Assembly: GCF_902859765.1 (NCBI RefSeq)
Contig: NZ_CADIJV010000010.1
Location: 62,001 to 126,000, forward strand
Origin: Achromobacter pulmonis
Lineage (GTDB): Bacteria > Pseudomonadota > Gammaproteobacteria > Burkholderiales > Burkholderiaceae_B
Length of the DNA: 64,000 bases
Direction: 5' to 3'
Part shown: piece after piece, positions 1 through 64,000 of the stretch
Numbering within the stretch: the stretch's first letter is position 1
How the letters are laid out: the number at the start of each line of letters is the position of its first letter
Translations under genes and position numbers: made by a program
Notes under the pieces: generated by a model
Databases searched by the model: none
Told to the model about the DNA's origin: nothing
The model's input: the letters and a program-made list of their open reading frames with translations, nothing else

Positions 1-394
1 GTTCGCGCGCCGGCTCGTTCAGCGCGGCCAGACGCTTGTCGCTCTGCCAGAAGTGGAACGACAGGCCGGTCTTGCGCTGCAGGCCAATGCGCACGTTCTC
101 GAGCACGGTCAGGTGCGGGAACACCGCCGAAATCTGGAACGAGCGGATCACCCCGCGCCGCGCGATCTGCGCCGGACGCTCACCGGTGATGTCGATGCCA
201 TTGAACTTGATGGTTCCCGAGGTGGGAGAAAGAAACTTGGTCAGCAGGTTGAAGCATGTGGTCTTGCCCGCGCCGTTCGGCCCGATCAAGGCATGAATCT
301 CGCCTCGCTTGATACGCAAATCGACCCCATTGACCGCGACAAAACCGCGGAATTCCTTGGTGAGGCCTTTTGTCTCCAGGATCGTGTCGTCCAT
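1..394 (-). CDS. ABC transporter ATP-binding protein, LivG type (partial, C-terminus outside window)
   Basis: The N-terminal ~131 residues of an ATPase that would power uptake of branched-chain amino acids or similar amides/carboxylates from the cytoplasmic face of the membrane. Translation from the ATG at 394 gives a Walker A motif GPNGAGKTT (about residues 38-46), followed by FNLLTKFLSPTSG and the Q-loop segment RSFQISAVFPHLTVLENVRIG, which is typical of LivG rather than LivF. The stop codon and the Walker B/signature region lie beyond base 1. The gene seems to head its transcript, because the 366 bases upstream hold no gene. Its permease and binding-protein partners are not visible. LivG-type family is confident; the substrate is unknown. 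Confidence 0.85.
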   Translation of the reverse strand, partial: MDDTILETKGLTKEFRGFVAVNGVDLRIKRGEIHALIGPNGAGKTTCFNLLTKFLSPTSGTIKFNGIDITGERPAQIARRGVIRSFQISAVFPHLTVLENVRIGLQRKTGLSFHFWQSDKRLAALNEPARE

Positions 395-760
395 GTCCGC
401 TGCACCGGCGTTGTATTTATATGGACCCTGCCCGGCGTTATGCGCAGGGCCCCCGCGGGGTAAGGAAAACCGTCGAAACCGCACGGTTTTCTATAAGAGT
501 TGCCGGCGAGTATGCGCACCTCTGAATCAAAATTCCATGAGGGTTTGTCATAGGTTTTGCGGTGCGCAATGGCGAATTGTCGGATAGCGGACAATTCGCA
601 TTCCTGCTGGGAGAAAACCCTATGTCGACATGCAATGCGTTGCAGCAAAGCCGGCTTGGCGGTCATCGCTCCGTCATCATCGCGCGCCTCGGGGAAAACC
701 CGGTTTTGGCATCGCGTGGATGACTATTCAACACGGGCCTGGCGGGATGCCGCGACCCGC
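395..760. other. Intergenic region upstream of the LivG-type gene, no gene seen
   Basis: These 366 bases lie between the start of the LivG-type ATPase (minus strand) and the end of nth (minus strand). The reading frames across it show no conserved protein. The visible structure is a perfect 10-bp inverted repeat at 572-599. A TATAAAT string on the minus strand near 415-422 could serve as a -10 element, but no convincing -35 accompanies it. Confidence 0.5.
572..599. repeat. Perfect 10-bp inverted repeat, possible operator
   Basis: Arms GCGAATTGTC (572-581) and GACAATTCGC (590-599) are separated by 8 bases. There is no T-run on either side, so a terminator is unlikely. The position about 180 bases upstream of the LivG-type start, in otherwise empty DNA, suits a dimeric repressor or activator site. 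The bound protein is unknown. Confidence 0.5.
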
Positions 761-1396
761 TCACGCGGGGGTTTTATGTTTGTATTCGCAGAGATCGGAA
801 ATGCCGCATTGCGGGCATTTTGGTTTGCGCGCCACGCACACATACCGGCCTTGCAGAATCAGCCAATGGTGCGCGTCCTGCATATATTCGCGCGGCACGA
901 ACTTTTCCAGTTTCAATTCGACTTCCAGCACGTTCTTGCCCGGGGCGATACCGGTGCGGTTGGCGACGCGGAAAATATGCGTGTCGACCGCCATGGTGGG
1001 CTGGCCGAAGGCAGTGTTCAAGACCACGTTGGCCGTCTTGCGGCCGACACCGGGCAGGGCTTCCAGCGCTTCGCGGGTTTGCGGCACGTCGCCGCCATGG
1101 CGTTCGAGCAGCAGCCGGCAGGTGGCGATCGCGTTCTTGGCCTTGGTACGGTACAGGCCGATGGTCTTGATGTAGTCCGCCAGTCCGGCCTCGCCCAGCG
1201 CCAGCAAGCCCTGCGGCGTGCCGTGCTCGGGGAAGAACTTGCGCGTGGCGATGTTCACCGATTTGTCGGTCGCCTGCGCCGACAGCAGCACCGCGATCAA
1301 CAGCTGGAACGGCGTCTCGTATTCGAGTTCGGTAGTGGGATGAGGATTGGCCGCCTGCAGGCGGGCGAAGATCTCTCGGCGTTTGGCGGCGTTCAT
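761..1396 (-). CDS. nth: Endonuclease III, DNA glycosylase/AP lyase
   Basis: Removes oxidised pyrimidines from DNA and nicks the abasic site (base-excision repair). The 211-residue product matches the family length. The helix-hairpin-helix LPGVGRKTA (about 114-122) carries the catalytic Lys120, and the catalytic Asp138 is in VDTHIFR. The C-terminal [4Fe-4S] cluster ligands are Cys187, 194, 197 and 203 with the standard Cx6Cx2Cx5C spacing. The start is the ATG at 1396, which overlaps the stop of the RnfB-like gene by ATGA, implying translational coupling. A longer open frame upstream only runs through that gene and was not used. Confidence 0.97.
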
Positions 1397-2031
1397 GGGC
1401 GTTGGGGGGTGCGGCGGGCGCGGGCGCGGGCCAGCGCGGACTCGATGGCGGCGCGCTTGCGGTCTTCGTCCTGCGCGTCGGCGATGGCGGCTGGGGCCGC
1501 CGCGGCCACGGGCTCGGGGGCCATCAGGCGGGCGTTGTCGGCGGCCAGGCGTTCCATGCGCGCCTGGTGGCGGTGGTGGCGCTGGCGGCCGGCGGACGCA
1601 TCCGCGGCGCTCCAGGCGCGGCCGGCGGGCACCATCTGGATGCAATCGACCGGACAGGGCGCCACGCACAGGTCGCAGCCGGTGCACCAGTCAGCCAGCA
1701 CGGTGTGCATGCGCTTGTTGGCGCCAACGATGGCGTCGACCGGACAGGCCTGGATGCACAGCGTGCAGCCGATGCAGTGCGCCTCGTCGATGCGGGCCAC
1801 CAGCAGCGGCCCGGGTGCGCCGCGGCTCAGGTCCAGCGGCAGGACGGGCGTCTGCAGCAGCGCGGCGAGCGCGGCGATGCCTTCCTCGCCGCCCGGCGGG
1901 CAGCGGTTGATGGGGGCGTCGCCGGCGGCGATGGCGTCGGCATAGGGCCGGCAGCCGTCATAGCCACACTTGGTGCACTGCGTCTGGGGCAGCAGGGCGT
2001 CGACGCGGTCGGCGAGTGAACGACAGGACAT
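1393..2031 (-). CDS. RnfB/RsxB-like iron-sulfur protein without membrane anchor
   Basis: A predicted electron-transfer ferredoxin of 212 residues. The N-terminal Fe-S domain has Cys19, 22, 27 and 44 ([10 protein letters not shown]...CPPGG), which is the RnfB signature. Two [4Fe-4S] motifs follow, [12 protein letters not shown] and [12 protein letters not shown] (about 108-150), then an Ala/Arg-rich charged tail. In the Rnf/Rsx complex RnfB is tethered by an N-terminal helix; here the protein begins directly at [15 protein letters not shown], and the frame upstream is a low-complexity Arg/Pro stretch rather than a helix. No rnfA, C, D, G or E is nearby. It overlaps nth by 4 bases. The family call is firm; its role outside an Rnf complex is inference. 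Confidence 0.85.
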
Positions 2032-2093
2032 GGCGAACAGTGAAAAACGTAAGGCGCCGCGCGGGCGCGAATCCGGGCGTGGCCGCGCGGGCG

Positions 2094-2122
2094 CAAAAAC
2101 GAACGGGGCCGCTCGGGCCCCG
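2094..2122 (-). terminator. Rho-independent terminator downstream of phaZ
   Basis: Read on the minus strand, CGGGGCC and GGCCCCG form a 7-bp stem (2104-2110 with 2116-2122), followed by TTCGTTTTTG. It lies just past the phaZ stop and before the RnfB-like gene. Confidence 0.6.
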
Positions 2123-2151
2123 TGGACTACGGTGGGCAAGGACGGATCGTC

Positions 2152-3378
2152 CTAGGCCGACTGGCGGATGAATTCCGCGATTTTAGGACAGATCATTTCA
2201 CGCCACCGGCGGCCCGAGAAAATCCCGTAGTGGCCGCAGTTGGGGGCGGTGTAGTGCATCTTGCGCTCGGCCGGAATGTTCTTGCACAGCTTGATGGCCG
2301 CGCGCGTCTGGCCCTGGCCGGAGATATCGTCCAGTTCGCCCTCGATGGTGAACAGCGCCACCTGCTTGATGTCGGCCGGACGCACGAGCTGGCCGTCCAC
2401 TTCCCAGGTGCCGTTGGGCAGGGCGAATTCCTGGAACACCATGCGGATGGTGTCCAGGTAGAACTCGGCCGGCATGTCCAGCACGGCGTTGTATTCGTCG
2501 TAGAAGCGGCGGTGGGCCTCGGCGTCGCTGTCATCGCCGCGCAGCAGATCCAGGTAGAAGTCGTAGTGCGACTTCATGTGGCGGTCGGGGTTCATGGCCA
2601 TGAAGCCGGCATGCTGCAGGAACCCCGGGTAGACCTTGCGGCCCGACCCCGGATAGCGCGGCGGCACCGGGTGGATGACCTGGTTCTCGAACCACGAATA
2701 GGGCTTGGTGGTGGCCAGGCGGTTCACTTGCGTGGGCGACTGGCGCGGGTCGATCGGTCCGCCCATCATGACCATGCTGCGCGGCTGGCGCGGATCGTTG
2801 GCCGAGGCCATCAGCGACACGGCGGCCAGCACCGGCACGGTGGGCTGGCAGACCGAGATCACGTGCACGTCCGGCCCCAGATGGCGGATGAAGTCCTGCA
2901 CGTAGCGCACGTAGTCGTTCAGATGGAACGGACCGGCCGACAGCGGCACCATGCGCGCGTCGATCCAGTCGGTCACATAGACGTCGTGGCCGGGCAGCAG
3001 GGCGCGCACGGTATCGCGCAGCAGGGTGGCGTGGTGGCCGGACAGCGGCGCGACCAGCAGCACCTTGGGATCGTCCTGCGGGGCCTGGCGCACGTCGCGG
3101 TGAAAGTGCACCAGGCGGCAGAAGGGCTTGTCCAGCGCGACCGATTCGGTGACCCGGACCGACTTGCCGTTGATTTGCGTGGCGGGCAGGTTCCAGGCGG
3201 GTTTCTGGTATTCCTTGCCGATGCGCGTCATCAACTCGTATCCCGCGGCCATCTGGCGCGAGATCGGGGTGTAGGCGAGGGGGCTGTAGGGGCTGGAGAA
3301 CAGCTGGGAACCGGCGTCCGTGAATGCAGCGAACGGAGTCAGGAAGGCGCGCTGCATTTCGTGCAATTGGTACAGCAT
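2152..3378 (-). CDS. phaZ: Intracellular polyhydroxyalkanoate (PHB) depolymerase
   Basis: Mobilises stored polyhydroxybutyrate granules in the cytoplasm. The 408-residue alpha/beta-hydrolase has no signal peptide, as expected for the intracellular (i-PhaZ) family. The nucleophile region reads VHVISVCQPTVPV, with Cys177 where lipases carry serine; a cysteine nucleophile is the known feature of the Ralstonia-type PhaZ. Other conserved stretches are VYVTDWIDAR and, near the C-terminus, CGHYGIFSG, which supplies the catalytic histidine. The start is the ATG at 3378, with AGGA about 8 bases upstream; the longer open frame is not supported. A terminator lies downstream. It is probably transcribed alone. 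Confidence 0.95.
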   Translation of the reverse strand: MLYQLHEMQRAFLTPFAAFTDAGSQLFSSPYSPLAYTPISRQMAAGYELMTRIGKEYQKPAWNLPATQINGKSVRVTESVALDKPFCRLVHFHRDVRQAPQDDPKVLLVAPLSGHHATLLRDTVRALLPGHDVYVTDWIDARMVPLSAGPFHLNDYVRYVQDFIRHLGPDVHVISVCQPTVPVLAAVSLMASANDPRQPRSMVMMGGPIDPRQSPTQVNRLATTKPYSWFENQVIHPVPPRYPGSGRKVYPGFLQHAGFMAMNPDRHMKSHYDFYLDLLRGDDSDAEAHRRFYDEYNAVLDMPAEFYLDTIRMVFQEFALPNGTWEVDGQLVRPADIKQVALFTIEGELDDISGQGQTRAAIKLCKNIPAERKMHYTAPNCGHYGIFSGRRWREMICPKIAEFIRQSA

Positions 3379-3612
3379 TGGGGAAGTCCTTCTGGGTCGT
3401 GCGTGTGCCCCGATTATTGCGCCGGGGAGTAACGGTATTTCCAATTTGTCTGACGAAAGCGTCCGAAAACCGGAAATTTTGTTGCAAAAATACGACCCGT
3501 CATCCCTTGTGCACCAGTTTAGGGCCGAATCGGGCGACAGCGGCAGCGTAAAAAAGAGGGATTTTTGCCGTAGGCCGGATGGGCCAGGAGGCGGGTCCGC
3601 GCTGGCGCGCAA

Positions 3613-4413
3613 TCACCAGTAGTTTTCCACCGCCAGGTTGCCGGGGATGCCGCGACGGCCCGGCTTGAAGCCGCGTTCGCCCAACAGTTTGCGGGCATCG
3701 GCCAGCATGTCCGGATTGCCGCAAAGCATGATCTTTGCTTGCTCCGGGTCCAGCGGCAGGCCCGCCAGCCGTTCCAGTCCGCCGTCGGCGATCAGGGTGG
3801 TCAGGCGCGCCTGCGGCATGCCGGGCAGGGCCTCGCGGGTGGCGATCGGCAGGTACGTCAGCTTGTCCGGCTCGGCCGCGAACCCCTCGGCCAGGGACGG
3901 ATCATTGCGCCAGCCCTCGATTTCGTCGCGGTAAGCCAGCTCCGCCGCGGTGCGCACGCCGTGCACCAGGACGATGCGGCGATAGGCGCGCCACACGGCC
4001 GGGTCGCGCAGGATCGACAGATAGGCCGACAGCCCGGTTCCGGAGGCCAGCAGCCACAGGTCGCCACCGGGGGCGAAGCGCTCCAGCGTCAGGAAGCCGT
4101 AGGGCGCTTTTTCGACATACAGGGTGTCGCCCGGCTGCAGCCGCGCCATGCGCGGGCTGAACAGGCCTTCGGGCACGACGATGGAATAGAACTCCAGCCA
4201 GGGTTGGTGCGGGGCCGAGACCATCGAGTAGGCGCGCCACAGCGTGGGCGGGCCGGCGGGATCCTCCGCGCCTGGCAGGCCGACGCGGGCGAACTGGCCC
4301 GGCAGGAAGGCATAGGCCTCATCGCGCGTGGTGCGCACCGAGAACAGCTTGTCGGGCACCCAGGTATGGACGTGGGTGACGGTCTGGCGTGTGTATTTGG
4401 AATCGTCGGTCAT
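3613..4413 (-). CDS. fpr: Ferredoxin--NADP(H) reductase
   Basis: An FAD flavoprotein that exchanges electrons between NADPH and ferredoxin or flavodoxin. The 266-residue product has the FAD-binding RAYSMVSAP motif (about 65-73), an NADP-binding Gly-rich stretch LLASGTGLSAYLSI, the segment MLCGNPDML, and an aromatic C-terminus ending VENYW. All are typical of the bacterial subclass-I/II Fpr family. The start at 4413 gives MTDDSKYTRQ. It lies 46 bases downstream of fdxA on the same strand, so a ferredoxin and its likely reductase appear co-transcribed. Confidence 0.93.
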   Translation of the reverse strand: MTDDSKYTRQTVTHVHTWVPDKLFSVRTTRDEAYAFLPGQFARVGLPGAEDPAGPPTLWRAYSMVSAPHQPWLEFYSIVVPEGLFSPRMARLQPGDTLYVEKAPYGFLTLERFAPGGDLWLLASGTGLSAYLSILRDPAVWRAYRRIVLVHGVRTAAELAYRDEIEGWRNDPSLAEGFAAEPDKLTYLPIATREALPGMPQARLTTLIADGGLERLAGLPLDPEQAKIMLCGNPDMLADARKLLGERGFKPGRRGIPGNLAVENYW

Positions 4414-4459
4414 CGGCGCATCGCGCGGCGCGGGCCGGGGACGGCCGCGCGCTCGCGGA

Positions 4460-4783
4460 TTATTTTTCCAGGTATTGCAGCTTGTCCTGCTTGCCATTCC
4501 ATTCGTCGGCGTCGGGCAGCGGCTTCTTGGCGCGGCTGATGCTGGCGAACTCGGGCGAGAGCTCGGCGTTCAGGGCGATGAAGTTGAGCTGGTCCTGCGG
4601 CACGTCTTCCTCGGCATAGATGGCGTTGGCCGGGCATTCGGGGATGCACACGGCGCAGTCGATGCATTCGTCGGGGTCGATCACCAGGAAGTTCGGACCC
4701 TCACGAAAACAGTCCACCGGGCATACGTCGACGCAATCGGTGTACTTGCACTTGATACAGTTTTCGGTGACAACGTGGGTCAT
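4460..4783 (-). CDS. fdxA: Seven-iron ferredoxin FdxA ([3Fe-4S][4Fe-4S])
   Basis: A small soluble electron carrier of 107 residues. The N-terminal cysteines [17 protein letters not shown] (9-25) and the second motif [12 protein letters not shown] (40-51) are the Azotobacter FdI-type arrangement. The acidic C-terminal half, including DADEWNGKQ, is also typical. The start is the ATG at 4783 (MTHVVTENC). It precedes fpr, its probable redox partner. Cluster stoichiometry is inferred from the family. Confidence 0.95.
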
Positions 4784-4938
4784 TCTCAGGAACTCCGGGC
4801 AGGCGGCATTGTGTCTTGTTGGGCGAATTTTACCCAATGCGGCGCCAAACCGCCGCCAATACCCTGTTGACATCGTGGCGCATTCGGAGTTTGGCCGGCC
4901 CCGCTATGCTATGGTGTCGCGAAACGATACGCGTAATC

Positions 4939-6114
4939 ATGATAATCACCTCGCTGCTCGACACCGACCTGTACAAATTCAGCATGATGCAGGTGGTGCT
5001 GCATCAGTTTCCCGCCGCCCAGGTCGAGTACCGTTACAAGTGCCGCACGCCGGGGGTGAACCTGCGCCCCTACCTGGACGAAATCCGCGAGGAAGTGCAC
5101 CAGTTGTGCCAGTTGCGCTTCACCGAGGACGAACTTAAATATCTGGGCGGCTTGCGTTTCATCAAAAGCGACTTCGTCGATTTTCTCGAACTGTTCCATT
5201 TGCCGGAACGTTGCATCCGCATCGAGGAAGGCGAGGGGCCGGGCGAAATCAGCATCGAGGTCAAAGGCCCCTGGCTGCACACCATCCTGTTCGAGATCCC
5301 GGTGCTGGCCATCGTCAACGAGGTCTACTTCCGCAACACGCGCCAGAACCCGGACTGGGCCGAAGGCCGCAAGCGCCTGCAATCGAAGATGCACCTGGTG
5401 CTGGATGATCCGGCGCTGGCCGATTTCCGCGTGGCCGAATACGGCACCCGCCGTCGTTTCTCCAAGGTCTGGCACGAAGAAATCGTCTCGACCATGAAGG
5501 CCCAGATGGGGCCGCACTTCGCCGGCACCAGCAACGTGTTGCTGGCCAAGCAGCATGAGGTGCTGCCGCTGGGCACCATGGGCCACGAATACCTCCAGGC
5601 CTGCCAGGCGCTCGGTCCGCGGCTGCGCGATTCGCAGGTGTTCGCGCTGGAAGTGTGGGCCAAGGAATACCGGGGCGATCTGGGCATCGCACTGTCCGAC
5701 GTGTACGGCATGGACGCCTTCCTGCGCGACTTCGACATGTATTTCTGCAAGCTGTTCGACGGCGCGCGGCACGACTCGGGCGATCCCTTCGTCTGGGGCG
5801 AGCGGCTGCTCGAGCACTACCGCAAGAACCGCGTCGACCCGCGCGCCAAGACGCTGGTGTTCTCGGACTCGCTGACCTTTCCGCGCGCCATCGAGCTGGC
5901 GCGCCAGTTCGCCGGACGCTGCAAGGTCTCGTTCGGCATCGGCACCAACCTCACCAACGACCTGGGCCACGAGCCGCTGCAGATCGTCATGAAGATGGTT
6001 CGCTGCAACGGCCAGCCGGTGGCCAAGGTGTCGGACGCGCCCGAGAAAACCATGTGCGACGATCCGGCCTACCTGGCCTATCTGCGCCAGGTTTTCCAGT
6101 TGCCGCCCGCCTGA
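4939..6114 (+). CDS. pncB: Nicotinate phosphoribosyltransferase
   Basis: Converts nicotinate and PRPP to nicotinate mononucleotide in the Preiss-Handler NAD salvage pathway. The 391-residue protein has the family N-terminus [13 protein letters not shown], the central YGTRRRFS motif, which contributes to substrate binding, and [15 protein letters not shown] with IGTNLTND towards the C-terminus. The ATG at 4939 begins [14 protein letters not shown], which matches the family start; the longer frame upstream was rejected. It is transcribed divergently from fdxA and is followed by a RidA-family gene. Confidence 0.96.
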
Positions 6115-6185
6115 CGCGGCGGCAGGGTAAAGTTCGCCATTCTTCGTATTGTTCCAACCCGCAACTCGTCATTAGGGGAATATTC

Positions 6186-6539
6186 ATGAGCAGCATCAAG
6201 CGCTTCCACGTCGCCAAGCGCCTGTCGGACATGGCCGTCTACAACGGCGTCGCGTACCTGGCGGGCCAGGTGCCGGACGATGCCACGCTGGACATCACCG
6301 GTCAGACCGAGCAAGTGCTCGCCACCATCGACCGCCTGCTGGCCGAGGCCGGCAGCGACAAGACCAAGATCCTGATGGCCCAGATCTACGTGGCCAACAT
6401 GAAGGAATTCGACGGCATGAACAAGGCGTGGGACGCCTGGGTCGCCGACGGCAACTCGCCTCCGCGCGCTACCGTCGAGGCTCGCCTGGCCAACCCCGAC
6501 TTCAAGGTCGAGATCGTCGTCACCGCCGCCGTCGCCTGA
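6186..6539 (+). CDS. RidA/YjgF-family protein (YoaB-like)
   Basis: A 117-residue single-domain protein of the Rid superfamily. Members form trimers, and RidA itself hydrolyses reactive enamine/imine intermediates made by PLP enzymes. The segments YNGVAYLAGQVPDD, TKILMAQIYVANM and PPRATVEARLANPDFKVEI are characteristic. This subgroup has ATVEARLA where archetypal RidA has R(S/T)CVEVARLP, so deaminase activity should not be assumed. The ATG at 6186 follows GGGGAATATTC. It has its own terminator downstream. Confidence 0.88.
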   Translation: MSSIKRFHVAKRLSDMAVYNGVAYLAGQVPDDATLDITGQTEQVLATIDRLLAEAGSDKTKILMAQIYVANMKEFDGMNKAWDAWVADGNSPPRATVEARLANPDFKVEIVVTAAVA

Positions 6540-6561
6540 TCGGCGCGGCCGCAGAATGAAG

Positions 6562-6588
6562 AGCCCTCCGCATGCCGGAGGGCTTTTT
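6562..6588 (+). terminator. Rho-independent terminator after the RidA-family gene
   Basis: GCCCTCCG (6563-6570) pairs with CGGAGGGC (6576-6583), followed directly by TTTTTG. It ends the pncB-RidA transcript. Confidence 0.9.
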
Positions 6589-6683
6589 GTTTCCAGGGGC
6601 GTGGTGACCGATGCCAGGCCCGCGCGCTGATCGCCTGCGAGGATCGCGGGCCCTGGGCGGCCTTTCGCGCCGGCTGGCTCGCG

Positions 6684-7193
6684 CTAACCCGCCGTCAGCA
6701 ACAGGCCCGCGAGCAGGCCGCCGGCTTCCTCGCAGCGCGCCAGCTCGGCCGGCGCCACGCGCTTGGGGGTGGCAATCTGCGCGGGTGTCTGCGCGCCCAG
6801 GTTGACGATCAGGGCCGGCGCCACGGCCCGCAGGCGCCAGCCGGTGCAGATGCGCTCCACTTGGCGGGCCGCGCCGGCGCCGTCGCTGCCGGCGCTGACC
6901 AGGCAGGCGTAGGGCCGTCCTGCGATGCGGTCGAGCGCGCCGTAGTAGCAGCGGTCGAAGAATTCCTTCATTTCGCCACTCAGACTGGCCAGATTTTCCG
7001 GCGCGCAGAACAACAAGCCGTCGCTGGCCAGCACCTCGTCCACCCCGGTGTCCGCGGCGCGGCGCAGCGTCACCGCCAGATCGTCCGGCTGTTCCAGCAG
7101 CGCCGCCGCGGCGGCCGCGCCCCGGGCGGCTGCCTCGGCCATCTGGCGCGCTGCGCCGGTGCGGGAATGCCACACGATCAGCAGCCGTTTCAT
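6684..7193 (-). CDS. Flavodoxin-like NAD(P)H-dependent FMN reductase family protein
   Basis: A 169-residue flavodoxin-fold protein. The N-terminus MKRLLIVWHSRTGAARQMAEA is a phosphate-binding loop for FMN, and SDGLLFCAPENLASLSGEMKEFFDRCYY matches the flavin-contacting GTPEYxxxxxGxxKxFxDR region of NAD(P)H:quinone/FMN reductases. The physiological substrate is unknown. The start at 7193 overlaps the stop of mtfA by ATGA, so the two are translationally coupled. Confidence 0.8.
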   Translation of the reverse strand: MKRLLIVWHSRTGAARQMAEAAARGAAAAAALLEQPDDLAVTLRRAADTGVDEVLASDGLLFCAPENLASLSGEMKEFFDRCYYGALDRIAGRPYACLVSAGSDGAGAARQVERICTGWRLRAVAPALIVNLGAQTPAQIATPKRVAPAELARCEEAGGLLAGLLLTAG

Positions 7194-8023
7194 GGGTAGC
7201 GCGCCAGGGTGTCCTGGCGGTAGTAGGCCCGCAGCAGGCCGAACCATTCGGGCAGAGCCTCGGCCATGGGGTGGGGATCGACGAAGAAGTGCTCGGAGCT
7301 GACGGCGAAGAACTCCGCCTCATCGGTGGCGGCATAGGGGTCGAGCGGCAAGCGGCCATACCAGGCATCGGCCTCGGCGCTTTCCGGATCCACGTCATGG
7401 GGAATGGCGGCCTCCACCGCGTCCACCGCGGCAATGAAGCGCTCCAGGCTGTCGTCCAGGACGCGGCGCCAGTCGCGCGGCTTGAGATCGCCATGCGCCG
7501 CCAGCGACGGCATGCCGTCGGCAAGACCGGCTTGCAGGTCGAGCTTGTGCGCAAACTCGTGGATCACCACGTTGAAACCGCCCTCGGACAGTTGCGTATC
7601 CGCCCACGACAGCACCAGCGGACCGCCTTCCCAGGCCTCGCCGGCGGCGTCTTCCAGGTATTCGTGCATCACGCCGTTCTCGTCCATCTGCTGGCGCGGG
7701 ATGCGGAACCCGGCGGGATACACGATGATCTCGTCCCAGCCCTCGTACAGCGTGGGCGTCAGGTTCAGGATCGGCAGGCTGGCCTGGGCCGCGATCGACA
7801 GGCGCATGAAGTCGGTGACTTCCAGGCCCTGCGCGCCATTGATGGTTTTGCTGGCCAGCAGCCAGGCCGAGCGCGCCAGCAACTGCGCGGTTTCCTCGGC
7901 GTCCAGCGCCGCCAGGAAGGGATGGGCATCGAGCACCTGCCGCCAGAGGTCGGGTGCGATCCGGGCCTGCATCTGCGCCACCTCGGCAGCGCGAGCGCCC
8001 CGGCCCTTGAGCCAGCGCAACAT
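7190..8023 (-). CDS. mtfA: MtfA-type zinc metallopeptidase (M90)
   Basis: A 277-residue protein of the MtfA (YeeI) family. In E. coli MtfA binds the glucose repressor Mlc and has weak peptidase activity. The gluzincin motif HEFAHKLD (about residues 155-162) supplies the HExxH zinc ligands, and the surrounding GGFNVVIHEFAHKLDLQAG and YAATDEAEFFAVSSEHFF match the family. No signal peptide is seen. Bordetella relatives lack an obvious PTS-glucose/Mlc circuit, so the E. coli role may not transfer. It is coupled to the downstream flavodoxin-like gene. Confidence 0.9.
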   Translation of the reverse strand: MLRWLKGRGARAAEVAQMQARIAPDLWRQVLDAHPFLAALDAEETAQLLARSAWLLASKTINGAQGLEVTDFMRLSIAAQASLPILNLTPTLYEGWDEIIVYPAGFRIPRQQMDENGVMHEYLEDAAGEAWEGGPLVLSWADTQLSEGGFNVVIHEFAHKLDLQAGLADGMPSLAAHGDLKPRDWRRVLDDSLERFIAAVDAVEAAIPHDVDPESAEADAWYGRLPLDPYAATDEAEFFAVSSEHFFVDPHPMAEALPEWFGLLRAYYRQDTLARYP

Positions 8024-8130
8024 AAGCTTGGGTTCCTTGTATATAGGCCTGGCACGGGCCAGGGTTTTCAGCGTCGATTCCTAGTGTAGAGTGTCGGAAT
8101 CTTCGATTACCGTTCCGCACGACGTTCGCG

Positions 8131-10422
8131 ATGTCCGCCCCGCCTGTACCTGATGCGCCTTCGCCTTTCGACGCTTCCTGGCGGCAGGAGGCGGGCGCGG
8201 GCCTCGACGCCGACGGCCTGGCGCTTATCGACCAGGCGGTGGCCTGGTCGGTTCCCCGTTTCGAGGGCCAGCACGCCCTGACCGGCGAACCGCTCGCCTC
8301 GCACGGCGCCGGCGTGGTGCGGATCCTGGCGGGCCTGCACACCGACGCCGCCACGCGCGCCGCGGCGCTGCTGGCAGCCTTGCCCACCGACCTGACCGCG
8401 CCGGCGCCTGCGCTGCGTAACGACCCGATCGCCGCCGCCTTCGGCGCCGAGGTCGCCCGCCTGGTGCAGGGTACGCGCGCCCTGCTGCGCCTTGGCGTGG
8501 TGGCGCGCCAGGCCAGCGATGTCGAAGCGGAAACCGGCACCCAGAAGGAAATGCAGCGCAAGATGCTGCTGGCCATGGCGGCCGACCTGCGCATTGTGCT
8601 GATGCGCCTGGCCTCGCGCCTGCGCACGCTGCGCTGGCATGCCGAAAGCAAGACCCCCTGTTCGACCGCTTTCGCCCGCGAAACCCTGGATCTGTACGCG
8701 CCGCTGGCCAACCGCCTGGGCATCTGGCAGATCAAGTGGGAAATGGAAGACCTGGCGTTCCGCTTCCTGGAGCCCGACCGCTACAAGCAGATTGCCCGTT
8801 TGCTCGAGGAAAAGCGGGCCGAGCGCGAGGCCTTCATCGCCGACGCCATCGAGCGTCTGCAGACGGCGCTGGCCAGACACGGCATCGAGGCCGAGGTCAG
8901 CGGCCGGCCCAAGCACATCTACAGCATCTGGAACAAGATGCGGATCAAGCGGCTCGACTTCTCGCAGATGTACGACCTGCGCGCCCTGCGCATCATCGTC
9001 GAGGACGTGCGCGCGTGCTACATGGCCCTGGGCATGGTGCACGAGATGTGGACGCCGCTGTCCGATGAGTTCGACGATTACATCTCGCGGCCCAAGCCCA
9101 ACGGCTACCGCTCGCTGCACACGGTGGTGACCGACGACGACGGCCGGCCGTTCGAGGTGCAGATCCGTACCCGCGAAATGCACCAGTTCGCCGAGTACGG
9201 CATGGCCGCGCACTGGCGCTACAAGGAGGCCGGCGCCAAGGGCGGGCAGGTGGCCGCCTCCAGCGAATACGACCGGCAACTGGCCTGGATGCGCCAGCTG
9301 CTCGCCTGGAACAGCGATGTCGAGGCCGGCGAGACGCCCGCCGCCGACAAGCCGGACGCGGCCAGGCCGGCCGCCGCCAAGTCCGGGCCCGGCAAGAACC
9401 GCCATGCCTCGGTCGCGCCCGCGCCGACCGACGAGCGCATCTACGTGCTGACGCCGCAGGCCCGTGTGATCGAGTTGCCGGCCGGCGCCACGCCGGTCGA
9501 TTTCGCCTACCACCTGCACACCGACCTGGGCCACCGCTGCCGCGGCGCGCGCGTCGACGGCCAGATGGTGCCCCTGCAGACGCGCCTGGCTACCGGCCAG
9601 ACGGTCGAGATCATTTCCGCCAAGTCCGGCGGGCCGTCGCGCGACTGGCTCAATCCTCAGTTGGGGTTCCTGGCCAGTCCGCGGGCCCGCGCCAAGGTGC
9701 GCATGTGGTTCAACGCCATCGAACTGCAACAGCGCATCACGCAGGGCCAGGCGCTGGTCGAGAAGGAATTGCAGCGGCTGGGCAAAACCGCGGTCAACCT
9801 CGAACAGCTGGCACAGAACCTCGGTTTCGCCCGCGCCGACGACCTGTACGTGGCCGCCGCCAAGGAAGAGTTCAGCCTGCGCCAGATCGACGCCGTGTTC
9901 CAGCAGCCGGCGCCCGCCGTCGAGCCGCAGCCGGCCGCCCTGCGCCACGCCAGCGCCGGCAGCGCCGAGAAAAGCGGCAAGAGCGGGGTGCTGGTGGTGG
10001 GCGTGGACTCGCTGCTGACGCAACTGGCGCGCTGCTGCCGTCCGGCGCCGCCCGACGCGATCGCCGGCTTCGTGACGCGGGGGCGCGGCGTGTCGATCCA
10101 CCGCGGCGACTGCCACAGCTACCTGGCGCTGGCGGCGCGCGAACCCGAGCGCGTGATCGAAGTGGCTTGGGGCGAGACGCCGGCGGACACTTTCTATCCG
10201 GTCGACATCAGCGTGCGCGCGCACGACCGCCCCGGCCTGCTGCGCGACCTGTCCGAAGTGTTCGCGCGGCTGCGCCTGAACGTGGTGGGCGTGAACACCC
10301 AGAGCCGGCAGTCGCTGGCCCATATGGTGTTCACGGTGGAAGTGCGCGGCGGCGAATCGCTGGCGCGCGCGCTGGCCGCGCTGGCCGAAGTGCCGGGCGT
10401 GTCGTCGGCGGCGCGGCGCTAG
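8131..10422 (+). CDS. relA: (p)ppGpp synthetase RelA (hydrolase domain degenerate)
   Basis: Makes the alarmone (p)ppGpp from ATP and GTP/GDP on stalled ribosomes. The 763-residue protein contains a degenerate HD domain (about 30-170) reading TRAAALLAALPTD where hydrolases have an intact HD pair, which points to RelA rather than SpoT. The synthetase core (about 250-365) includes KRLDFSQMYDLRALRII and RPKPNGYRSLHT. A TGS domain starts at DERIYVLTPQARVIELPAG (about 432), a zinc-finger-like segment LARCCRPAPPDAIAGFVTRG precedes the C-terminus, and an ACT/RRM domain covers about 685-760. It is convergent with the MFS gene. A 738-residue antisense frame is a shadow. Confidence 0.95.
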   Translation: MSAPPVPDAPSPFDASWRQEAGAGLDADGLALIDQAVAWSVPRFEGQHALTGEPLASHGAGVVRILAGLHTDAATRAAALLAALPTDLTAPAPALRNDPIAAAFGAEVARLVQGTRALLRLGVVARQASDVEAETGTQKEMQRKMLLAMAADLRIVLMRLASRLRTLRWHAESKTPCSTAFARETLDLYAPLANRLGIWQIKWEMEDLAFRFLEPDRYKQIARLLEEKRAEREAFIADAIERLQTALARHGIEAEVSGRPKHIYSIWNKMRIKRLDFSQMYDLRALRIIVEDVRACYMALGMVHEMWTPLSDEFDDYISRPKPNGYRSLHTVVTDDDGRPFEVQIRTREMHQFAEYGMAAHWRYKEAGAKGGQVAASSEYDRQLAWMRQLLAWNSDVEAGETPAADKPDAARPAAAKSGPGKNRHASVAPAPTDERIYVLTPQARVIELPAGATPVDFAYHLHTDLGHRCRGARVDGQMVPLQTRLATGQTVEIISAKSGGPSRDWLNPQLGFLASPRARAKVRMWFNAIELQQRITQGQALVEKELQRLGKTAVNLEQLAQNLGFARADDLYVAAAKEEFSLRQIDAVFQQPAPAVEPQPAALRHASAGSAEKSGKSGVLVVGVDSLLTQLARCCRPAPPDAIAGFVTRGRGVSIHRGDCHSYLALAAREPERVIEVAWGETPADTFYPVDISVRAHDRPGLLRDLSEVFARLRLNVVGVNTQSRQSLAHMVFTVEVRGGESLARALAALAEVPGVSSAARR

Positions 10423-10492
10423 CCGGGCGCGCCGGCTCGGGTGTGCAGGTCGCGCCCCGGGCCGGGGCGGCCCGGGATCCTGCCGGCGGGCT

Positions 10493-11806
10493 TCAGTGGT
10501 CCAGGTTCTCGTGGGCGCGTTCGCGCATGAAGAACGAGGCCACCAGCCCCAGCGCGACGCCGAACATCACGTAGTAGGCGGGCGCCATCGGCGAACCCGT
10601 GGTCTTGATCAGCCAGGTCACGATGAACTGGGCGAAGCCGCCGAAGATCATCACCGCCACGTTATAGGCCAGCGACAGGCCCACTGAACGCACCCGGGCC
10701 GGGAACAGTTCCGCCATGACGGTGCTGAATACGCCGAAGAAGGCCGACACGAAGAAGCACACCACGATCTGCACCGTCAGCAGGCGGCCAATCGACGGCG
10801 CATCCGACAGCCAGTGGTACAGCGGATACAGCACCACCAGGTAGCCGATCAGCGAGCCGATCACGAGAGGGCGGCGGCCGACACGGTCGGACCAGGCGCC
10901 CATGAACGGCGTCAGCAGCACCATCAATGCCGCGCCCGCCATCTGCACCAGAAAGGTCTGGTTCAGCGGCAGCTTGAGGATCTGGGTCGAATAGGTCACC
11001 AGATAGGTGAAGGTGATGTAGATCGACACCGTCGCCGTGACCACCAGGCCCACGCCGATCAGCGTCTCGCGGGTGTGGCTGCGGACCATCTCGGCCAGGC
11101 TCAGGCGCTGCACCTCGCCGCGCGCGGCGGCTTGGCGCTCCTCTTCCTTGAGCTGCTTGAAGGCATCGGTTTCGTCGATGTTGCGGCGGATATAGATGGC
11201 GATCGGCACAATCACCAGGCCGAAAGCGAACGGCAGGCGCCAGGCCCAGGCCGCGATCTGCTCCTGCGTGAAGAACTCGGTGATCAGCGTGCCGCAGGCC
11301 GCGCCGATCAGCAGCGCCAGCATCTGTCCGGCCATCTGCCACGAGCCGTAGAAACCGCGCCTGCCATTGGGCGCCATCTCGATCAGCAGGGCGGTCGAGG
11401 TGCCGAACTCACCGCCGGCCGAGAAGCCCTGCAGCAGCCGCGCGATCAGGATGAAGAGGGGGGCCAGGATGCCGGCAGCGTGATAGGTGGGCGCCACGGT
11501 GATCAGGGCGATCGACACCGCCATCAGCGACGTTACCAGCACCATGGCCGCCTTGCGGCCTTTTTTGTCGCCATAAAGGCCGAGGATGATGCCGCCCACC
11601 GGCCGCATGAAGAAACCGACGCCGAAGATCGCCGTGGTCATCAGGATGGCATTCAGTTCGCTGCCGGGAACGCTGGGATCGGTCGGGAAGAACAGTTTCG
11701 AGATGATCGGCGTCATGAACGCGAATACCAGGAAGTCATACCATTCGAGGGCATTGCCGATGACTGCCGCCACGATGTTGCGCGTGGGAACTGCTTTGTG
11801 CTGCAC
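10493..11806 (-). CDS. MFS transporter, metabolite:H+ symporter (MHS) family
   Basis: A 12-helix inner-membrane symporter of 437 residues, probably importing a carboxylate or osmolyte with protons. The MHS signatures are GNALEWYDFLVFAF near the N-terminus, the loop GLYGDKKGRKAAM, RLLQGFSAGGEFG, and MAELFPARVRSVGLSLAYN in the second half. The cytosolic loop AFKQLKEEERQAAARGE between the two six-helix halves is also typical. The preferred start is GTG at 11806 (VQHKAVPTRNIVAAVIGN), with AGGAG 5 bases upstream; the longer frame has no better signal. The substrate cannot be read from sequence. It is divergent from argE. Confidence 0.88.
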   Translation of the reverse strand: MQHKAVPTRNIVAAVIGNALEWYDFLVFAFMTPIISKLFFPTDPSVPGSELNAILMTTAIFGVGFFMRPVGGIILGLYGDKKGRKAAMVLVTSLMAVSIALITVAPTYHAAGILAPLFILIARLLQGFSAGGEFGTSTALLIEMAPNGRRGFYGSWQMAGQMLALLIGAACGTLITEFFTQEQIAAWAWRLPFAFGLVIVPIAIYIRRNIDETDAFKQLKEEERQAAARGEVQRLSLAEMVRSHTRETLIGVGLVVTATVSIYITFTYLVTYSTQILKLPLNQTFLVQMAGAALMVLLTPFMGAWSDRVGRRPLVIGSLIGYLVVLYPLYHWLSDAPSIGRLLTVQIVVCFFVSAFFGVFSTVMAELFPARVRSVGLSLAYNVAVMIFGGFAQFIVTWLIKTTGSPMAPAYYVMFGVALGLVASFFMRERAHENLDH

Positions 11807-11937
11807 GATTGCTCCTAGGGGCTTGCTGCTTGAAGGCCGACATTCTAGGCCCAGGCGCGCCGTCACAACGGCCTGGGGCGCGGGACGCGGACGCTTCCTG
11901 GCTTTACACTGCTGCTTTTCCCCAAGAGAGTTGCTAC

Positions 11938-13089
11938 ATGAACGCGCGCACCTGGCTGGAGACGCTGGTCGGTTTCGACACCACCAGCCGAAATTCCAAT
12001 CTCGCCCTCATCGAGACCGTCCGCGACTGGCTCAAGGGCCAGGGCGTCGAGGCGTGGCTGGCGCACAATCCCGAGCGCACCAAGGCCAACCTTTTCGCGA
12101 CCCTGCCCGCGCAGGACGGCAACCAGCAGGGCGGCATCGTCCTGTCGGGCCACACCGACGTGGTGCCGGTCGACGGCCAGGACTGGAGCACGGACCCGTT
12201 CAAGCTGGTCGAGAAAGACGGCCTGTTGTATGGCCGTGGCAGCTGCGACATGAAAGGGTTCATCGCCGGTTCGCTGGCGCTGGTGCCGGATTTCCTGGCC
12301 ATGCCGCGCAAGAAGCCGATCCATCTGGCATTTTCCTACGACGAGGAAGTCGGCTGCGCCGGCGCGCCGTACATGCTGGCTGATCTGCACGACCGCGGCA
12401 TCCGCCCCGAAGGCTGCGTGGTGGGCGAGCCCACCGGCATGCAGGTGGTGGTGGCGCACAAGGGCATCAACCTGTTCCGCTGCAAGGTGCATGGCAAGGC
12501 GGCGCACTCGTCGCTGACCCCGCGCGGCTGCAACGCCATCGAATACGCCGCCCGCCTGATCTGCCGCATCCGCGACCTGGCCGACAGCTTCAAGGCCAAT
12601 GGCCCGTACGACCAGTTCTACGACGTGCCGTTCTCGACCATGACCACCAACCAGATCCGCGGCGGCATCGCGGTCAACACCATTCCCGAGCTGTGCGAAT
12701 TCACCTACGAATTCCGCAACCTGCCGGGCATGCAACCCGACCAGATCCAGGCCGAAGTCGAAAAATACGTGCGCGAAGAGCTCCTGCCGCGCATGAAGGC
12801 CGAATTCGACGGCGCCAGCATCGAGATCGAGACCGGCGCCGCCGCGCCCGCGCTGGAAGCGTCCGAAGAGGCGGCCATCACTCAGCTGGTGCGCGCCCTG
12901 ACCGAGGACCGCGCCACCCGCAAGGTGGCCTATGGCACCGAAGCCGGCCTGTTCCAGGGCATCGGCATCCCGACCGTGGTCTGCGGCCCGGCCCACATCG
13001 AACAGGCGCACAAGCCCGACGAATTCGTCGCGCTCGATCAACTGGCGGCCTGCGAGACCTTCCTGCGCCGCCTGGGGCAGTCGCTCTGA
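11938..13089 (+). CDS. argE: Acetylornithine deacetylase
   Basis: Hydrolyses N2-acetylornithine to ornithine plus acetate in arginine synthesis; an M20-family di-zinc enzyme. The 383-residue product has SGHTDVVPVDGQDW (first metal histidine and aspartate), YGRGSCDMKGFIA (bridging aspartate), SYDEEVGCAGA (catalytic and metal glutamates), CVVGEPTGM and, near the C-terminus, CGPAHIEQAHKPDEFV (metal histidine). The ATG at 11938 is chosen because MNARTWLETLVGFDTTSRNSN begins the family homology. It is divergent from the MFS gene and is followed by the trp genes, apparently as a separate unit. Confidence 0.94.
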   Translation: MNARTWLETLVGFDTTSRNSNLALIETVRDWLKGQGVEAWLAHNPERTKANLFATLPAQDGNQQGGIVLSGHTDVVPVDGQDWSTDPFKLVEKDGLLYGRGSCDMKGFIAGSLALVPDFLAMPRKKPIHLAFSYDEEVGCAGAPYMLADLHDRGIRPEGCVVGEPTGMQVVVAHKGINLFRCKVHGKAAHSSLTPRGCNAIEYAARLICRIRDLADSFKANGPYDQFYDVPFSTMTTNQIRGGIAVNTIPELCEFTYEFRNLPGMQPDQIQAEVEKYVREELLPRMKAEFDGASIEIETGAAAPALEASEEAAITQLVRALTEDRATRKVAYGTEAGLFQGIGIPTVVCGPAHIEQAHKPDEFVALDQLAACETFLRRLGQSL

Positions 13090-13249
13090 CACGCCCGGCC
13101 GGGGTGCCCGGTCGACGATACCCGGTCCAGCTGCGTCCGGCCCAGGGCCGGGGTGCGTCCCCGCCCTGGCCGGCGTCAGGTAAAATGACGGGTTGCAAAC
13201 CGGATTCGCGGGCCGCAGTGGCCGGTCGTGATGCCGGGGGAGATGCTTG

Positions 13250-14449
13250 GTGAAACCTTACGATTTTCCGGATGCCCAGGGCCATTTCGGCCCTTATGGC
13301 GGTGTTTTCGTGGCGGAAACGCTGATGCACGCGCTCGACGAGCTGCGCGCGGCCTATGACCGCTATCGTGTCGATCCCGCCTTCCTGGAAGAGTTCAACT
13401 ACGAACTCAAGCATTTCGTCGGCCGTCCCAGCCCGGTCTATCATGCCCGCCGCTGGTCCGAACAGCTGGGCGGCGCCCAGATCTGGTTCAAGCGCGAAGA
13501 CCTCAACCACACCGGCGCGCACAAGGTCAACAACTGCATCGGCCAGGCGCTGCTGGCCAAGCGCATGGGCAAGCCGCGCGTCATCGCCGAAACCGGCGCT
13601 GGCCAGCATGGCGTGGCCACGGCCACGGTGGCTGCCCGCTACGGCATGGAATGCGTGGTCTACATGGGCAGCGAAGACGTGCGCCGCCAGGCTTCCAACG
13701 TCTACCGCATGAAGCTGCTGGGCGCCACGGTGGTGCCGGTCACGTCCGGTTCGCGCACCCTCAAGGACGCGCTCAACGAAGCCATGCGCGACTGGGTCAC
13801 CAACATCGAGAACACCTTCTACATCATCGGCACGGTGGCGGGGCCCGACCCCTATCCGCGCATGGTGCGGGATTTCCAGACCGTCATCGGCAACGAATGC
13901 CTGACGCAGATGCCCGAGGCCATCGGTCGCCAGCCCGACTACGTCGTGGCCGCGGTCGGCGGCGGCTCCAACGCCATGGGCATCTTCCATCCCTACATCC
14001 CCTACGAGAACGTGCGCCTGATCGGCGTCGAAGCCGCGGGCGAGGGCATGGACAGCGGCAAGCACGCCGCATCGCTGGCCGCCGGCCGGATCGGCGTGCT
14101 GCACGGCAACCGCACCTACGTCATGCAGGATGCCGACGGCCAGGTCCAGGAAACGCACTCGGTCTCGGCCGGCCTGGATTACCCCGGCGTCGGTCCCGAA
14201 CATGCCTGGCTCAAGGACAGCGGCCGGGCCGAATACGTCGGCATCACCGACGACGAAGCCCTCAAGGCCTTCCATGATTGCTGCCGCATCGAAGGCATCA
14301 TGCCGGCGCTTGAATCTTCCCACGCCATCGCCCAGGCCGTGAAGATGGCCCCCACGCTGCCGCACGACGCCGTCATCCTGGTCAATCTGTCGGGCCGAGG
14401 CGACAAGGATATGCATACTGTCGCCGAACGTGCCGGCATCGAGCTCTAA
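13250..14449 (+). CDS. trpB: Tryptophan synthase beta chain
   Basis: Condenses indole with L-serine to make tryptophan, in an alpha2-beta2 complex with TrpA. The 399-residue protein carries the PLP lysine (Lys92) in [10 protein letters not shown], the GETGAGQHG-type loop ([13 protein letters not shown]), the phosphate-binding GGGSNAMG, and the ESSHA motif near the C-terminus. The start is GTG at 13250, with GGGGGAG 7 bases upstream; a TTG immediately before it is less likely. trpA begins 1 base after its stop. The upstream gene is argE rather than trpF. Confidence 0.97.
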
Positions 14450-14450
14450 C

Positions 14451-15317
14451 ATGACGACAACCCGTTCCGATCGCATCGCCGCCGCCTTCGGGCGCACCGC
14501 CGAGTCCGGCCGTGCCGCGGCGCTGATTCCCTACATCGCGGCAGGCGATCCGTCGCCCGCCGCCACCGTTCCCCTGATGCACGCGCTGGTCGAGGCCGGC
14601 GCCGACGTCATCGAGTTGGGCGTGCCGTTTTCCGATCCCATGGCCGACGGCCCGGTGATCCAGCGCGCCGCCGAGCGCGCCATCGCCCAGGGCGTGGGGC
14701 TGGGCCGGGTGCTCGACCTGGTGGCCGAGTTCCGCCAGCGCGATACGGCCACCCCCGTGGTGCTGATGGGCTACGCCAACCCGATCGAACGCATGGGCCA
14801 GGCCGAATTCGCCCGCCGGGCCGAAGCCGCGGGCGTCGACGGCGTGCTGGTGGTCGACTATCCGCCCGAAGAAGTGGTCGAGTTTGCCGGCACCCTCGGC
14901 CGCCACGGCATCGCGCCGATCTTCCTGCTGGCCCCCACCTCGACCGAAGCGCGTATCCAGGCGGTGGCCCACGTGGCTCGCGGCTATGTCTATTACGTCT
15001 CGCTCAAGGGCGTGACGGGCGCCGGCTCGCTCAATACCGACGACGTCGCCGAACGCGTGGCGGTGATCCGCCGCCACGTGCGCGACATCCCGGTCGGCGT
15101 GGGCTTCGGCATCCGCGACGCGGAAAGCGCGCAGCGCGTGGCCCGCGTGGCTGACGCGGTCGTCATCGGCAGCAAACTGATTGAAACCATGGAGCAGGCG
15201 GTGGCGAATGCGCCCGCCGGCCAGCAAACCGACGCCGCAGTCGCCGCCGCCAGCGGCTGGCTGCGCACCATCCGGCAGGCGCTGGATCAAGTAAAACGAC
15301 CGAGCGCGTCGGCCTGA
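14451..15317 (+). CDS. trpA: Tryptophan synthase alpha chain
   Basis: Cleaves indole-3-glycerol phosphate to indole and glyceraldehyde 3-phosphate and channels indole to TrpB. The 288-residue TIM barrel has the catalytic Glu in [22 protein letters not shown] (about 49), the catalytic Asp in [13 protein letters not shown], and the phosphate-binding segments SLKGVTGAG and [11 protein letters not shown]. The start at ATG 14451 is 1 base past the trpB stop. It is followed by accD 37 bases later. Confidence 0.97.
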
Positions 15318-15354
15318 GCGGCCTGGCGCGACTTCCTTACGGGATGAACAAACA

Positions 15355-16233
15355 ATGAGCTGGATCGAAAAACTCCTGCCGCCTCGCATCAATAAAACCA
15401 GCGACAGCGGCGCCCGTCGCGTGCCCGAAGGCCTGTGGGTGAAATGTCCGTCGTGCGAAACGGTGCTGTACAGCGAAGACCTGGCAGCCAACCTGCACGT
15501 CTGCCCCAAGTGCGATCACCACATGCGCATCGGCGCCCGTGCCCGCATCGACTCGTTGCTCGATATGGAAGGGCGGGTCGAGATCGGCCAGAGCACGCGC
15601 TCGGTCGACTCGCTGAAATTCAAGGACACGCGCAAGTATCCCGAGCGCCTGGCCGAAGCCGTCAAGCAGACCGGGGAAACCGACGCGCTGGTGGTGGTCA
15701 GCGGCTCGATCCGTGGCGTGCCGGCGACGCTGGCCTGCTTCGAGTTCGAGTTCATGGGCGGCTCCATGGGATCGGTGGTGGGCGAGCGCTTCGCGCGCGG
15801 CGCCCAGGCCGCGCTCGACAACAAGACGCCCTTCATCTGTGTCGCCGCCTCGGGTGGCGCGCGCATGCAGGAAAGCCTGCTGTCGCTGATGCAGATGGCC
15901 AAAACCAACGCCATGCTGACGCGCCTGTCGGCCGCCGGCCTGCCGTTCATCAGTGTGCTGACCGACCCCACCATGGGAGGCGTGTCCGCGAGCTTTGCCT
16001 TCATGGGCGACGTGGTCATCGCCGAGCCCAAGGCCCTGATCGGCTTTGCCGGCCCGCGCGTGATCGAACAGACCGTGCGCGAGAAGCTGCCGGAAGGCTT
16101 CCAGCGCGCCGAGTTCCTGTTGCAGAAGGGCGCCATCGACATGGTCGTCGATCGCCGCCAGTTGCGCGAGGAAATCGCCCGCCTGCTGGCGCTGCTGACC
16201 AACCAGCCGGCCGACGTCGTCGCCCCCGCCTGA
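15355..16233 (+). CDS. accD: Acetyl-CoA carboxylase carboxyltransferase subunit beta
   Basis: Transfers the carboxyl group from biotin to acetyl-CoA, making malonyl-CoA together with AccA. The 292-residue protein has the N-terminal four-cysteine zinc ribbon (CPSC at about 28-31 and CPKC at about 47-50) and the crotonase-fold core, including the oxyanion-hole glycines in [12 protein letters not shown] and [13 protein letters not shown]. It follows trpA on the same strand and ends at a strong terminator. The often-adjacent folC is not here. Confidence 0.97.
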
Positions 16234-16281
16234 GCCATCCCGTCCGGGTCTTGCCGACCCGGTAGGCGCAATGCATGAATA

Positions 16282-16312
16282 GCCGCCGCGCGTCAGTGCC
16301 GGCGGCTTTTTT
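16282..16312 (+). terminator. Rho-independent terminator after accD
   Basis: GCCGCCG (16282-16288) pairs with CGGCGGC (16300-16306), followed by TTTTTT. It closes the trpBA-accD transcript. Confidence 0.85.
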
Positions 16313-16505
16313 GCGCGCTCAGGTTTTGCGTCATGACAGGGGCATTGCCTCTGCTGGACGGAACAGTGTTTTCCATCTTTTTTGTTGCCTTATTACGACA
16401 TATTGCAAGCCTTCCGGCCCGGTTTTTGCTATGTTCTGTAGTACTGGATAACACTCGTGAATTGCGCCGAGATGTGCATCCCAAACAAATACGGAGTTGC
16501 TTCCA

Positions 16506-17054
16506 ATGCAGTCGACCAAGAAGAAGATGCTTGCCCGCCTAGTTGGTTTGGCCCTTGCCAGCGCCGCGACGATCGCCAGCGCCCAGTCGTCCGAAGGCAC
16601 CCAAGGTGGCGTGAGCCTGCACTACGGTGTTGGTGATCATTACCAGCGCTTTACGCTGAATTACGAAACGCCCTCGGTCTGGACCTACCAGTTCGGTGGC
16701 AACTGGGGCCGCCTGGACCTGACGCCCGAACTCGGCGTGTCGTACTGGTGGGCGAACGGTGACCGCTCGCCCAGCAATGTATGGCAATTGAACGCCATCC
16801 CGATGTTCCGCTGGTGGGCCGGCGAGCGCTTCTACCTCGAAGCCGGCATTGGCGCGACCGTGTTTTCGCGCACCCGCTTCGCCAACGAGAACATCAGCAC
16901 CGCCTTCCAGTTCGGCGACCACGTCGGCCTGGGCTTCCTGCTGACGCCGAACAACCGCATCGGCCTGCGCTATTCGCACTTCTCCAACGCCAGCATCAAG
17001 CGCCCGAACCCGGGCCTGGATACGGTGCAGTTGACCTACACGTACCAGTTCTGA
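16506..17054 (+). CDS. pagL: Lipid A 3-O-deacylase PagL
   Basis: An outer-membrane beta-barrel esterase that removes the 3-position acyl chain of lipid A, altering endotoxin potency. The 182-residue precursor has a Lys-rich signal peptide cleaved near ATIASA-QSS (about 26/27). The catalytic region IGLRYSHFSNASIKRPNPG holds His158 and Ser160, and the protein ends in the aromatic YTYQF expected for outer-membrane barrels. The frame is open throughout, so the gene looks functional. The start is ATG 16506 with CGGAG about 9 bases upstream; a TTG 9 bases earlier is less likely. It stands alone between two terminators. Confidence 0.92.
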   Translation: MQSTKKKMLARLVGLALASAATIASAQSSEGTQGGVSLHYGVGDHYQRFTLNYETPSVWTYQFGGNWGRLDLTPELGVSYWWANGDRSPSNVWQLNAIPMFRWWAGERFYLEAGIGATVFSRTRFANENISTAFQFGDHVGLGFLLTPNNRIGLRYSHFSNASIKRPNPGLDTVQLTYTYQF

Positions 17055-17080
17055 TCGTTCTGCGTCCGGTCTGATGAAAG

Positions 17081-17107
17081 AACCCTCGGCGACGAGGGTT
17101 TTTTTTC
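17081..17107 (+). terminator. Rho-independent terminator after pagL
   Basis: AACCCTCG (17081-17088) pairs with CGAGGGTT (17093-17100), followed by TTTTTTC. Confidence 0.9.
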
Positions 17108-17155
17108 GCCTCAACTTGCGCGGCCATGCGCGCGCCGATTGGCCAGCCCCAAAAA

Positions 17156-17185
17156 AAAAGCCCCCATCGCATGATGGGGGCTTTT
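17156..17185. terminator. Bidirectional terminator between pagL and rne
   Basis: A 13-bp perfect stem: AAAAGCCCCCATC (17156-17168) with GATGGGGGCTTTT (17173-17185), loop GCAT. A-rich on one side and T-rich on the other, it can stop rne transcription from the right (minus strand) and read-through from pagL. Confidence 0.92.
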
Positions 17186-17200
17186 CGCCAGGCGCCGTGC

Positions 17201-20200
17201 TTAGTGGCGGGTTTCGACCTGAACCAGCGGTTCGTTCGAAACCGGCGCCACCGGCTTGCGCTCGCGGCCCAGGCGGACCGGTGTGTGCGCTGCGGCGATA
17301 CGCAGCTGCGTCTGGGCGTGGCGCTCGGGGTCGGTTTCCACCCATTGCAGGCCGGCGGCGTTGACCACCTCATGCAGGGCCTGGGCCTTGGCCGAGGGCG
17401 CGGTTGCCGGCACCACGATGGGCTGGGTGCTGGCCGGCGCGGCCTGTTCGGTCGAGGCGGCGGGCGCAGCAACCTGAGCGGGCGTCGCCACCGGGGCCGA
17501 CGGTTCTTCCACCGGGGTAGAGGCGGCAACCGGCTCGACCGGCGCGGCGACCGGCTCGGCGGGGGCGGCCGTGACTACGGGTTCCACCACCGGTTCGACC
17601 GTGGCGGCTTCCACCGGCGCGGCGGCGGGGGCGGCTTCGGAAACCTGGCTGGCGGGCTCCACGGCCACCGGCGCGGTTGCCTCGGCAACCGGGCTCTGCG
17701 TGGGTTGCGGCGTCACCGGCTCGGCAACGGCAGGAACCTGCTCGACCGGCGCGGAGGCCGGTTCGGCTTGAGCGGCTTCAGCCGGTTGCTCCGGAGCCAA
17801 GGCCTGCGGCGCGGCCTGCTCGACCGGGAGGGCGGCCGGCGCGGGGGCCGCGGTTACGGCCTCGGCCTCGGCCTGTTCGCCGGCATCTTCCTCGCCACCC
17901 TCTTCCATCTGCTCTTCGCTGCCAGCCACGCCGGACTCGTCCTGGCTGCGGCGGCCACGGCGGCTGCGGCGGCGGCGACGCTTGCGTTCCGGATCGGCGG
18001 CGCCTTCGGCGCCTTCCATGGCGGGCGCCCCATCGGCGCTCTGTTCGACAACGTCGGCCTCGCCCTGGGCGTCAGGCTGCCGGGTTTCCGGCAGCGCGGT
18101 GGCGACCGTCTGGGCCAGCGCCGCGACCATGCTTTCCTGATCGTTCATCGGCGTGTCGGCCTGGCCTTCCTCGCGGCGGTTGCGGCCACGGCCACGGCGG
18201 CGGTTGCGGCCGGCGCCGGTGTCTTCACCAGTGGCTTCCGGCGCGCTATCGGGACGATTCGAGGCCAGCGCGGCCTGATCGCGTTCGCCACGCTCGTTGC
18301 GATTGTGGCGTTCGCCTCGTTCCTGGCGCTCGCCGTCGGCGCGACGATTGCCACGGATATGGCGGCCGCCTTCGCTGCCCTCGGCGCCTTCCGCGCGCGA
18401 TTCACCGCGGCGGTTGCGGTTGCGGTCGGAACCGTGGCGCTCGCCGCGGCGTTCCTGGCCGTCGTGACGGCCCTTGCCGCCGCGCGAAGGCGACGTGGCG
18501 CGCTTGGCGCCGGCCTCTTCCTGGGTGGCGGCCGGAGCTGCCTTGGCGGGTTCGTTGTTGCCGGTGAGCCAGCCGAACAGGCGCTTGAGCAGGCCGGGGC
18601 CGCCCGCTTGCGCCGGAGCGGCCGCGACGGGGGCGGGCGCCGGGGCAGGGGTCGACACCGGAGCCGGTTGCGCGGGCGTGATGCCCTTGACCAGCGCTTC
18701 CGGACGGGCCTTGACCTCGTTCTCGCGCGGTTGCCAGGGCGCGTCCGTGGCGGGCGCCTCGACCAGCTCGAAGCTGGTCTTCACTTCTTCCAGGCGCGGA
18801 TCGTCGTGGCGCAGGCGCTCGATGTGGTGGTGCGGCGTTTCCAGGTGCTTGTTGGGGATCAGCACCAGGTTGACCTTCAGGCGGGCTTCCATCTTGGTGA
18901 TGTCGGCGCGCTTTTCGTTCAGCAGGTAGGTCGCCACGTCGACCGGCACCTGGGCGTGGACCGCCGCGGTGTTTTCCTTCATGGCTTCTTCCTGCAGCAG
19001 GCGCAGGACGTGCAGGGCGCTGGATTCGGCGTCGCGGATCACGCCGGTGCCGTTGCAGCGCGGGCAGGTGATGTGCGAGCCTTCGTTCAGGGCCGGACGC
19101 AGGCGCTGGCGCGACAGCTCCATCAGGCCGAAACGCGAGATCTTGCCCATCTGGACGCGCGCGCGGTCGAAATGGAGGGCATCACGCAGGCGCTGTTCGA
19201 CGGCGCGCTGGTTCTTGCTGTCTTCCATGTCGATGAAGTCGATCACGATCAGGCCGCCCAGGTCGCGCAAGCGCAACTGGCGGGCCACTTCGTCGGCGGC
19301 TTCCGAGTTGGTCCGCAGCGCGGTTTCCTCGATGTCGGCGCCGCGGGTCGAGCGGGCCGAGTTGACGTCGACGGAAACCAGCGCTTCGGTGTGGTCGATG
19401 ACGATGGCGCCGCCCGAGGGCAGGGTCACGGTGCGCGAGTAGGCCGTCTCGATCTGGTGTTCGATCTGGAAGCGCGAGAACAGCGGGATGTCATCGCGGT
19501 AGCGTTTGACGCGCTGGACGTTGTCCGGCATCACCACGCTCATGAACGCGGTGGCCTGGTCGGCGATCTCGTCCGTGTCGATCAGGATCTCACCGATTTC
19601 GGGCGAGAAATAATCGCGGATGGCGCGGATGACCAGGCTGGATTCGAGATAGATCAGGATCGGCGCGGAGTTGTCGCGCGCGGCGCCGTCGATGGCGGTC
19701 CAGAGCTGCAACAGGTACGACAAGTCCCATTGCAGTTCCTCGACGTTGCGGCCAATGCCGGCGGTGCGGGCGATGATGCTCATGCCCTGGGGCAGCTCGA
19801 GCTGCTCCATCGTGTCGCGCAGTTCCTGGCGGTCCTCGCCCTCGACGCGGCGCGAAACGCCACCGCCACGGGGGTTGTTGGGCATCAGGACCAGGTAGCG
19901 GCCGGCCAGCGAGATGAAGGTGGTCAGGGCGGCGCCCTTGTTGCCACGTTCTTCCTTTTCGACCTGGACGATCAGTTCCTGGCCTTCGCGCAGGGCATCC
20001 TGGATGCGGGCGGTGCGGACGTCGACGCCTTCCTTGAAGAAGCTGCGGGCCACTTCCTTGAAGGGAAGAAAACCATGGCGGTCTTCGCCGTAGTTGACGA
20101 AGCAGGCTTCAAGGCCGGGTTCGATCCGGGTGATGACACCTTTGTAGATGTTGCCTTTGCGTTGTTCGCGGCCGGCAGTCTCGATGTCTAGGTCGATGAG

Positions 20201-20269
20201 TTTTTGCCCATCGACGATCGCGACGCGTAATTCTTCCTGGTGCGTCGCATTGAACAGCATGCGCTTCAT
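17201..20269 (-). CDS. rne: Ribonuclease E
   Basis: The main endoribonuclease of mRNA turnover and rRNA/tRNA processing, and the scaffold of the degradosome. The 1022-residue protein has an S1 RNA-binding domain (about 35-125), the DNase-I-like catalytic core with [21 protein letters not shown] (metal-binding aspartates) and [13 protein letters not shown], and the zinc-link CPRCNGTG (about 404-411). From about residue 540 to the end it becomes a low-complexity tail: an Arg/Gly/Glu-rich segment with RRGRGRNRR and [12 protein letters not shown], then a long Ala/Pro/Val/Glu repeat region ending [19 protein letters not shown]. The tail is where degradosome partners bind in other species. A 1021-residue antisense frame is an artefact of its GC bias. 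Confidence 0.97.
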
Positions 20270-20777
20270 GAGAGGGTTTCTCCGTTGTCATGACGCGCCG
20301 ATATCGGCGCGTGACCTCGGGCCACTCGGGCTGCGGCTGAAGCGGGCAAGAAGATGCGGACCGTACCTGGGCGGCGCCCAGGCGTATCCGCCGCGGGTCA
20401 GGCGGGCACGTCGTGCCGTGGGGCACGGGGTTCTTTCAGCAGGAGGGTCAGCTTCACTGAATGTGGTTTGACGGAAATGTGCTGTGAACGGCAGTTGCGG
20501 TCGGATTGGTTGCCTACACGCAGCTGGTGCTTTAAATATGCGACGATTCTTGCAGTGCTTCAAGCCGCTTGCGGCAGGCAACGGACCTGCTGGGACAGCG
20601 GGCAAGATGAATGCCACACCACTATCCGACAGGGCGCGGTTGCGCCGGCGACCAAATGACCCAGGGGTTGAATGAGCAGGCAGTACAATGGCGGCCCACG
20701 CGCTCGACGGAGTTGCGTTCTTGAGTTGCATCTCTACGCCAGCGGCTGATTCAGCCCCTTAAGGCTGTCCCGATTAT
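20270..20777. other. rne leader and divergent rne/rluC promoter region, no gene
   Basis: These 508 bases separate the divergent rne and rluC starts. The reading frames across it have no recognisable protein character. On the minus strand a candidate promoter at 20535-20563 would give rne an untranslated leader of about 260 bases. In E. coli the rne leader is long and folds into hairpins through which RNase E cleaves its own mRNA; whether this leader does the same cannot be judged by eye. Confidence 0.5.
20535..20563 (-). promoter_or_regulatory. Candidate sigma-70 promoter for rne
   Basis: On the minus strand: TTGAAG (20563-20558), 17-base spacer, CATATT (20540-20535). Each hexamer matches 4 of 6 consensus positions, and the segment is locally AT-rich in a GC-rich genome. 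Confidence 0.35.
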
Positions 20778-21743
20778 ATGTCGCTTTCCGCAATGCGCAA
20801 AGAAACTTCCTCCCCTATGGCCACCCCCTCCGTCCGCATGGTGGAAGTGGGGGCCGAGCACGCCGGCCAGCGCCTGGATAATTACCTGATGCGCCTGTGC
20901 AAGGGCGTCCCCAAAACCCACATCTACAAGGCCATCCGTGGCGGCGAGGTCCGGGTAAACAAGGGACGCATCTCGGCGGACTATCGGGTGGTGGAAGGCG
21001 ATATGGTCCGCATTCCGCCGCTGCGTCTGCCCGATCCGGGCAAGCCACGGCCGGTGCCGGCCGCCGAGTTCCCGGTAGTGTTCGAGGACGACGCGATGCT
21101 GGTGGTGAACAAGCCCGCCGGCGTGGCGGTCCATGGCGGCAGCGGCGTGTCCTTCGGTGTCATCGAGCAATTGCGCGCCGCGCGGCCCGAGGCCAAGTTC
21201 CTCGAACTGGTGCACCGGCTCGATCGCGAGACTTCCGGCCTGCTGATGGTGGCCAAGAAGCGCAGCGCGCTGCTGGCCCTGCACGCCATGCTGCGCGAGG
21301 GCCGTAGCGACAAGCACTATTACGCGCTGGTCGAGGGCGATTGGGTCAACGACCGCCAGCACATCAAGCTGTCGCTGTCCAAGTGGACCACCCAGTCCGG
21401 CGAGCGCCGCGTCAAGGTCGATCCCGATGGGCAAAGCGCCCACACCATCATTACGCTCAAGCAGCGCTTCGGCCGCTACAGCCTGGTGGACGCCGAGCTG
21501 CGCACCGGCCGCACCCACCAGATCCGCGTGCACCTGGCGGCCAGCGGCTTTCCCATCGTGGGCGACGACAAATACGGCCACGATGAGGTGCGGGCCGAAT
21601 TCGCCCGTATGGGGTTCGGCCGCATGTTCCTGCATGCCCATCAATTGACCCTGAATCATCCGCTGACGGGCGAACCGATGACGCTGACCGCCGAACTGCC
21701 GCCCGCGTGCCTGAAAATACTGAAACAACTGGAGTCGGTCTGA
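20778..21743 (+). CDS. rluC: 23S rRNA pseudouridine synthase RluC
   Basis: Isomerises uridines of 23S rRNA (positions 955, 2504 and 2580 in E. coli RluC). The 321-residue protein has an N-terminal S4 RNA-binding domain (about 30-80, GQRLDNYLMRLCKGVPKTHIYK) and the catalytic domain with HRLDRETSGL, which contains the nucleophilic Asp, followed by LRTGRTHQIRVHLAA. The RluC assignment within the RluA/C/D group follows S4 presence and the usual rne-rluC neighbourhood. The ATG at 20778 is used; an internal ATG 13 codons in (MATPSVRM) is an alternative, and neither has a strong ribosome-binding site. The HAD gene starts 1 base after its stop. Confidence 0.92.
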   Translation: MSLSAMRKETSSPMATPSVRMVEVGAEHAGQRLDNYLMRLCKGVPKTHIYKAIRGGEVRVNKGRISADYRVVEGDMVRIPPLRLPDPGKPRPVPAAEFPVVFEDDAMLVVNKPAGVAVHGGSGVSFGVIEQLRAARPEAKFLELVHRLDRETSGLLMVAKKRSALLALHAMLREGRSDKHYYALVEGDWVNDRQHIKLSLSKWTTQSGERRVKVDPDGQSAHTIITLKQRFGRYSLVDAELRTGRTHQIRVHLAASGFPIVGDDKYGHDEVRAEFARMGFGRMFLHAHQLTLNHPLTGEPMTLTAELPPACLKILKQLESV

Positions 21744-21744
21744 T

Positions 21745-22410
21745 ATGTCGTATTCGCTGGTCGTTTTTGACTGGGATGGAACCCTGATGGATTCCACGCA
21801 CAGCATCGTGGCCGCCATCCAGGGGGCCTGCCGCGACCTCGCGCTGCCGGTGCCGTCGGCTTCCGACGCCAGTTGGGTGATCGGGCTGTCGCTGGAAAGC
21901 GCGCTGCGCCGCGCCGTGCCGCAGCTGACGCCGGCGATGCTGCCGCGCTTCCTGGAGCGCTATCGCACCCATTACTTGCTGCGCGATCCCGAACTGCGCC
22001 TGTTCGACGGCATCCCCGAATTGCTGACCGAACTGGCTGAACGCAATGTGCGCCTGGCCGTGGCCACCGGCAAGAGCCGGGTCGGCCTGACCCGCGCCCT
22101 GGCCGCGACGGGCCTGGGGCCGGTGTTCGATGCCACCCGCACGGCCGACGAAACCTTCAGCAAGCCGCATCCCGCCATGCTGCACGAACTGATGACCGAA
22201 CTGGACGTCGATCCGGCCCGCGTCGTGATGGTGGGCGACACGTCCCACGACCTGCAGATGGCCACCAATGCCGGCGTGCATGGCCTGGGCGTGACTTACG
22301 GCGCGCATACCCTGAAGGAGCTTGAGGGTTGTGACCCGCAGGCCATCCTGGACAGCGTGCCGCTGGTGCGCGAATGGTTGCTGGGCCGGACGCTGGCGGC
22401 GGCCGCCTGA
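21745..22410 (+). CDS. HAD-family phosphatase, phosphoglycolate-phosphatase-like
   Basis: A 221-residue haloacid-dehalogenase hydrolase. Motif I VFDWDGTLMDS (nucleophile Asp9), motif II VATGKSR, the motif III lysine in TFSKPHPAML and motif IV VGDTSHDLQMATNAG are all present, with an alpha-helical cap between I and II. This subgroup regularly follows rluC in Proteobacteria and is usually annotated as phosphoglycolate phosphatase or a general sugar-phosphate/nucleotide phosphatase; the real substrate is unknown. It starts 1 base after rluC and is surely co-transcribed. Confidence 0.85.
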   Translation: MSYSLVVFDWDGTLMDSTHSIVAAIQGACRDLALPVPSASDASWVIGLSLESALRRAVPQLTPAMLPRFLERYRTHYLLRDPELRLFDGIPELLTELAERNVRLAVATGKSRVGLTRALAATGLGPVFDATRTADETFSKPHPAMLHELMTELDVDPARVVMVGDTSHDLQMATNAGVHGLGVTYGAHTLKELEGCDPQAILDSVPLVREWLLGRTLAAAA

Positions 22411-22583
22411 GTTACCGCAATGCCTGGGACCGGGCGCCTGCGCGGGAACACCCGCGGGCGGACGTGGTCTATCGCTGATCGCCGCCGACGCGGTCGGCGG
22501 AATATCATGGGGTCGCGCATCGTCCATACCCTGCGCGGGGTGGTCGAAAGGCGCCGCCACGCGCCGGCCCCCAGGAGAATCCC

Positions 22584-23548
<965 letters not shown>

Positions 23549-23552
<4 letters not shown>

Positions 23553-24202
23553 AGCCGCCCGGGATCGATCCCGTCGGCGTGGTCGCGGCGCGCAAGCCAC
23601 AGTGGTCGGCGCGGGCCGTCGCGCGCGCCAAGCCGGGGCTGTTTCTGCTCGGCCTGGCGCCATTCGCGCGCTGGATCTGGCTGGGATTCAACAATGGCCT
23701 GACCGCCAATCCGGTGGAATTCCTGACGCGTTCGTCGGGCACCTGGACGCTGGTGTGCCTGCTTGTGACCCTGGCGATCACGCCCTTGCGGCGCCTGACC
23801 GGGCAGCCGGCGCTGGTGCGCCTGCGCCGCATGTGCGGCCTGTTCGCGTTCTTCTATGGCGCCATGCATTTCATGGCCTGGGTCTGGTGGGACCGCGGTT
23901 TCGATCCCGCCGCCATGCTGCAGGACATCGGCGAGCGGCCCTTCATCACCGTGGGTTTCGCTGCCTTCGTGCTGATGACGGCGCTGGCGGCTACCTCCAC
24001 GCAGTGGGCCATGCGCAAGCTGGGCAGGCGCTGGCAGCAACTGCACCGCGCCATCTATCTGATCGGCCTGCTGGCGATACTGCACTACTGGTGGCACAAG
24101 GCCGGCAAGAACGACCTGTCGCAGCCGATCCTGTATGCCGCGGTGCTGGCGCTGCTGTTGGGCTGGCGGCTGGCCGTTTGGTGGCGCCGCCGCCCGGGGT
24201 GA
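23549..24202 (+). CDS. msrQ: Heme membrane subunit MsrQ of the MsrPQ system
   Basis: An inner-membrane b-type cytochrome that passes quinol electrons to MsrP. The 217-residue frame has about six hydrophobic helices with histidines positioned for heme: [35 protein letters not shown]. It also has [23 protein letters not shown], a family signature. There is no ATG near the beginning; I chose TTG at 23549, which overlaps the msrP stop (TTGA) and has GAAGG 7 bases upstream. A GTG about 8 codons further in is the alternative. Confidence 0.88.
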
Positions 24203-24218
24203 GCGGCACACCGGCCGG

Positions 24219-25004
24219 CTACAGCATGGCCAGCATGATCGCCGCGGTTTCGGCGTCCGGCTGGCCGTCATGCCGGGCGGGGCGGTAGTGCATCTGGAAG
24301 GCCGCCAGCACATTGATGGTGGCCCGGTCCAATGTGCCGTTCTGCGGCGCGGTGTAGCCCAATCGCTGCAACTGTTGCTGGAACCAGGCGACGTCGGGCG
24401 TGCCCTGGGCCTGCAGGCGCGCCAGGTGCGAGGCGGCGCCGGCCTCGTCGTACCAGCGGCCGATTCCGGCCGCGGCCAGTTGCTTCCATGGGAACAGCGG
24501 GCCGGGATCGACCTTGCGCTGGGGGGCGATGTCGCTGTGGCCCACCACGTTCTCGGGGGCGATGCCGTAGCGCTGGATGATGTCGCGCAACAGGATCGTC
24601 AGCGCGCGGATCTGTCGGTCGCCATAAGCGTGCCACTGTGGCTTGCCGTCGTCGCCGTCGGTCCAGCCCGGGTTGACGATCTCGATGCCGATCGACGTAC
24701 TGTTCATGGCGTTCAGGCCGTACCAGGCGCTTTCGCCGGCGTGCCAGGCGGCGCGGGTTTCGTCGACCAGGCGGTAGGCGCGTCCGGGCGTGTCGATCAG
24801 GTAGTGGGCGCTGACCTTGCCCTGTGACAGCAGTTTCATCGACTGGGCGTCGTCGGTCGAGGTGTAGTGCAGGACCACGAAGCGCACCCGGCTGCTCTGG
24901 CTGACGGCAGTGATCGACGTGTCCAGGTTCAGGCCGGCGGGGCCGCGCTGGGCGCAACCAGCCAGGGCCGCGAGGGCCAGGAATACTGTGGCAAGTCGGA
25001 TCAT
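24219..25004 (-). CDS. N-acetylmuramoyl-L-alanine amidase, lipoprotein (AmiD-like)
   Basis: A zinc amidase (Amidase_2) that cuts the muramyl-peptide bond, probably anchored in the outer membrane. The 261-residue precursor starts MIRLATVFLALAALAGCAQ, with lipobox LAGC (Cys17). The zinc ligands are His46 in VVLHYTS and the His/Asp pair of VGHSDIAPQRKVDPGP. The family Glu region is IGIEIVNPG. A C-terminal peptidoglycan-binding-like segment follows (about 190-255). This layout is closer to AmiD than to cytoplasmic AmpD. It is the last gene of a three-gene minus-strand unit after maf and the RsmI-like gene. Confidence 0.9.
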   Translation of the reverse strand: MIRLATVFLALAALAGCAQRGPAGLNLDTSITAVSQSSRVRFVVLHYTSTDDAQSMKLLSQGKVSAHYLIDTPGRAYRLVDETRAAWHAGESAWYGLNAMNSTSIGIEIVNPGWTDGDDGKPQWHAYGDRQIRALTILLRDIIQRYGIAPENVVGHSDIAPQRKVDPGPLFPWKQLAAAGIGRWYDEAGAASHLARLQAQGTPDVAWFQQQLQRLGYTAPQNGTLDRATINVLAAFQMHYRPARHDGQPDAETAAIMLAML

Positions 25005-25006
25005 GG

Positions 25007-25717
25007 TCAGCGCGCCAGGTACAGGAACAGGGTGGGCATTTTGTCCAACTGCGGGGCAGGCTGTTTTTTCCAGTCGGCGATGGTGCGGGTGGCGATCCAT
25101 TCGTCGGCGGTGGTCAGCGCGCGTGCGATGCACAGCTTGGTGTCGCCCTTCAGGCTGGCCAGCAGCGTGGCGAACATGGCGGCGTTGCGATAGGGGGTCT
25201 CGATCAGCAGCTGCGTCTGGTTGTGCCGGGCGGACTGCTGCTCCCAGGCCTTGAGCTGCTTGGCGCGCTCGCCGGCGTCCACCGGCGCGTAGCCGTGGAA
25301 GGCGAAGCGTTGGCCGTCCAGGCCGCTGGCCATCAGGCCCAGCAGGATGGAGGAGGGGCCGACCCAGGGTTTGACGGTCAGGCCCAGTCGATGGGCGGTG
25401 TCCACGACCTTGGCGCCGGGGTCGGCGACCGCGGGGCAGCCCGCTTCGGACACCAGGCCGATTTCACCGCCATGGCGTAGCGGTTCGAGCCAGGCGTTGA
25501 TCTGGGCCGCGTCGGTCTTGTCGGTGAGCGTGTGGATGGTGATTTCCTGCAGCGGGCGGGTCGTGCCGATCAGCTTGAGGAAGGCGCGCGCGGTCTTGGC
25601 GTTTTCGGCGATGTAGGTATCCAGGGTGCCAGCCAGCGCGCGCGCGTCGGCAGGCAGCCAGCTGTCGGGGTTGGCCTCGCCCAGGCCGACCGGGATCAGG
25701 TGCAGCGCGCCGCTCAT
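25007..25717 (-). CDS. RsmI-like SAM-dependent methyltransferase
   Basis: A tetrapyrrole-methylase-fold enzyme of 236 residues. The RsmI-family core is recognisable: an N-terminal LHLIPVGLGE, EIGLVSEAGCPAVADPGAKVV where RsmI has SDAGTPxISDPG, VGPSSILLGLMASGLDGQRFAFHGY, and QTQLLIETPYRN. RsmI methylates the 2'-O of C1402 in 16S rRNA. This protein is about 50 residues shorter and its loop sequences diverge, so it is better seen as a paralogue of unknown substrate. It overlaps maf by ATGA and ends 2 bases before the amidase start. Confidence 0.8.
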   Translation of the reverse strand: MSGALHLIPVGLGEANPDSWLPADARALAGTLDTYIAENAKTARAFLKLIGTTRPLQEITIHTLTDKTDAAQINAWLEPLRHGGEIGLVSEAGCPAVADPGAKVVDTAHRLGLTVKPWVGPSSILLGLMASGLDGQRFAFHGYAPVDAGERAKQLKAWEQQSARHNQTQLLIETPYRNAAMFATLLASLKGDTKLCIARALTTADEWIATRTIADWKKQPAPQLDKMPTLFLYLAR

Positions 25718-26316
25718 GCGGGAGCTCCCGGGGCGTCCAGGGGATCCAGGCCGAATCCGGCCAGCATGCCGGTCAGGGCGATCAGCGGCAGGCCGATGAT
25801 CGCGGTCGGGTCGTCGCTCTGGATGCTTTCCATCAAGGCGATGCCCAGGCTTTCCGCCTTGGCGCTGCCTGCGGTATCGTAGGGCTCCTCGGCGCGCAGG
25901 TAGGCGTCGATGGCGCGGTCAGACAGGCGCCGGAAGTGGCAGCGGGTGACAATATCGGCCTTTTCCACCCGTTGGCCATCAGTAACCGCCAACGCGCTGT
26001 GAAATTCCACGATCTGCCCGGAAAGTGCGCGCAACTGCGCCTGGGCTCGCGTAAAATCCCCGGGCTTGCCGATAGGTTGGCCGTCGATGGTGGCGACCTG
26101 GTCCGAACCGATGACGATGCTGCCCGGGTGCTTGCCGGCCACCGCCATGGCCTTGGCGACCGACAGGCGCAGCGCCAGCGCTTCGGGCGACTCTCCTGGC
26201 TGTGGCGTTTCGTCCACATCGGGCGAGATGGCGGTGAAGGGCAGGCGCAGGCGGCCTAGCAGTTCTTTGCGGTAGCGTGAGCTGGAGGCGAGGATCAGGC
26301 TGGGTTGTGAGGGCAT
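25714..26316 (-). CDS. Maf-family nucleoside triphosphate pyrophosphatase (YceF-type)
   Basis: Hydrolyses non-canonical nucleotides; the YceF branch prefers 7-methyl-GTP. The 200-residue protein begins with LILASSSRYRKELL (Maf signature SxSxxR), and has SPDVDETP, VAKAMAV, IGSDQVA, and the EPYDTAGSAKAES segment. A residue pattern of this type (rather than the dTTP/UTP YhdE branch) suits m7GTP, but that is inferred. It is divergent from the yceD-rpmF operon, and its start lies within 10 bases of that operon's candidate promoter. Confidence 0.9.
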   Translation of the reverse strand: MPSQPSLILASSSRYRKELLGRLRLPFTAISPDVDETPQPGESPEALALRLSVAKAMAVAGKHPGSIVIGSDQVATIDGQPIGKPGDFTRAQAQLRALSGQIVEFHSALAVTDGQRVEKADIVTRCHFRRLSDRAIDAYLRAEEPYDTAGSAKAESLGIALMESIQSDDPTAIIGLPLIALTGMLAGFGLDPLDAPGAPA

Positions 26317-26323
26317 TCGGTAT

Positions 26324-26353
26324 TTGACGTTGGGACGTAAGTCACAGTATTAT
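26324..26353 (+). promoter_or_regulatory. Sigma-70 promoter for yceD-rpmF-plsX-fab operon
   Basis: TTGACG (26324-26329), 18-base spacer, TATTAT (26348-26353); 5 of 6 matches in each hexamer. It lies about 140 bases upstream of yceD in the maf/yceD divergent gap and would serve the fatty-acid synthesis operon. Confidence 0.65.
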
Positions 26354-26450
26354 CTAACGTGTTGCGGCATTTTTGCAGGGCAGCATGCCGCCGGTGACGT
26401 GAATGTTGCCGCTGACTGCTGCTGGGTGTGTGCCGCCGCTGGTGTGCCGC

Positions 26451-26466
26451 CACCCCGGATGGGGTG
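26451..26466 (+). repeat. Hairpin in the yceD leader
   Basis: CACCCC (26451-26456) and GGGGTG (26461-26466) form a perfect 6-bp stem with loop GGAT, about 25 bases before the yceD start codon. Just upstream, GTGTGCCGCC and GTGTGCCGCC-like copies repeat in tandem. The structure may affect translation of yceD; no T-run follows, so it is not a terminator. Confidence 0.5.
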
Positions 26467-26491
26467 ATGCCACGCCGGGCGGGCCGCGAAA

Positions 26492-27118
26492 TTGCAAGGA
26501 CAGATCATCAAGCCCATCGACGCATTCGCATTCGCCCATTCGGGCAAGGAAGCGCAAGGCACCATACCTCTTGTGCGGCTGACGCGCGCGGTTGACGGGC
26601 TTCCCGAGCAGCCGGCGGGTGATGCCGGGCTCGTGACGTGGTCCGTGCGCGGAGAAATGGGCAAGACCGGGCTGCTGCATGGTCAGCCGCTGCTGCGCAT
26701 TCATGTGCGGGCGAATCCGGTGGTGGTGTGTCAGCGGTGCAATGAGCCGTTCGCCTATCCGGTGGACAGCGAGGTTCTGCTGCAGTTGGTCAAGTCCGAA
26801 GCCGATCTCGACGACGACAGTTCCCATGGCGATCATGCCGCGGGTTTTGACGACGAGGACGAGGATGGCGAAGGTGGCCGCGAGGCAGGAAGCGCAGGAA
26901 ATGGTTTTGTGTCCAACCAGCCTGAAAAGGTGGTGGGTTCGCATCACTTCGATCTGTTGGCCCAGGTCGAAGATGAGCTCATTCTGAGCGTTCCGTATGT
27001 GCCCAAGCATGATGTATGCCCGGGCGCGCAGGCCAAGGACGGCGAGGCTTCCCAAGAGCCCGTTGTCAAGCGTCCGTCGCCGTTTGCGGTGCTGGAACAA
27101 CTGAAGCACAAAGATTGA
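26492..27118 (+). CDS. yceD: YceD/DUF177 family protein (23S rRNA accumulation protein)
   Basis: A 208-residue DUF177 protein. The family is linked to 23S rRNA accumulation and almost always precedes rpmF, as here. The recognisable core is [26 protein letters not shown] (about 67-92), with a CxxC pair, and [24 protein letters not shown] (about 153-176). A long acidic insert ([10 protein letters not shown]) sits between. An in-frame stop at 26465 and the absence of any ATG or GTG leave TTG 26492 as the only usual start, without a clear ribosome-binding site. Confidence 0.85.
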
Positions 27119-27170
27119 GATCAACATCGGGCCGCATCGCGTACAATGCGCCCCGTTTCTAGGAGTCATC

Positions 27171-27353
27171 ATGGCTGTTCAACAAAACAAGAAGTCCCCG
27201 TCCAAGCGCGGTATGCACCGCTCGCACGATTTTCTGGTGAATCCGTCGACGGCGATCGAGCCCACCACGGGCGAAACGCACCTGCGTCACCACATCAGCC
27301 CCAACGGCTTCTATCGTGGCCGCAAGGTCCTGAAGACCAAGGCCGACGAATAA
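27171..27353 (+). CDS. rpmF: 50S ribosomal protein L32
   Basis: A 60-residue ribosomal protein. It starts [20 protein letters not shown], the invariant L32 N-terminus, and ends [10 protein letters not shown]. It lacks the zinc-binding CxxC pairs seen in some L32 forms. TAGGAG precedes the ATG. It lies between yceD and plsX, the conserved arrangement that ties ribosome and lipid synthesis together. Confidence 0.98.
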
Positions 27354-27412
27354 GGCCCCCGGGCCGAACTCGTACTCGGACCATTTCGGCTGAGCGCTGA
27401 TACCTGGCACCC

Positions 27413-28480
27413 GTGATACGCATCGCCATAGACTGTATGGGCGGAGACGTCGGTCTGCCCGTCACGATTCCGGCTGCGATCGAGTTCGCCCGGCAATTTC
27501 CGGACACCCGGCTATTGCTGGTCGGGCTTCCCGACGCCATCGAAGCGGCGCTCTCCGAGCACCGCGGCGTCGAGCGTGATCGCTTCGAGATCGTGGCGGC
27601 TTCCGAGGTCGTCACCATGGACGACCCGGTCGAGGTCGCCCTGCGCCGCAAGAAAGACTCCTCCATGCGCCTGGCCGCCCAGTCCGTCAAGGATGGGCGC
27701 GCCGACGCCTGCGTTTCCGCAGGCAACACCGGCGCCTGGATGGCCATTTCACGCTACGTGCTCAAGACGCTGGACGGTATCGACCGCCCCGCGATCGCCA
27801 CGTCCATTCCGAACCAGACGGGCCGCGCCACCACGGTGCTGGACCTGGGGGCGAACGTGGACTGCACGGCCGAACACCTTCTGCAATTCGCCATCATGGG
27901 CGCGGCGCTGTCGCAGGCGGTGGACCATCGCGAGAACCCCACGGTGGGGTTGCTCAACATCGGCGAAGAAGTCATCAAGGGCAACGAGGTCGTCAAGGAA
28001 GCCGCCGAGCTTCTGCGCGCCAGCCCCCTGAACTTCTACGGCAACGTCGAAGGCAATGACATTTTCAAGGGCACGGTCGATGTGGTCGTCTGCGACGGTT
28101 TCGTCGGCAATGTCGTGCTCAAATCCGTGGAAGGCCTGGCCAAGATGTTGTCCAGCGTCATCCGCGAAGAATTCAAACGCAATCTGATCACGTTGCTGGT
28201 CGGCGCGCTGGCCAAGCCCGTGCTCAATCGCCTGCGCAACCGCGTCGATAACCGCCGCTACAACGGTGCGGCGTTGCTCGGCTTGCGCGGCGTGGTCATC
28301 AAGAGCCATGGTTCGGCCGATGCCTACGCCTTCGGTTTCGCGCTGCAACGGGCGCGCGAAGCCGTCGTGAGTAAACTGCTGGAGCGCACCGCCCAGACGG
28401 TGGCGCAGATAAACCAGCGCGTGCAGTCGGCGTCGGGCGCTTCCGCGCTCGAGTCGGGCGTGGCTGGGGACACCGCTTGA
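27413..28480 (+). CDS. plsX: Phosphate acyltransferase PlsX
   Basis: Converts acyl-ACP to acyl-phosphate for the PlsY step of phospholipid synthesis. The 355-residue product has [11 protein letters not shown] (N-terminal), the [10 protein letters not shown] loop, [28 protein letters not shown] and a C-terminal [17 protein letters not shown]. The start is GTG 27413, since [12 protein letters not shown] begins the homology and no ATG is suitably placed. Its stop overlaps the fabH start (TGATG). Confidence 0.97.
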
Positions 28481-29466
28481 TGGATACCGCAATGAAATAT
28501 TCCGTGATCGCGGGCACCGGCAGCTTCCTGCCGGAACGCGTGGTTTCGAATGACGCCCTGGCGGCGGAGTTGGCGACGCGCGATATCGCCACGTCCGACG
28601 AATGGATCGTCGAGCGCACGGGCATTCGCCAGCGCCACCTGGCCGAACGCGGCGTGACCACCAGCCAACTGGCCACCGAGGCCGCGCGCCGCGCGCTGGC
28701 CGATGCCGGGGTCGATGCCTCCGAGATCGACCTGATCGTGCTGGCCACATCCACGCCCGATTTCGTCTTTCCCAGCACTGCCTGCCTGGTGCAGGCCAAC
28801 CTGGGCGCCAAGGGTTCCGCGGCGTTTGACGTGCAGGCCGTGTGCAGCGGGTTCGTCTACGCCCTGAGCACCGCCGACAGCTTCATCCGTGCCGGCCGTG
28901 CGCGCTGCGCGCTGGTGATCGGCGCGGAAGTGTTCTCGCGCATCCTCGACTGGAATGACCGCAGCACCTGCGTGCTGTTCGGCGACGGCGCTGGCGCGGT
29001 GGTGCTGAAGGCTTCCGACAAACCCGGCATCCTGGCCGCGCAACTGCATGCCGATGGCAGCCAGATGAAGATCCTGAGTGCCGCCGGCAACGTGGCCTAT
29101 GGCGATGTCACGGGCGACCCGTTCCTGCGCATGGATGGCCAGGCGGTGTTCAAGCAGGCTGTCACGGTGCTGGACCGCTCCGCTCGCGACACCTGCGCGG
29201 AAGCCGGGATCGAGATCGCCGACGTCGATTGGCTGATTCCGCACCAGGCCAACGTCCGCATCCTCAATTTCCTGGCGCGCAAGCTTGCCGTGCCGGTCGA
29301 GAAGGTCGTCATTACCGTCGACAGCCATGCCAATACCTCGGCCGCCAGCGTGCCGCTGGCGCTGGATGCCGCGCGTCGCGATGGCCGCGTCAAACCCGGC
29401 CAACTGGTGCTGATGCAGGGCGTGGGCGGCGGGTTCACCTGGGGCTCGGTGCTGGCCCGCATGTAA
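28480..29466 (+). CDS. fabH: 3-oxoacyl-ACP synthase III (KAS III)
   Basis: Starts fatty-acid synthesis by condensing acetyl-CoA with malonyl-ACP. The 328-residue thiolase-fold enzyme has the catalytic Cys122 in VQAVCSGF, His in [11 protein letters not shown] and Asn in [27 protein letters not shown] near residue 38 is also typical. The ATG at 28480 overlaps the plsX stop by one base. FabD follows after 91 bases. Confidence 0.97.
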
Positions 29467-29557
29467 GGGCCGGATCGGCCGGGGCGCGGCATGCCGCGCC
29501 CGCCTGGCTGGCAAGTCCGACATTACACAGACTCAGAATCTATCCACACGGTCAAAC

Positions 29558-30493
29558 ATGAAAATCGCTTTTGTCTTTCCTGGCCAGGGTTCCCAGGCGG
29601 TCGGCATGCTGGATGCCTGGACCGATGTCGCCGCCGTTACCGATACCGTGGCGCGCGCATCGCAGGCGCTGGGCCAGGACCTGGGCGCCCTGATTGCGCA
29701 GGGGCCCACTGAACAGCTCAACCTCACCACCAACACCCAGCCCGCCATGCTGACGGCTGGCGCCGCGTTCTTCGCGGCCTGGCGCGCGGCGGGTGGCCGT
29801 AATCCCGATGTCGTCGCCGGTCACAGCCTGGGCGAATACGCCGCGTTGACGGCCGCCGGTTCGCTGACGCTCGAAGACGCCGTGCGCCTGGTGCGCGTGC
29901 GCGCCGACGCCATGCAGGCCGCCGTGCCCGTCGGTACCGGCGCCATGGCCGCCATCCTTGGCCTGGACGATGATGCCGTGCGCGCCGCCTGCGCCGCGGC
30001 GGCCCAGGGCGAAGTGGTCGAGGCCGTCAATTTCAACGCGCCGGCCCAGGTGGTGATCGCCGGTCACAAGGGCGCCGTCGAGCGCGCCTGCGAACTGGCC
30101 AAGGCCGCGGGCGCCAAGCGCGCGCTGCTGCTGCCCGTGTCCGCGCCGTTCCATTCCAGCCTGCTCAAGCCCGCCGCCGATGTGCTGGCCGGCGCTTTGG
30201 CGGCGGTGACGGTGTCGGTTCCGCAGGTGCCGGTCATCAACAACGTCGATGTCGCCGCGCCGACCGAGCCCGGGGCAATCCGGGATGCGCTGGTGCGCCA
30301 GGCATGGCATCCTGTGCGTTGGGTCGAAACGCTGCGCGCCATGAAGGCGCAGGGCGTGACCCACGTCATCGAGTGCGGCCCCGGCAAGGTGCTGACCGGC
30401 CTGACCAAGCGCATCGACCCCGAACTCACCGGCCTGGCCATTACGGATCCGGCTTCCCTCGAAGCCGCGCTGGCCGCGGTCAACGGAAACTAA
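29558..30493 (+). CDS. fabD: Malonyl-CoA:ACP transacylase
   Basis: Loads malonate onto ACP for chain extension. The 311-residue protein has the N-terminal FVFPGQGSQAVGM, the nucleophile Ser90 in GHSLGEYAA, the substrate arginine in VRLVRVRADAMQ, and the catalytic His in APFHSSLLKPA (about 200). It sits in the conserved fabH-fabD-fabG-acpP-fabF order. Confidence 0.98.
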   Translation: MKIAFVFPGQGSQAVGMLDAWTDVAAVTDTVARASQALGQDLGALIAQGPTEQLNLTTNTQPAMLTAGAAFFAAWRAAGGRNPDVVAGHSLGEYAALTAAGSLTLEDAVRLVRVRADAMQAAVPVGTGAMAAILGLDDDAVRAACAAAAQGEVVEAVNFNAPAQVVIAGHKGAVERACELAKAAGAKRALLLPVSAPFHSSLLKPAADVLAGALAAVTVSVPQVPVINNVDVAAPTEPGAIRDALVRQAWHPVRWVETLRAMKAQGVTHVIECGPGKVLTGLTKRIDPELTGLAITDPASLEAALAAVNGN

Positions 30494-30497
30494 GACC

Positions 30498-31250
30498 ATG
30501 GAAAACACCTCGATCGAACTGCAGGGCAAGACCGCCCTGGTGACGGGCGCGACGCGTGGCATCGGCCGTGCGATCGCCCTGGAGCTGGCCGCGCGCGGCG
30601 CGGTGGTGGTCGGCACCGCCACGTCCGAATCGGGCGCGGCCGCCATCACCGAAGCGCTGGCGCCGTTCGGCGGCCGTGGCGTGGTGCTGGATGTGACCAA
30701 CGCCGAAGCCTGTGATGCCCTCATCGACGCGCTCGGCAAGGAAGGCGGCGGTCCGCACATCCTCGTCAATAATGCAGGCATCACCCGCGATACGCTGGCA
30801 ATGCGCATGAAAGACGACGACTGGTCCGCGGTCATCGACACCAACCTGGCGTCGGTCTTCCGCCTGTCGCGGGCGGTGCTGCGCAACATGATGAAGGCCC
30901 GTTGGGGACGCATCATCAATGTCACCTCCGTGGTGGGTTCGAGCGGCAATCCCGGCCAAGCCAACTACGCCGCCGCCAAGGCTGGCGTTGCCGGCATGTC
31001 GCGGGCGCTGGCGCGCGAGCTGGGCAGCCGCAACATCACCGTCAATTGCGTGGCCCCGGGTTTCATCGATACCGACATGACGCGCGCCCTGGGTGAGACC
31101 CAGACGGCCGCGCTGCTGCAGCAGATTCCGCTGGGCCGCCTGGGGGCGCCGGCCGACATCGCCCATGCGGTGGCCTTTTTGTCCGGGCCGCAGGCGGGTT
31201 ACATTACCGGCACCACCCTGCACGTCAACGGCGGGATGTACATGCAATAA
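30498..31250 (+). CDS. fabG: 3-oxoacyl-ACP reductase
   Basis: An NADPH-dependent short-chain reductase performing the first reduction of each elongation cycle. The 250-residue protein has the cofactor loop TGATRGIG (17-24), NNAG (91-94), and the catalytic Ser144, Tyr157 and Lys161 (NYAAAK). PGFIDTDMT and the C-terminal YITGTTLHVNGGMYM are FabG signatures. It starts 4 bases after fabD. Confidence 0.98.
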   Translation: MENTSIELQGKTALVTGATRGIGRAIALELAARGAVVVGTATSESGAAAITEALAPFGGRGVVLDVTNAEACDALIDALGKEGGGPHILVNNAGITRDTLAMRMKDDDWSAVIDTNLASVFRLSRAVLRNMMKARWGRIINVTSVVGSSGNPGQANYAAAKAGVAGMSRALARELGSRNITVNCVAPGFIDTDMTRALGETQTAALLQQIPLGRLGAPADIAHAVAFLSGPQAGYITGTTLHVNGGMYMQ

Positions 31251-31405
31251 GTCACGAAGCGCGCGGGCGGCCGAGGCCGCCGCGCCGTCACCGGGGCTCC
31301 GGGGCGGCGACGCGCGGTTCATCCGGAAACGCCGCATATCGGCACACCTGCGCCCCGATGGCGACAGATCAAAGAGTGCGGCGTTATTTTTGTCACGGCC
31401 TGGCG

Positions 31406-31433
31406 TTTGCAGTACTCTGCGCTTGGCTATAAT
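31406..31433 (+). promoter_or_regulatory. Promoter directly upstream of acpP
   Basis: TTTGCA (31406-31411), 16-base spacer, perfect TATAAT (31428-31433) preceded by TGGC. It lies 31 bases before the acpP ATG and would give a short leader, consistent with acpP needing far more transcript than its operon neighbours. Confidence 0.65.
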
Positions 31434-31463
31434 TCGCGGGATTTTTCCCAATTGGAGATCTGC

Positions 31464-31703
31464 ATGGAAAGCATCGAACAGCGCGTCAAGAAGATCGTCG
31501 CTGAACAACTTGGCGTGAACGAAGCCGAGATCAAGAACGAATCCTCCTTCCTTGACGACCTCGGTGCCGATTCGCTCGACATGGTCGAACTGGTCATGGC
31601 GCTCGAAGACGAATTCGAGACCGAGATCCCCGACGAAGAGGCCGAAAAGATCACGACCGTGCAACAAGCGATTGATTACATCAATTCGAACGGTAAGCAG
31701 TAA
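31464..31703 (+). CDS. acpP: Acyl carrier protein
   Basis: Carries growing acyl chains on a phosphopantetheine arm. The 79-residue acidic protein has the attachment serine (Ser37) in [16 protein letters not shown]. The start is ATG 31464 ([17 protein letters not shown]) with TTGGAG upstream; the longer frame runs through the promoter and is rejected. It is transcribed from its own promoter as well as the fab operon. Confidence 0.98.
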
Positions 31704-31892
31704 GCTCAGCCTATATCCTTCCGGTTGCTCCGAACACGATTTCGGCGCCAACCGGGAACCGGGGCGGTTTCAGGAATTTGCCGTGTGGTCCGCGCGCGGG
31801 AAGGGCATCGACGCCCGACCCGCAGTAGCGCGTGCCGCACGCGCAGCGCATCCCGAAAACCGCCTTTCTTTTGTCTGTTTGAGGAGTCATCC

Positions 31893-33122
31893 GTGAAGCG
31901 ACGAGTCGTCATCACTGGCCTTGGTATCGTGTCGCCTGTCGGCAACGACCTGACCACCGCTTGGGACAATATCGTCAACGGACGTTCTGGCATCAGCCGC
32001 ATCACCCGTTTCGATCCCTCGGCCATCACCACGCACATCGCCGGCGAAGTCAAGGACTTCGATATCAGCACCTATATCTCGGCCAAGGAAGCCCGCCAGA
32101 TGGATACCTTCATCCATTACGGCCTGGCTGCCGGGATGCAGGCCTGGCGCGACAGCGGGCTGGAAGTCACCGAAGCCAACGCCGAGCGCATCGGCGTGAT
32201 TGTCGGCTCGGGTATCGGCGGCCTGCCGCGCATCGAGGAAACCCAGGTCGAATACATGGCCAAGGGGCCGCGCCGCATCTCGCCGTTCTTTGTGCCGGGT
32301 TCGCTGATCAACCTGATCTCCGGGCACCTGTCCATCGCCTATGGCATGAAGGGCCCCAGCTACGCCGTCGTGTCGGCCTGCACCACGGGCCTGCATTGCA
32401 TCGGTGGCGCGGCCCGCCTGATCGAGTACGGCGATGCCGATGTCATGGTGGCTGGTGGCGCCGAGTCGACCGTGTCGCCGCTGGGCATCGGCGGCTTCGC
32501 CGCGATGCGCGCGCTGTCGACCCGCAACGATGATCCTCAAACGGCCTCGCGTCCCTGGGACCGCGACCGCGACGGCTTCGTGCTGGGCGAGGGCGCCGGC
32601 GTGCTGGTGCTGGAAGAATACGAACACGCCAAGAAGCGCGGCGCGCGTATCTACGGCGAATTCGCAGGCTACGGCATGAGTTCTGATGCGCACCACATCA
32701 CCGCGCCTGACAAGGACGGTCCGCGTCGCGGCGTCCTCAACGCGCTGCGCAACGGCGGCCTGAACCTGGAAGACGTCCAGTACGTCAACGCGCACGGCAC
32801 CTCGACGCCCCTGGGCGACAAGAACGAGACCGAGGCGTTGAAGCTGGCTTTCGGCGATCACGCCAAGAAACTGGTGGTGAACTCGACCAAGTCCATGACC
32901 GGCCACCTGCTGGGCGCGGCCGGCGGCATCGAGGCCGTGTTCACGACCCTGGCGGTCTACAACCAGGTCTCGCCTCCGACCATCAATATCTTCAACCAGG
33001 ATCCGGAATGCGACCTGGACTACTGCGCCAACGAGGCGCGGCAGATGAAGATCGACGTCGGCCTGTCCAACTCGTTCGGCTTCGGCGGCACCAACGGCTC
33101 GATGGCCGTTCGCCGGCTCTGA
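31893..33122 (+). CDS. fabF: 3-oxoacyl-ACP synthase II (KAS II)
   Basis: Elongates acyl-ACP by two carbons. The 409-residue protein has the nucleophile Cys163 in VVSACTTGLHC and the two catalytic histidines in VNAHGTSTPLGD and SMTGHLLGAAGG. The start is GTG 31893 (VKRRVVITGLGIVSPVG) with GAGGAG 6 bases upstream; the longer frame crosses the acpP-fabF spacer. The 189-base spacer carries separated repeats GGCGGTTT and AAACCGCC, the second followed by a T-rich stretch, which may attenuate transcription between acpP and fabF. Confidence 0.97.
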   Translation: MKRRVVITGLGIVSPVGNDLTTAWDNIVNGRSGISRITRFDPSAITTHIAGEVKDFDISTYISAKEARQMDTFIHYGLAAGMQAWRDSGLEVTEANAERIGVIVGSGIGGLPRIEETQVEYMAKGPRRISPFFVPGSLINLISGHLSIAYGMKGPSYAVVSACTTGLHCIGGAARLIEYGDADVMVAGGAESTVSPLGIGGFAAMRALSTRNDDPQTASRPWDRDRDGFVLGEGAGVLVLEEYEHAKKRGARIYGEFAGYGMSSDAHHITAPDKDGPRRGVLNALRNGGLNLEDVQYVNAHGTSTPLGDKNETEALKLAFGDHAKKLVVNSTKSMTGHLLGAAGGIEAVFTTLAVYNQVSPPTINIFNQDPECDLDYCANEARQMKIDVGLSNSFGFGGTNGSMAVRRL

Positions 33123-33123
33123 T

Positions 33124-33618
33124 TTGGAAGGCCCGGGCAAGGGGCGCTGGACGTTTCGCGTGCCTGTCCTGCGGCCGTCCGGCGCCGCGGCGCTGCCGGC
33201 CCTGGGGCTGGTGGGCGCCGTAGCCAGCGTCGTGGCCAGCGCCGCCCAATTCGACACGGCCTGGGCCGTGGCGGCCATGCTGGTCACGCTGCCGTTGGCG
33301 GCGGGGCTGTTACACTTGACCCGCCACAGCCTGTCCCCGGTATCGGCTCTGCGCACGGCGGCCGGCTCCGGCTCCTGGCAGGTGCGCCTGCCGGGTGGCT
33401 GGCGGGACGCGGCGCTGGTCGATCAGCGACGCGGTCCGGCGTGGCTCACGCTCACCTTGCAGCTCTTGCCTTCCCGGAGTATGGCCTTCAACGACCACCA
33501 CGTAACTTTCACCGTCTGGCAGCGGACGCTGCGACCCGACTGCTGGCGGCGCCTATGCCTGCTGGCCGGCGCGGCGCGGCGTGTCTCCCCGGCGGTCCGT
33601 CTGCGGGAGGCCGCATGA
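33124..33618 (+). CDS. Small membrane protein, possibly YgfX-like
   Basis: A 164-residue protein with two closely spaced hydrophobic helices (about 22-40 and 45-62) followed by a soluble beta-rich half that ends VWQRTLRPDCWRRLCLLAG. This layout, with an Arg/Trp-containing end, resembles the YgfX family of small inner-membrane proteins. The similarity is read by eye and is weak. The only start in frame near the fabF stop is TTG 33124, 1 base after it. Its end overlaps the rpoE start by ATGA, so it is translated between fabF and the envelope-stress regulator. Confidence 0.55.
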   Translation: MEGPGKGRWTFRVPVLRPSGAAALPALGLVGAVASVVASAAQFDTAWAVAAMLVTLPLAAGLLHLTRHSLSPVSALRTAAGSGSWQVRLPGGWRDAALVDQRRGPAWLTLTLQLLPSRSMAFNDHHVTFTVWQRTLRPDCWRRLCLLAGAARRVSPAVRLREAA

Positions 33619-34214
33619 GCGAGCGCGAAGTCGATGCCGAGCTCGTGGCGCGCGTCCAGCGCGGCGACAAGAAGGCGTTCGATCTGTTGGTGCTCAAGTA
33701 CCAGCGCAAGATCCTGCGCCTGCTGGCCCGCATGATCCGTGATCCGGCCGAAATCGAGGACGTAGCCCAGGAAGCGTTCATCAAGGCCTACCGGGCCCTG
33801 CCCCAGTTCCGGGGAGAGAGCGCGTTCTACACCTGGTTGTATCGTATCGCCATCAATACGGCCCGCAATTGGCTCGCCTCCCAGGGGCGGCGGCCAAGCG
33901 CGCCCAATGCGATAGAAACGGAAGACGGTGAAACTTTTAACGAAACCGACAACCTAACCGATATAAGCACGCCGGAGTCCATGGTCGCCAGTCGCGAGAT
34001 CGCCGAAACGGTGAACGCGGCCATCGAGGAATTGCCCGAGGAATTGCGCACCGCAATCGTCCTGCGTGAAATCGAAGGTATGAGTTACGAAGACATCGCC
34101 CAGAGCATGGACTGCCCGATTGGTACGGTGCGCTCGCGCATTTTCCGTGCGCGAGAAGCCATCGCCAACAAATTGCGTCCGTTGCTAGGCACCGATGCCG
34201 AGCGTCGCTGGTAA
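33615..34214 (+). CDS. rpoE: Extracytoplasmic-stress sigma factor RpoE
   Basis: A group-4 sigma factor directing the envelope-stress regulon. The 199-residue protein has region 2 (about 22-92) with DLLVLKYQRKILRLLARMIRDPAEIEDVAQEAFIKAY and FYTWLYRIAINTARNWL, and region 4 (about 130-190) with LPEELRTAIVLREIEGMSYEDIAQSMDCPIGTVRSRIFRARE. The start is ATG 33615, overlapping the preceding gene by ATGA. rseA and rseB follow, giving the standard sigma/anti-sigma cassette. Confidence 0.97.
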   Translation: MSEREVDAELVARVQRGDKKAFDLLVLKYQRKILRLLARMIRDPAEIEDVAQEAFIKAYRALPQFRGESAFYTWLYRIAINTARNWLASQGRRPSAPNAIETEDGETFNETDNLTDISTPESMVASREIAETVNAAIEELPEELRTAIVLREIEGMSYEDIAQSMDCPIGTVRSRIFRAREAIANKLRPLLGTDAERRW

Positions 34215-34226
34215 GGAGTGGCAGTC

Positions 34227-34736
34227 ATGCAGACTACAGCAGCCAAGTCCGTCGTTTCTTCGGAAGCCTCCTGGGAGGAATCCGTTTCCGCCTGGATGGA
34301 TGGAGAAGAAACCGACGATATTCTTCCCGGCCTGTTGACCCGCGAAGGGCGGCAGACCTGGGATACCTATCATCTGATTGGTGATGCCCTGCGCAACAGC
34401 GATCTGGCGCTGACGCCCAGCGCGGCGTTCCAGGCGCGCCTGTCGCGCGCGCTCGATGCCGAACTGCCGATCGTGGCGGCCCCGCGCCGCCGTTCGCCGC
34501 TGCGTATGGGGCTGTCCGGCCTGGCGGTGGCGGCGGCCGTCGCCACGGTGGCGTGGGTGGCCCAGCCGTACCTGACCGGCGGGTCCACGGGGACCGAGAC
34601 GCGAGTGCTGGCCGACGCCAGCCTCGGCGGTGGCGCCGATACGTCGGGCCTGAGCGATTACCTGGAGGCGCATCGCCAGATGGCCGGCCCCAGCGCGGTG
34701 CGTCAGGTGTCCTTCGATGTCGGGGCGGGTCGCTGA
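34227..34736 (+). CDS. rseA: Anti-sigma-E factor RseA
   Basis: An inner-membrane protein that holds RpoE inactive until it is cleaved under envelope stress. The 169-residue sequence has an N-terminal cytoplasmic RseA domain (ESVSAWMDGEE..., WDTYHLIGDALRNSDL, about 16-70), one transmembrane helix (about 93-112, MGLSGLAVAAAVATVAWVA) and a short periplasmic tail. The start is ATG 34227, with AAGGAG 8 bases upstream; a GTG 9 bases earlier is possible. Its stop overlaps the rseB start. Confidence 0.92.
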   Translation: MQTTAAKSVVSSEASWEESVSAWMDGEETDDILPGLLTREGRQTWDTYHLIGDALRNSDLALTPSAAFQARLSRALDAELPIVAAPRRRSPLRMGLSGLAVAAAVATVAWVAQPYLTGGSTGTETRVLADASLGGGADTSGLSDYLEAHRQMAGPSAVRQVSFDVGAGR

Positions 34737-35812
34737 TGGCCCTGGTGCTTCCGACCCGTTGGCCGGCGCTGGGACGGGCTGCTTCGTGGCAGGCCCACCG
34801 TGCCGGCTGGTTCGCCGCCACCCTCCTGACCGCACTGCTGGCCGCGCACGATCCGGCCCGTGCCGCCGATACCGCGCCCGCCGCGCAGGGCGATGACGTG
34901 GTCCAGCTGCTCTCGCGCATCCAGCAGGCCGCGCGCAAGCAGGATTACGCCGGCGTCTTCATGTATCAGCAAGGCGAGATGATCCAGTCGTCGCGGCTGG
35001 TCCATGTCCTGGACGGCACCGGCGAGCGTGAGCGGCTCGAAATCCTCGACGGGCAGCCGCGGGAATACCTGCGCCACAACGAAAACGTGCAATGCCTGAT
35101 CCCCGACCGCAAGACCGTGCTGCTCGAACGCCGCCGCGGCGATCGTTTCCCCGGCCTGCTGCTGGGTGATCCGGCCCGGCTCACCGATCACTACAAGATC
35201 CGCGCCGAATCAGCCCTGCACCGCGTTGCCGGGCGCCAGTGCCGGTTGATCACTATCGAACCGCTCGACAAGTTGCGCTATGGCTATCGCCTCTGTGCTG
35301 ACGTCGAGACCAATCTGCTGCTCAAGGCCCAGACCCTCAATGCCGCCCGCGGCGTGGTCGAGCAGGTGTCGTTCACCTCGCTGCGCCTGGGGGCCGAGGT
35401 CGATCCGCAATCGCTGGCCTCGCGTTGGAACACGCGCGACTGGAAGGTGCTCGAACCCGCCTTGAAGCCGGTCGACCTGGGCGCGCTCGGCTGGCGCATC
35501 CCGGCGCCCAAGGGTTTCGCGGTGGTGATGCAGGTGGCGCGCTCGATGGGGCACGGCGCCACGGTCAACCAGATGGTGCTGTCCGACGGCCTGGCGGCGA
35601 TCTCGGTCTTCATCGAACCCTATGACAGCCAGCACGGGCATCACCCGCCCCCTGGCGCGGCGCAGCGCGGATCGATTACTGTCTATGGCACCCGTATCGC
35701 CGACTTCTGGCTGACGGCCGTGGGCGAAGTGCCCGTGGCGACCCTGGAACAACTGGCGCAAGCGACTGAATACGTACCTGTGGCGAATGCTCCGGCGGCC
35801 GGTTCCAATTGA
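34736..35812 (+). CDS. rseB: Sigma-E regulatory protein RseB
   Basis: A periplasmic protein that shields RseA from cleavage and senses lipopolysaccharide or mislocalised lipoproteins. The 358-residue precursor has a hydrophobic signal segment (about 25-43, ending ARAAD) and the MucB/RseB lipid-binding N-domain beginning DDVVQLLSRIQQAARKQDYAGVFMYQQG. A C-terminal domain follows from about 240, with GFAVVMQV and SDGLAAISVFIEPYD. The ATG at 34736 overlaps the rseA stop by one base. Confidence 0.94.
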   Translation: MALVLPTRWPALGRAASWQAHRAGWFAATLLTALLAAHDPARAADTAPAAQGDDVVQLLSRIQQAARKQDYAGVFMYQQGEMIQSSRLVHVLDGTGERERLEILDGQPREYLRHNENVQCLIPDRKTVLLERRRGDRFPGLLLGDPARLTDHYKIRAESALHRVAGRQCRLITIEPLDKLRYGYRLCADVETNLLLKAQTLNAARGVVEQVSFTSLRLGAEVDPQSLASRWNTRDWKVLEPALKPVDLGALGWRIPAPKGFAVVMQVARSMGHGATVNQMVLSDGLAAISVFIEPYDSQHGHHPPPGAAQRGSITVYGTRIADFWLTAVGEVPVATLEQLAQATEYVPVANAPAAGSN

Positions 35813-35852
35813 TGGGCGGCCTCGGCGGCAAGAAGAGATTTCGGAGCAATCT

Positions 35853-37343
35853 ATGAAAACAATGATGGTGTCGACCCCCGGCCTGCGCCGCCTGCTGGCG
35901 GCCGCGATGGCGGGGCTGCTGATGTCGGCCGCCCTCGCGCCCGTGGCGCAGGCGCAGGCCCCGACGGCGTCCACCCCGACGCCGACGGTGGCGTTGCCTG
36001 ACTTCACCAGCATCATCGAGAAGGCCGATCCCGCGGTGGTCAACATCCGCACCACGGCAACGGTGCCGATTCGCGGCGTGGGGCCCGGCGGCAATGATCC
36101 GGCGGAACTGTTCCGCTGGTTCTTCGGCCCGGATTTCCAGCCGCCGGGCCAGGCGCCTGGCCCGCGCCAGCGTCCGCAGCCGCAGCAGCCCGAGGAACGC
36201 ACCGTGCCGCGCGGCGTGGGGTCGGGCTTCTTCATCTCCGATGACGGCTACATCATGACCAACAACCACGTGGTCAGCGATGCCACCGACATCTACGTGA
36301 CGCTCACCGACGGCCGCGAGTTCAAGGCCAAGGTCATCGGCACCGACGAGCGCACTGACGTGGCGCTGATCAAGATCGATGCCAAGGGCATGACGCCGCT
36401 GGTGATCGGGGATCCCAAGAAACTCAAGAAGGGCCAGTGGGTGCTGGCGATTGGCTCGCCGTTCGGCCTGGATTCCACGGTCACATCGGGCATCGTCAGC
36501 GCCATCGGCCGGGATACCGGCGAATACCTGCCGTTCATCCAGACCGACGTGGCGGTCAACCCCGGCAATTCGGGCGGGCCGCTGATCAATCTGGCTGGCG
36601 AGGTGGTGGGCATCAATTCCCAGATCATTTCGCGCAGCGGCGGGTTCATGGGTATCTCGCTGGCCATTCCGATCGACGAGGCGATGCGGGTGGTGGATCA
36701 GTTGCGCACCACCGGCAAGGTCACGCGCGGCCGCGTCGGCGTGCAGATTAGCGAGGTCGGCAAGGATGTGGCCGAGGCCATCGGCCTGCCCAAGGCCGAA
36801 GGCGCGCTGGTCAGCAGCGTCGAGGTGGACGGTCCGGCGGAACAGGCTGGCGTGCAACCGGGCGACGTGATCCTGACGTTCAACAAGGAAGCCATCAAGC
36901 GCTGGTCCGACCTGCCGCGCATTGTGGGTGAAACCAAGCCGGGCACACGCGCCGAAATGGAAGTGTGGCGCAAGGGCAAGAAGATGACCCTGTCGGTCAA
37001 GGTCGGCGAGATCCCCGTCGACAAGGCGGCTCCGGGCAAGAAGGGGGCGCCGGCCGCACCGGAAGTGACCAACGCGCTGGGCCTGGGCGTGGTCGACGTG
37101 CCCGCTGACATGCAGAAGAAGCTGCGCATCAAGGGCGGCGTGCAGGTCAAGGTCGCCGAGGGCGTGGCGGCCAAGGCCGGCCTGCAGGAAGGCGACATTG
37201 TGTTGGCTCTGAACGACACCGACGTCACCGGCGCCAAGCAGTTCGCCGAGCTGGTCGGCAAGCTGGACAGGGACCGCGCGGTTGGCCTGCTGGTGCGCCG
37301 CGGCGAGCAGACCCAGTGGGTGGCGGTGCCCGCAAGCAAATAA
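35853..37343 (+). CDS. degP: Periplasmic serine endoprotease DegP/MucD
   Basis: Degrades misfolded periplasmic proteins; in several species it is part of the sigma-E cassette. The 496-residue precursor has a signal peptide (cleavage near AQAQA, about 35), a catalytic triad of His139 (TNNHVV), Asp169 (RTDVALIK) and Ser240 (NPGNSGGPL), and two PDZ domains (about 280-370 and 400-490). A Pro/Gln-rich loop (PPGQAPGPRQRPQPQQPEE) is inserted before the protease core, as in MucD-type proteins. It starts at ATG 35853, 40 bases past rseB, and ends at a strong terminator. Confidence 0.96.
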   Translation: MKTMMVSTPGLRRLLAAAMAGLLMSAALAPVAQAQAPTASTPTPTVALPDFTSIIEKADPAVVNIRTTATVPIRGVGPGGNDPAELFRWFFGPDFQPPGQAPGPRQRPQPQQPEERTVPRGVGSGFFISDDGYIMTNNHVVSDATDIYVTLTDGREFKAKVIGTDERTDVALIKIDAKGMTPLVIGDPKKLKKGQWVLAIGSPFGLDSTVTSGIVSAIGRDTGEYLPFIQTDVAVNPGNSGGPLINLAGEVVGINSQIISRSGGFMGISLAIPIDEAMRVVDQLRTTGKVTRGRVGVQISEVGKDVAEAIGLPKAEGALVSSVEVDGPAEQAGVQPGDVILTFNKEAIKRWSDLPRIVGETKPGTRAEMEVWRKGKKMTLSVKVGEIPVDKAAPGKKGAPAAPEVTNALGLGVVDVPADMQKKLRIKGGVQVKVAEGVAAKAGLQEGDIVLALNDTDVTGAKQFAELVGKLDRDRAVGLLVRRGEQTQWVAVPASK

Positions 37344-37378
37344 GGTCCAAGACCGGCTAAAATGGCTGGTTGCCGCAA

Positions 37379-37407
37379 GAGGGGGCGCCTGGCGCCCCCT
37401 CGTTTTT
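37379..37407 (+). terminator. Rho-independent terminator after degP
   Basis: GAGGGGGCGCC (37379-37389) and GGCGCCCCCTC (37391-37401) are perfect complements, followed by GTTTTTG. It separates the rpoE-degP unit from lepA. Confidence 0.88.
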
Positions 37408-37587
37408 GCCCGGACTGCCGTCAGAAGACGTATGGAGGCCGCCCTGGCGTGGCCCAGAAGCAACAACCAGAGGGGCCAGGCGGCCGGAGTTCCGGCCTAG
37501 CGGTTCCAAACCCCGTCGGCCGTGCCTACCCTGGCGGCGGCGTTTTGCGGCAGTTTGCCGAATGTTACGTCCCTTTTAAATTCAAGC

Positions 37588-39381
37588 ATGCAGCATATCC
37601 GCAACTTTTCCATCATTGCCCACATCGATCATGGCAAATCGACCCTGGCCGATCGCCTGATCCAGCGCTGCGGCGGGTTGGCGGATCGCGAAATGTCGGC
37701 GCAGGTGCTCGACTCCATGGAGATCGAGCGTGAGCGCGGCATTACCATCAAGGCCCAGACGGCTGCCCTGCACTACAAGGCGCAGGACGGCAAGATCTAC
37801 AACCTGAACCTGATCGACACACCGGGGCACGTCGACTTCTCGTATGAGGTCAGCCGCTCGCTGTCGGCCTGCGAAGGCGCGCTGCTGGTGGTGGATGCCT
37901 CGCAGGGCGTGGAAGCGCAGACGGTCGCCAACTGCTACACCGCCATCGAGCTGGGCGTGGAAGTGCTGCCGGTGTTGAACAAGATGGATCTGCCGCAGGC
38001 CGATCCGGACGGCGCCCGTCAGGAAGTCGAAGACGTGATCGGCATCGATGCTTCGCAGGCGGTGCTGGCCAGCGCCAAGACCGGCATGGGTATCGACGAG
38101 ATTCTCGAGTCCATCGTCGCGCGCGTGCCCGCGCCGCAGGGGGATCCGGATGCGCCGCTGCAGGCGTTGATCATCGACTCGTGGTTCGACAACTACGTGG
38201 GCGTGGTGATGCTGGTGCGCATCGTCAATGGCGTCCTCAAGCCCAAGGACAAGATCCTGCTGATGGCCTCCGGCGCCACGCACCTGTGCGAACAGACCGG
38301 TGTCTTCACGCCGAAATCGCAGCAGCGGCCGCACTTGTCGGCGGGCGAGGTGGGCTTCATCATCGCCGGCATCAAGCAGCTCGAAGATGCCAAGGTTGGC
38401 GACACGGTGACGCTGGCGAGCAAGCCGGCGGCCACGCCGCTGCCTGGCTTCAAGGAAGTCAAGCCGCAGGTGTTCGCGGGCCTGTACCCGGTCGAAAGTT
38501 CCGAGTACGACCAACTGCGCGACTCGCTCGAGAAGCTCAAGCTGAACGACGCCGCGCTGATGTTCGAGCCCGAAGTGTCGCAGGCCCTGGGCTTTGGCTT
38601 TCGTTGCGGCTTTCTCGGGCTGCTGCACATGGAAATCGTGCAGGAACGCCTGGAGCGCGAATTCGACATGGACATCATCACCACCGCGCCGTCGGTGGTG
38701 TACGAGGTCGAGCAGCGCGACGGCTCGGTGATCACGGTCGAGAGCCCGTCTCGCATGCCGGAAATCGGCAAGATCGCCGATATCCGCGAGCCTATCGTCA
38801 AGGTCACGCTGTTCATGCCGCAGGACTACGTTGGTCCGGTGATGACGCTGTGCAATAACAAGCGCGGCGTGCAGATCAACATGAGCTATCACGGCCGCCA
38901 AGTGCACCTGGTGTACGAGATCCCGCTGGCCGAGATCGTGCTGGACTTCTTCGACAAGCTCAAGTCGGTGTCGCGCGGCTACGCGTCGATGGACTACGAG
39001 TTCCTCGAATACCGATCGGCCGACGTGGTGCGCGTGGACCTGCTGATCAACAACGACCGCGTCGATGCGCTGGCCGTGATCGTCCACCGCAGCAACGCCC
39101 GCCATCGCGCCCGTGACGTGGTGACGCGCATGCGCAGCCTGATCCCGCGCCAGATGTTCGACGTGGTGATCCAGGCCGCCATCGGCGCCGAGATCATTGC
39201 CCGCGAGAACGTCAAGGCGCTGCGCAAGAACGTGCTGGCCAAGTGCTATGGCGGCGATATCTCGCGCAAGAAGAAGCTGCTGGAAAAGCAGAAGGCCGGC
39301 AAGAAGCGCATGAAGCAGGTGGGTACCGTGGAAATCCCGCAGGAGGCTTTCCTGGCCATCCTGCAGGTGGAAGACAAATAG
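37588..39381 (+). CDS. lepA: Elongation factor 4 (LepA)
   Basis: A ribosome-associated translational GTPase affecting initiation/ribosome assembly and elongation under stress. The 597-residue protein has the G1 AHIDHGKST (11-19), the effector region [10 protein letters not shown]3 DTPGHVDF, G4 NKMD and G5 SAK, then EF-G-like domains and the LepA-specific C-terminal domain, which is Lys-rich ([25 protein letters not shown]). It starts at ATG 37588 ([17 protein letters not shown]). lepB follows after 23 bases, the conserved lepA-lepB-rnc-era order. Confidence 0.98.
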
Positions 39382-39404
39382 AACCCAAGAAAGGCGGTTA
39401 GCTG

Positions 39405-40289
39405 ATGAGTTGGAACTTTGCCCTGATCCTGTTTGTGCTGCTGGTGCTGACCGGCGTCGTCTGGGTGCTCGACCTGGCTGTGTTGCGGCGGGGGCGCGAG
39501 CGCCGGGCGCAGGAGGCGATGGCGCAGTACGACGCGGCATTGATCGGCGATGCGCAGGAGGCCGAGCGCCTGCGGCGCGAAGCCGGCGACAAGGCCCGCC
39601 GCGTGCCGTGGTGGATCGAGTACGCGGTCAGCTTCTTTCCGGTGATCCTGTTCGTGTTCGTGCTGCGTTCATTCGTGGTGGAGCCGTTCCGCATTCCCTC
39701 GGGGTCGATGTTGCCCACGTTGCAATCGGGCGACCTGATCCTGGTGAACAAATTCAGCTATGGCCTGCGCCTGCCGGTGATCGACAAGAAAGTGATCGAC
39801 ATTGGCGAGCCCCGGCGTGGCGACGTGTTCGTGTTCCGCTATCCGGTCGATCCCGACGTCGATTACATCAAGCGTGTGGTCGGCTTGCCGGGCGACGAAG
39901 TGGCGTACATCGACAAAAAGCTGTATGTGAATGGGGAATTGGTGCCGCATGTGCGCGACGGCGACTACTTCGAGCCGGACCGTGTCTCTTATATCGCACA
40001 ATATAAAGAGAAATTGGGCGAAGTTAACCACAATATCCTGCTGGATGAGAGCCGTCCGCAAGAATATCGGCCGCAATACCAATTTCCCAACCTCGGGAAC
40101 TGCCAATATTCCCGCGATGGGGTACGCTGCAAAGTACCCGAGGGGCATTATTTCGCCATGGGCGATAATCGGGATAACAGCGCCGACAGCCGATACTGGG
40201 GTTTCGTGCCGGAATCCAATATCGTCGGGAAGGCGTTCTTCATCTGGATGAATTTCAGCGATCTCAGCCGCATCGGCCGGTTCAACTGA
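39405..40289 (+). CDS. lepB: Signal peptidase I
   Basis: Cleaves signal peptides from exported proteins at the outer face of the inner membrane. The 294-residue protein has two N-terminal transmembrane helices (about 5-24 and 70-90), the catalytic Ser101 in [10 protein letters not shown] and Lys156 in [12 protein letters not shown], and the box E motif [14 protein letters not shown]. Part of the coding region (about 39,990-40,120) is noticeably richer in A/T than its surroundings. rnc starts 2 bases after the stop. Confidence 0.97.
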
Positions 40290-40291
40290 TT

Positions 40292-41053
40292 ATGTCGCTA
40301 GCCACGCTAGAAAACCGGTTGGATCACCACTTCGGTGATCCAGCATTGCTTGAACAGGCGCTGACGCACCGCAGCCATGGCGCGCGCCACAACGAGCGTC
40401 TGGAATTCCTTGGGGATTCCGTGCTGAACTTCGTCGTCGCGGCGATGCTGTTCGAGCGTTATTCGAAAATCGACGAAGGCGACCTGTCACGCCTGCGGGC
40501 CAACCTGGTCAAGCAGGCCTCGCTGGCGGACATCGCCCAGCGCCTGGAATTGTCCCAATACCTGCGCCTGGGCGAGGGTGAATTGAAAAGCGGAGGGTTC
40601 CGCCGTCCATCGATCCTGGCGGACACGGTCGAGGCCCTGTTCGGCGCGGTATTCCTGGACGCCGGATTCGATGCCGCCCGCCGCGTGATCGTGCGCCAGT
40701 ACCAGCCGGTGCTGGCCTCGGTCGATCCCAAGACCCTGGGCAAGGACGCCAAGACCTTGCTGCAGGAATTCCTGCAGGGCCGCAAGCTGGCCCTGCCTTT
40801 GTACACCGTGGTGGCCACGCACGGCGCGGCCCACAGCCAGCAATTCGAGGTCGAATGCGCCATTCCGGCGCTGGAGATCAAGGTGAACGCGCCCGGCGCC
40901 AGCCGCCGCGCGGCCGAGCAGTCGGCCGCCAAGCTGGCGCTGGAGGCTGCGCAGGCCATCAGCCCGGCGTCCAAGGCTGCCCGCAAGTCGGGCAAGGCGC
41001 GCAAAACCGCGCAGTTGTCGCTGCCCGTGGCAGTGTCTCAAGAGACTAAATGA
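40292..41053 (+). CDS. rnc: Ribonuclease III
   Basis: Cuts double-stranded RNA, processing rRNA precursors and some mRNAs. The 253-residue protein has the signature [15 protein letters not shown] (about 34-48), the second acidic cluster in [18 protein letters not shown], and a C-terminal dsRNA-binding domain (about 155-225). It ends in a Lys/Ala-rich extension ([14 protein letters not shown]), longer than in E. coli. It overlaps era by ATGA. Confidence 0.97.
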
Positions 41054-41940
41054 GCGATACCCCTTTCCGTACCGGTTTCGTGGCCATCGTCGGCCGTCCC
41101 AATGTGGGCAAATCCACGCTGACCAACGCGCTGATCGGTTCCAAGATTTCCATCGTGTCGCGCAAGGCGCAGACCACGCGCCACCGCATCCATGGGGTGC
41201 TGACGCGCGACCACGAGCAGTTCGTGTTCGTCGATACGCCGGGGTTCCAGACCCGCCATGGCGGCGCCATGAACCGCATGATGAACCGCGTGGTGACGCA
41301 GGCGCTGGCCGATGTCGACGTAGTGGTGCACGTGGTCGAGGCTGGCAAGTGGTCGGAGGGCGACGCCAAGCTGCTGCCGCTGCTGCCCGCGCCGGAGCGC
41401 ACCATCCTGGTCGTCAGCAAGATCGACGCGCTCAAGAACCGCGACGAGCTGTTCGCGTTCGTCTCGAAGATCATGGCGCTGCATCCCTTCGGCGCCGTGG
41501 TGCCGGTCAGCGCCACCAAGAACCAGCAGCTCGACCAGCTGCTGCAGGAAATCGCGGTGCGGCTGCCGGAAGGCGAGCCGATGTTCGAGGAAGACACCCT
41601 GACCGACCGGCCGATGCGCTTCATCGCGGCCGAGTTGGTGCGCGAGAAGATCTTCCGCCTGGTGGGCGACGAATTGCCCTATGGCTGTACGGTCGTGATC
41701 GAGCAATGGGAAGAAACCGACAAGGGGGCGAGCATCGCCGCCTGCGTCGTGGTGGAGCGCGACAGCCACAAGCCGATCCTGCTGGGCACGGGCGGCATGC
41801 ACATGAAGCGCATCGCCACGGAAGCGCGACAGGACATCGCCAAGCTGTTGGACAAGCCGGTGCATCTTGAGATCTACATCAAGGTGCGCAAGGGCTGGTC
41901 CGACCGCGAGAGTGCGCTGCGCGACCTGGGTTATGAGTAG
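41050..41940 (+). CDS. era: GTPase Era
   Basis: A GTPase needed for 16S rRNA maturation and 30S assembly. The 296-residue protein has G1 GRPNVGKS (15-22), the switch region [11 protein letters not shown]3 DTPGF, G4 SKID and a C-terminal KH domain with [24 protein letters not shown] and the end segment [18 protein letters not shown]. It overlaps rnc at its start and recO at its end. Confidence 0.98.
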
Positions 41941-42520
41941 ACGGGCGCCTCGCGTCCAGGATCGCCCGGGATACATGCTCCACGCCACGGCGTGGCGCGA
42001 GACCTCCCTCATCGTGCAGACTTTCTCCCGCGACCATGGCTGTGTCGCCATGGTCGCCAAGGGCGCCAAGCGCCCGTACTCCGTGCTGCGTCCCGTGCTG
42101 TCGGCCTTCCAGCCGCTGCTGCTGTCCTGGACCGGCAATGGCGAGGTCAAGACCCTGACGCGCGCCGAGATCATGGGCGTGCGCGCCTTGAGCGGCACCG
42201 CGCTGATGTCGGCGTGGTACATGAACGAACTGCTTCTGCGGTTGCTGCCGCGTGAAGACGCTCATCCGCTGTTGTTCGATGCCTACGACATGGCGTTGCA
42301 GCAGTTGGCGGGGGGGACCCGTGCGGCAGGGGCATTGCGCCGCTTCGAGTGGACGCTGTTGCGCGAAACCGGGTACGGCGTGGACGAGGCCGAGCCGGAC
42401 TTCGACGACCCTGTGATCGAGCCGGCCCTGCGCCGCGATCTGCGCGAGCGGCTGGCCGAGAATCTGGCCGGGCGGCCCCTGGCCACGCGCCGGGTGCTGA
42501 TGGACCTGCAGCGCATCTGA
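41933..42520 (+). CDS. recO: DNA repair protein RecO (short form)
   Basis: A recombination mediator that helps load RecA on gapped DNA with RecR. The product is 195 residues, about 45 shorter than the E. coli protein. The N-terminal OB fold is complete (GYMLHATAWRETSLIVQTFSRDHGCVAMVAKGAKR), as is the helical part to LLRETGYGVD. The segment that follows is compressed: EAEPDFDDPVIEPALRRDLRERLAENLAGRPLATRRVLMDLQRI ends on a recognisable RecO C-terminus but lacks the intervening region. The frame shows no break. The start at ATG 41933 overlaps era. Confidence 0.88.
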   Translation: MSRRAPRVQDRPGYMLHATAWRETSLIVQTFSRDHGCVAMVAKGAKRPYSVLRPVLSAFQPLLLSWTGNGEVKTLTRAEIMGVRALSGTALMSAWYMNELLLRLLPREDAHPLLFDAYDMALQQLAGGTRAAGALRRFEWTLLRETGYGVDEAEPDFDDPVIEPALRRDLRERLAENLAGRPLATRRVLMDLQRI

Positions 42521-42539
42521 ACCGGCGGCACGCCTGGCC

Positions 42540-43457
42540 ATGACCTTCACGCTCAAGCAGGTCGAGACCTTCCGCACCGTCTATGAAACGGAAAGCGTGA
42601 CCGCCGCGGCCCGGCGGCTCGACGTGTCGCCCGCCACCGTCAGCGCCACGCTGGCCGCGCTCGAGGCCGCCATCGAACTGCGCCTGTTCGAACGCGTGCG
42701 CCAGCGCATGCAGCGCACTCCCGAGGCCACGTTGCTGTACGAGGAAATCCGCCGCCTGAACGTGGGCCTGGAAACGCTGGGCCGCAAGATCCGCGCCATC
42801 CGTGGCGCGGCGCAGCCGCGCCTGCGCATTGGTTGCATCCATGCCTACAGCGGTGCGATCGTCAGCGACACGATCGCACGCTTTCGCCAGCGCTATCCCG
42901 ACACCCCCTTGTATTTGCAGATCCGCGACTCGAACACACTGCGCGATATGGTGGTGTCGGGCGAACTCGATCTGGCGGCGGTGGCCGACGAATCCGAACT
43001 GGAGGGCTTGCGCGGCCACCGGCTGGCAAGTCTGCGGGCGGTGGCGGTGTTTCCCGACGGACATCCGCTGGCCCGGGCGCAGCAGGTTGGCCTGGCGCAA
43101 CTGGCCGAGGTCGATGTGATTGCCCTGAACGCCGAGGATGCTTCGCGCCAGCGCCTGGACGCCCTGTTGTTGCAGGCCGGCCTGGGGTTGAAGGTCGCCA
43201 TCGAGACGCCTTATTCCAGCACCGTATGCCATTTGGCGTTGGCGGGTCATGGCGTCGGTATTGCCAATCCGGCGACCGCTGTCGGTCTGGAGGCGGCGGG
43301 GTTATGTCACCGGCCGCTGGCGGCGCCGGTGCATTTCGAATGCCACATGATCGTGCATGGCAGCCGGCCGCTGTCCGAGGCAGGCAAGTACTGGGCGACC
43401 TGCCTGCGCGCGGCGCTGGCGCCGCTGGTGGAGCGCTACGGCGTCAAGCGCGCCTGA
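42540..43457 (+). CDS. LysR-family transcriptional regulator
   Basis: A 305-residue LTTR. The winged helix is at the N-terminus (LKQVETFRTVYETESVTAAARRLDVSPATVSATL, about 5-38), followed by an effector domain beginning LRIGCIHAYSGAIVSDTIARFRQRYP. The start is 19 bases after recO, on the same strand, so read-through from the recO transcript is likely. It is convergent with the PLP-enzyme gene (38-base gap), so it is a plausible regulator of that minus-strand cluster even though it is not divergent from it. The inducer is unknown. Confidence 0.88.
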   Translation: MTFTLKQVETFRTVYETESVTAAARRLDVSPATVSATLAALEAAIELRLFERVRQRMQRTPEATLLYEEIRRLNVGLETLGRKIRAIRGAAQPRLRIGCIHAYSGAIVSDTIARFRQRYPDTPLYLQIRDSNTLRDMVVSGELDLAAVADESELEGLRGHRLASLRAVAVFPDGHPLARAQQVGLAQLAEVDVIALNAEDASRQRLDALLLQAGLGLKVAIETPYSSTVCHLALAGHGVGIANPATAVGLEAAGLCHRPLAAPVHFECHMIVHGSRPLSEAGKYWATCLRAALAPLVERYGVKRA

Positions 43458-43495
43458 AGCCGGGCGAAGCGCTTTGTCCGGCGGCCGGGCCGGGG

Positions 43496-44593
43496 CTAAC
43501 CACGGCGGCCGTCCGATGTGTGGATCAACACCACCGATGATTCCGCATCCAACTGGCCGGCGCGGCGCAGGCGTGTGACCGCCGCCAGCGCTGCCGCCGA
43601 CGACAATTCCGTGGCCATTCCCATGCGTTCCAGGCGCTGCTGTGCCTGGGCGGCGGCAGCGTCGGAAACGTCGACCGGCGAACCGCCTGAACGCCGCAGG
43701 GCCTCCAGCGCCTGCAGCGTGACGGTGCCGCCGGCAATCGAGTACTGGTCGGTCGAGCCTTCCCAGAGGCCGCGGGCATCGCCGGCGCTGCGCGCGCGCG
43801 CCAGGCGGGCATAGGGTTCGACCGCGTGCAGTCGCGGCAGGCGCGGGATACGGCCGGCGCGCAGCAGGTGCTGCCAACCGAGCAAAATGCCCCAGAGCAG
43901 GTCGCCACGCGCGGTCGGCACCACGATATCGGTGGGCAGGCCGCAGGCATCGAGGATTTCCTGCGCGATGGGCTTGTAGCCTTCGACGCCGTACGGATGT
44001 GTCCCCACCGGCGGGTTCAGGTAGTTGGTCCCGGCGAAGGCGCCCTGATTGCGGCACAGGTCCGCCACGTGCGGCCAGCGTGCCAGGCTGTCGTCGAAGG
44101 CAGTGAGATGGGCGCCGAAGCGTTGCATGGCCTCGCGTTGCAGCGGCGGGCAGTTGCGGGTGATGGCGATGTCGGCCCGCAGGCCGGCCGCGGCGCAGTA
44201 GGCCGCCAGCGAGACGCCGGCATTGCCGCTGGAGGCGGCAGCCACGCGTTGCGCGCCGGCCAAGCGCGCACGCGACACCAACTGGGCGGCCATGCGGTCC
44301 TTGTGGCTGCCGGTGGGGTTGGCGCTTTCGCACTTGAGCCACAGCTGTCCGACGCCTTCGGTCTTTGCCAGGGCGTCGGCCTCCAGGCAGGGCGTGGCGC
44401 CCTCGCCGAGGGTCACGGGCTGCCATACCGGCAGTTCCATGGCATCGCCGGGCGCTGCATCGTAGTGGCATTCTAGCGAAGCCGGATGGCCAGCCGCGAG
44501 GCAGTGCGGGCAACCTTCGGGGTAGTCGGCGGGGGGCAGCAGGGCTTCGCAGCGCAGGCAGCGCAGGCCGGACAAGCGGGGGTTCATCTGCAT
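43496..44593 (-). CDS. PLP-dependent enzyme, threonine-synthase-like with zinc-ribbon N-terminus
   Basis: A fold-type II PLP enzyme of 365 residues. The N-terminus has two CxxC pairs (Cys12/15 and Cys28/31), as in a subset of threonine-synthase-like proteins. PLP Lys98 lies in NPTGSHKDRMA, the asparagine/serine loop is AASSGNAGVSLA, and the phosphate-cup Gly-rich loop is replaced by the less typical VVPTARGDLLWGILLGW. The family catalyses beta- or gamma-elimination/replacement on amino acids. True ThrC works on phosphohomoserine; with a deacylase and Bug receptor in the same operon, a catabolic lyase on an amino acid is more likely, but the substrate is unknown. The start is ATG 44593, 3 bases after the deacylase stop. 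Confidence 0.82.
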   Translation of the reverse strand: MQMNPRLSGLRCLRCEALLPPADYPEGCPHCLAAGHPASLECHYDAAPGDAMELPVWQPVTLGEGATPCLEADALAKTEGVGQLWLKCESANPTGSHKDRMAAQLVSRARLAGAQRVAAASSGNAGVSLAAYCAAAGLRADIAITRNCPPLQREAMQRFGAHLTAFDDSLARWPHVADLCRNQGAFAGTNYLNPPVGTHPYGVEGYKPIAQEILDACGLPTDIVVPTARGDLLWGILLGWQHLLRAGRIPRLPRLHAVEPYARLARARSAGDARGLWEGSTDQYSIAGGTVTLQALEALRRSGGSPVDVSDAAAAQAQQRLERMGMATELSSAAALAAVTRLRRAGQLDAESSVVLIHTSDGRRG

Positions 44594-44596
44594 GAG

Positions 44597-45574
44597 TCAG
44601 TACAACGAGGCTAGGGAGTCCAGGGAGAGGGCGGGGGCCACTTGCAGCAGGCAGTCGCCGTCATCGCTGCGGGCGATGGCGCGCAGGCAGACGACGGTGC
44701 CTGTCTGCGGGCTGGCGAGGGTGCGCGCGGGCTGGTCGGGGCGCGCCGGTTCGATGAGCTGGCCGATGGCCTGGCCCGCCGTCACGGCCTGGCCCAGGTC
44801 GACGGCGGGGATGAAGACGCCGCTTTCGCGTGCGCGCAGGGTGGCGGCCGGGGCGTCCAGATCGTGCAGCGTGGGGCTGGCGGGGCGGGGCGGGGCGCCC
44901 GCCAGCAGCCCGAGTTCGGCCAGGCAGCCGAGCAGGCCGTCGCGGCAGCGCGCCACCAGCGTGTGGGTGGTTTCGCCGCCGCCGCCGATTTCCGCGCTCA
45001 GGCGCAGCACGCCCAGGCGACTGGCGGCGGCCGGCAGGGAGCCGCTTTCGCCGCCCCGGAAGAACACGCATTGCGGCAGGCCGAAGGCGCGCGCCAGCGC
45101 CGGCAGGCGCTCATCGAATGCGTCATCGCCATAGCGCGTGATGACCGACGACGGCAGGTAGCGCAGCGAGGCGCCGCCACTATGTACGTCGACCAGGGCC
45201 TGGACGCGCGGCAGCAACCGGGCTTGCAGCGCGGCGGCCACGCTTTCGGTGTAGCCGCGTGCCGGCGCGCCGAGGAAGGCGCGATTGAGATTGCCGTGGT
45301 CCGACGGCGACAACCGGGTACCGGCCAGCGATGCCTCGGCGTTGGCGGCGGGCAGCAGGTAAACGGTGCCGCGTTGCAGTACGCCAGGCAACAGTTGCCA
45401 GAGTTGCAGGATGGCGGCCTGGCCCTCCCACTCGTCGCCATGCACGCCAGCCAGCAGCGCGACGGCAGGGCCGGGACCCGCGTCGATCTTCAGAACCGGC
45501 ACGGTGATGCGCCGGTAGGCCGAGGCGTTGGTGGCCGCGGCGCAGGTGAAGTCTTCGCGGCTTACCTGGGCCAT
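44597..45574 (-). CDS. M14-family zinc deacylase (aspartoacylase/succinylglutamate desuccinylase type)
   Basis: Likely removes an acyl group from an N-acyl amino acid or related amide. The 325-residue protein has zinc ligands His45 and Glu48 in AGVHGDEWEGQ and His131 in VDVHSGG, a catalytic glutamate in LRLSAEIGGGG, and a C-terminal barrel-like domain (about 240-325, ending SPQTGTVVCLRAIA). The architecture resembles DoeB, the N-acetyl-diaminobutyrate deacetylase of ectoine degradation, but no other ectoine genes are here. No signal peptide is seen, so it is cytoplasmic. It is in one operon with the Bug receptor (34-base gap) and the PLP enzyme (3-base gap). Confidence 0.85.
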   Translation of the reverse strand: MAQVSREDFTCAAATNASAYRRITVPVLKIDAGPGPAVALLAGVHGDEWEGQAAILQLWQLLPGVLQRGTVYLLPAANAEASLAGTRLSPSDHGNLNRAFLGAPARGYTESVAAALQARLLPRVQALVDVHSGGASLRYLPSSVITRYGDDAFDERLPALARAFGLPQCVFFRGGESGSLPAAASRLGVLRLSAEIGGGGETTHTLVARCRDGLLGCLAELGLLAGAPPRPASPTLHDLDAPAATLRARESGVFIPAVDLGQAVTAGQAIGQLIEPARPDQPARTLASPQTGTVVCLRAIARSDDGDCLLQVAPALSLDSLASLY

Positions 45575-45608
45575 GGTGCGTCTCCGGGGCGTGCGGGGCG
45601 GTCGGTCA

Positions 45609-46571
45609 TCAGTCCAGCGTGGTGCCGGCCGCCTTGATGATGTTTTCCCATTTGGGCAATTCCTTCTGGATCTGGGTCTTGACCTGGTCGGGCGTGCCGC
45701 CCAGCGGTTCTTGCGATCGACTGCGCAATTCCCTGGCGATCGCGTCCGAATGCAGGGCTTTATTCATGGCGGTATTCAGCCGCGCGATCACCGCGGGCGG
45801 GGTGCCGGCCGGCGCCACCAGGGCGCTCCAGGCCGATTGCTCGTAATCGGGATAGCCCTGCTCGGCTACTGTCGGCACATCGGGATTCGAGGCGGCGCGG
45901 CGCCGGGTCGTCACGGCCAGGGCGCGCAGCCGGCCGTCCTTCAGATTGCCGATGAGCGGCGGCAGGTTTTCCATCATGGCATCCACATGGCCGCCCAGCA
46001 GGTCGGCCAGTTGGGCGGCGGTGGCCTTGTACGGAATCTGGCGTACAGCCGCGCCGGTCTGGGCGATGAACAATTTGACGCCGACTTCGCTGGTGGTGCC
46101 CGGGTCGGCCGAGGTCATGGTCAATCGGTCGGGCTGGGCGCGGCTGGCGTCGATGAAGTGCTTGAGATCGCGATAGGGCGAGGTTGCCTTGACGACGATG
46201 ACGTTCGGTGTCTCGGCCACCAGCCCGATGGGGACGATGTCTCGGTCGAGGTCGTAGAGTTGTTGCTTGAAGAGATAGCGATGCAGCACCAGCGTGCCGA
46301 CGTGGGCGTAGCCGATGGTGTAGCCATCGGCCGCGGCGCGCACCAGCGCCTGCGTGCCGATGCGGCCTCCGGCGCCGACACGGTTTTCCACCACCACCGC
46401 CTGGCCCAGCTGGCGCGCCATTTCCTGACCGATCAGGCGGGCGGTGATGTCGGCGTTGCCGCCGGCGGCGGCGGGCACGATCAGCGTGATCGGGCGTTCG
46501 GGATAATCGGCCAGCGCGGGCGCGGCGGTCAGGCTGAGCAACAGGGCGGCAAGGCTGGCGATGCGTGTCAT
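45609..46571 (-). CDS. Bug-family tripartite tricarboxylate-type solute-binding receptor
   Basis: A periplasmic receptor, hugely expanded in Bordetella. The 320-residue precursor starts at ATG 46571 with the signal peptide MTRIASLAALLLSLTAAPALA. The mature part has YPERPITLIVPAAAGGNADITARL (Bug beta1 and its loop, where GG-x-D contacts a ligand carboxylate), RVGAGGRIGTQ, and FIAQTGAAVRQIPYKATAAQL. Bug proteins usually bind carboxylates, including dicarboxylates and amino acids. It lacks an adjacent TctA/TctB permease. It is first of a three-gene set leading into the M14 deacylase and PLP enzyme. Confidence 0.93.
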   Translation of the reverse strand: MTRIASLAALLLSLTAAPALADYPERPITLIVPAAAGGNADITARLIGQEMARQLGQAVVVENRVGAGGRIGTQALVRAAADGYTIGYAHVGTLVLHRYLFKQQLYDLDRDIVPIGLVAETPNVIVVKATSPYRDLKHFIDASRAQPDRLTMTSADPGTTSEVGVKLFIAQTGAAVRQIPYKATAAQLADLLGGHVDAMMENLPPLIGNLKDGRLRALAVTTRRRAASNPDVPTVAEQGYPDYEQSAWSALVAPAGTPPAVIARLNTAMNKALHSDAIARELRSRSQEPLGGTPDQVKTQIQKELPKWENIIKAAGTTLD

Positions 46572-46661
46572 GGCGGTTCCCGGAACGTTGAGGGCTGCGC
46601 TATTGTGCGGCGGCAACGGCCGAAATCCGTTTGGTTGAATCAGATGGTCATTCTGGAAAAC

Positions 46662-47948
46662 CTAAGAATTGGAGGGCGCTTGCCGATCGGCCCGGCGCCC
46701 CAATCCGTAGCCGAGCGTCGCCGCGGCCAGCGCGCACAGCACACCGAGCAAGGCGATCAGCGCCACGCCGTGGCCGAGCGCGTCGATGCCCGCCTTGACC
46801 CAGCCGCTGGCCGCATCGCCGGCACGGTAGACCACGGTGTCGATGACGTTCTTGGCCTTGTATTTGTCCTCGGGCGATACCGCGGTGAACAGCATCTCGC
46901 GCCCGGGCTTGACCAAGGCGTATTCGCCCACGCGGCGCAGGATCATGGCGCCGGCCAGGACGGTGAATACCGGATGGACCGCCAGCAGCAGGAAGGCCAG
47001 CGCCATCGCCAGTGGCACCGCCGCCACCAGGAAGCGCACCCCGAGCCGGGCGGCGAGCCGGCTTGTGAGGAACAATTGCGACAACAGCGACAGCGCCTGG
47101 ACAGTGAAGTCCAGCACGGCGAAGACACGGATGCGTTGCGCCGTGTCGGGGAATGCGGCGGCCACCAGCCGCGCCTGCTCCATGTAGAGAAAGGTGCTGA
47201 GCGTCGCCAGCAGCAGGACCAGCGCGGCGATGCCCAGGAGATAGGACGACTGGAACACCCGCGCCAGACCGGCCAGGGTGGCGCCGCGGATCGGCGCCGC
47301 CAGCTCGGTGGTGTCGGCGTCCGAGCGCGTTGCGGCGCGCCAGCGTAGCAGCCAGCGCTTGAGCGGCAGCGTCGCTGCCAGCAACAGAGCCGACAGCAGC
47401 AGCAGGCCCGCCGGCCCCAGCGTGCCGGCCAGCAGGCCGCCCAGCAGCGGACCGCACAGGCCGCCGGCGCTGGCGCCGGCGGCGATGAAGGCGAACAGGC
47501 GTTTGGCCGAGTCCATGCGGAACACGTCGGCCATCAGGCTCCAGCCGAGCGAGACCACGAACAGATTGAAGACCGAGAGCCAGACGTAGAAGCTGCGCGC
47601 GGCCCAGATGCCGTCCGGCCGCCAATGGAACAGCGCGGCGTAGCAGGCCATGGTGATGGCGAAGGCGGCGTAGGCCCAGGTCACCAGCGCGGCGCGCGCG
47701 ACCCGGGCCGACAGCCAGCCGAACAGCGGCACCACCGCCAGCATGGCAAGAAAAGTGGCGGTGAACAGCCATTGCAACTGGTCGACACCCGCCTGGATGC
47801 CCAGGGTTTCGCGTAGCGGGCGCAGCATGAAATAGCCGCAGAACAGGAAAAAGAAAAAGGCGAAACCGCAGGCGCCGGCCGCCAGCTCGCCGGTCTCGAT
47901 GCCCAGCGCTTGCGCCGCCCGGCGGCGCCAGGAATCGCCGGCTCGCAT
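46662..47948 (-). CDS. MFS protein related to ATP/ADP (NTP/NDP) translocases
   Basis: A 428-residue membrane protein with about 12 helices. GYFMLRPLRETLGIQAGVDQLQWLF near the N-terminus, and RRVGEYALVKPGREMLFTAVSPEDKYKAKNVIDTVVYR in the second half, are the signatures of the nucleotide-translocase-like MFS group. In obligate intracellular bacteria such proteins exchange host ATP; in free-living bacteria the function is unknown. The start is ATG 47948 (MRAGDSWRRRAAQALG), 4 bases after the aldo/keto-reductase stop, so the two are co-transcribed. Confidence 0.85.
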   Translation of the reverse strand: MRAGDSWRRRAAQALGIETGELAAGACGFAFFFFLFCGYFMLRPLRETLGIQAGVDQLQWLFTATFLAMLAVVPLFGWLSARVARAALVTWAYAAFAITMACYAALFHWRPDGIWAARSFYVWLSVFNLFVVSLGWSLMADVFRMDSAKRLFAFIAAGASAGGLCGPLLGGLLAGTLGPAGLLLLSALLLAATLPLKRWLLRWRAATRSDADTTELAAPIRGATLAGLARVFQSSYLLGIAALVLLLATLSTFLYMEQARLVAAAFPDTAQRIRVFAVLDFTVQALSLLSQLFLTSRLAARLGVRFLVAAVPLAMALAFLLLAVHPVFTVLAGAMILRRVGEYALVKPGREMLFTAVSPEDKYKAKNVIDTVVYRAGDAASGWVKAGIDALGHGVALIALLGVLCALAAATLGYGLGRRADRQAPSNS

Positions 47949-47952
47949 GGTT

Positions 47953-48870
47953 TCAGTCCAGCAGGGCGGCGATGCGTTCGCGCAAGGCGGCGTCTGGTTG
48001 GCGGCCGAAACCGGCCTGTGCATTGGCCGCCATGTTGGCGGGCTTGGAGGTGGCGGGGATGGTGGCGGTCACGGCCGGATGGCCAATGATGAACTTCAGG
48101 AACAGTTGCGCCCACGACGTGCAGCCGATTTCGGCGGCCAGGTCCGGCAGCGGCCGGCCCCTGACCTGGCGGAACAGCGCGCCATCCTGGAACGGCCGGT
48201 TGATGAGCACCGCGACGCCATTGGCCTGGCAGGCCGGCAGCAGGCGCTTTTCGGCATTGCGCGCGCCCACCGACAGGTTGATCTGCACGAAGTCGGGCCG
48301 CTCCTTTTCGACCAGCCCGGTCAGTTCGTCATGGGCGGCGTCGGTGTAGTGCGTGATGCCGATGTAGCGCGTCACGCCCTGCTGCTTGAGTTCGCGCAGC
48401 AGCGCCAACTGGTTGCGAGTATCGATCAGGTTGTGGACCTGGATCAGGTCGAGCTTTTGCGTGCGCAGCGCGCGCAGCGAGTTCTCGATCTGGCGCCGGG
48501 CCGCCTCGTGGCCCTGGGTGCTGATCTTGGTGGCCAGGAACACCAATGGACGCCGGTCCGGCTCGCGCGCCAGCAGCGCGCCGGTAACCGCCTCGGCCTG
48601 GCCGTAGCTGGGGGCGGTGTCGATCAGCGCGCCGCGCGCCGCCAGCAATGCATCCACGACCTGCGCCAGTGGCGCCATCGCTGCCGCGTCCGAGGGCGGC
48701 ACGTTGAAGGTGTCGGCAGTGCCCAGGCCGATCACCGGCAGCATGTCGCCCGTGGACCAGATCGGGCGGGCCAGCATCGGCTGCCGCGTGGTCAGGGCGC
48801 TTGCTGTCCAGGGCTGGGCCAGCAAGGGGGCGCAGGCAGCGGCCTGCAGGAATCGACGGCGGTCGGGCAT
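47953..48870 (-). CDS. Aldo/keto reductase with twin-arginine signal
   Basis: A 305-residue AKR. The N-terminus MPDRRRFLQAAACAPLLAQPW is a twin-arginine signal (RRRFLQ), so export to the periplasm is predicted. That is unusual for a family that uses cytosolic NADPH. Conserved parts are PVIGLGTAD, LIDTAPSYGQAE, LATKI (active-site lysine), LIQVHNLID, and a C-terminal ATIPATSKPANMAANAQAGFG, which replaces the usual IPGxxxxxQ cofactor segment. The expected catalytic Tyr lies in APSYGQAE. It heads the AKR-MFS pair after the BI-1 gene's terminator. Confidence 0.85.
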   Translation of the reverse strand: MPDRRRFLQAAACAPLLAQPWTASALTTRQPMLARPIWSTGDMLPVIGLGTADTFNVPPSDAAAMAPLAQVVDALLAARGALIDTAPSYGQAEAVTGALLAREPDRRPLVFLATKISTQGHEAARRQIENSLRALRTQKLDLIQVHNLIDTRNQLALLRELKQQGVTRYIGITHYTDAAHDELTGLVEKERPDFVQINLSVGARNAEKRLLPACQANGVAVLINRPFQDGALFRQVRGRPLPDLAAEIGCTSWAQLFLKFIIGHPAVTATIPATSKPANMAANAQAGFGRQPDAALRERIAALLD

Positions 48871-48884
48871 GGCTCGCTCCAATG

Positions 48885-48916
48885 AAAAAGGGCCCGCATA
48901 TTGCATGCAGGCCCTT
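48885..48916 (-). terminator. Rho-independent terminator after the BI-1 gene
   Basis: Read on the minus strand, AAGGGCC(T)GCAT and ATGC(G)GGCCCTT form a near-perfect stem around GCAAT, followed by TTTC. It separates the BI-1 gene from the AKR. Confidence 0.85.
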
Positions 48917-48938
48917 GCGACTGTAGCGCGGCGCGCGC

Positions 48939-49649
48939 TTATTCGCGGTTGCCGCCGAAGATGCCCAGCAGCATCAGCAGGTTCGAGAAGACGTTGTAGA
49001 CATCCAGGTAGATGGCCAGCGTGGCGGACACGTAGTTGGTTTCGCCGCCGTTCACGACGCGCTGCAGGTCGACCAGCATGAACGCCGAGAAGATCACGAT
49101 GGCCAGCACCGAGATGGTCAGCATCAAGGCAGGCAACTGCAGGAAGATGTTGGCCAGCGCGGCGACCAGGATCACGACCGCGCCGATGAACAGGAATTTC
49201 TGCAGGCCGGACAGGTCGCGCTTGATGGTGGTGGCCAGCGTGGCCATGGTGCCGAACACGACCGCGGTGCCGCCGAAGGCCGTCATCACCAGCTGCGAAC
49301 CGTTGCTGAAGCCCATCACGAAGCCGAGCAGGCGCGACAGCATCACGCCCATGAAGAACGTGAAGGCGAGCAGCAGGACCACGCCCAGCGAGTTGTTCTT
49401 GTTCTTCTCGATGGCGAACATCAGGCCGAAGGCGCCCACCAGGAACACGATGGCGGACAGGCCCGGGCTGGCGCCCATGACACGGTTGATGCCGGTGTAC
49501 AGGCCGACGGCCGCGCCCAGCACGGTCGGGATCAGCGAGAGCGCCAGGAGCCAATAGGTGTTGCGCAGGACTTTGTTGCGCGCGACCTCGCCCGGCGCGC
49601 CGGCCAGGGCGCCGGAACGGTTAAAAGGGGACGGACGATATTCGTTCAT
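48939..49649 (-). CDS. BAX inhibitor-1 family membrane protein (YbhL/YccA-like)
   Basis: A 236-residue inner-membrane protein with seven hydrophobic helices and the BI-1 signatures NKVLRNTYWLLALSLIPTVLGA and LYLDVYNVFSNLLMLLG-type end (ATLAIYLDVYNVFSNLLMLLGIFGGNRE). YccA of E. coli modulates the membrane protease FtsH, and BI-1 proteins can conduct Ca2+/protons. The start is ATG 49649 with GGAG upstream. A sigma-E-like promoter at 49693-49720 would place it in the envelope-stress response. Confidence 0.92.
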   Translation of the reverse strand: MNEYRPSPFNRSGALAGAPGEVARNKVLRNTYWLLALSLIPTVLGAAVGLYTGINRVMGASPGLSAIVFLVGAFGLMFAIEKNKNNSLGVVLLLAFTFFMGVMLSRLLGFVMGFSNGSQLVMTAFGGTAVVFGTMATLATTIKRDLSGLQKFLFIGAVVILVAALANIFLQLPALMLTISVLAIVIFSAFMLVDLQRVVNGGETNYVSATLAIYLDVYNVFSNLLMLLGIFGGNRE

Positions 49650-49692
49650 GGAGGACTCCTGTTTACGGCAGAAAGTGATTTGCCTAGAAGGC

Positions 49693-49720
49693 TTAGATGC
49701 CAAGGATACCTTACAGTTCC
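49693..49720 (-). promoter_or_regulatory. Candidate sigma-E promoter for the BI-1 gene
   Basis: On the minus strand: GGAACTG (49720-49714), 16-base spacer, TCTAA (49697-49693), 44 bases before the start codon. It matches the general sigma-E pattern GGAACTT-N16-TCTGA/TCAAA with one mismatch in each element. rpoE lies about 16 kb away. Confidence 0.45.
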
Positions 49721-49808
49721 CTGAAGAATCCAGTTCTTGGAGGAATTGACGCTCGGGGGACGCGCGTCGATACCGCATGATCGCATGGTGGGGGCGTTCG
49801 TCGCGGAT

Positions 49809-50237
49809 TCAACCGGGCCTGACCTCGCGCATCACCCGCGCCACGATGGCGGGCAGTTCCGCATCCAAGCGTGCCTGGACCTGGCTGATGGCGTCGGCCA
49901 GGGCCAGGCGCATGGCCTGCTCGATCTCGGCCTGCAGGCGCGCCGCCAGGATCGGGGAGGGGGGCGTTTCGGTCAGCGGCTCGCGCGGCAGGGGCGCGGC
50001 GCTGCCAGCCGGATGCGCCGGTTCCTCGTCATTGGCCACGTCGGTCAACAGCGGCACGTCGTCGTCGGCCACATCGGTCAGCACCGGCCAGGTGTCGCCG
50101 GCATCCGGGCGCCCAACGTCGTGTGCCGGGGAGGCCGGCGTGGAGCCGGCCGACGGCGGCGGCTGGTACGGTGCCAGCGTGGGCTCGGCCCGCTGGGTCA
50201 GGGTGGGGATGCCGGCGTCGGAGGGATAGTGGGGCAT
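49809..50237 (-). CDS. Small acidic hypothetical protein (DUF2486-like)
   Basis: A 142-residue protein without a known activity. It opens with a Pro/Ala-rich low-complexity stretch containing a twofold repeat, PVLTDVADDD and PLLTDVANDE (about 51-71), and ends in an amphipathic helix (AARLQAEIEQAMRLALADAISQVQARLDAELPAIVARVMREV, about 97-138). The VLTDV repeats recall the DUF2486 proteins found near holC/valS in Burkholderiales; that link is from memory and tentative. It follows holC on the same strand. Confidence 0.6.
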   Translation of the reverse strand: MPHYPSDAGIPTLTQRAEPTLAPYQPPPSAGSTPASPAHDVGRPDAGDTWPVLTDVADDDVPLLTDVANDEEPAHPAGSAAPLPREPLTETPPSPILAARLQAEIEQAMRLALADAISQVQARLDAELPAIVARVMREVRPG

Positions 50238-50318
50238 GGAAGGCTCCCGGGAATCGAGATGGCGTCGCCCGGGGGCGGCGCGGGGCGTAAAGGTGAAAGG
50301 CGCTCGCGGCGCGGGACT

Positions 50319-50780
50319 TCAGGCGCCCGATTGGCGCTGGCTCAGGTCGTGGCTGTGCGGCGTGTGGCCGGCGCCCTGGTATGCCCGCCAGCGCTGGCGC
50401 GCGGCCTGCTTGTCATCGGGGTCGTCGGAGACGATCTCGAGCAGGCGCTCGAAGGCTTCGAAGCCCGGAGGGCACGTGTCGTCGAGATTGAGCAGCCAGG
50501 GCTGCGGCTGGCCGTCAGCCACCGCGGCCTGGGCCGCCTGCCATGGGTCGCTGGCCGTCAGGATGACGGGCGTTTCGGCCGCCAGCGGATCGTTGGCCAG
50601 GACATGCGGCACGAACGAGGTGTCGTCGAAGGCCCATAGCATCCGGTCGAAAGCCGCCAGGCGCGAACCTTCCCTACAGTACACCACCAGGCGCTGGCCT
50701 GCCAGATAGCGCTTGCGCACCACCTGGCAGGCCATGCGCAAGCGGTCGGGCGCGCCGAAAGCGAAGTCGATGCGCGTCAT
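50319..50780 (-). CDS. holC: DNA polymerase III subunit chi
   Basis: A clamp-loader accessory subunit that joins psi and single-strand binding protein. The 153-residue product has TRIDFAFGAPDRLRMACQVVRKRYLAGQRLVVYC and LLWAFDDTSFVPH-type (RMLWAFDDTSFVPHV) segments, and PWLLNLDDTCPPGFEAFERLLEIVS, all HolC features. The C-terminus AYQGAGHTPHSHD is typical of the betaproteobacterial form. It is 22 bases downstream of pepA. Confidence 0.93.
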   Translation of the reverse strand: MTRIDFAFGAPDRLRMACQVVRKRYLAGQRLVVYCREGSRLAAFDRMLWAFDDTSFVPHVLANDPLAAETPVILTASDPWQAAQAAVADGQPQPWLLNLDDTCPPGFEAFERLLEIVSDDPDDKQAARQRWRAYQGAGHTPHSHDLSQRQSGA

Positions 50781-50802
50781 GCCGGTTTCCGTGCGCGGCG
50801 GT

Positions 50803-52308
<1,506 letters not shown>

Positions 52309-52363
52309 GAGGGTTTCCCGTGTGCGTCTGTATGATGCGGTCGATTATCCCGCATATTCTCCC

Positions 52364-53464
52364 ATGTCTCTATTCAAACGCTCTGTCGTCAGCGAGATCA
52401 CCAGTCACGCTGGCGTCGTCTTTTCCACCTTGCTCATCGTCTGGCTCAGCGTGCTGCTGGTGCGCCTGCTCGGTGAAGCCGCGGGTGGCAACATCGGGGC
52501 GGACGTCGTGCTCGTGCTGGCCGCGCTGTCCACCATCACGGCCTTGCCGACCATCCTGGCGGTGTCGGTCTTCATTGCGGTGCTGACCACGGTCACGCGC
52601 AACTACCGGGAATCCGAGATGGTGGTGTGGTTCGCCAGCGGCCTGTCGCTGGCCGATTGGCTCAAGCCGGTGCTGCGCGTTGCCGTTCCCGTGGCCATCG
52701 CGGTGGCCGGACTGACGCTGGTGGCCGCGCCCTGGGCCTATCGCCAGATCGGCGAATACCACGAACGCTTCGAGCAGCGCTCCGACCTGTCCAAGGTCAC
52801 CGCGGGCCAGTTCGCGGAATCGGCGGGCGGCAACCGCGTGTTCTTCGCCGAGGATCCGGCCAAGCCCTCCGACGAGCTGGGCAATGTGTTCGCGCGCGAA
52901 ACCGGGCCGGAATGGCTCAGCGTGCTGACCGCCAGCAGCGCCCACAGCGAAACCCTGCCCAATGGCGACCGCTTCCTGGTGCTGGGCGAGGGCCATCGCT
53001 ACGACCTGAAGCCGGGCACGCCCGAGATCCGCCTGGTGCACTTCGACAAATACGGGCTGCGCCTGGAGAGCAAGGGGGGCGACGATCCCGTTGCGGCCGC
53101 GCGCGCCGCCGCCGAACGCTCGGCCAAGGCCCGCACCACGCCGCAACTGATGGCCGATAACACCACCAGCAGCTGGTCGCAGGTGATGTGGCGCATCTCG
53201 CTGCCACTGGCCGCGCTCAACCTGGCGTTGCTGGCGATCCCGCTGGGTGCCGTGAATCCGCGCCTGGGCCGTTCCGGCGACCTGTTGATCGCCGGCCTGG
53301 TGGGCCTGCTGTACATGAACCTGATCAACCTGTCGCGTGCCTGGATTTCCAACGGCAAGCTCAGTTTTGGCGTGGGCACGGTGGCGATCCACCTGATCGT
53401 CGCGGCCTTCACGGCGTTCCTGCTGGCGCGGCGGCTGCGCGTCAAGGCGCCCAAGAACAGTTGA
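52364..53464 (+). CDS. lptF: Lipopolysaccharide export permease LptF
   Basis: One of the two permeases of the LptB2FG transporter, which extracts LPS from the inner membrane. The 366-residue protein has three helices at each end (the first at about 15-35, then 45-75 and 95-115) flanking a periplasmic beta-jellyroll (about 125-270). The segments RLLGEAAGGNI, RESEMVVWFASGLS and RISLPLAALNLALLAIPLGAVNPR identify LptF rather than LptG. The start is ATG 52364. The usual downstream partner lptG is absent: the next gene is a LysR regulator on the other strand. Confidence 0.93.
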   Translation: MSLFKRSVVSEITSHAGVVFSTLLIVWLSVLLVRLLGEAAGGNIGADVVLVLAALSTITALPTILAVSVFIAVLTTVTRNYRESEMVVWFASGLSLADWLKPVLRVAVPVAIAVAGLTLVAAPWAYRQIGEYHERFEQRSDLSKVTAGQFAESAGGNRVFFAEDPAKPSDELGNVFARETGPEWLSVLTASSAHSETLPNGDRFLVLGEGHRYDLKPGTPEIRLVHFDKYGLRLESKGGDDPVAAARAAAERSAKARTTPQLMADNTTSSWSQVMWRISLPLAALNLALLAIPLGAVNPRLGRSGDLLIAGLVGLLYMNLINLSRAWISNGKLSFGVGTVAIHLIVAAFTAFLLARRLRVKAPKNS

Positions 53465-53512
53465 GGACGCTTCGCGCCACCGGCGCCGCCTGACCTGCCC
53501 CGGGGCTCGCCC

Positions 53513-54451
53513 TCAGGGCAGGTATTTCATCGTGCCGCGCTTGCCAGCCAGCAGATCGGCATTCTTCAGCACCGACTTGCGGATGAATTCCCACAGCACC
53601 GTCACGCGCTTGAGCTTGCGCAGGTCCTCGTGGCAATACATCCAGAACGAGCGCGTGATCTCCACTTCGGTTTCCAGCACCGGCCTGAGCCGCGGGTCCT
53701 GCGCCGCGATGAAGCAGGGCAGGATGGCCAGTGACTGCCCTTGCAGCGCCGCGTGGTACTGCGCCACCACGCTGGTGCTGCGCAACACCACCCGGCTGGC
53801 CGGCAGCAGGTCTTCCAGGTAGCGCAGCCGTTCGCTGAACAGCAGCTCGTCGACATAGCCGATGAAACTGTGGCTGGCGAGGTCGGCGCGGTCACGGATC
53901 GGCGGGTGCCGCGCCAGATACTCGGGGGTGCCGTACAGGCGCAGCGTGTAGTCGCACAGTTTGCTGCAGACATACGGGCCCCGCTGGGGGCGCTCGATGG
54001 TGATGGCCAGGTCGGCCTCGCGCTTGGACAGGCTGACGAAACGCGGCACCGGCAGAATGTCCAGGGTGATGTGCGGATAGCGCCGTTGGAAATCGGCCGC
54101 CAGCGGCGTCAGTACGTAGCTGCCGAAGCCCTCGGTGGCGCCGATGCGCAGGTGACCGGACAGCGCCTGGCCGATGCCCGACAGGGCCTCGCGGGCGCTG
54201 TGCACGGTGCTTTCCATCTGCTCGGCATGTACGAACAGGCGCTGGCCGTCCTCGGTCAGGACAAAGCCGGCGCTGCGCGATTTCTCGAACAGCAGGGTGT
54301 CCAGTTCGGTTTCCAGGGCGCGGATGCGCCGTGACACGGTAGTGTGCTCGACCCCGAGCCGCCGCGCCGCGGCGCTGACGCGCTGGGTCCGCGCGACTTC
54401 CAGGAAATACCGCAGGCTGTCCCAATCCAGCACGTTTTTCGCCTCTGACAT
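53513..54451 (-). CDS. LysR-family regulator divergent from the binding-protein/mmsA genes
   Basis: A 312-residue LTTR with the winged helix LDWDSLRYFLEVARTQRVSAAARRLGVEHTTVSRRIRALE at about 8-48. The effector domain begins LRIGATEGFGSYVLTPLAADFQRRYP. The AxRLGVEHTTVSRRI pattern places it in the LTTR group that includes many dehydrogenase regulators. The start is ATG 54451. A perfect palindrome begins 3 bases upstream of its start codon, so autorepression is likely. Its probable targets are the divergent binding-protein gene and mmsA. Confidence 0.88.
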   Translation of the reverse strand: MSEAKNVLDWDSLRYFLEVARTQRVSAAARRLGVEHTTVSRRIRALETELDTLLFEKSRSAGFVLTEDGQRLFVHAEQMESTVHSAREALSGIGQALSGHLRIGATEGFGSYVLTPLAADFQRRYPHITLDILPVPRFVSLSKREADLAITIERPQRGPYVCSKLCDYTLRLYGTPEYLARHPPIRDRADLASHSFIGYVDELLFSERLRYLEDLLPASRVVLRSTSVVAQYHAALQGQSLAILPCFIAAQDPRLRPVLETEVEITRSFWMYCHEDLRKLKRVTVLWEFIRKSVLKNADLLAGKRGTMKYLP

Positions 54452-54453
54452 GA

Positions 54454-54482
54454 TTGTGCATTGATGCACAAGGAATGTGCAT
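54454..54482. promoter_or_regulatory. Palindromic LysR operator between divergent genes
   Basis: TTGTGCATTGATGCACAA (54454-54471) is a perfect 8-bp palindrome with a 2-base centre. A third half-site TGTGCAT follows at 54476-54482. It abuts the LysR start codon and covers its ribosome-binding site, while lying about 120 bases upstream of the binding-protein start, a classic LTTR layout. Confidence 0.7.
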
Positions 54483-54602
54483 TTCTGGTGTTGCTTGTTG
54501 ATTTTCACACATCTACACTGGGTCGGCAGCCCTGGGGCAACCCCCGGGAGCGGCAGGCCGCAAAGACGGCGCCATAACGCATAACACTCAGGAGACAAAT
54601 CC

Positions 54603-55820
54603 ATGGAATTGCACGCACGCGGGCTGGCCGCAGGCTTGTGTCTGGGCGCAGCGCTGTTGGGTCAGGCGTATGCGGCGGATAAACCGCCAGTGAAGATCGG
54701 CGTCCTGACCGACATGTCGGGCACTTACGCCGGCATGGGCGGGCCCGGTTCGGTGGCGGCGGCGCAGCTGGCCATCGACGATTGCCTGGCCGCGGAATGC
54801 AAGGGCATGAAGATCGAACTGGTGTCGGCCGACAACCAGAACAAGGCCGACGTGGGCGCGGCCAAGGCGCGCGAGTGGTTCGACCGCGACGGCGTCACCG
54901 CCATCGCCGACCTGACCAATTCGGCCGTGGCGCTGGCGGTGCAGGGCATCGCGCGCGAGAAGAACAAGGTGGTGATGTTCTCCGGTCCGGCCACCACGGC
55001 CCTGACCAACAAAGAGTGCTCGCCGGTCGGTTTCCATTGGATGTTCGACACCTACTCGCAGTCCGCCGGCGGCGCCAAGGCCACGGTCAAGGCGGGCGGC
55101 AAGTCCTGGTACTTCATCACCGTCGATTACGCCTTCGGCCATTCGCTCGAGGCCGACACCGCCAAGGCCGTCAAGGCGCTGGGCGGCACGGTCGTCGGCA
55201 GCGTGCGCCATCCGCTCAACGCGCCGGATTTTGCGTCCTACCTGCTGCAGGCGCAAAGCTCCAAGGCGCAGGTGGTGGCGCTGGCCAACGGCGGCCAGGA
55301 CACGGTCAACGCGGTCAAGCAGGCGCGCGAGTTCGGCATCGTGGCCGGCGGCCAGCGCCTGGTGTCGCTGCTGATCTTCCTGTCCGACCTGCGCGCGCTG
55401 GGGCTCGAAAGCGCCCAGGGCCTGTCGTACGTGGACGGCTTCTACTGGGATTACGACGACGCCACGCGTCAGTGGTCGGCGCGCTTCGAGAAGGCCTTCC
55501 GTGGCCTGAAACCGACCATGACGCAGGCCGGCGTGTATTCCAGCGTGCTGCATTACCTGCGCGCGGTGGCGGCTTCGGGCAGCACCGACGGCAAGGTGGT
55601 CGCGGACAAGATGCGCGCGCTGCCGATCAAGGATCCGATCATGCGCAACGCCTCGATCCGTCCCGATGGCCGCGTGATCCACGACATGTATCTGTATGAA
55701 GTGAAGAAGCCGTCCGAATCCAAGGGCGGTTGGGACTATTCCAAGCTGGTGGCGACCATTCCGGCGTCCGAGGCTTTCCAGCCGCTGGCCGATTCGACCT
55801 GCCCGCTGGTGCAGAAGTAA
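54603..55820 (+). CDS. ABC-type periplasmic binding protein, LivK/Peripla_BP_6 family
   Basis: A 405-residue periplasmic binding protein for a branched-chain amino acid, amide or aromatic acid. The signal peptide ends LGQAYA-AD (about 24). The mature start VKIGVLTDMSGTYAGMGGPGSVAAAQLAIDD, VSADNQNKADVGAAKAREW and FITVDYAFGHSLEADTAKAVKALGG are standard for this family. No permease or ATPase genes adjoin it. mmsA follows after 94 bases, so the cargo may be a compound degraded through an acyl-CoA semialdehyde. The divergent LysR gene probably controls it. Confidence 0.9.
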   Translation: MELHARGLAAGLCLGAALLGQAYAADKPPVKIGVLTDMSGTYAGMGGPGSVAAAQLAIDDCLAAECKGMKIELVSADNQNKADVGAAKAREWFDRDGVTAIADLTNSAVALAVQGIAREKNKVVMFSGPATTALTNKECSPVGFHWMFDTYSQSAGGAKATVKAGGKSWYFITVDYAFGHSLEADTAKAVKALGGTVVGSVRHPLNAPDFASYLLQAQSSKAQVVALANGGQDTVNAVKQAREFGIVAGGQRLVSLLIFLSDLRALGLESAQGLSYVDGFYWDYDDATRQWSARFEKAFRGLKPTMTQAGVYSSVLHYLRAVAASGSTDGKVVADKMRALPIKDPIMRNASIRPDGRVIHDMYLYEVKKPSESKGGWDYSKLVATIPASEAFQPLADSTCPLVQK

Positions 55821-55914
55821 GGCGTGGCGCCGCCGGGGCAGTCCGGCGGCGCCCGCGCGAGATCCAAGAACGCGGATTCCATCCGCATCGACTATGCAGT
55901 GTGAGGAGCATCAA

Positions 55915-57408
55915 ATGAGTGAAGTCCCCCGCGTTCCGCTATTGATCGGCGGCAAGCTCGTACAGTCCAAGACCACCGAATGGCGTGACGTGATCAACCC
56001 CGCCACCCAGGAGGTCGTGGCCAAGGTGCCCTTCGCCACGCGCGAGGAACTGGACGAGGCCATCGCCAATGCCAAGGAAGCCTTCAAGACCTGGCGCAAC
56101 AGCGGCCAGGGCCTGCGCATGCGCGTTATGCTGAAGTTCCAGGAATTGCTGCGCGCCAACACCGGCAAGCTGGCCGAGATGATCACCCGCGAGCACGGCA
56201 AGACCCTGCCGGATGCCGAAGGCGAGGTCGGCCGCGGCCTGGAAGTGGTCGAGCACGCTTGCTCGATCGCCAACCTGCAACTGGGCGAATACGCCGAGAA
56301 CGCCGCCTCCGGCATTGACGTCTACACCCTGATCCAGCCGCTGGGCGTGTGCGCCGGCATCACCGCGTTCAATTTTCCGGTGATGCTGCCGTGCTTCATG
56401 TTCCCGATCGCAGTGGCCTGCGGCAATACCTTTGTGCTCAAGCCGTCCGAGCAGGACCCGACCGCGTCGCTGTTCCTGGCCCAGCTGGCGCTGGAAGCCG
56501 GCCTGCCGCCGGGCGTGCTGAACGTGGTGCATGGCGGCCCGGATACCGCCAACGGCCTGTGCGAGCATCCTGACATCAAGGCGGTGTCGTTCATCGGTTC
56601 AACCCGCGTCGGCACCGAGATCTACAACCGCGCCTCGGCCGCCGGCAAGCGCTGCCAGTCGATGATGGGCGCCAAGAACCACTGCGTGATCCTGCCGGAC
56701 GCCGATCCGGACGTGGCGCTGAACCAACTGGTGGGGGCGGCCTTCGGCGCCGCCGGCCAGCGCTGCATGGCTTCTTCCGTCGCCGTGCTGGTGGGCGACG
56801 CCCGCAACTGGCTGCCTGATTTCGTCGAGCGCGCCAAGAAGCTCAAGGTCAATTCGGGTATGGATCGCGCCGCCGACCTGGGCCCGCTGGTGTCGCCGAA
56901 TGCCAAGAAGCGTGTCGAAAGCCTGATCCAGAAGGGCGTGGACGAAGGCGCCAAGCTGCTGCTGGACGGCCGCAATCTGAAGGTCGCCGGTTTCGAGCAG
57001 GGCAACTTCGTTGGCCCGACCGTGTTCGACGGCGTGACCGAAAACATGACCATCTACACCGAGGAGATCTTCGGCCCGGTGCTGTGCGTGGTGGGCGTGG
57101 AGACGCTGGAAGAGGCGGTCGAATTCGTCAACCGCAATCCCAATGGCAACGGTGTCGCGCTGTTCACGCAGGACGGCGGCGCGGCGCGTTACTTCCAGAA
57201 CAACATCGACGTCGGCCAGGTCGGCATCAACGTGCCGATTCCGGTGCCGGTGGCCTGGTTCAGCTTTACCGGTTCGCGCGGCTCGAAGCTGGGCGACCTG
57301 GGCCCCAACGGCAAGCAGGCGGTGCAGTTCTGGACCCAGACCAAGACGGTCACGGCGCGCTGGTCGGCGCATGCCAAAACCGTGAACACCACGATCTCGA
57401 TGCGCTGA
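55915..57408 (+). CDS. mmsA: Methylmalonate-semialdehyde dehydrogenase (CoA-acylating)
   Basis: Oxidises (methyl)malonate semialdehyde with NAD+ and CoA to propionyl- or acetyl-CoA, the last step of valine, beta-alanine or myo-inositol breakdown. The 497-residue ALDH has the catalytic Cys284 in GAAGQRCMASS, the NAD fold segment FIGSTRVG and the substrate-specific LIQPLGVCAGITAFNFPVMLPCFMFP. The absence of the usual ELGG glutamate (QSMMGAKNH instead) is the MmsA hallmark of CoA-dependent members. The start is ATG 55915 with GAGGAG upstream; an ATG 21 bases earlier is less likely. mmsB is not adjacent. Confidence 0.93.
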   Translation: MSEVPRVPLLIGGKLVQSKTTEWRDVINPATQEVVAKVPFATREELDEAIANAKEAFKTWRNSGQGLRMRVMLKFQELLRANTGKLAEMITREHGKTLPDAEGEVGRGLEVVEHACSIANLQLGEYAENAASGIDVYTLIQPLGVCAGITAFNFPVMLPCFMFPIAVACGNTFVLKPSEQDPTASLFLAQLALEAGLPPGVLNVVHGGPDTANGLCEHPDIKAVSFIGSTRVGTEIYNRASAAGKRCQSMMGAKNHCVILPDADPDVALNQLVGAAFGAAGQRCMASSVAVLVGDARNWLPDFVERAKKLKVNSGMDRAADLGPLVSPNAKKRVESLIQKGVDEGAKLLLDGRNLKVAGFEQGNFVGPTVFDGVTENMTIYTEEIFGPVLCVVGVETLEEAVEFVNRNPNGNGVALFTQDGGAARYFQNNIDVGQVGINVPIPVPVAWFSFTGSRGSKLGDLGPNGKQAVQFWTQTKTVTARWSAHAKTVNTTISMR

Positions 57409-57431
57409 AAGAGGGACGCCTTGTGCCTAAG

Positions 57432-57477
57432 CTTATATTTATAAGTAATATATAAAGGCGTCCTTATTACTTATAAT
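57432..57477 (+). promoter_or_regulatory. cysB promoter with palindromic operator
   Basis: CTTATATTTATAAG (57432-57445) is a perfect 14-bp palindrome. A further half-site-like TTACTTATAA follows at 57468-57476, overlapping TATAAT at 57472-57477, a perfect -10 element 25 bases before the cysB ATG. No good -35 hexamer is present; the palindrome lies just upstream of where it would be. The region is strikingly AT-rich. CysB commonly binds such sites and represses its own gene. Confidence 0.6.
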
Positions 57478-57502
57478 TGGCCCGTCTACCAGGGGCCAAT
57501 TC

Positions 57503-58447
57503 ATGAACCTGCAGCAATTCCGTTTCGTGCGCGAAACCATCCGGCGCGACTTCAACCTGACCGAAGCCGCCCGGATGCTCTATACCTCCCAGCCGGGCGT
57601 GTCCAAGGCGATCATCGAGTTCGAGGACGAGCTCGGCATCAAGATCTTCGAACGCCACGGCAAGCGCATCAAGGGGCTGACCAAGCCCGGCCTGGCGGTG
57701 TCCCAGGTGATCGACCGCATCATGCGCGAGGTCGACAACCTGAAGAAGGTCAGCGACGAGTTCGCGCGCCGCGACGAAGGCGGGCTGGTGATCGCCTGCA
57801 CCCACACCCAGGCGCGCTATCTGCTGCCGCGCGTGATCCCGGCGTTCCGCAAGCAATTCCCCAAGGTGCACCTGTCGCTGGCCGAAGGCAGCCCCGCGCA
57901 ACTGGCGGAAATGGTGCTGCACGAGCAGGCCGACCTGGCGCTGGCGACCGAGTCGCTGGCCTTGACGCCGGGGCTGGCGACCCTGCCGGTCTACGCCTGG
58001 GAGCATACCGTGGTGGTGCGGCCCGATCACCCGCTGGCCGAGCTGACCTCCAGTGCGGCCAAGCGCCTGTCGCTGGCGCAACTGGCCGAATATCCCATCG
58101 TCACCTACGACCGCGCCTTCACCGGCCGCAGCACGATCGACGAGATCTTCGCCAACCAGGGGGTTCATCCCGATATCGTCCTGGAAGCCATTGATGCCGA
58201 CGTGATCAAGACTTACGTGGATGTGGGCCTGGGCATCGGCATCATTGCCGGGGTGGCTTATGACCCGCGGCGCGATTCGAACCTGGTGGGGCTGCCCGTG
58301 GGCCACTTGTTCGGCACGCACACCACGCGCGTGGGCGTCAAGGCCGGCGTGTTCCTGCGGGACTATGTGTACACCTTCCTGGAAATGCTGGCGCCGTCCC
58401 TGACCCGCGCGGTCGTGACCGACGCGGTGCAGGGCACGCCGAAATAG
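57503..58447 (+). CDS. cysB: Cys regulon regulator CysB
   Basis: A LysR-type activator of sulfate uptake and cysteine synthesis, with N-acetylserine/O-acetylserine as usual inducer. The 314-residue protein begins MNLQQFRFVRETIRRDFNLTEAARMLYTSQPGVSKAI, the diagnostic CysB/Cbl N-terminus, and has CTHTQARYLLP (inducer loop), EGSPAQLAEMV and GLGIGIIAGVAYDPRRD. It is separated from mmsA by an operator-bearing AT-rich gap and ends at a terminator. Confidence 0.95.
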   Translation: MNLQQFRFVRETIRRDFNLTEAARMLYTSQPGVSKAIIEFEDELGIKIFERHGKRIKGLTKPGLAVSQVIDRIMREVDNLKKVSDEFARRDEGGLVIACTHTQARYLLPRVIPAFRKQFPKVHLSLAEGSPAQLAEMVLHEQADLALATESLALTPGLATLPVYAWEHTVVVRPDHPLAELTSSAAKRLSLAQLAEYPIVTYDRAFTGRSTIDEIFANQGVHPDIVLEAIDADVIKTYVDVGLGIGIIAGVAYDPRRDSNLVGLPVGHLFGTHTTRVGVKAGVFLRDYVYTFLEMLAPSLTRAVVTDAVQGTPK

Positions 58448-58484
58448 CAGGGCCCCAGACGCCGGCACGCAGGCGGTTTTCCCC

Positions 58485-58518
58485 AGGCGGTTCCCCATTC
58501 GGGAGCCGCCTTTTTCTT
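58485..58518 (+). terminator. Rho-independent terminator after cysB
   Basis: AGGCGGTTCCC pairs with GGGAGCCGCCT around CATTC (one G-T pair), followed by TTTTCTT. Confidence 0.8.
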
Positions 58519-58627
58519 GCCTGGTCCGGGGGCGGCGGGCCCCAGCCGGCAGCGCGGCTGGGGCGGACTCGCTATCCCTTCGCGCAAGCTCATTAAAATT
58601 ATTAAATAAGAACTGATCTCATTTGAG

Positions 58628-58659
58628 TTGACTAAAAAATAGGAATCATTATCATTACA
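58628..58659 (+). promoter_or_regulatory. Promoter overlapped by Fur boxes, upstream of the DUF2325 gene
   Basis: TTGACT (58628-58633), 16-base spacer, TATCAT (58650-58655) forms a good sigma-70 promoter 37 bases before the ATG. Over its -10 lies a match to the 19-bp Fur consensus at 58635-58653 (14 of 19, with ATCATTATC exact), overlapping a second match on the other strand at 58641-58659 (13 of 19). Overlapping hexamer arrays of this kind are typical of Fur sites. Confidence 0.7.
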
Positions 58660-58691
58660 TCCAGTCTCTCAACGACCCAGTGAGGTTCAAC

Positions 58692-59015
58692 ATGACGGCA
58701 GGATTGAGTGCAGTGGTAGTCGGCGCCGACAGGCTCGGCAACATCCCGGATCTGCTCAAAGGACACAATATTTCGATCACGCACCACATCAGCGGCCGTG
58801 ATCCCTCGCACCAGAAGAAAACGTTGCAGTTGCCCTCCGGCACCCAGCTGGTCATCCTGCTGACGGATTTCCTGGGTCACAACGTCATGAAGACCTTCCG
58901 CAATGCGGCCCAGCGCGGCGGTATCCGGGTGGTGGCTTGTCGCCGCTCGGTGTGCAGCATGCAGCAGGCCCTGCAGCAGTGCGGCCTGTGCGCGGGCGTC
59001 GCGGCCGTCCATTGA
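58692..59015 (+). CDS. DUF2325 protein with C-terminal cysteines, likely Fur-regulated
   Basis: A 107-residue protein of the DUF2325 family, whose function is not established. The N-terminal half looks like a small Rossmann-type fold (LSAVVVGADRLGNIPDLLKGHNI), and the C-terminus has four cysteines, Cys83, 88, 97 and 100 (ACRRSVCSMQQALQQCGLC), suited to binding a metal or Fe-S cluster. The start is ATG 58692. Its promoter carries Fur boxes, so expression should rise under iron limitation. It stands alone between cysB and a bidirectional terminator. Confidence 0.8.
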   Translation: MTAGLSAVVVGADRLGNIPDLLKGHNISITHHISGRDPSHQKKTLQLPSGTQLVILLTDFLGHNVMKTFRNAAQRGGIRVVACRRSVCSMQQALQQCGLCAGVAAVH

Positions 59016-59089
59016 TTCCTGTGCGCCGCCCGCAAGATTGACAAACTGGGGAGGCCGCAAAGGCCCGCGGCCCCGGGCCGCGAAGAGGA

Positions 59090-59125
59090 AAAACGCCGCC
59101 GGACTGGAAAGTCCGGCGGCGTTTT
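59090..59125. terminator. Bidirectional terminator between DUF2325 and NlpC/P60 genes
   Basis: A 16-bp perfect stem: AAAACGCCGCCGGACT (59090-59105) with AGTCCGGCGGCGTTTT (59110-59125), loop GGAA. The T-runs at both ends let it serve the two convergent genes. Confidence 0.92.
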
Positions 59126-59215
59126 GCTGTTCAGGGCGGTCGTGCGTGTTCGCCGCAGGGGCCGCGGTATGGTGGATGGCGCCGGGCCGGCCGGCTGGTC
59201 AGAATGCCGGGGCGT

Positions 59216-59878
59216 TCAGTTGGAGGCGCGCGCCGTGGCGACGAGGCTGGTGTCGATGCGGCGGGCGCCGTTGTAGCGCTTGGACCAGTAGGCCAGGGTC
59301 ATGTTCTCGACGCGCACCACGCCGCCGGAACTGGGGGAGTGCACGAAGCGGTCGTCGCCCAGGTAGATGCCGACGTGGGAGTAGCGGCGGCCCATGGTGT
59401 TGAAGAAGACCAGATCGCCGGCCTTGAGTTCGCTCTTGGAGACGGAAACGCCTTGCTGGGCGATTTCGGCGGCATTGCGGGGCAGCTTCAGGCCCAGCGA
59501 GCGTTCGGCGGTATAGGTCACCAGGCCGCTGCAATCGAACCCGGTATCGGGTGAGTTGCCGCCAAAGCGGTAGCGGATGCCCAGGTAGTTGAGTGCTTCG
59601 CTGACCAGCGCGTTGTCGCTGCTGACGCCGCTGGCCTGGCTGCGCTGGCGCTCGCGTTTGAATTTCTGCACCACCAGCATACCGATGGGATCGTCCGCGG
59701 TGGCGACCCATTCGGTTTCGTAGGGATCGATCTCGGACGTGTAGGCGCTGGATTTCTGATGTGTGCCCGCACAACCCGCCAGACCCGCGACGCACGCCGC
59801 CAGCGCCAGCAAACGCAGACCGCGGTTTGCCTGGCCAGAGGGGGAGTTCAGTCGCGCGTTGGTGGAGTGTCGATGCAT
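59216..59878 (-). CDS. NlpC/P60 family peptidoglycan endopeptidase, lipoprotein
   Basis: A C40 cysteine peptidase that probably cuts peptide cross-links in cell wall. With the ATG at 59878 the precursor is 220 residues with a lipobox LAGC (Cys36) after a hydrophobic segment. The catalytic residues are Cys116 in FDCSGLV, His168 in YSHVGIYLGD and His180 in RFVHSPSSGGVV. The start is uncertain: an upstream ATG at 59923 adds 15 residues without a visible ribosome-binding site. It faces prpE across a 314-base gap. Confidence 0.88.
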   Translation of the reverse strand: MHRHSTNARLNSPSGQANRGLRLLALAACVAGLAGCAGTHQKSSAYTSEIDPYETEWVATADDPIGMLVVQKFKRERQRSQASGVSSDNALVSEALNYLGIRYRFGGNSPDTGFDCSGLVTYTAERSLGLKLPRNAAEIAQQGVSVSKSELKAGDLVFFNTMGRRYSHVGIYLGDDRFVHSPSSGGVVRVENMTLAYWSKRYNGARRIDTSLVATARASN

Positions 59879-60025
59879 TCGCCTGGGGAAGGTCGCGGCG
59901 CAACTCAGGCGTTCAGCTGTCATAAAGCGTCAAAAACGCTGAAAAACATCTGAACGGCTGGAATCAAGCAGCCAACCAACGGATACGTTATGTACAACTT
60001 CGCGGGGATTCTACCAAACTTTTAA

Positions 60026-60050
60026 GACTGGTTCGTTACTGTAACCAGTC
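60026..60050. repeat. Palindrome in the NlpC-prpE gap, possible operator
   Basis: Arms GACTGGTT (60026-60033) and AACCAGTC (60043-60050) are perfect. Inside, GTTAC and GTAAC around a single T form a second palindrome. There is no T-run, so an operator is more likely than a terminator. It lies about 145 bases from both flanking starts. Confidence 0.5.
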
Positions 60051-60094
60051 CGGCGCCCGTGCGGCGTGGACGCGTGGCAGAATTTTTTGACTTG

Positions 60095-60120
60095 TGGCAA
60101 GCCTGGTGCAAGGTTTGCCA
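60095..60120 (+). promoter_or_regulatory. Candidate sigma-54 promoter upstream of prpE
   Basis: TGGCAAGCCTGGTGCA (60095-60110) matches the -24/-12 consensus TGGCACGNNNNTTGCA at all but two of the fixed positions, with exact GG-to-GC spacing, 83 bases before the prpE start. The same stretch forms an imperfect inverted repeat (TGGCAAGCCT with AGGTTTGCCA), so it might instead be an operator. Confidence 0.45.
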
Positions 60121-60192
60121 ACCAAAATGACCGAAGGATTCAAAAAGAAAGCAATCAGCCATAAGGCGTATGCACGATACCAGGAGACAAAA

Positions 60193-62082
60193 ATGCAAAA
60201 AACCAGGGATTTCCATTACCGCTCGGTTCATGACCGCGATGCCTTCTGGCGCGAGCAGGCGGGCCGGGTGCACTGGGAAACGCCGTTCGAGTCCGTCCTG
60301 GACTTCTCCCGGCCGCCATTCGCCAAGTGGTTTGTGGGGGGCAGGACCAACCTCTGCTACAACGCCGTTGACCGTTGGCTGCCGACCCAGGCGGACAAGC
60401 CTGCCCTGATCTGGGTGTCGACCGAGGTCGAGCGTGAACGCGTGTATACCCGCCAGGAGGTTTACGAGGAGGTGAACGCCGCCGCGGCCATGCTGCGGGA
60501 CCTCGGCGTGGAGCGCGGCGACCGCGTACTGGTCTATATGCCGATGGTGCCCGAGGCGGTTTTCACCATGTTGGCCTGCGCCCGCATCGGCGCGGTGCAT
60601 TCGGTGGTGTTCGGCGGGTTCGCGTCGGTCAATCTGGCGCAGCGTATCGATGATGCGGCGCCCAAGGTCATCGTGTGTACCGATGCGGGCTCGCGCGCGG
60701 GCAAGGTGGTGCCCTACAAGCCCCTGCTGGACCGGGCGCTTGCGCTGTGCAAGACGCCGCCGGCCGCGGTGGTGGTATTCGACCGCGGCCTGGCGCCGTT
60801 CGAACCGGTGGCCGGGCGCGATCTGGACTATGCCACGTTGCGCGCCGCCCGGCGCGCAGCGCACGTGCCGGTCACCTGGCTGGAGTCGTCCGAGCCCAGC
60901 TATATCCTCTATACGTCGGGCACCACCGGCAAGCCCAAGGGCGTGCAGCGCGACACGGGCGGCTACGCCGTGGCGCTGGCCTCGTCGATGGAATATCTGT
61001 TCAACGGCCAGGCCGGCGATACCTTCTTCTGCACCAGCGACATCGGCTGGGTGGTGGGGCATTCCTATATCGTGTACGGCCCGCTGATCGGTGGGCAGGC
61101 GACGGTGCTGTACGAGGGCACGCCGGTACGTCCGGACGGCGCCATCCTGTGGAAGCTGGTGGAGCAATTCGGCGTCAACACGCTGTTCTCGGCGCCGACG
61201 GCGGTGCGGGTGCTCAAGCGCCAGGATCCGGCGCTGCTGAAAAAACATGACCTGTCGACCTTGCGGGCGGTGTACCTGGCCGGCGAGCCGCTGGACGAGC
61301 CCACCGCGCAGTGGATCTCCGAAGGGCTGGGCAAGCCCATCATCGACAACTATTGGCAGACCGAGTCCGGCTGGCCGATCCTGTCGGCGCAGCCGGGCGT
61401 CGAAACGGTGCCGACCCGTTTCGGCAGTCCGTCGTTTCCGGTCTACGGGTTCGACGCGCGCATCGTCAGCGAATCCAGCGGCGAGGATCTGGGGCCCGAC
61501 CAGAAGGGCGTGGTGGCCATTGTGCCGCCGTTGCCGCCGGGCGCCATGTCGACCATCTGGGGCGATGACGAGCGTTTCGTGCAGACCTATTTCACATCGA
61601 TCCCGGGCCGCCAGGTGTATTCCACCTTCGACTGGGGGCTGGTCGACAAGGACGGCTACTGGTTCATCCTGGGCCGCACCGACGACGTGATCAACGTGGC
61701 CGGCCACCGCCTGGGCACGCGCGAGATCGAGGAATCCGTCAACAGCCACAGCGGCATCGCCGAGTGTGCCGTGGTGGGGATGGCCGATGCGCTCAAGGGG
61801 CAGGTGGCAATGGCGTTCGCCGTACTGAAGAATCCCGCGGCGGCGGAGACGGCGGAGGGCGCAAAGCAGCTGGAAGCGGATATCATGCGGCTGGTGGAAG
61901 ATCAGCTGGGCGCGGTGGCGCGACCGGCCCGGATCCGGTTCGTGGGCGCCTTGCCCAAGACCCGTTCGGGCAAGGTGCTGCGCCGCGCCATTGTCGCGGT
62001 ATGCGAAGGCCGCGATCCCGGCGACCTGACCACCATCGAAGATCCCACCGCCCTCGAACAGATCAAGGAGTCGCTGCAATGA
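60193..62082 (+). CDS. prpE: Propionate--CoA ligase PrpE
   Basis: Activates propionate to propionyl-CoA through an adenylate. The 629-residue AMP-forming ligase has the P-loop-like LYTSGTTGKPKGVQRDTGG, IDNYWQTESGWPI, the hinge aspartate in STFDWGLVDKDGYWFILGRTDDVINVAGHRLGTREIE, and the acetylatable lysine near TRSGKVLRRA. The VCTDAGSRAGKVVPYKPLLDRAL region favours PrpE over Acs. The start is ATG 60193 (MQKTRDFHYRSVHDRD), with AGGAGA 5 bases upstream; the longer frame is rejected. It overlaps the GlcG/HbpS gene. No prpBCD in this window. Confidence 0.93.
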   Translation: MQKTRDFHYRSVHDRDAFWREQAGRVHWETPFESVLDFSRPPFAKWFVGGRTNLCYNAVDRWLPTQADKPALIWVSTEVERERVYTRQEVYEEVNAAAAMLRDLGVERGDRVLVYMPMVPEAVFTMLACARIGAVHSVVFGGFASVNLAQRIDDAAPKVIVCTDAGSRAGKVVPYKPLLDRALALCKTPPAAVVVFDRGLAPFEPVAGRDLDYATLRAARRAAHVPVTWLESSEPSYILYTSGTTGKPKGVQRDTGGYAVALASSMEYLFNGQAGDTFFCTSDIGWVVGHSYIVYGPLIGGQATVLYEGTPVRPDGAILWKLVEQFGVNTLFSAPTAVRVLKRQDPALLKKHDLSTLRAVYLAGEPLDEPTAQWISEGLGKPIIDNYWQTESGWPILSAQPGVETVPTRFGSPSFPVYGFDARIVSESSGEDLGPDQKGVVAIVPPLPPGAMSTIWGDDERFVQTYFTSIPGRQVYSTFDWGLVDKDGYWFILGRTDDVINVAGHRLGTREIEESVNSHSGIAECAVVGMADALKGQVAMAFAVLKNPAAAETAEGAKQLEADIMRLVEDQLGAVARPARIRFVGALPKTRSGKVLRRAIVAVCEGRDPGDLTTIEDPTALEQIKESLQ

Positions 62083-62486
62083 ATACCAAGCCGGTGCTGA
62101 ACGCCGAAGACGTCAAGAAAATCCTGGCCGCGGCCGAAGCACACGCCCTGCAGAACAAGTGGGCCGTCACCATCGCCGTGTCGGACGATGGCGGCCACCT
62201 GCTGGGCATGCTGCGGCTGGACGACGCCGCGCCGATTTCCGCGCACATCGCGCCGGCCAAGGCCAAGACCGCGGCCCTGGGCCGGCGCGAATCGCGCGTC
62301 TACGAAGAGATCATCAACAACGGCCGCTATTCCTTCCTGTCGGCGCCGCTGATCGAAGGCATGCTGGAAGGCGGGGTGCCGATCGTGGCCAACGGCCACG
62401 TGGTGGGCGCCGTCGGCGTGTCGGGCGTGAAGTCGACCGAAGACGCCCTGATCGCCCAGGCGGGCATCGCCGCGCTGGGCCTGTGA
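62079..62486 (+). CDS. GlcG/HbpS-family protein
   Basis: A 135-residue single-domain protein of the GlcG/HbpS (DUF336) family. HbpS of Streptomyces is an extracellular heme-binding sensor; GlcG is associated with glycolate genes. This protein has no signal peptide, so it is cytoplasmic. The segments WAVTIAVSDDGGHLLGMLRLDDA, GRYSFLSAPLIEGMLEGGVPI and VGAVGVSGVKSTEDALIAQAG define the family. The start at ATG 62079 overlaps prpE by ATGA, and its stop overlaps the MFS start by GTGA, so the three are tightly coupled. Confidence 0.88.
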   Translation: MNTKPVLNAEDVKKILAAAEAHALQNKWAVTIAVSDDGGHLLGMLRLDDAAPISAHIAPAKAKTAALGRRESRVYEEIINNGRYSFLSAPLIEGMLEGGVPIVANGHVVGAVGVSGVKSTEDALIAQAGIAALGL

Positions 62487-63823
62487 GCCAGGAAACGCCA
62501 CGGCAGGCGCCCGCCGGCGCGGCCGTGTCTGCCGCGGGGGAGGCGGGCGGCAGTCCGCTGAACCCCGGCGTGGCCAGGCGCGAAGTCTGGGCCTGGGCCA
62601 TGTATGACTTCGCCAATTCCGGCTACACCACCGTGATTCTCACGGCGGTGTTCAGCACCTACTTCGTCGGCGTGGTCGGCGGCCGCGCGCCGTGGGCCAC
62701 GCTGGCCTGGACGGCCGCGCTGTCGCTGTCCTATCTGCTCATCATGCTGACCATGCCGACGCTGGGCGCGCGCGCCGATGCCCGCGCCGGCAAGCGGCGG
62801 CTGCTCTACAGCAGCACCATCGGCTGCGTGGCCGCCACCCTGGTATTGACCCAGGCGGGGCCGGGCGACGTGTGGCTGGCGCTGGCCGCGATCGTCATCT
62901 CCAATTACTGCTATTGCGTCGGCGAGTCCGTGGTGGCGGCCTTCCTGCCCGAGCTGGCCAAGCCATCGGCGCTGGGGCGGGTATCGGGTTGGGGCTGGAG
63001 CTTCGGCTACTGCGGCGGCATGCTCACGCTGGGCCTGTCGCTGGTGGTGGTGAAGCTGGCCGAGGCCGACGGGCTCGACGCCGAGCACTTCGTGCCGCGC
63101 GTCATCCTGGTGACCTGTGCGGTATTCGCGCTGGCGGCCTTGCCTTCCTTCTTTCTGTTGCGCGAACGGGCGCGGCCCAGCGGCGAGCCGCAGGCGGCCT
63201 TGGCCATGCTCAAGCGGCTGGCCTACGCCTGGCGCGACACCGGGCAGCATTTTCCGGAGTTCCGCCGGCTGCTGATGTGCATCGCCTGTTACCAGGCCGG
63301 CATCTCGGTCGTGATCACGCTGGCGGCGGTGTATGCCTCCGAGGTCATGGGTTTCACCACGCCGCAGATCATGCTGCTGGTGTTCACCGTGAACATCGGC
63401 GCGGCGGCGGGCGCCTTCTCGTTCGGTTATGTGCAGGATCGCATCGGCCACAAGCCGGCGCTGGCGATCACGCTATGCGGCTGGATCCTGATGGTGCTGG
63501 TGGCCTACGCGGCCGTGACGGCGCCGGTGTTCTGGGTGGCGGCGACGCTGGCCGGGTTGTGCATGGGCACGACCCAGAGCGCGGGCCGCGCCATGACCGG
63601 CGCGCTGGCGCCGGCCGGCCGCCTGGCGGAGTTCTTTTCGCTGTGGACCTTCGCGGTGCAACTGGCCGCGGTCATCGGTCCGCTCACTTATGGCCTGGTG
63701 ACCTGGGCCACGCATGGCAACCATCGCCTGGCGATCCTGGTGACCGGGCTGTTCTTCGTCGGCGGCCTGGCGCTGCTGTCGCGCGTGGACATGGCGCGCG
63801 GCCTGGCGCGCCGCGCCGCTTGA
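62483..63823 (+). CDS. MFS transporter of the UMF1 type
   Basis: A 446-residue membrane protein with about 12 helices. REVWAWAMYDFANSGYTTVILTAVFSTYFV near the start is the UMF1/Atg22-like signature, supported by AFLPELAKPSALGRVSGWGWSFGYCGGML. Fungal Atg22 exports amino acids from vacuoles; bacterial substrates are unknown. The start is GTG 62483 overlapping the preceding stop. No ATG is better placed, since the first ATG in frame lies within the first helix. With prpE upstream it could carry a short-chain acid or an amino-acid precursor. Confidence 0.85.
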   Translation: MSQETPRQAPAGAAVSAAGEAGGSPLNPGVARREVWAWAMYDFANSGYTTVILTAVFSTYFVGVVGGRAPWATLAWTAALSLSYLLIMLTMPTLGARADARAGKRRLLYSSTIGCVAATLVLTQAGPGDVWLALAAIVISNYCYCVGESVVAAFLPELAKPSALGRVSGWGWSFGYCGGMLTLGLSLVVVKLAEADGLDAEHFVPRVILVTCAVFALAALPSFFLLRERARPSGEPQAALAMLKRLAYAWRDTGQHFPEFRRLLMCIACYQAGISVVITLAAVYASEVMGFTTPQIMLLVFTVNIGAAAGAFSFGYVQDRIGHKPALAITLCGWILMVLVAYAAVTAPVFWVAATLAGLCMGTTQSAGRAMTGALAPAGRLAEFFSLWTFAVQLAAVIGPLTYGLVTWATHGNHRLAILVTGLFFVGGLALLSRVDMARGLARRAA

Positions 63824-64000
63824 GGGCGCGTGCGGCCGCCGCAACTGATATTCTTATGAAGTTCCGGTCATAGCGTGCCGCAAGGCGGACGCGCTGGCCG
63901 GCCGGTTGCGTATTGCGCTGTCGGTTGTCGATGCCGTTGCTGCCACGTTTGCCGCACGTTCCCGCGGGATGCGGGCTTATGGCCCGTATTTTGCGTAAGG

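Follow-up and report, generated by a model that had tools for sequence, protein, structure and literature searches.

A LysR-type regulator gene and three genes for a periplasmic receptor, a zinc deacylase and a PLP enzyme form one four-gene cassette in the analyzed window, a stretch of 64,000 nucleotides from Achromobacter pulmonis. We give about an even chance to the reading that this cassette is catabolic, in which an N-acylated amino acid with a free amino group would be taken up, deacylated and then subjected to PLP-dependent elimination. The gene set was not described in any title or abstract beginning found by our literature search.

The regulator gene (42540..43457, plus strand) matches PF00126/PF03466 (HTH_1/LysR_substrate) and is convergent with a minus-strand trio. 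The trio comprises a gene for a threonine-synthase-like, fold-type II PLP enzyme of 365 amino acids with an N-terminal zinc ribbon (43496..44593; PF00291, PALP, 222.7 bits), an M14-type zinc deacylase gene of the DoeB/AstE/AspA superfamily (44597..45574; 325 amino acids; PF24827, AstE_AspA_cat) and a Bug/TctC receptor gene (45609..46571; 320 amino acids; PF03401, TctC, 226.4 bits). All three Pfam scores exceed their own cut-offs. The open reading frames were found where the sequence-only reading had placed them, on the minus strand with gaps of 34 bases between Bug and M14 and 3 bases between M14 and PLP. Since dN/dS was 0.09-0.29 in 21 comparisons (the three trio genes against seven relatives), these are not chance open reading frames.

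Gene order was kept in all 20 loci first collected, including the window's own. Bug, M14, PLP and LysR also follow one another in 27 of 28 named Achromobacter/Bordetella loci, and the contig of the 28th stops inside M14. By these counts the trio is conserved as a unit, in support of the sequence-only reading. The block is distributed over Achromobacter and two related genera. In two genomes of the same genus (G005 and G017), the interval between recO and an MFS gene lacks these four genes and no others. Because LysR is absent there together with the trio, it belongs to the unit; the convergent gene, previously only proposed as a likely sensor, was present in 28/28 group-a loci. The MFS and AKR genes upstream were rejected as members, as they remain where the cassette is absent, and matches to them were lacking in L022, L025 and L021 (the genome that contains L063), all of which have the trio.

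A conserved block upstream of Bug (46595..46665, minus strand) was seen in an alignment of 28 sequences. Its first bases overlap the MFS stop codon, and by inspection of the alignment it is retained even without a preceding MFS gene, in L063 and L022. On sequence grounds, this block is probably the promoter/regulator region of the trio. No sigma-70 consensus was found in the block, and the promoter and terminator scans gave zero matches and one match, not above shuffles. In a quick LysR tree that included only five paralogues from the same genome, the cassette LysR grouped with the LysR genes beside related PLP genes at an SH-aLRT of 92, under the 95 mark. The LysR of L037, located beside M14 and an amino-acid-type SBP, also groups with those of PLP loci (support 99), which ties LysR, M14 and PLP together. 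Group d LysR genes do not group with those of groups a and c.

To our knowledge, most Bug receptors have no assigned ligand. The genome contains 91 TctC genes, and we compared the ligand pocket of the cassette Bug with those of all 90 others. Position 34 is aromatic or His in 84 of these and Ala in the cassette Bug. The cassette Bug has Asp at position 156 (Gly in 85/90 others), Glu at position 162 (His in 77/90) and Ala at position 183 (Gly in 84/90), and none of the 90 shares any of these last three residues. This unusual pocket state (A34, D156, E162, A183) holds in 26/26 group-a sequences from 24 genomes. As read from the alignment, the aromatic lid is lost and two acids are gained. Within the P-F-x-A-G-G-x-x-D motif of group-a Bugs, G-G-x-x-D is kept in 25 of 26 sequences, while the aromatic residue is replaced by Ala in all 26. 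The cassette Bug shares PF03401 with the Bug/TctC receptors TphC, BugD, Bug27 and AdpC and keeps the G-G-x-x-D part of the motif, and its best PDB match is the terephthalate receptor 8hka. For TphC, the aromatic F30 and G178 were taken from PMC8556258. When residues are mapped by motif onto TphC, the cassette Bug differs in having Ala in place of both, and its second ligand loop carries Asp and Glu.

The M14 protein falls in the AstE/AspA superfamily by its PF24827 score (84.7 bits against 25) and its H-x-x-E...H metal site, and H45, E48, H131 and E195 are invariant in 16/16 aligned M14 sequences. It shares the catalytic domain and the metal-ligand pattern with succinylglutamate desuccinylase and aspartoacylase. 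Unlike these enzymes, it had no match to the AstE model at E <= 0.01 in a curated-model search, by which AstE was rejected, and it scored 22.1 bits against 180 with the aspartoacylase model PRK02259. The best NCBIfam match was the DoeB model TIGR02994, but its 140.1 bits are far under the cut-off of 402.7 and DoeB was rejected as well. The proposed profile comparison with DoeB, AstE and AspA describes a DoeB-like deacylase that the curated cut-offs separate from both AstE and DoeB. By position in the same genome, three of the four AstE_AspA genes adjoin a TctC gene, the trio's included.

One scan detected 372 relatives of the PLP protein, of which the best 80 were studied; a usable PLP protein was obtained from 78 of these 80 loci (L105 and L111 excluded). 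The best model names for this family are threonine synthase, and threonine synthases are its closest solved structures (6cgq, E 1.1e-42). The cassette protein carries both the PALP match and the PLP lysine. It scored 66.3 bits with the thrC model TIGR00260, under the cut-off of 167.1, whereas a separate true thrC gene elsewhere in the genome reached 242.3 bits. The cassette gene is thus distinct from true thrC, as had been expected. Its identity with EutB was likewise rejected (TIGR02991, 35 bits against 413.35). In threonine synthase, the GNAGN loop and the Arg of R-L-E-G have roles in phosphate-group binding. The PLP relatives have an R-x-D loop in place of VGNAGN, with R229 and D231 invariant in 79/79 aligned sequences, and the column of the R-L-E-G Arg holds Gly in 67 and Ala in 12 of the 79. 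The zinc-ribbon cysteines C12, C15, C28 and C31 are invariant in 79/79. The PLP-lysine motif NPTGSHKD is also invariant (K98 in 79/79), partly by selection because the search used two patterns and this motif was among them.

Outside the group-a loci, a related M14-PLP pair was found in 8/52 loci of other genera, several of which have M24 hydrolase, amino-acid ABC transporter and MmgE/PrpD genes nearby. No M14 was found within 2 kb of the related PLP gene in 44 of the 52 (tblastn E <= 1e-6), and this speaks against a strict three-step reading. M14, Bug and LysR were all missing within 2 kb in 8/52 loci. A Bug lies within 2 kb in 31/52, and the PLP family often has receptor or ABC transport genes as neighbors. 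RidA genes occur within 5 kb of three of the 52 PLP genes (Pfam support for two), so adjacency is rare. Among 13 other DoeB-like M14 loci, a hand-picked subset of non-orthologous matches, six have a PALP gene either directly adjoining or separated by a single gene (L034 and L038 judged by eye); a fair count is 4/11, because L027 and L028 were chosen for an adjoining PALP match. The related M14-PLP pairs outside the cassette, and other DoeB-like deacylases next to PLP dehydratase-type genes, support the proposed reading. Group b loci contain an M24 gene weakly like DoeA, two Mesorhizobium loci have the M14-PLP pair near GHMP kinase, SbnA-like PALP, GNAT-like and MFS genes, and in L091 the PLP gene is preceded by genes for an ATP-grasp ligase and an SbnA-like protein, which has a biosynthetic look and counts against the catabolic reading.

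The careful PLP tree had 45 rows after thinning, and L103 was omitted from the trees for its length. A single clade of group a and b PLP genes was rejected (p-AU 0.0114), in a test run after the groups had been defined by their neighbors but also after a first tree. A single a and b clade of M14 was not rejected (p-AU 0.313), nor were two other groupings (0.372 and 0.315), and the five SDH-type pairs form one M14 clade. For Bug, a thinned tree constrained to keep groups a and c together outscored the unconstrained search, so the reading from the quick Bug tree falls. On these M14 and Bug results we withdrew independent recruitment of M14 and Bug as an argument for the catabolic reading, for which it would have been the stronger one. 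This slightly lowered our confidence in that reading and in its broader extension, and slightly raised that in a synthase alternative.

For the catabolic reading, we infer the ligand class, both reactions, the direction of flow and the regulation as follows. Bug would capture a small N-acylated amino acid that probably has a cationic free amino group as well (an N-acyl-diamino acid, for example) and pass it to a shared permease. The cytoplasmic M14 zinc enzyme would strip the acyl group, and the freed amino acid would be the substrate of the zinc-ribbon PLP enzyme. Elimination of a beta- or gamma-substituent would then yield a 2-oxo acid and ammonia. LysR may respond to the substrate or the product and regulate transcription from the promoter ahead of Bug. 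Candidate substrates that we considered are ODAP, diaminobutyrate and mercapturate.

If the catabolic reading is true, a PLP family (372 relatives in one scan) now best named threonine synthase would gain a functional class, as would a DoeB-like deacylase and one TctC receptor among the 91 in the genome. A Bug with an altered pocket, with gene order tying two enzymes to it, is a good start toward a new ligand class. A broader and doubtful extension is that the PLP gene marks an undescribed zinc-ribbon lyase family with the R-x-D loop, a hub of non-protein amino acid catabolism whose partner receptors, ABC systems and deacylases differ by lineage. The Mesorhizobium loci would then look as if they make and break an N-acetylated diamino-acid-like compound, and the Achromobacter cassette would scavenge such compounds.

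Other readings of the same genes were weighed. It is unlikely that the PLP enzyme is instead a synthase (beta- or gamma-replacement) in a cassette that makes or recovers an amino acid, where M14 would serve to take off a protecting acyl group. Threonine synthases as closest solved structures and the neighbors of the L091 PLP gene agree with this, but the periplasmic receptor in the operon and the frequent receptor/ABC neighbors elsewhere point to uptake, and the cassette has no kinase or ligase. The fold and the NCBIfam names would also suit a second threonine synthase or a homoserine salvage gene beside unrelated transport genes. We consider this highly improbable given the true thrC elsewhere, the R229-x-D231 loop and Gly/Ala replacements in 79/79 relatives, and the conserved linkage of the PLP gene to M14 and Bug. 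Aminoacylase III deacetylates N-acetyl cysteine S-conjugates. A mercapturate-type route would have such a conjugate as the ligand, M14 as the deacetylase and the PLP enzyme as a C-S beta-lyase. It has the same enzyme order and chemistry, the cassette PLP fold is common to cysteine-synthase-like enzymes, and a rhodanese-like gene lies near one other M14 locus (L032, by eye). However, the cassette itself gives no sulfur hint and the acidic Bug pocket residues are left unexplained, which makes this route quite improbable.

A variant of ectoine or hydroxyectoine degradation is very unlikely. In it, M14 would do the work of DoeB, with N-acetyl-diaminobutyrate as its substrate, and the PLP enzyme would be a EutB-like dehydratase. 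This variant draws on DoeB as the top NCBIfam match of M14, the M24 gene of group b, and the deacetylase and PLP dehydratase of hydroxyectoine clusters, as portions of PMC13188858 and PMC5924519 present them. Both cassette proteins are, however, far under the curated cut-offs of DoeB and EutB. EutD (DoeA) passed its cut-off of 613 in none of six genomes including this one (best here 44 bits), and neither did EutB; both also passed in 0/14 control genomes, so there was no positive control. At that standard, the rest of the genome does not supply the ectoine partners. The cassette also lacks the rest of the ectoine set, as the sequence-only reading had noted, with no DoeC, DoeD, EutC or M24 hydrolase among its genes. 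It has Bug and LysR, whereas the ectoine clusters in the parts of PMC5320631 and PMC13188858 used here are described with other transporters and regulators. The catabolic reading still has its nearest parallel there. In both the cassette and the hydroxyectoine pathway, a fold-type II PLP enzyme accompanies an M14 deacetylase from one and the same superfamily, and by analogy the closest known logic would be that of EutE-EutB in hydroxyectoine catabolism.

Four genes make up the locus: on the minus strand a Bug receptor gene (45609-46571; Pfam TctC), an M14 deacylase gene (44597-45574; Pfam AstE_AspA_cat) and a PLP enzyme gene (43496-44593; Pfam PALP), and on the plus strand a LysR gene (42540-43457; Pfam LysR). 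The minus-strand trio lies exactly where the sequence-only reading had placed it, with the gaps of 34 and 3 bases that it gave. Not one of the four proteins reached the cut-off of an NCBIfam family in the matches listed (25 of 39 for PLP, 2 of 2 for M14, 25 of 52 for LysR; Bug has none). The DoeB model scored 140.1 bits on M14 against a cut-off of 402.7.

The cassette is real and conserved, and its closest named relatives are in Achromobacter. In a first survey of 41 genomes (its own, 24 of the same genus and 16 from other families), PLP (74-100% identity) and M14 (79-100%) genes were adjacent in 23 of the 25 same-genus genomes, its own included. In the 16 other-family genomes, PLP and M14 matches that cover most of the protein stayed at or below 36-37% identity. 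Among 151 genomes of the family that were drawn separately, eight, its own included, had the PLP gene (E ≤ 1e-40), each time with M14 adjoining. A scan of one genome per species (84,980 species) for NPTGSHKD and GAFAGTNY, which misses members lacking these patterns, detected 372 PLP relatives, and we studied the best 80. Among those 80 were 28 loci at 73-90% identity, 27 from Achromobacter and one from Bordetella genomosp. 2. The trio's order, proposed earlier as a point to check across relatives, is kept in 20/20 first loci (own included) and in 27 of these 28, all 27 also with LysR; the contig of the remaining locus, L041, stops inside M14. The dN/dS of the trio genes was 0.09-0.29.

The limits of the unit were indicated by genomes lacking it. 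In G005 and G017, the two genomes of the genus in which PLP and M14 have no orthologue, LysR, PLP, M14 and Bug are all missing at this site, where recO adjoins the MFS gene with 71 and 16 bases between predicted ORFs; MFS, AKR and BI-1 are retained. The MFS-like and aldo/keto-reductase-like genes that precede Bug (46662-48906) vary independently of the cassette, and three loci (L021, whose genome also holds locus L063; L022; L025) have all four cassette genes and no MFS or AKR match. Since the four genes are absent together while MFS and AKR vary independently, the unit comprises LysR together with the three minus-strand genes; the sequence-only reading had named this LysR as the likely sensor. 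The gap in G005 and G017 may reflect loss or original absence, both of which fit. An alignment of 28 sequences shows a conserved block directly ahead of Bug, also in those without a preceding MFS gene. In G130 (L022:8171-10243), AVDVADEQ-like repeats form a 32-residue insert in the PLP gene, while M14 (291 aa) aligns only from residue 36 onward; the cassette there may be decaying.

Threonine synthases are the closest solved structures to the PLP enzyme. Their VGNAGN loop is instead T-A-R-G-D in the window protein, and the Arg of their R-L-E-G is Gly (67/79) or Ala (12/79) in an alignment of the window and 78 of the best 80 loci. C12, C15, C28, C31, R172, W173, N190, R229, D231, R263, S285 and T290 were invariant in all 79 rows, as was NPTGSHKD, partly due to its use as a search pattern. 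Among the NCBIfam families listed, the threonine synthase PRK08197 scored 137.4 bits (cut-off 303) and thrC TIGR00260 66.3 bits (cut-off 167.1). A true thrC lies elsewhere in the genome at 242.3 bits, with the window gene at 64.7 in the same search. We therefore rejected thrC as the gene's identity, an identity that would have counted against the sequence-only reading.

In 52 loci outside the Achromobacter group, tblastn with the window proteins (E ≤ 1e-6) placed LysR no more than 2 kb from PLP in 36, Bug in 31, M14 in eight, and LysR and Bug jointly in 31. Eight loci had none of the three within this distance, although L088 has Bug slightly farther away. Besides the Achromobacter/Bordetella loci (group a), neighbours define group b (M14-PLP pair; Paraburkholderia, one Cupriavidus, Chelativorans, Mesorhizobium), group c (LysR-PLP-Bug; Comamonadaceae, Cupriavidus and others) and group d (LysR-PLP, then, by eye, an amino-acid-type binding protein, and ABC permeases; Bosea and a Hyphomicrobiales MAG). 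Several group b loci add M24 hydrolase, MmgE/PrpD, amino-acid SBP, ABC and GntR genes. Group d extras include a lyase above the argH cut-off in L092 and a DAO oxidoreductase in L120; across the Bosea-type loci L092, L099, L103 and L120, amino-acid-type ABC and argininosuccinate-lyase-like genes accompany PLP, with a DAO-type oxidoreductase in three. The remaining loci are scattered.

In the PLP tree, every group is set apart from the rest by a single branch (100/99 to 100/100). Group a clusters with c and d (98/95), and a single a + b clade is rejected (p-AU 0.0114). The M14 tree gives group a a long stem and group b as a clade. Since a single M14 a + b clade fails rejection (p-AU 0.313), the M14-PLP pairing may date from a single early event followed by losses, may have spread by transfer or may have arisen twice; all three histories fit. 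A quick Bug tree placed group a among paralogues of its own genome with weakly supported forks. Because keeping a and c together gave the better tree in a thinned test, shared descent of their Bug genes is possible. In the quick LysR tree, group a falls with c (SH-aLRT 92), apart from group d, and the LysR of L037, adjoining SBP and M14 genes, falls among those of Ramlibacter/Variovorax (99). The trees fit, rather than prove, a history in which a and c would share a LysR-PLP(-Bug) core, with M14 as an extra.

Some other DoeB-like M14 genes also lie close to PALP genes. In 13 hand-picked loci, a PALP gene was adjacent or one gene off in six, identified by HMM (L027, L035), by the position of EutB/thrC-model matches (L028, L040) or by eye (L034, L038); L027 and L028 were chosen for an adjoining PALP match, making the fair count 4/11. 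The pairs of L027, L028, L034, L038 and L040 represent a single lineage, since their M14 genes form one clade. In L027 and L035 the PALP gene is of a dehydratase-like kind, unlike the window PLP, and the DoeB cut-off was reached by none of eight other M14 genes scanned. In L029 (by Pfam) and L039 a RidA-type gene adjoins M14, with a LacI-type regulator gene behind M14 in L029. Two more AstE_AspA-type genes of the Achromobacter genome (G000:C3:16807-18172 and G000:C3:259489-260967; L127, L128) adjoin a same-strand TctC gene, and Bug-M14 pairing may be a wider theme.

We set the Bug pocket of the genome's other TctC genes, 90 in all, against that of 26 group a receptors (24 genomes, two read twice). 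An aromatic residue or His occupies position 34 in 84/90 of the former (Ala in one); position 183 is Gly in 84/90 (Ala in none), position 156 Gly in 85/90 (Asp in none) and position 162 His in 77/90 (Glu in none), whereas all 26 group a receptors have Ala, Ala, Asp and Glu, respectively. Passages of PMC8556258 on the terephthalate receptor TphC, whose residues we mapped to Bug by alignment, describe an aromatic F30 flanking the pocket, a nearby G178 that helps place it, and T155 and Q150 touching the ligand directly or via water; the TTT receptors known at that time are said there to bind dicarboxylates, except Bug27. The joint loss of lid and partner and the two new acids in the pocket suggest a bulkier ligand bearing a positive group.

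SbnA-type enzymes produce 2,3-diaminopropionate precursors. The M14-PLP pair of the Mesorhizobium locus L074 has, within 7 kb, a GHMP kinase gene, an SbnA-like PALP gene (220.8 bits, cut-off 349.95), a gene for an MFS transporter and a GNAT match only just above cut-off; L075 has the same gene order (by cluster and by eye). GHMP kinase recurs in L111, PLP in L091 follows genes for an ATP-grasp ligase and an SbnA-like protein (259.8 bits vs 349.95), and L101 has an SbnA-like gene by cluster. These neighbours point, short of proof, to diamino acids. In L074 and L075 the kinase, PALP, MFS and GNAT-like genes lie near an ABC-M14-PLP-M24-MmgE set, a locus that possibly makes and breaks an N-acetylated amino acid.

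In the proposed pathway, Bug would capture the ligand, M14 would then deacylate it, and the PLP enzyme would perform an elimination. Keyword searches of an open-access library brought up no account of this gene set, and EutD and EutB exceeded their cut-offs in none of six genomes (own and five relatives) in a search without a positive control. In the relevant passages of PMC5924519 and PMC13188858, hydroxyectoine breakdown is proposed to unite a deacetylase (EutE) and a PLP dehydratase (EutB) in a single pathway; growth of Halomonas elongata on ectoine, according to a passage of PMC3187862, was not impaired by deletion of eutB and eutC. On this reading the cassette would be a further version of the catabolic logic that couples a deacylase to a PLP enzyme.
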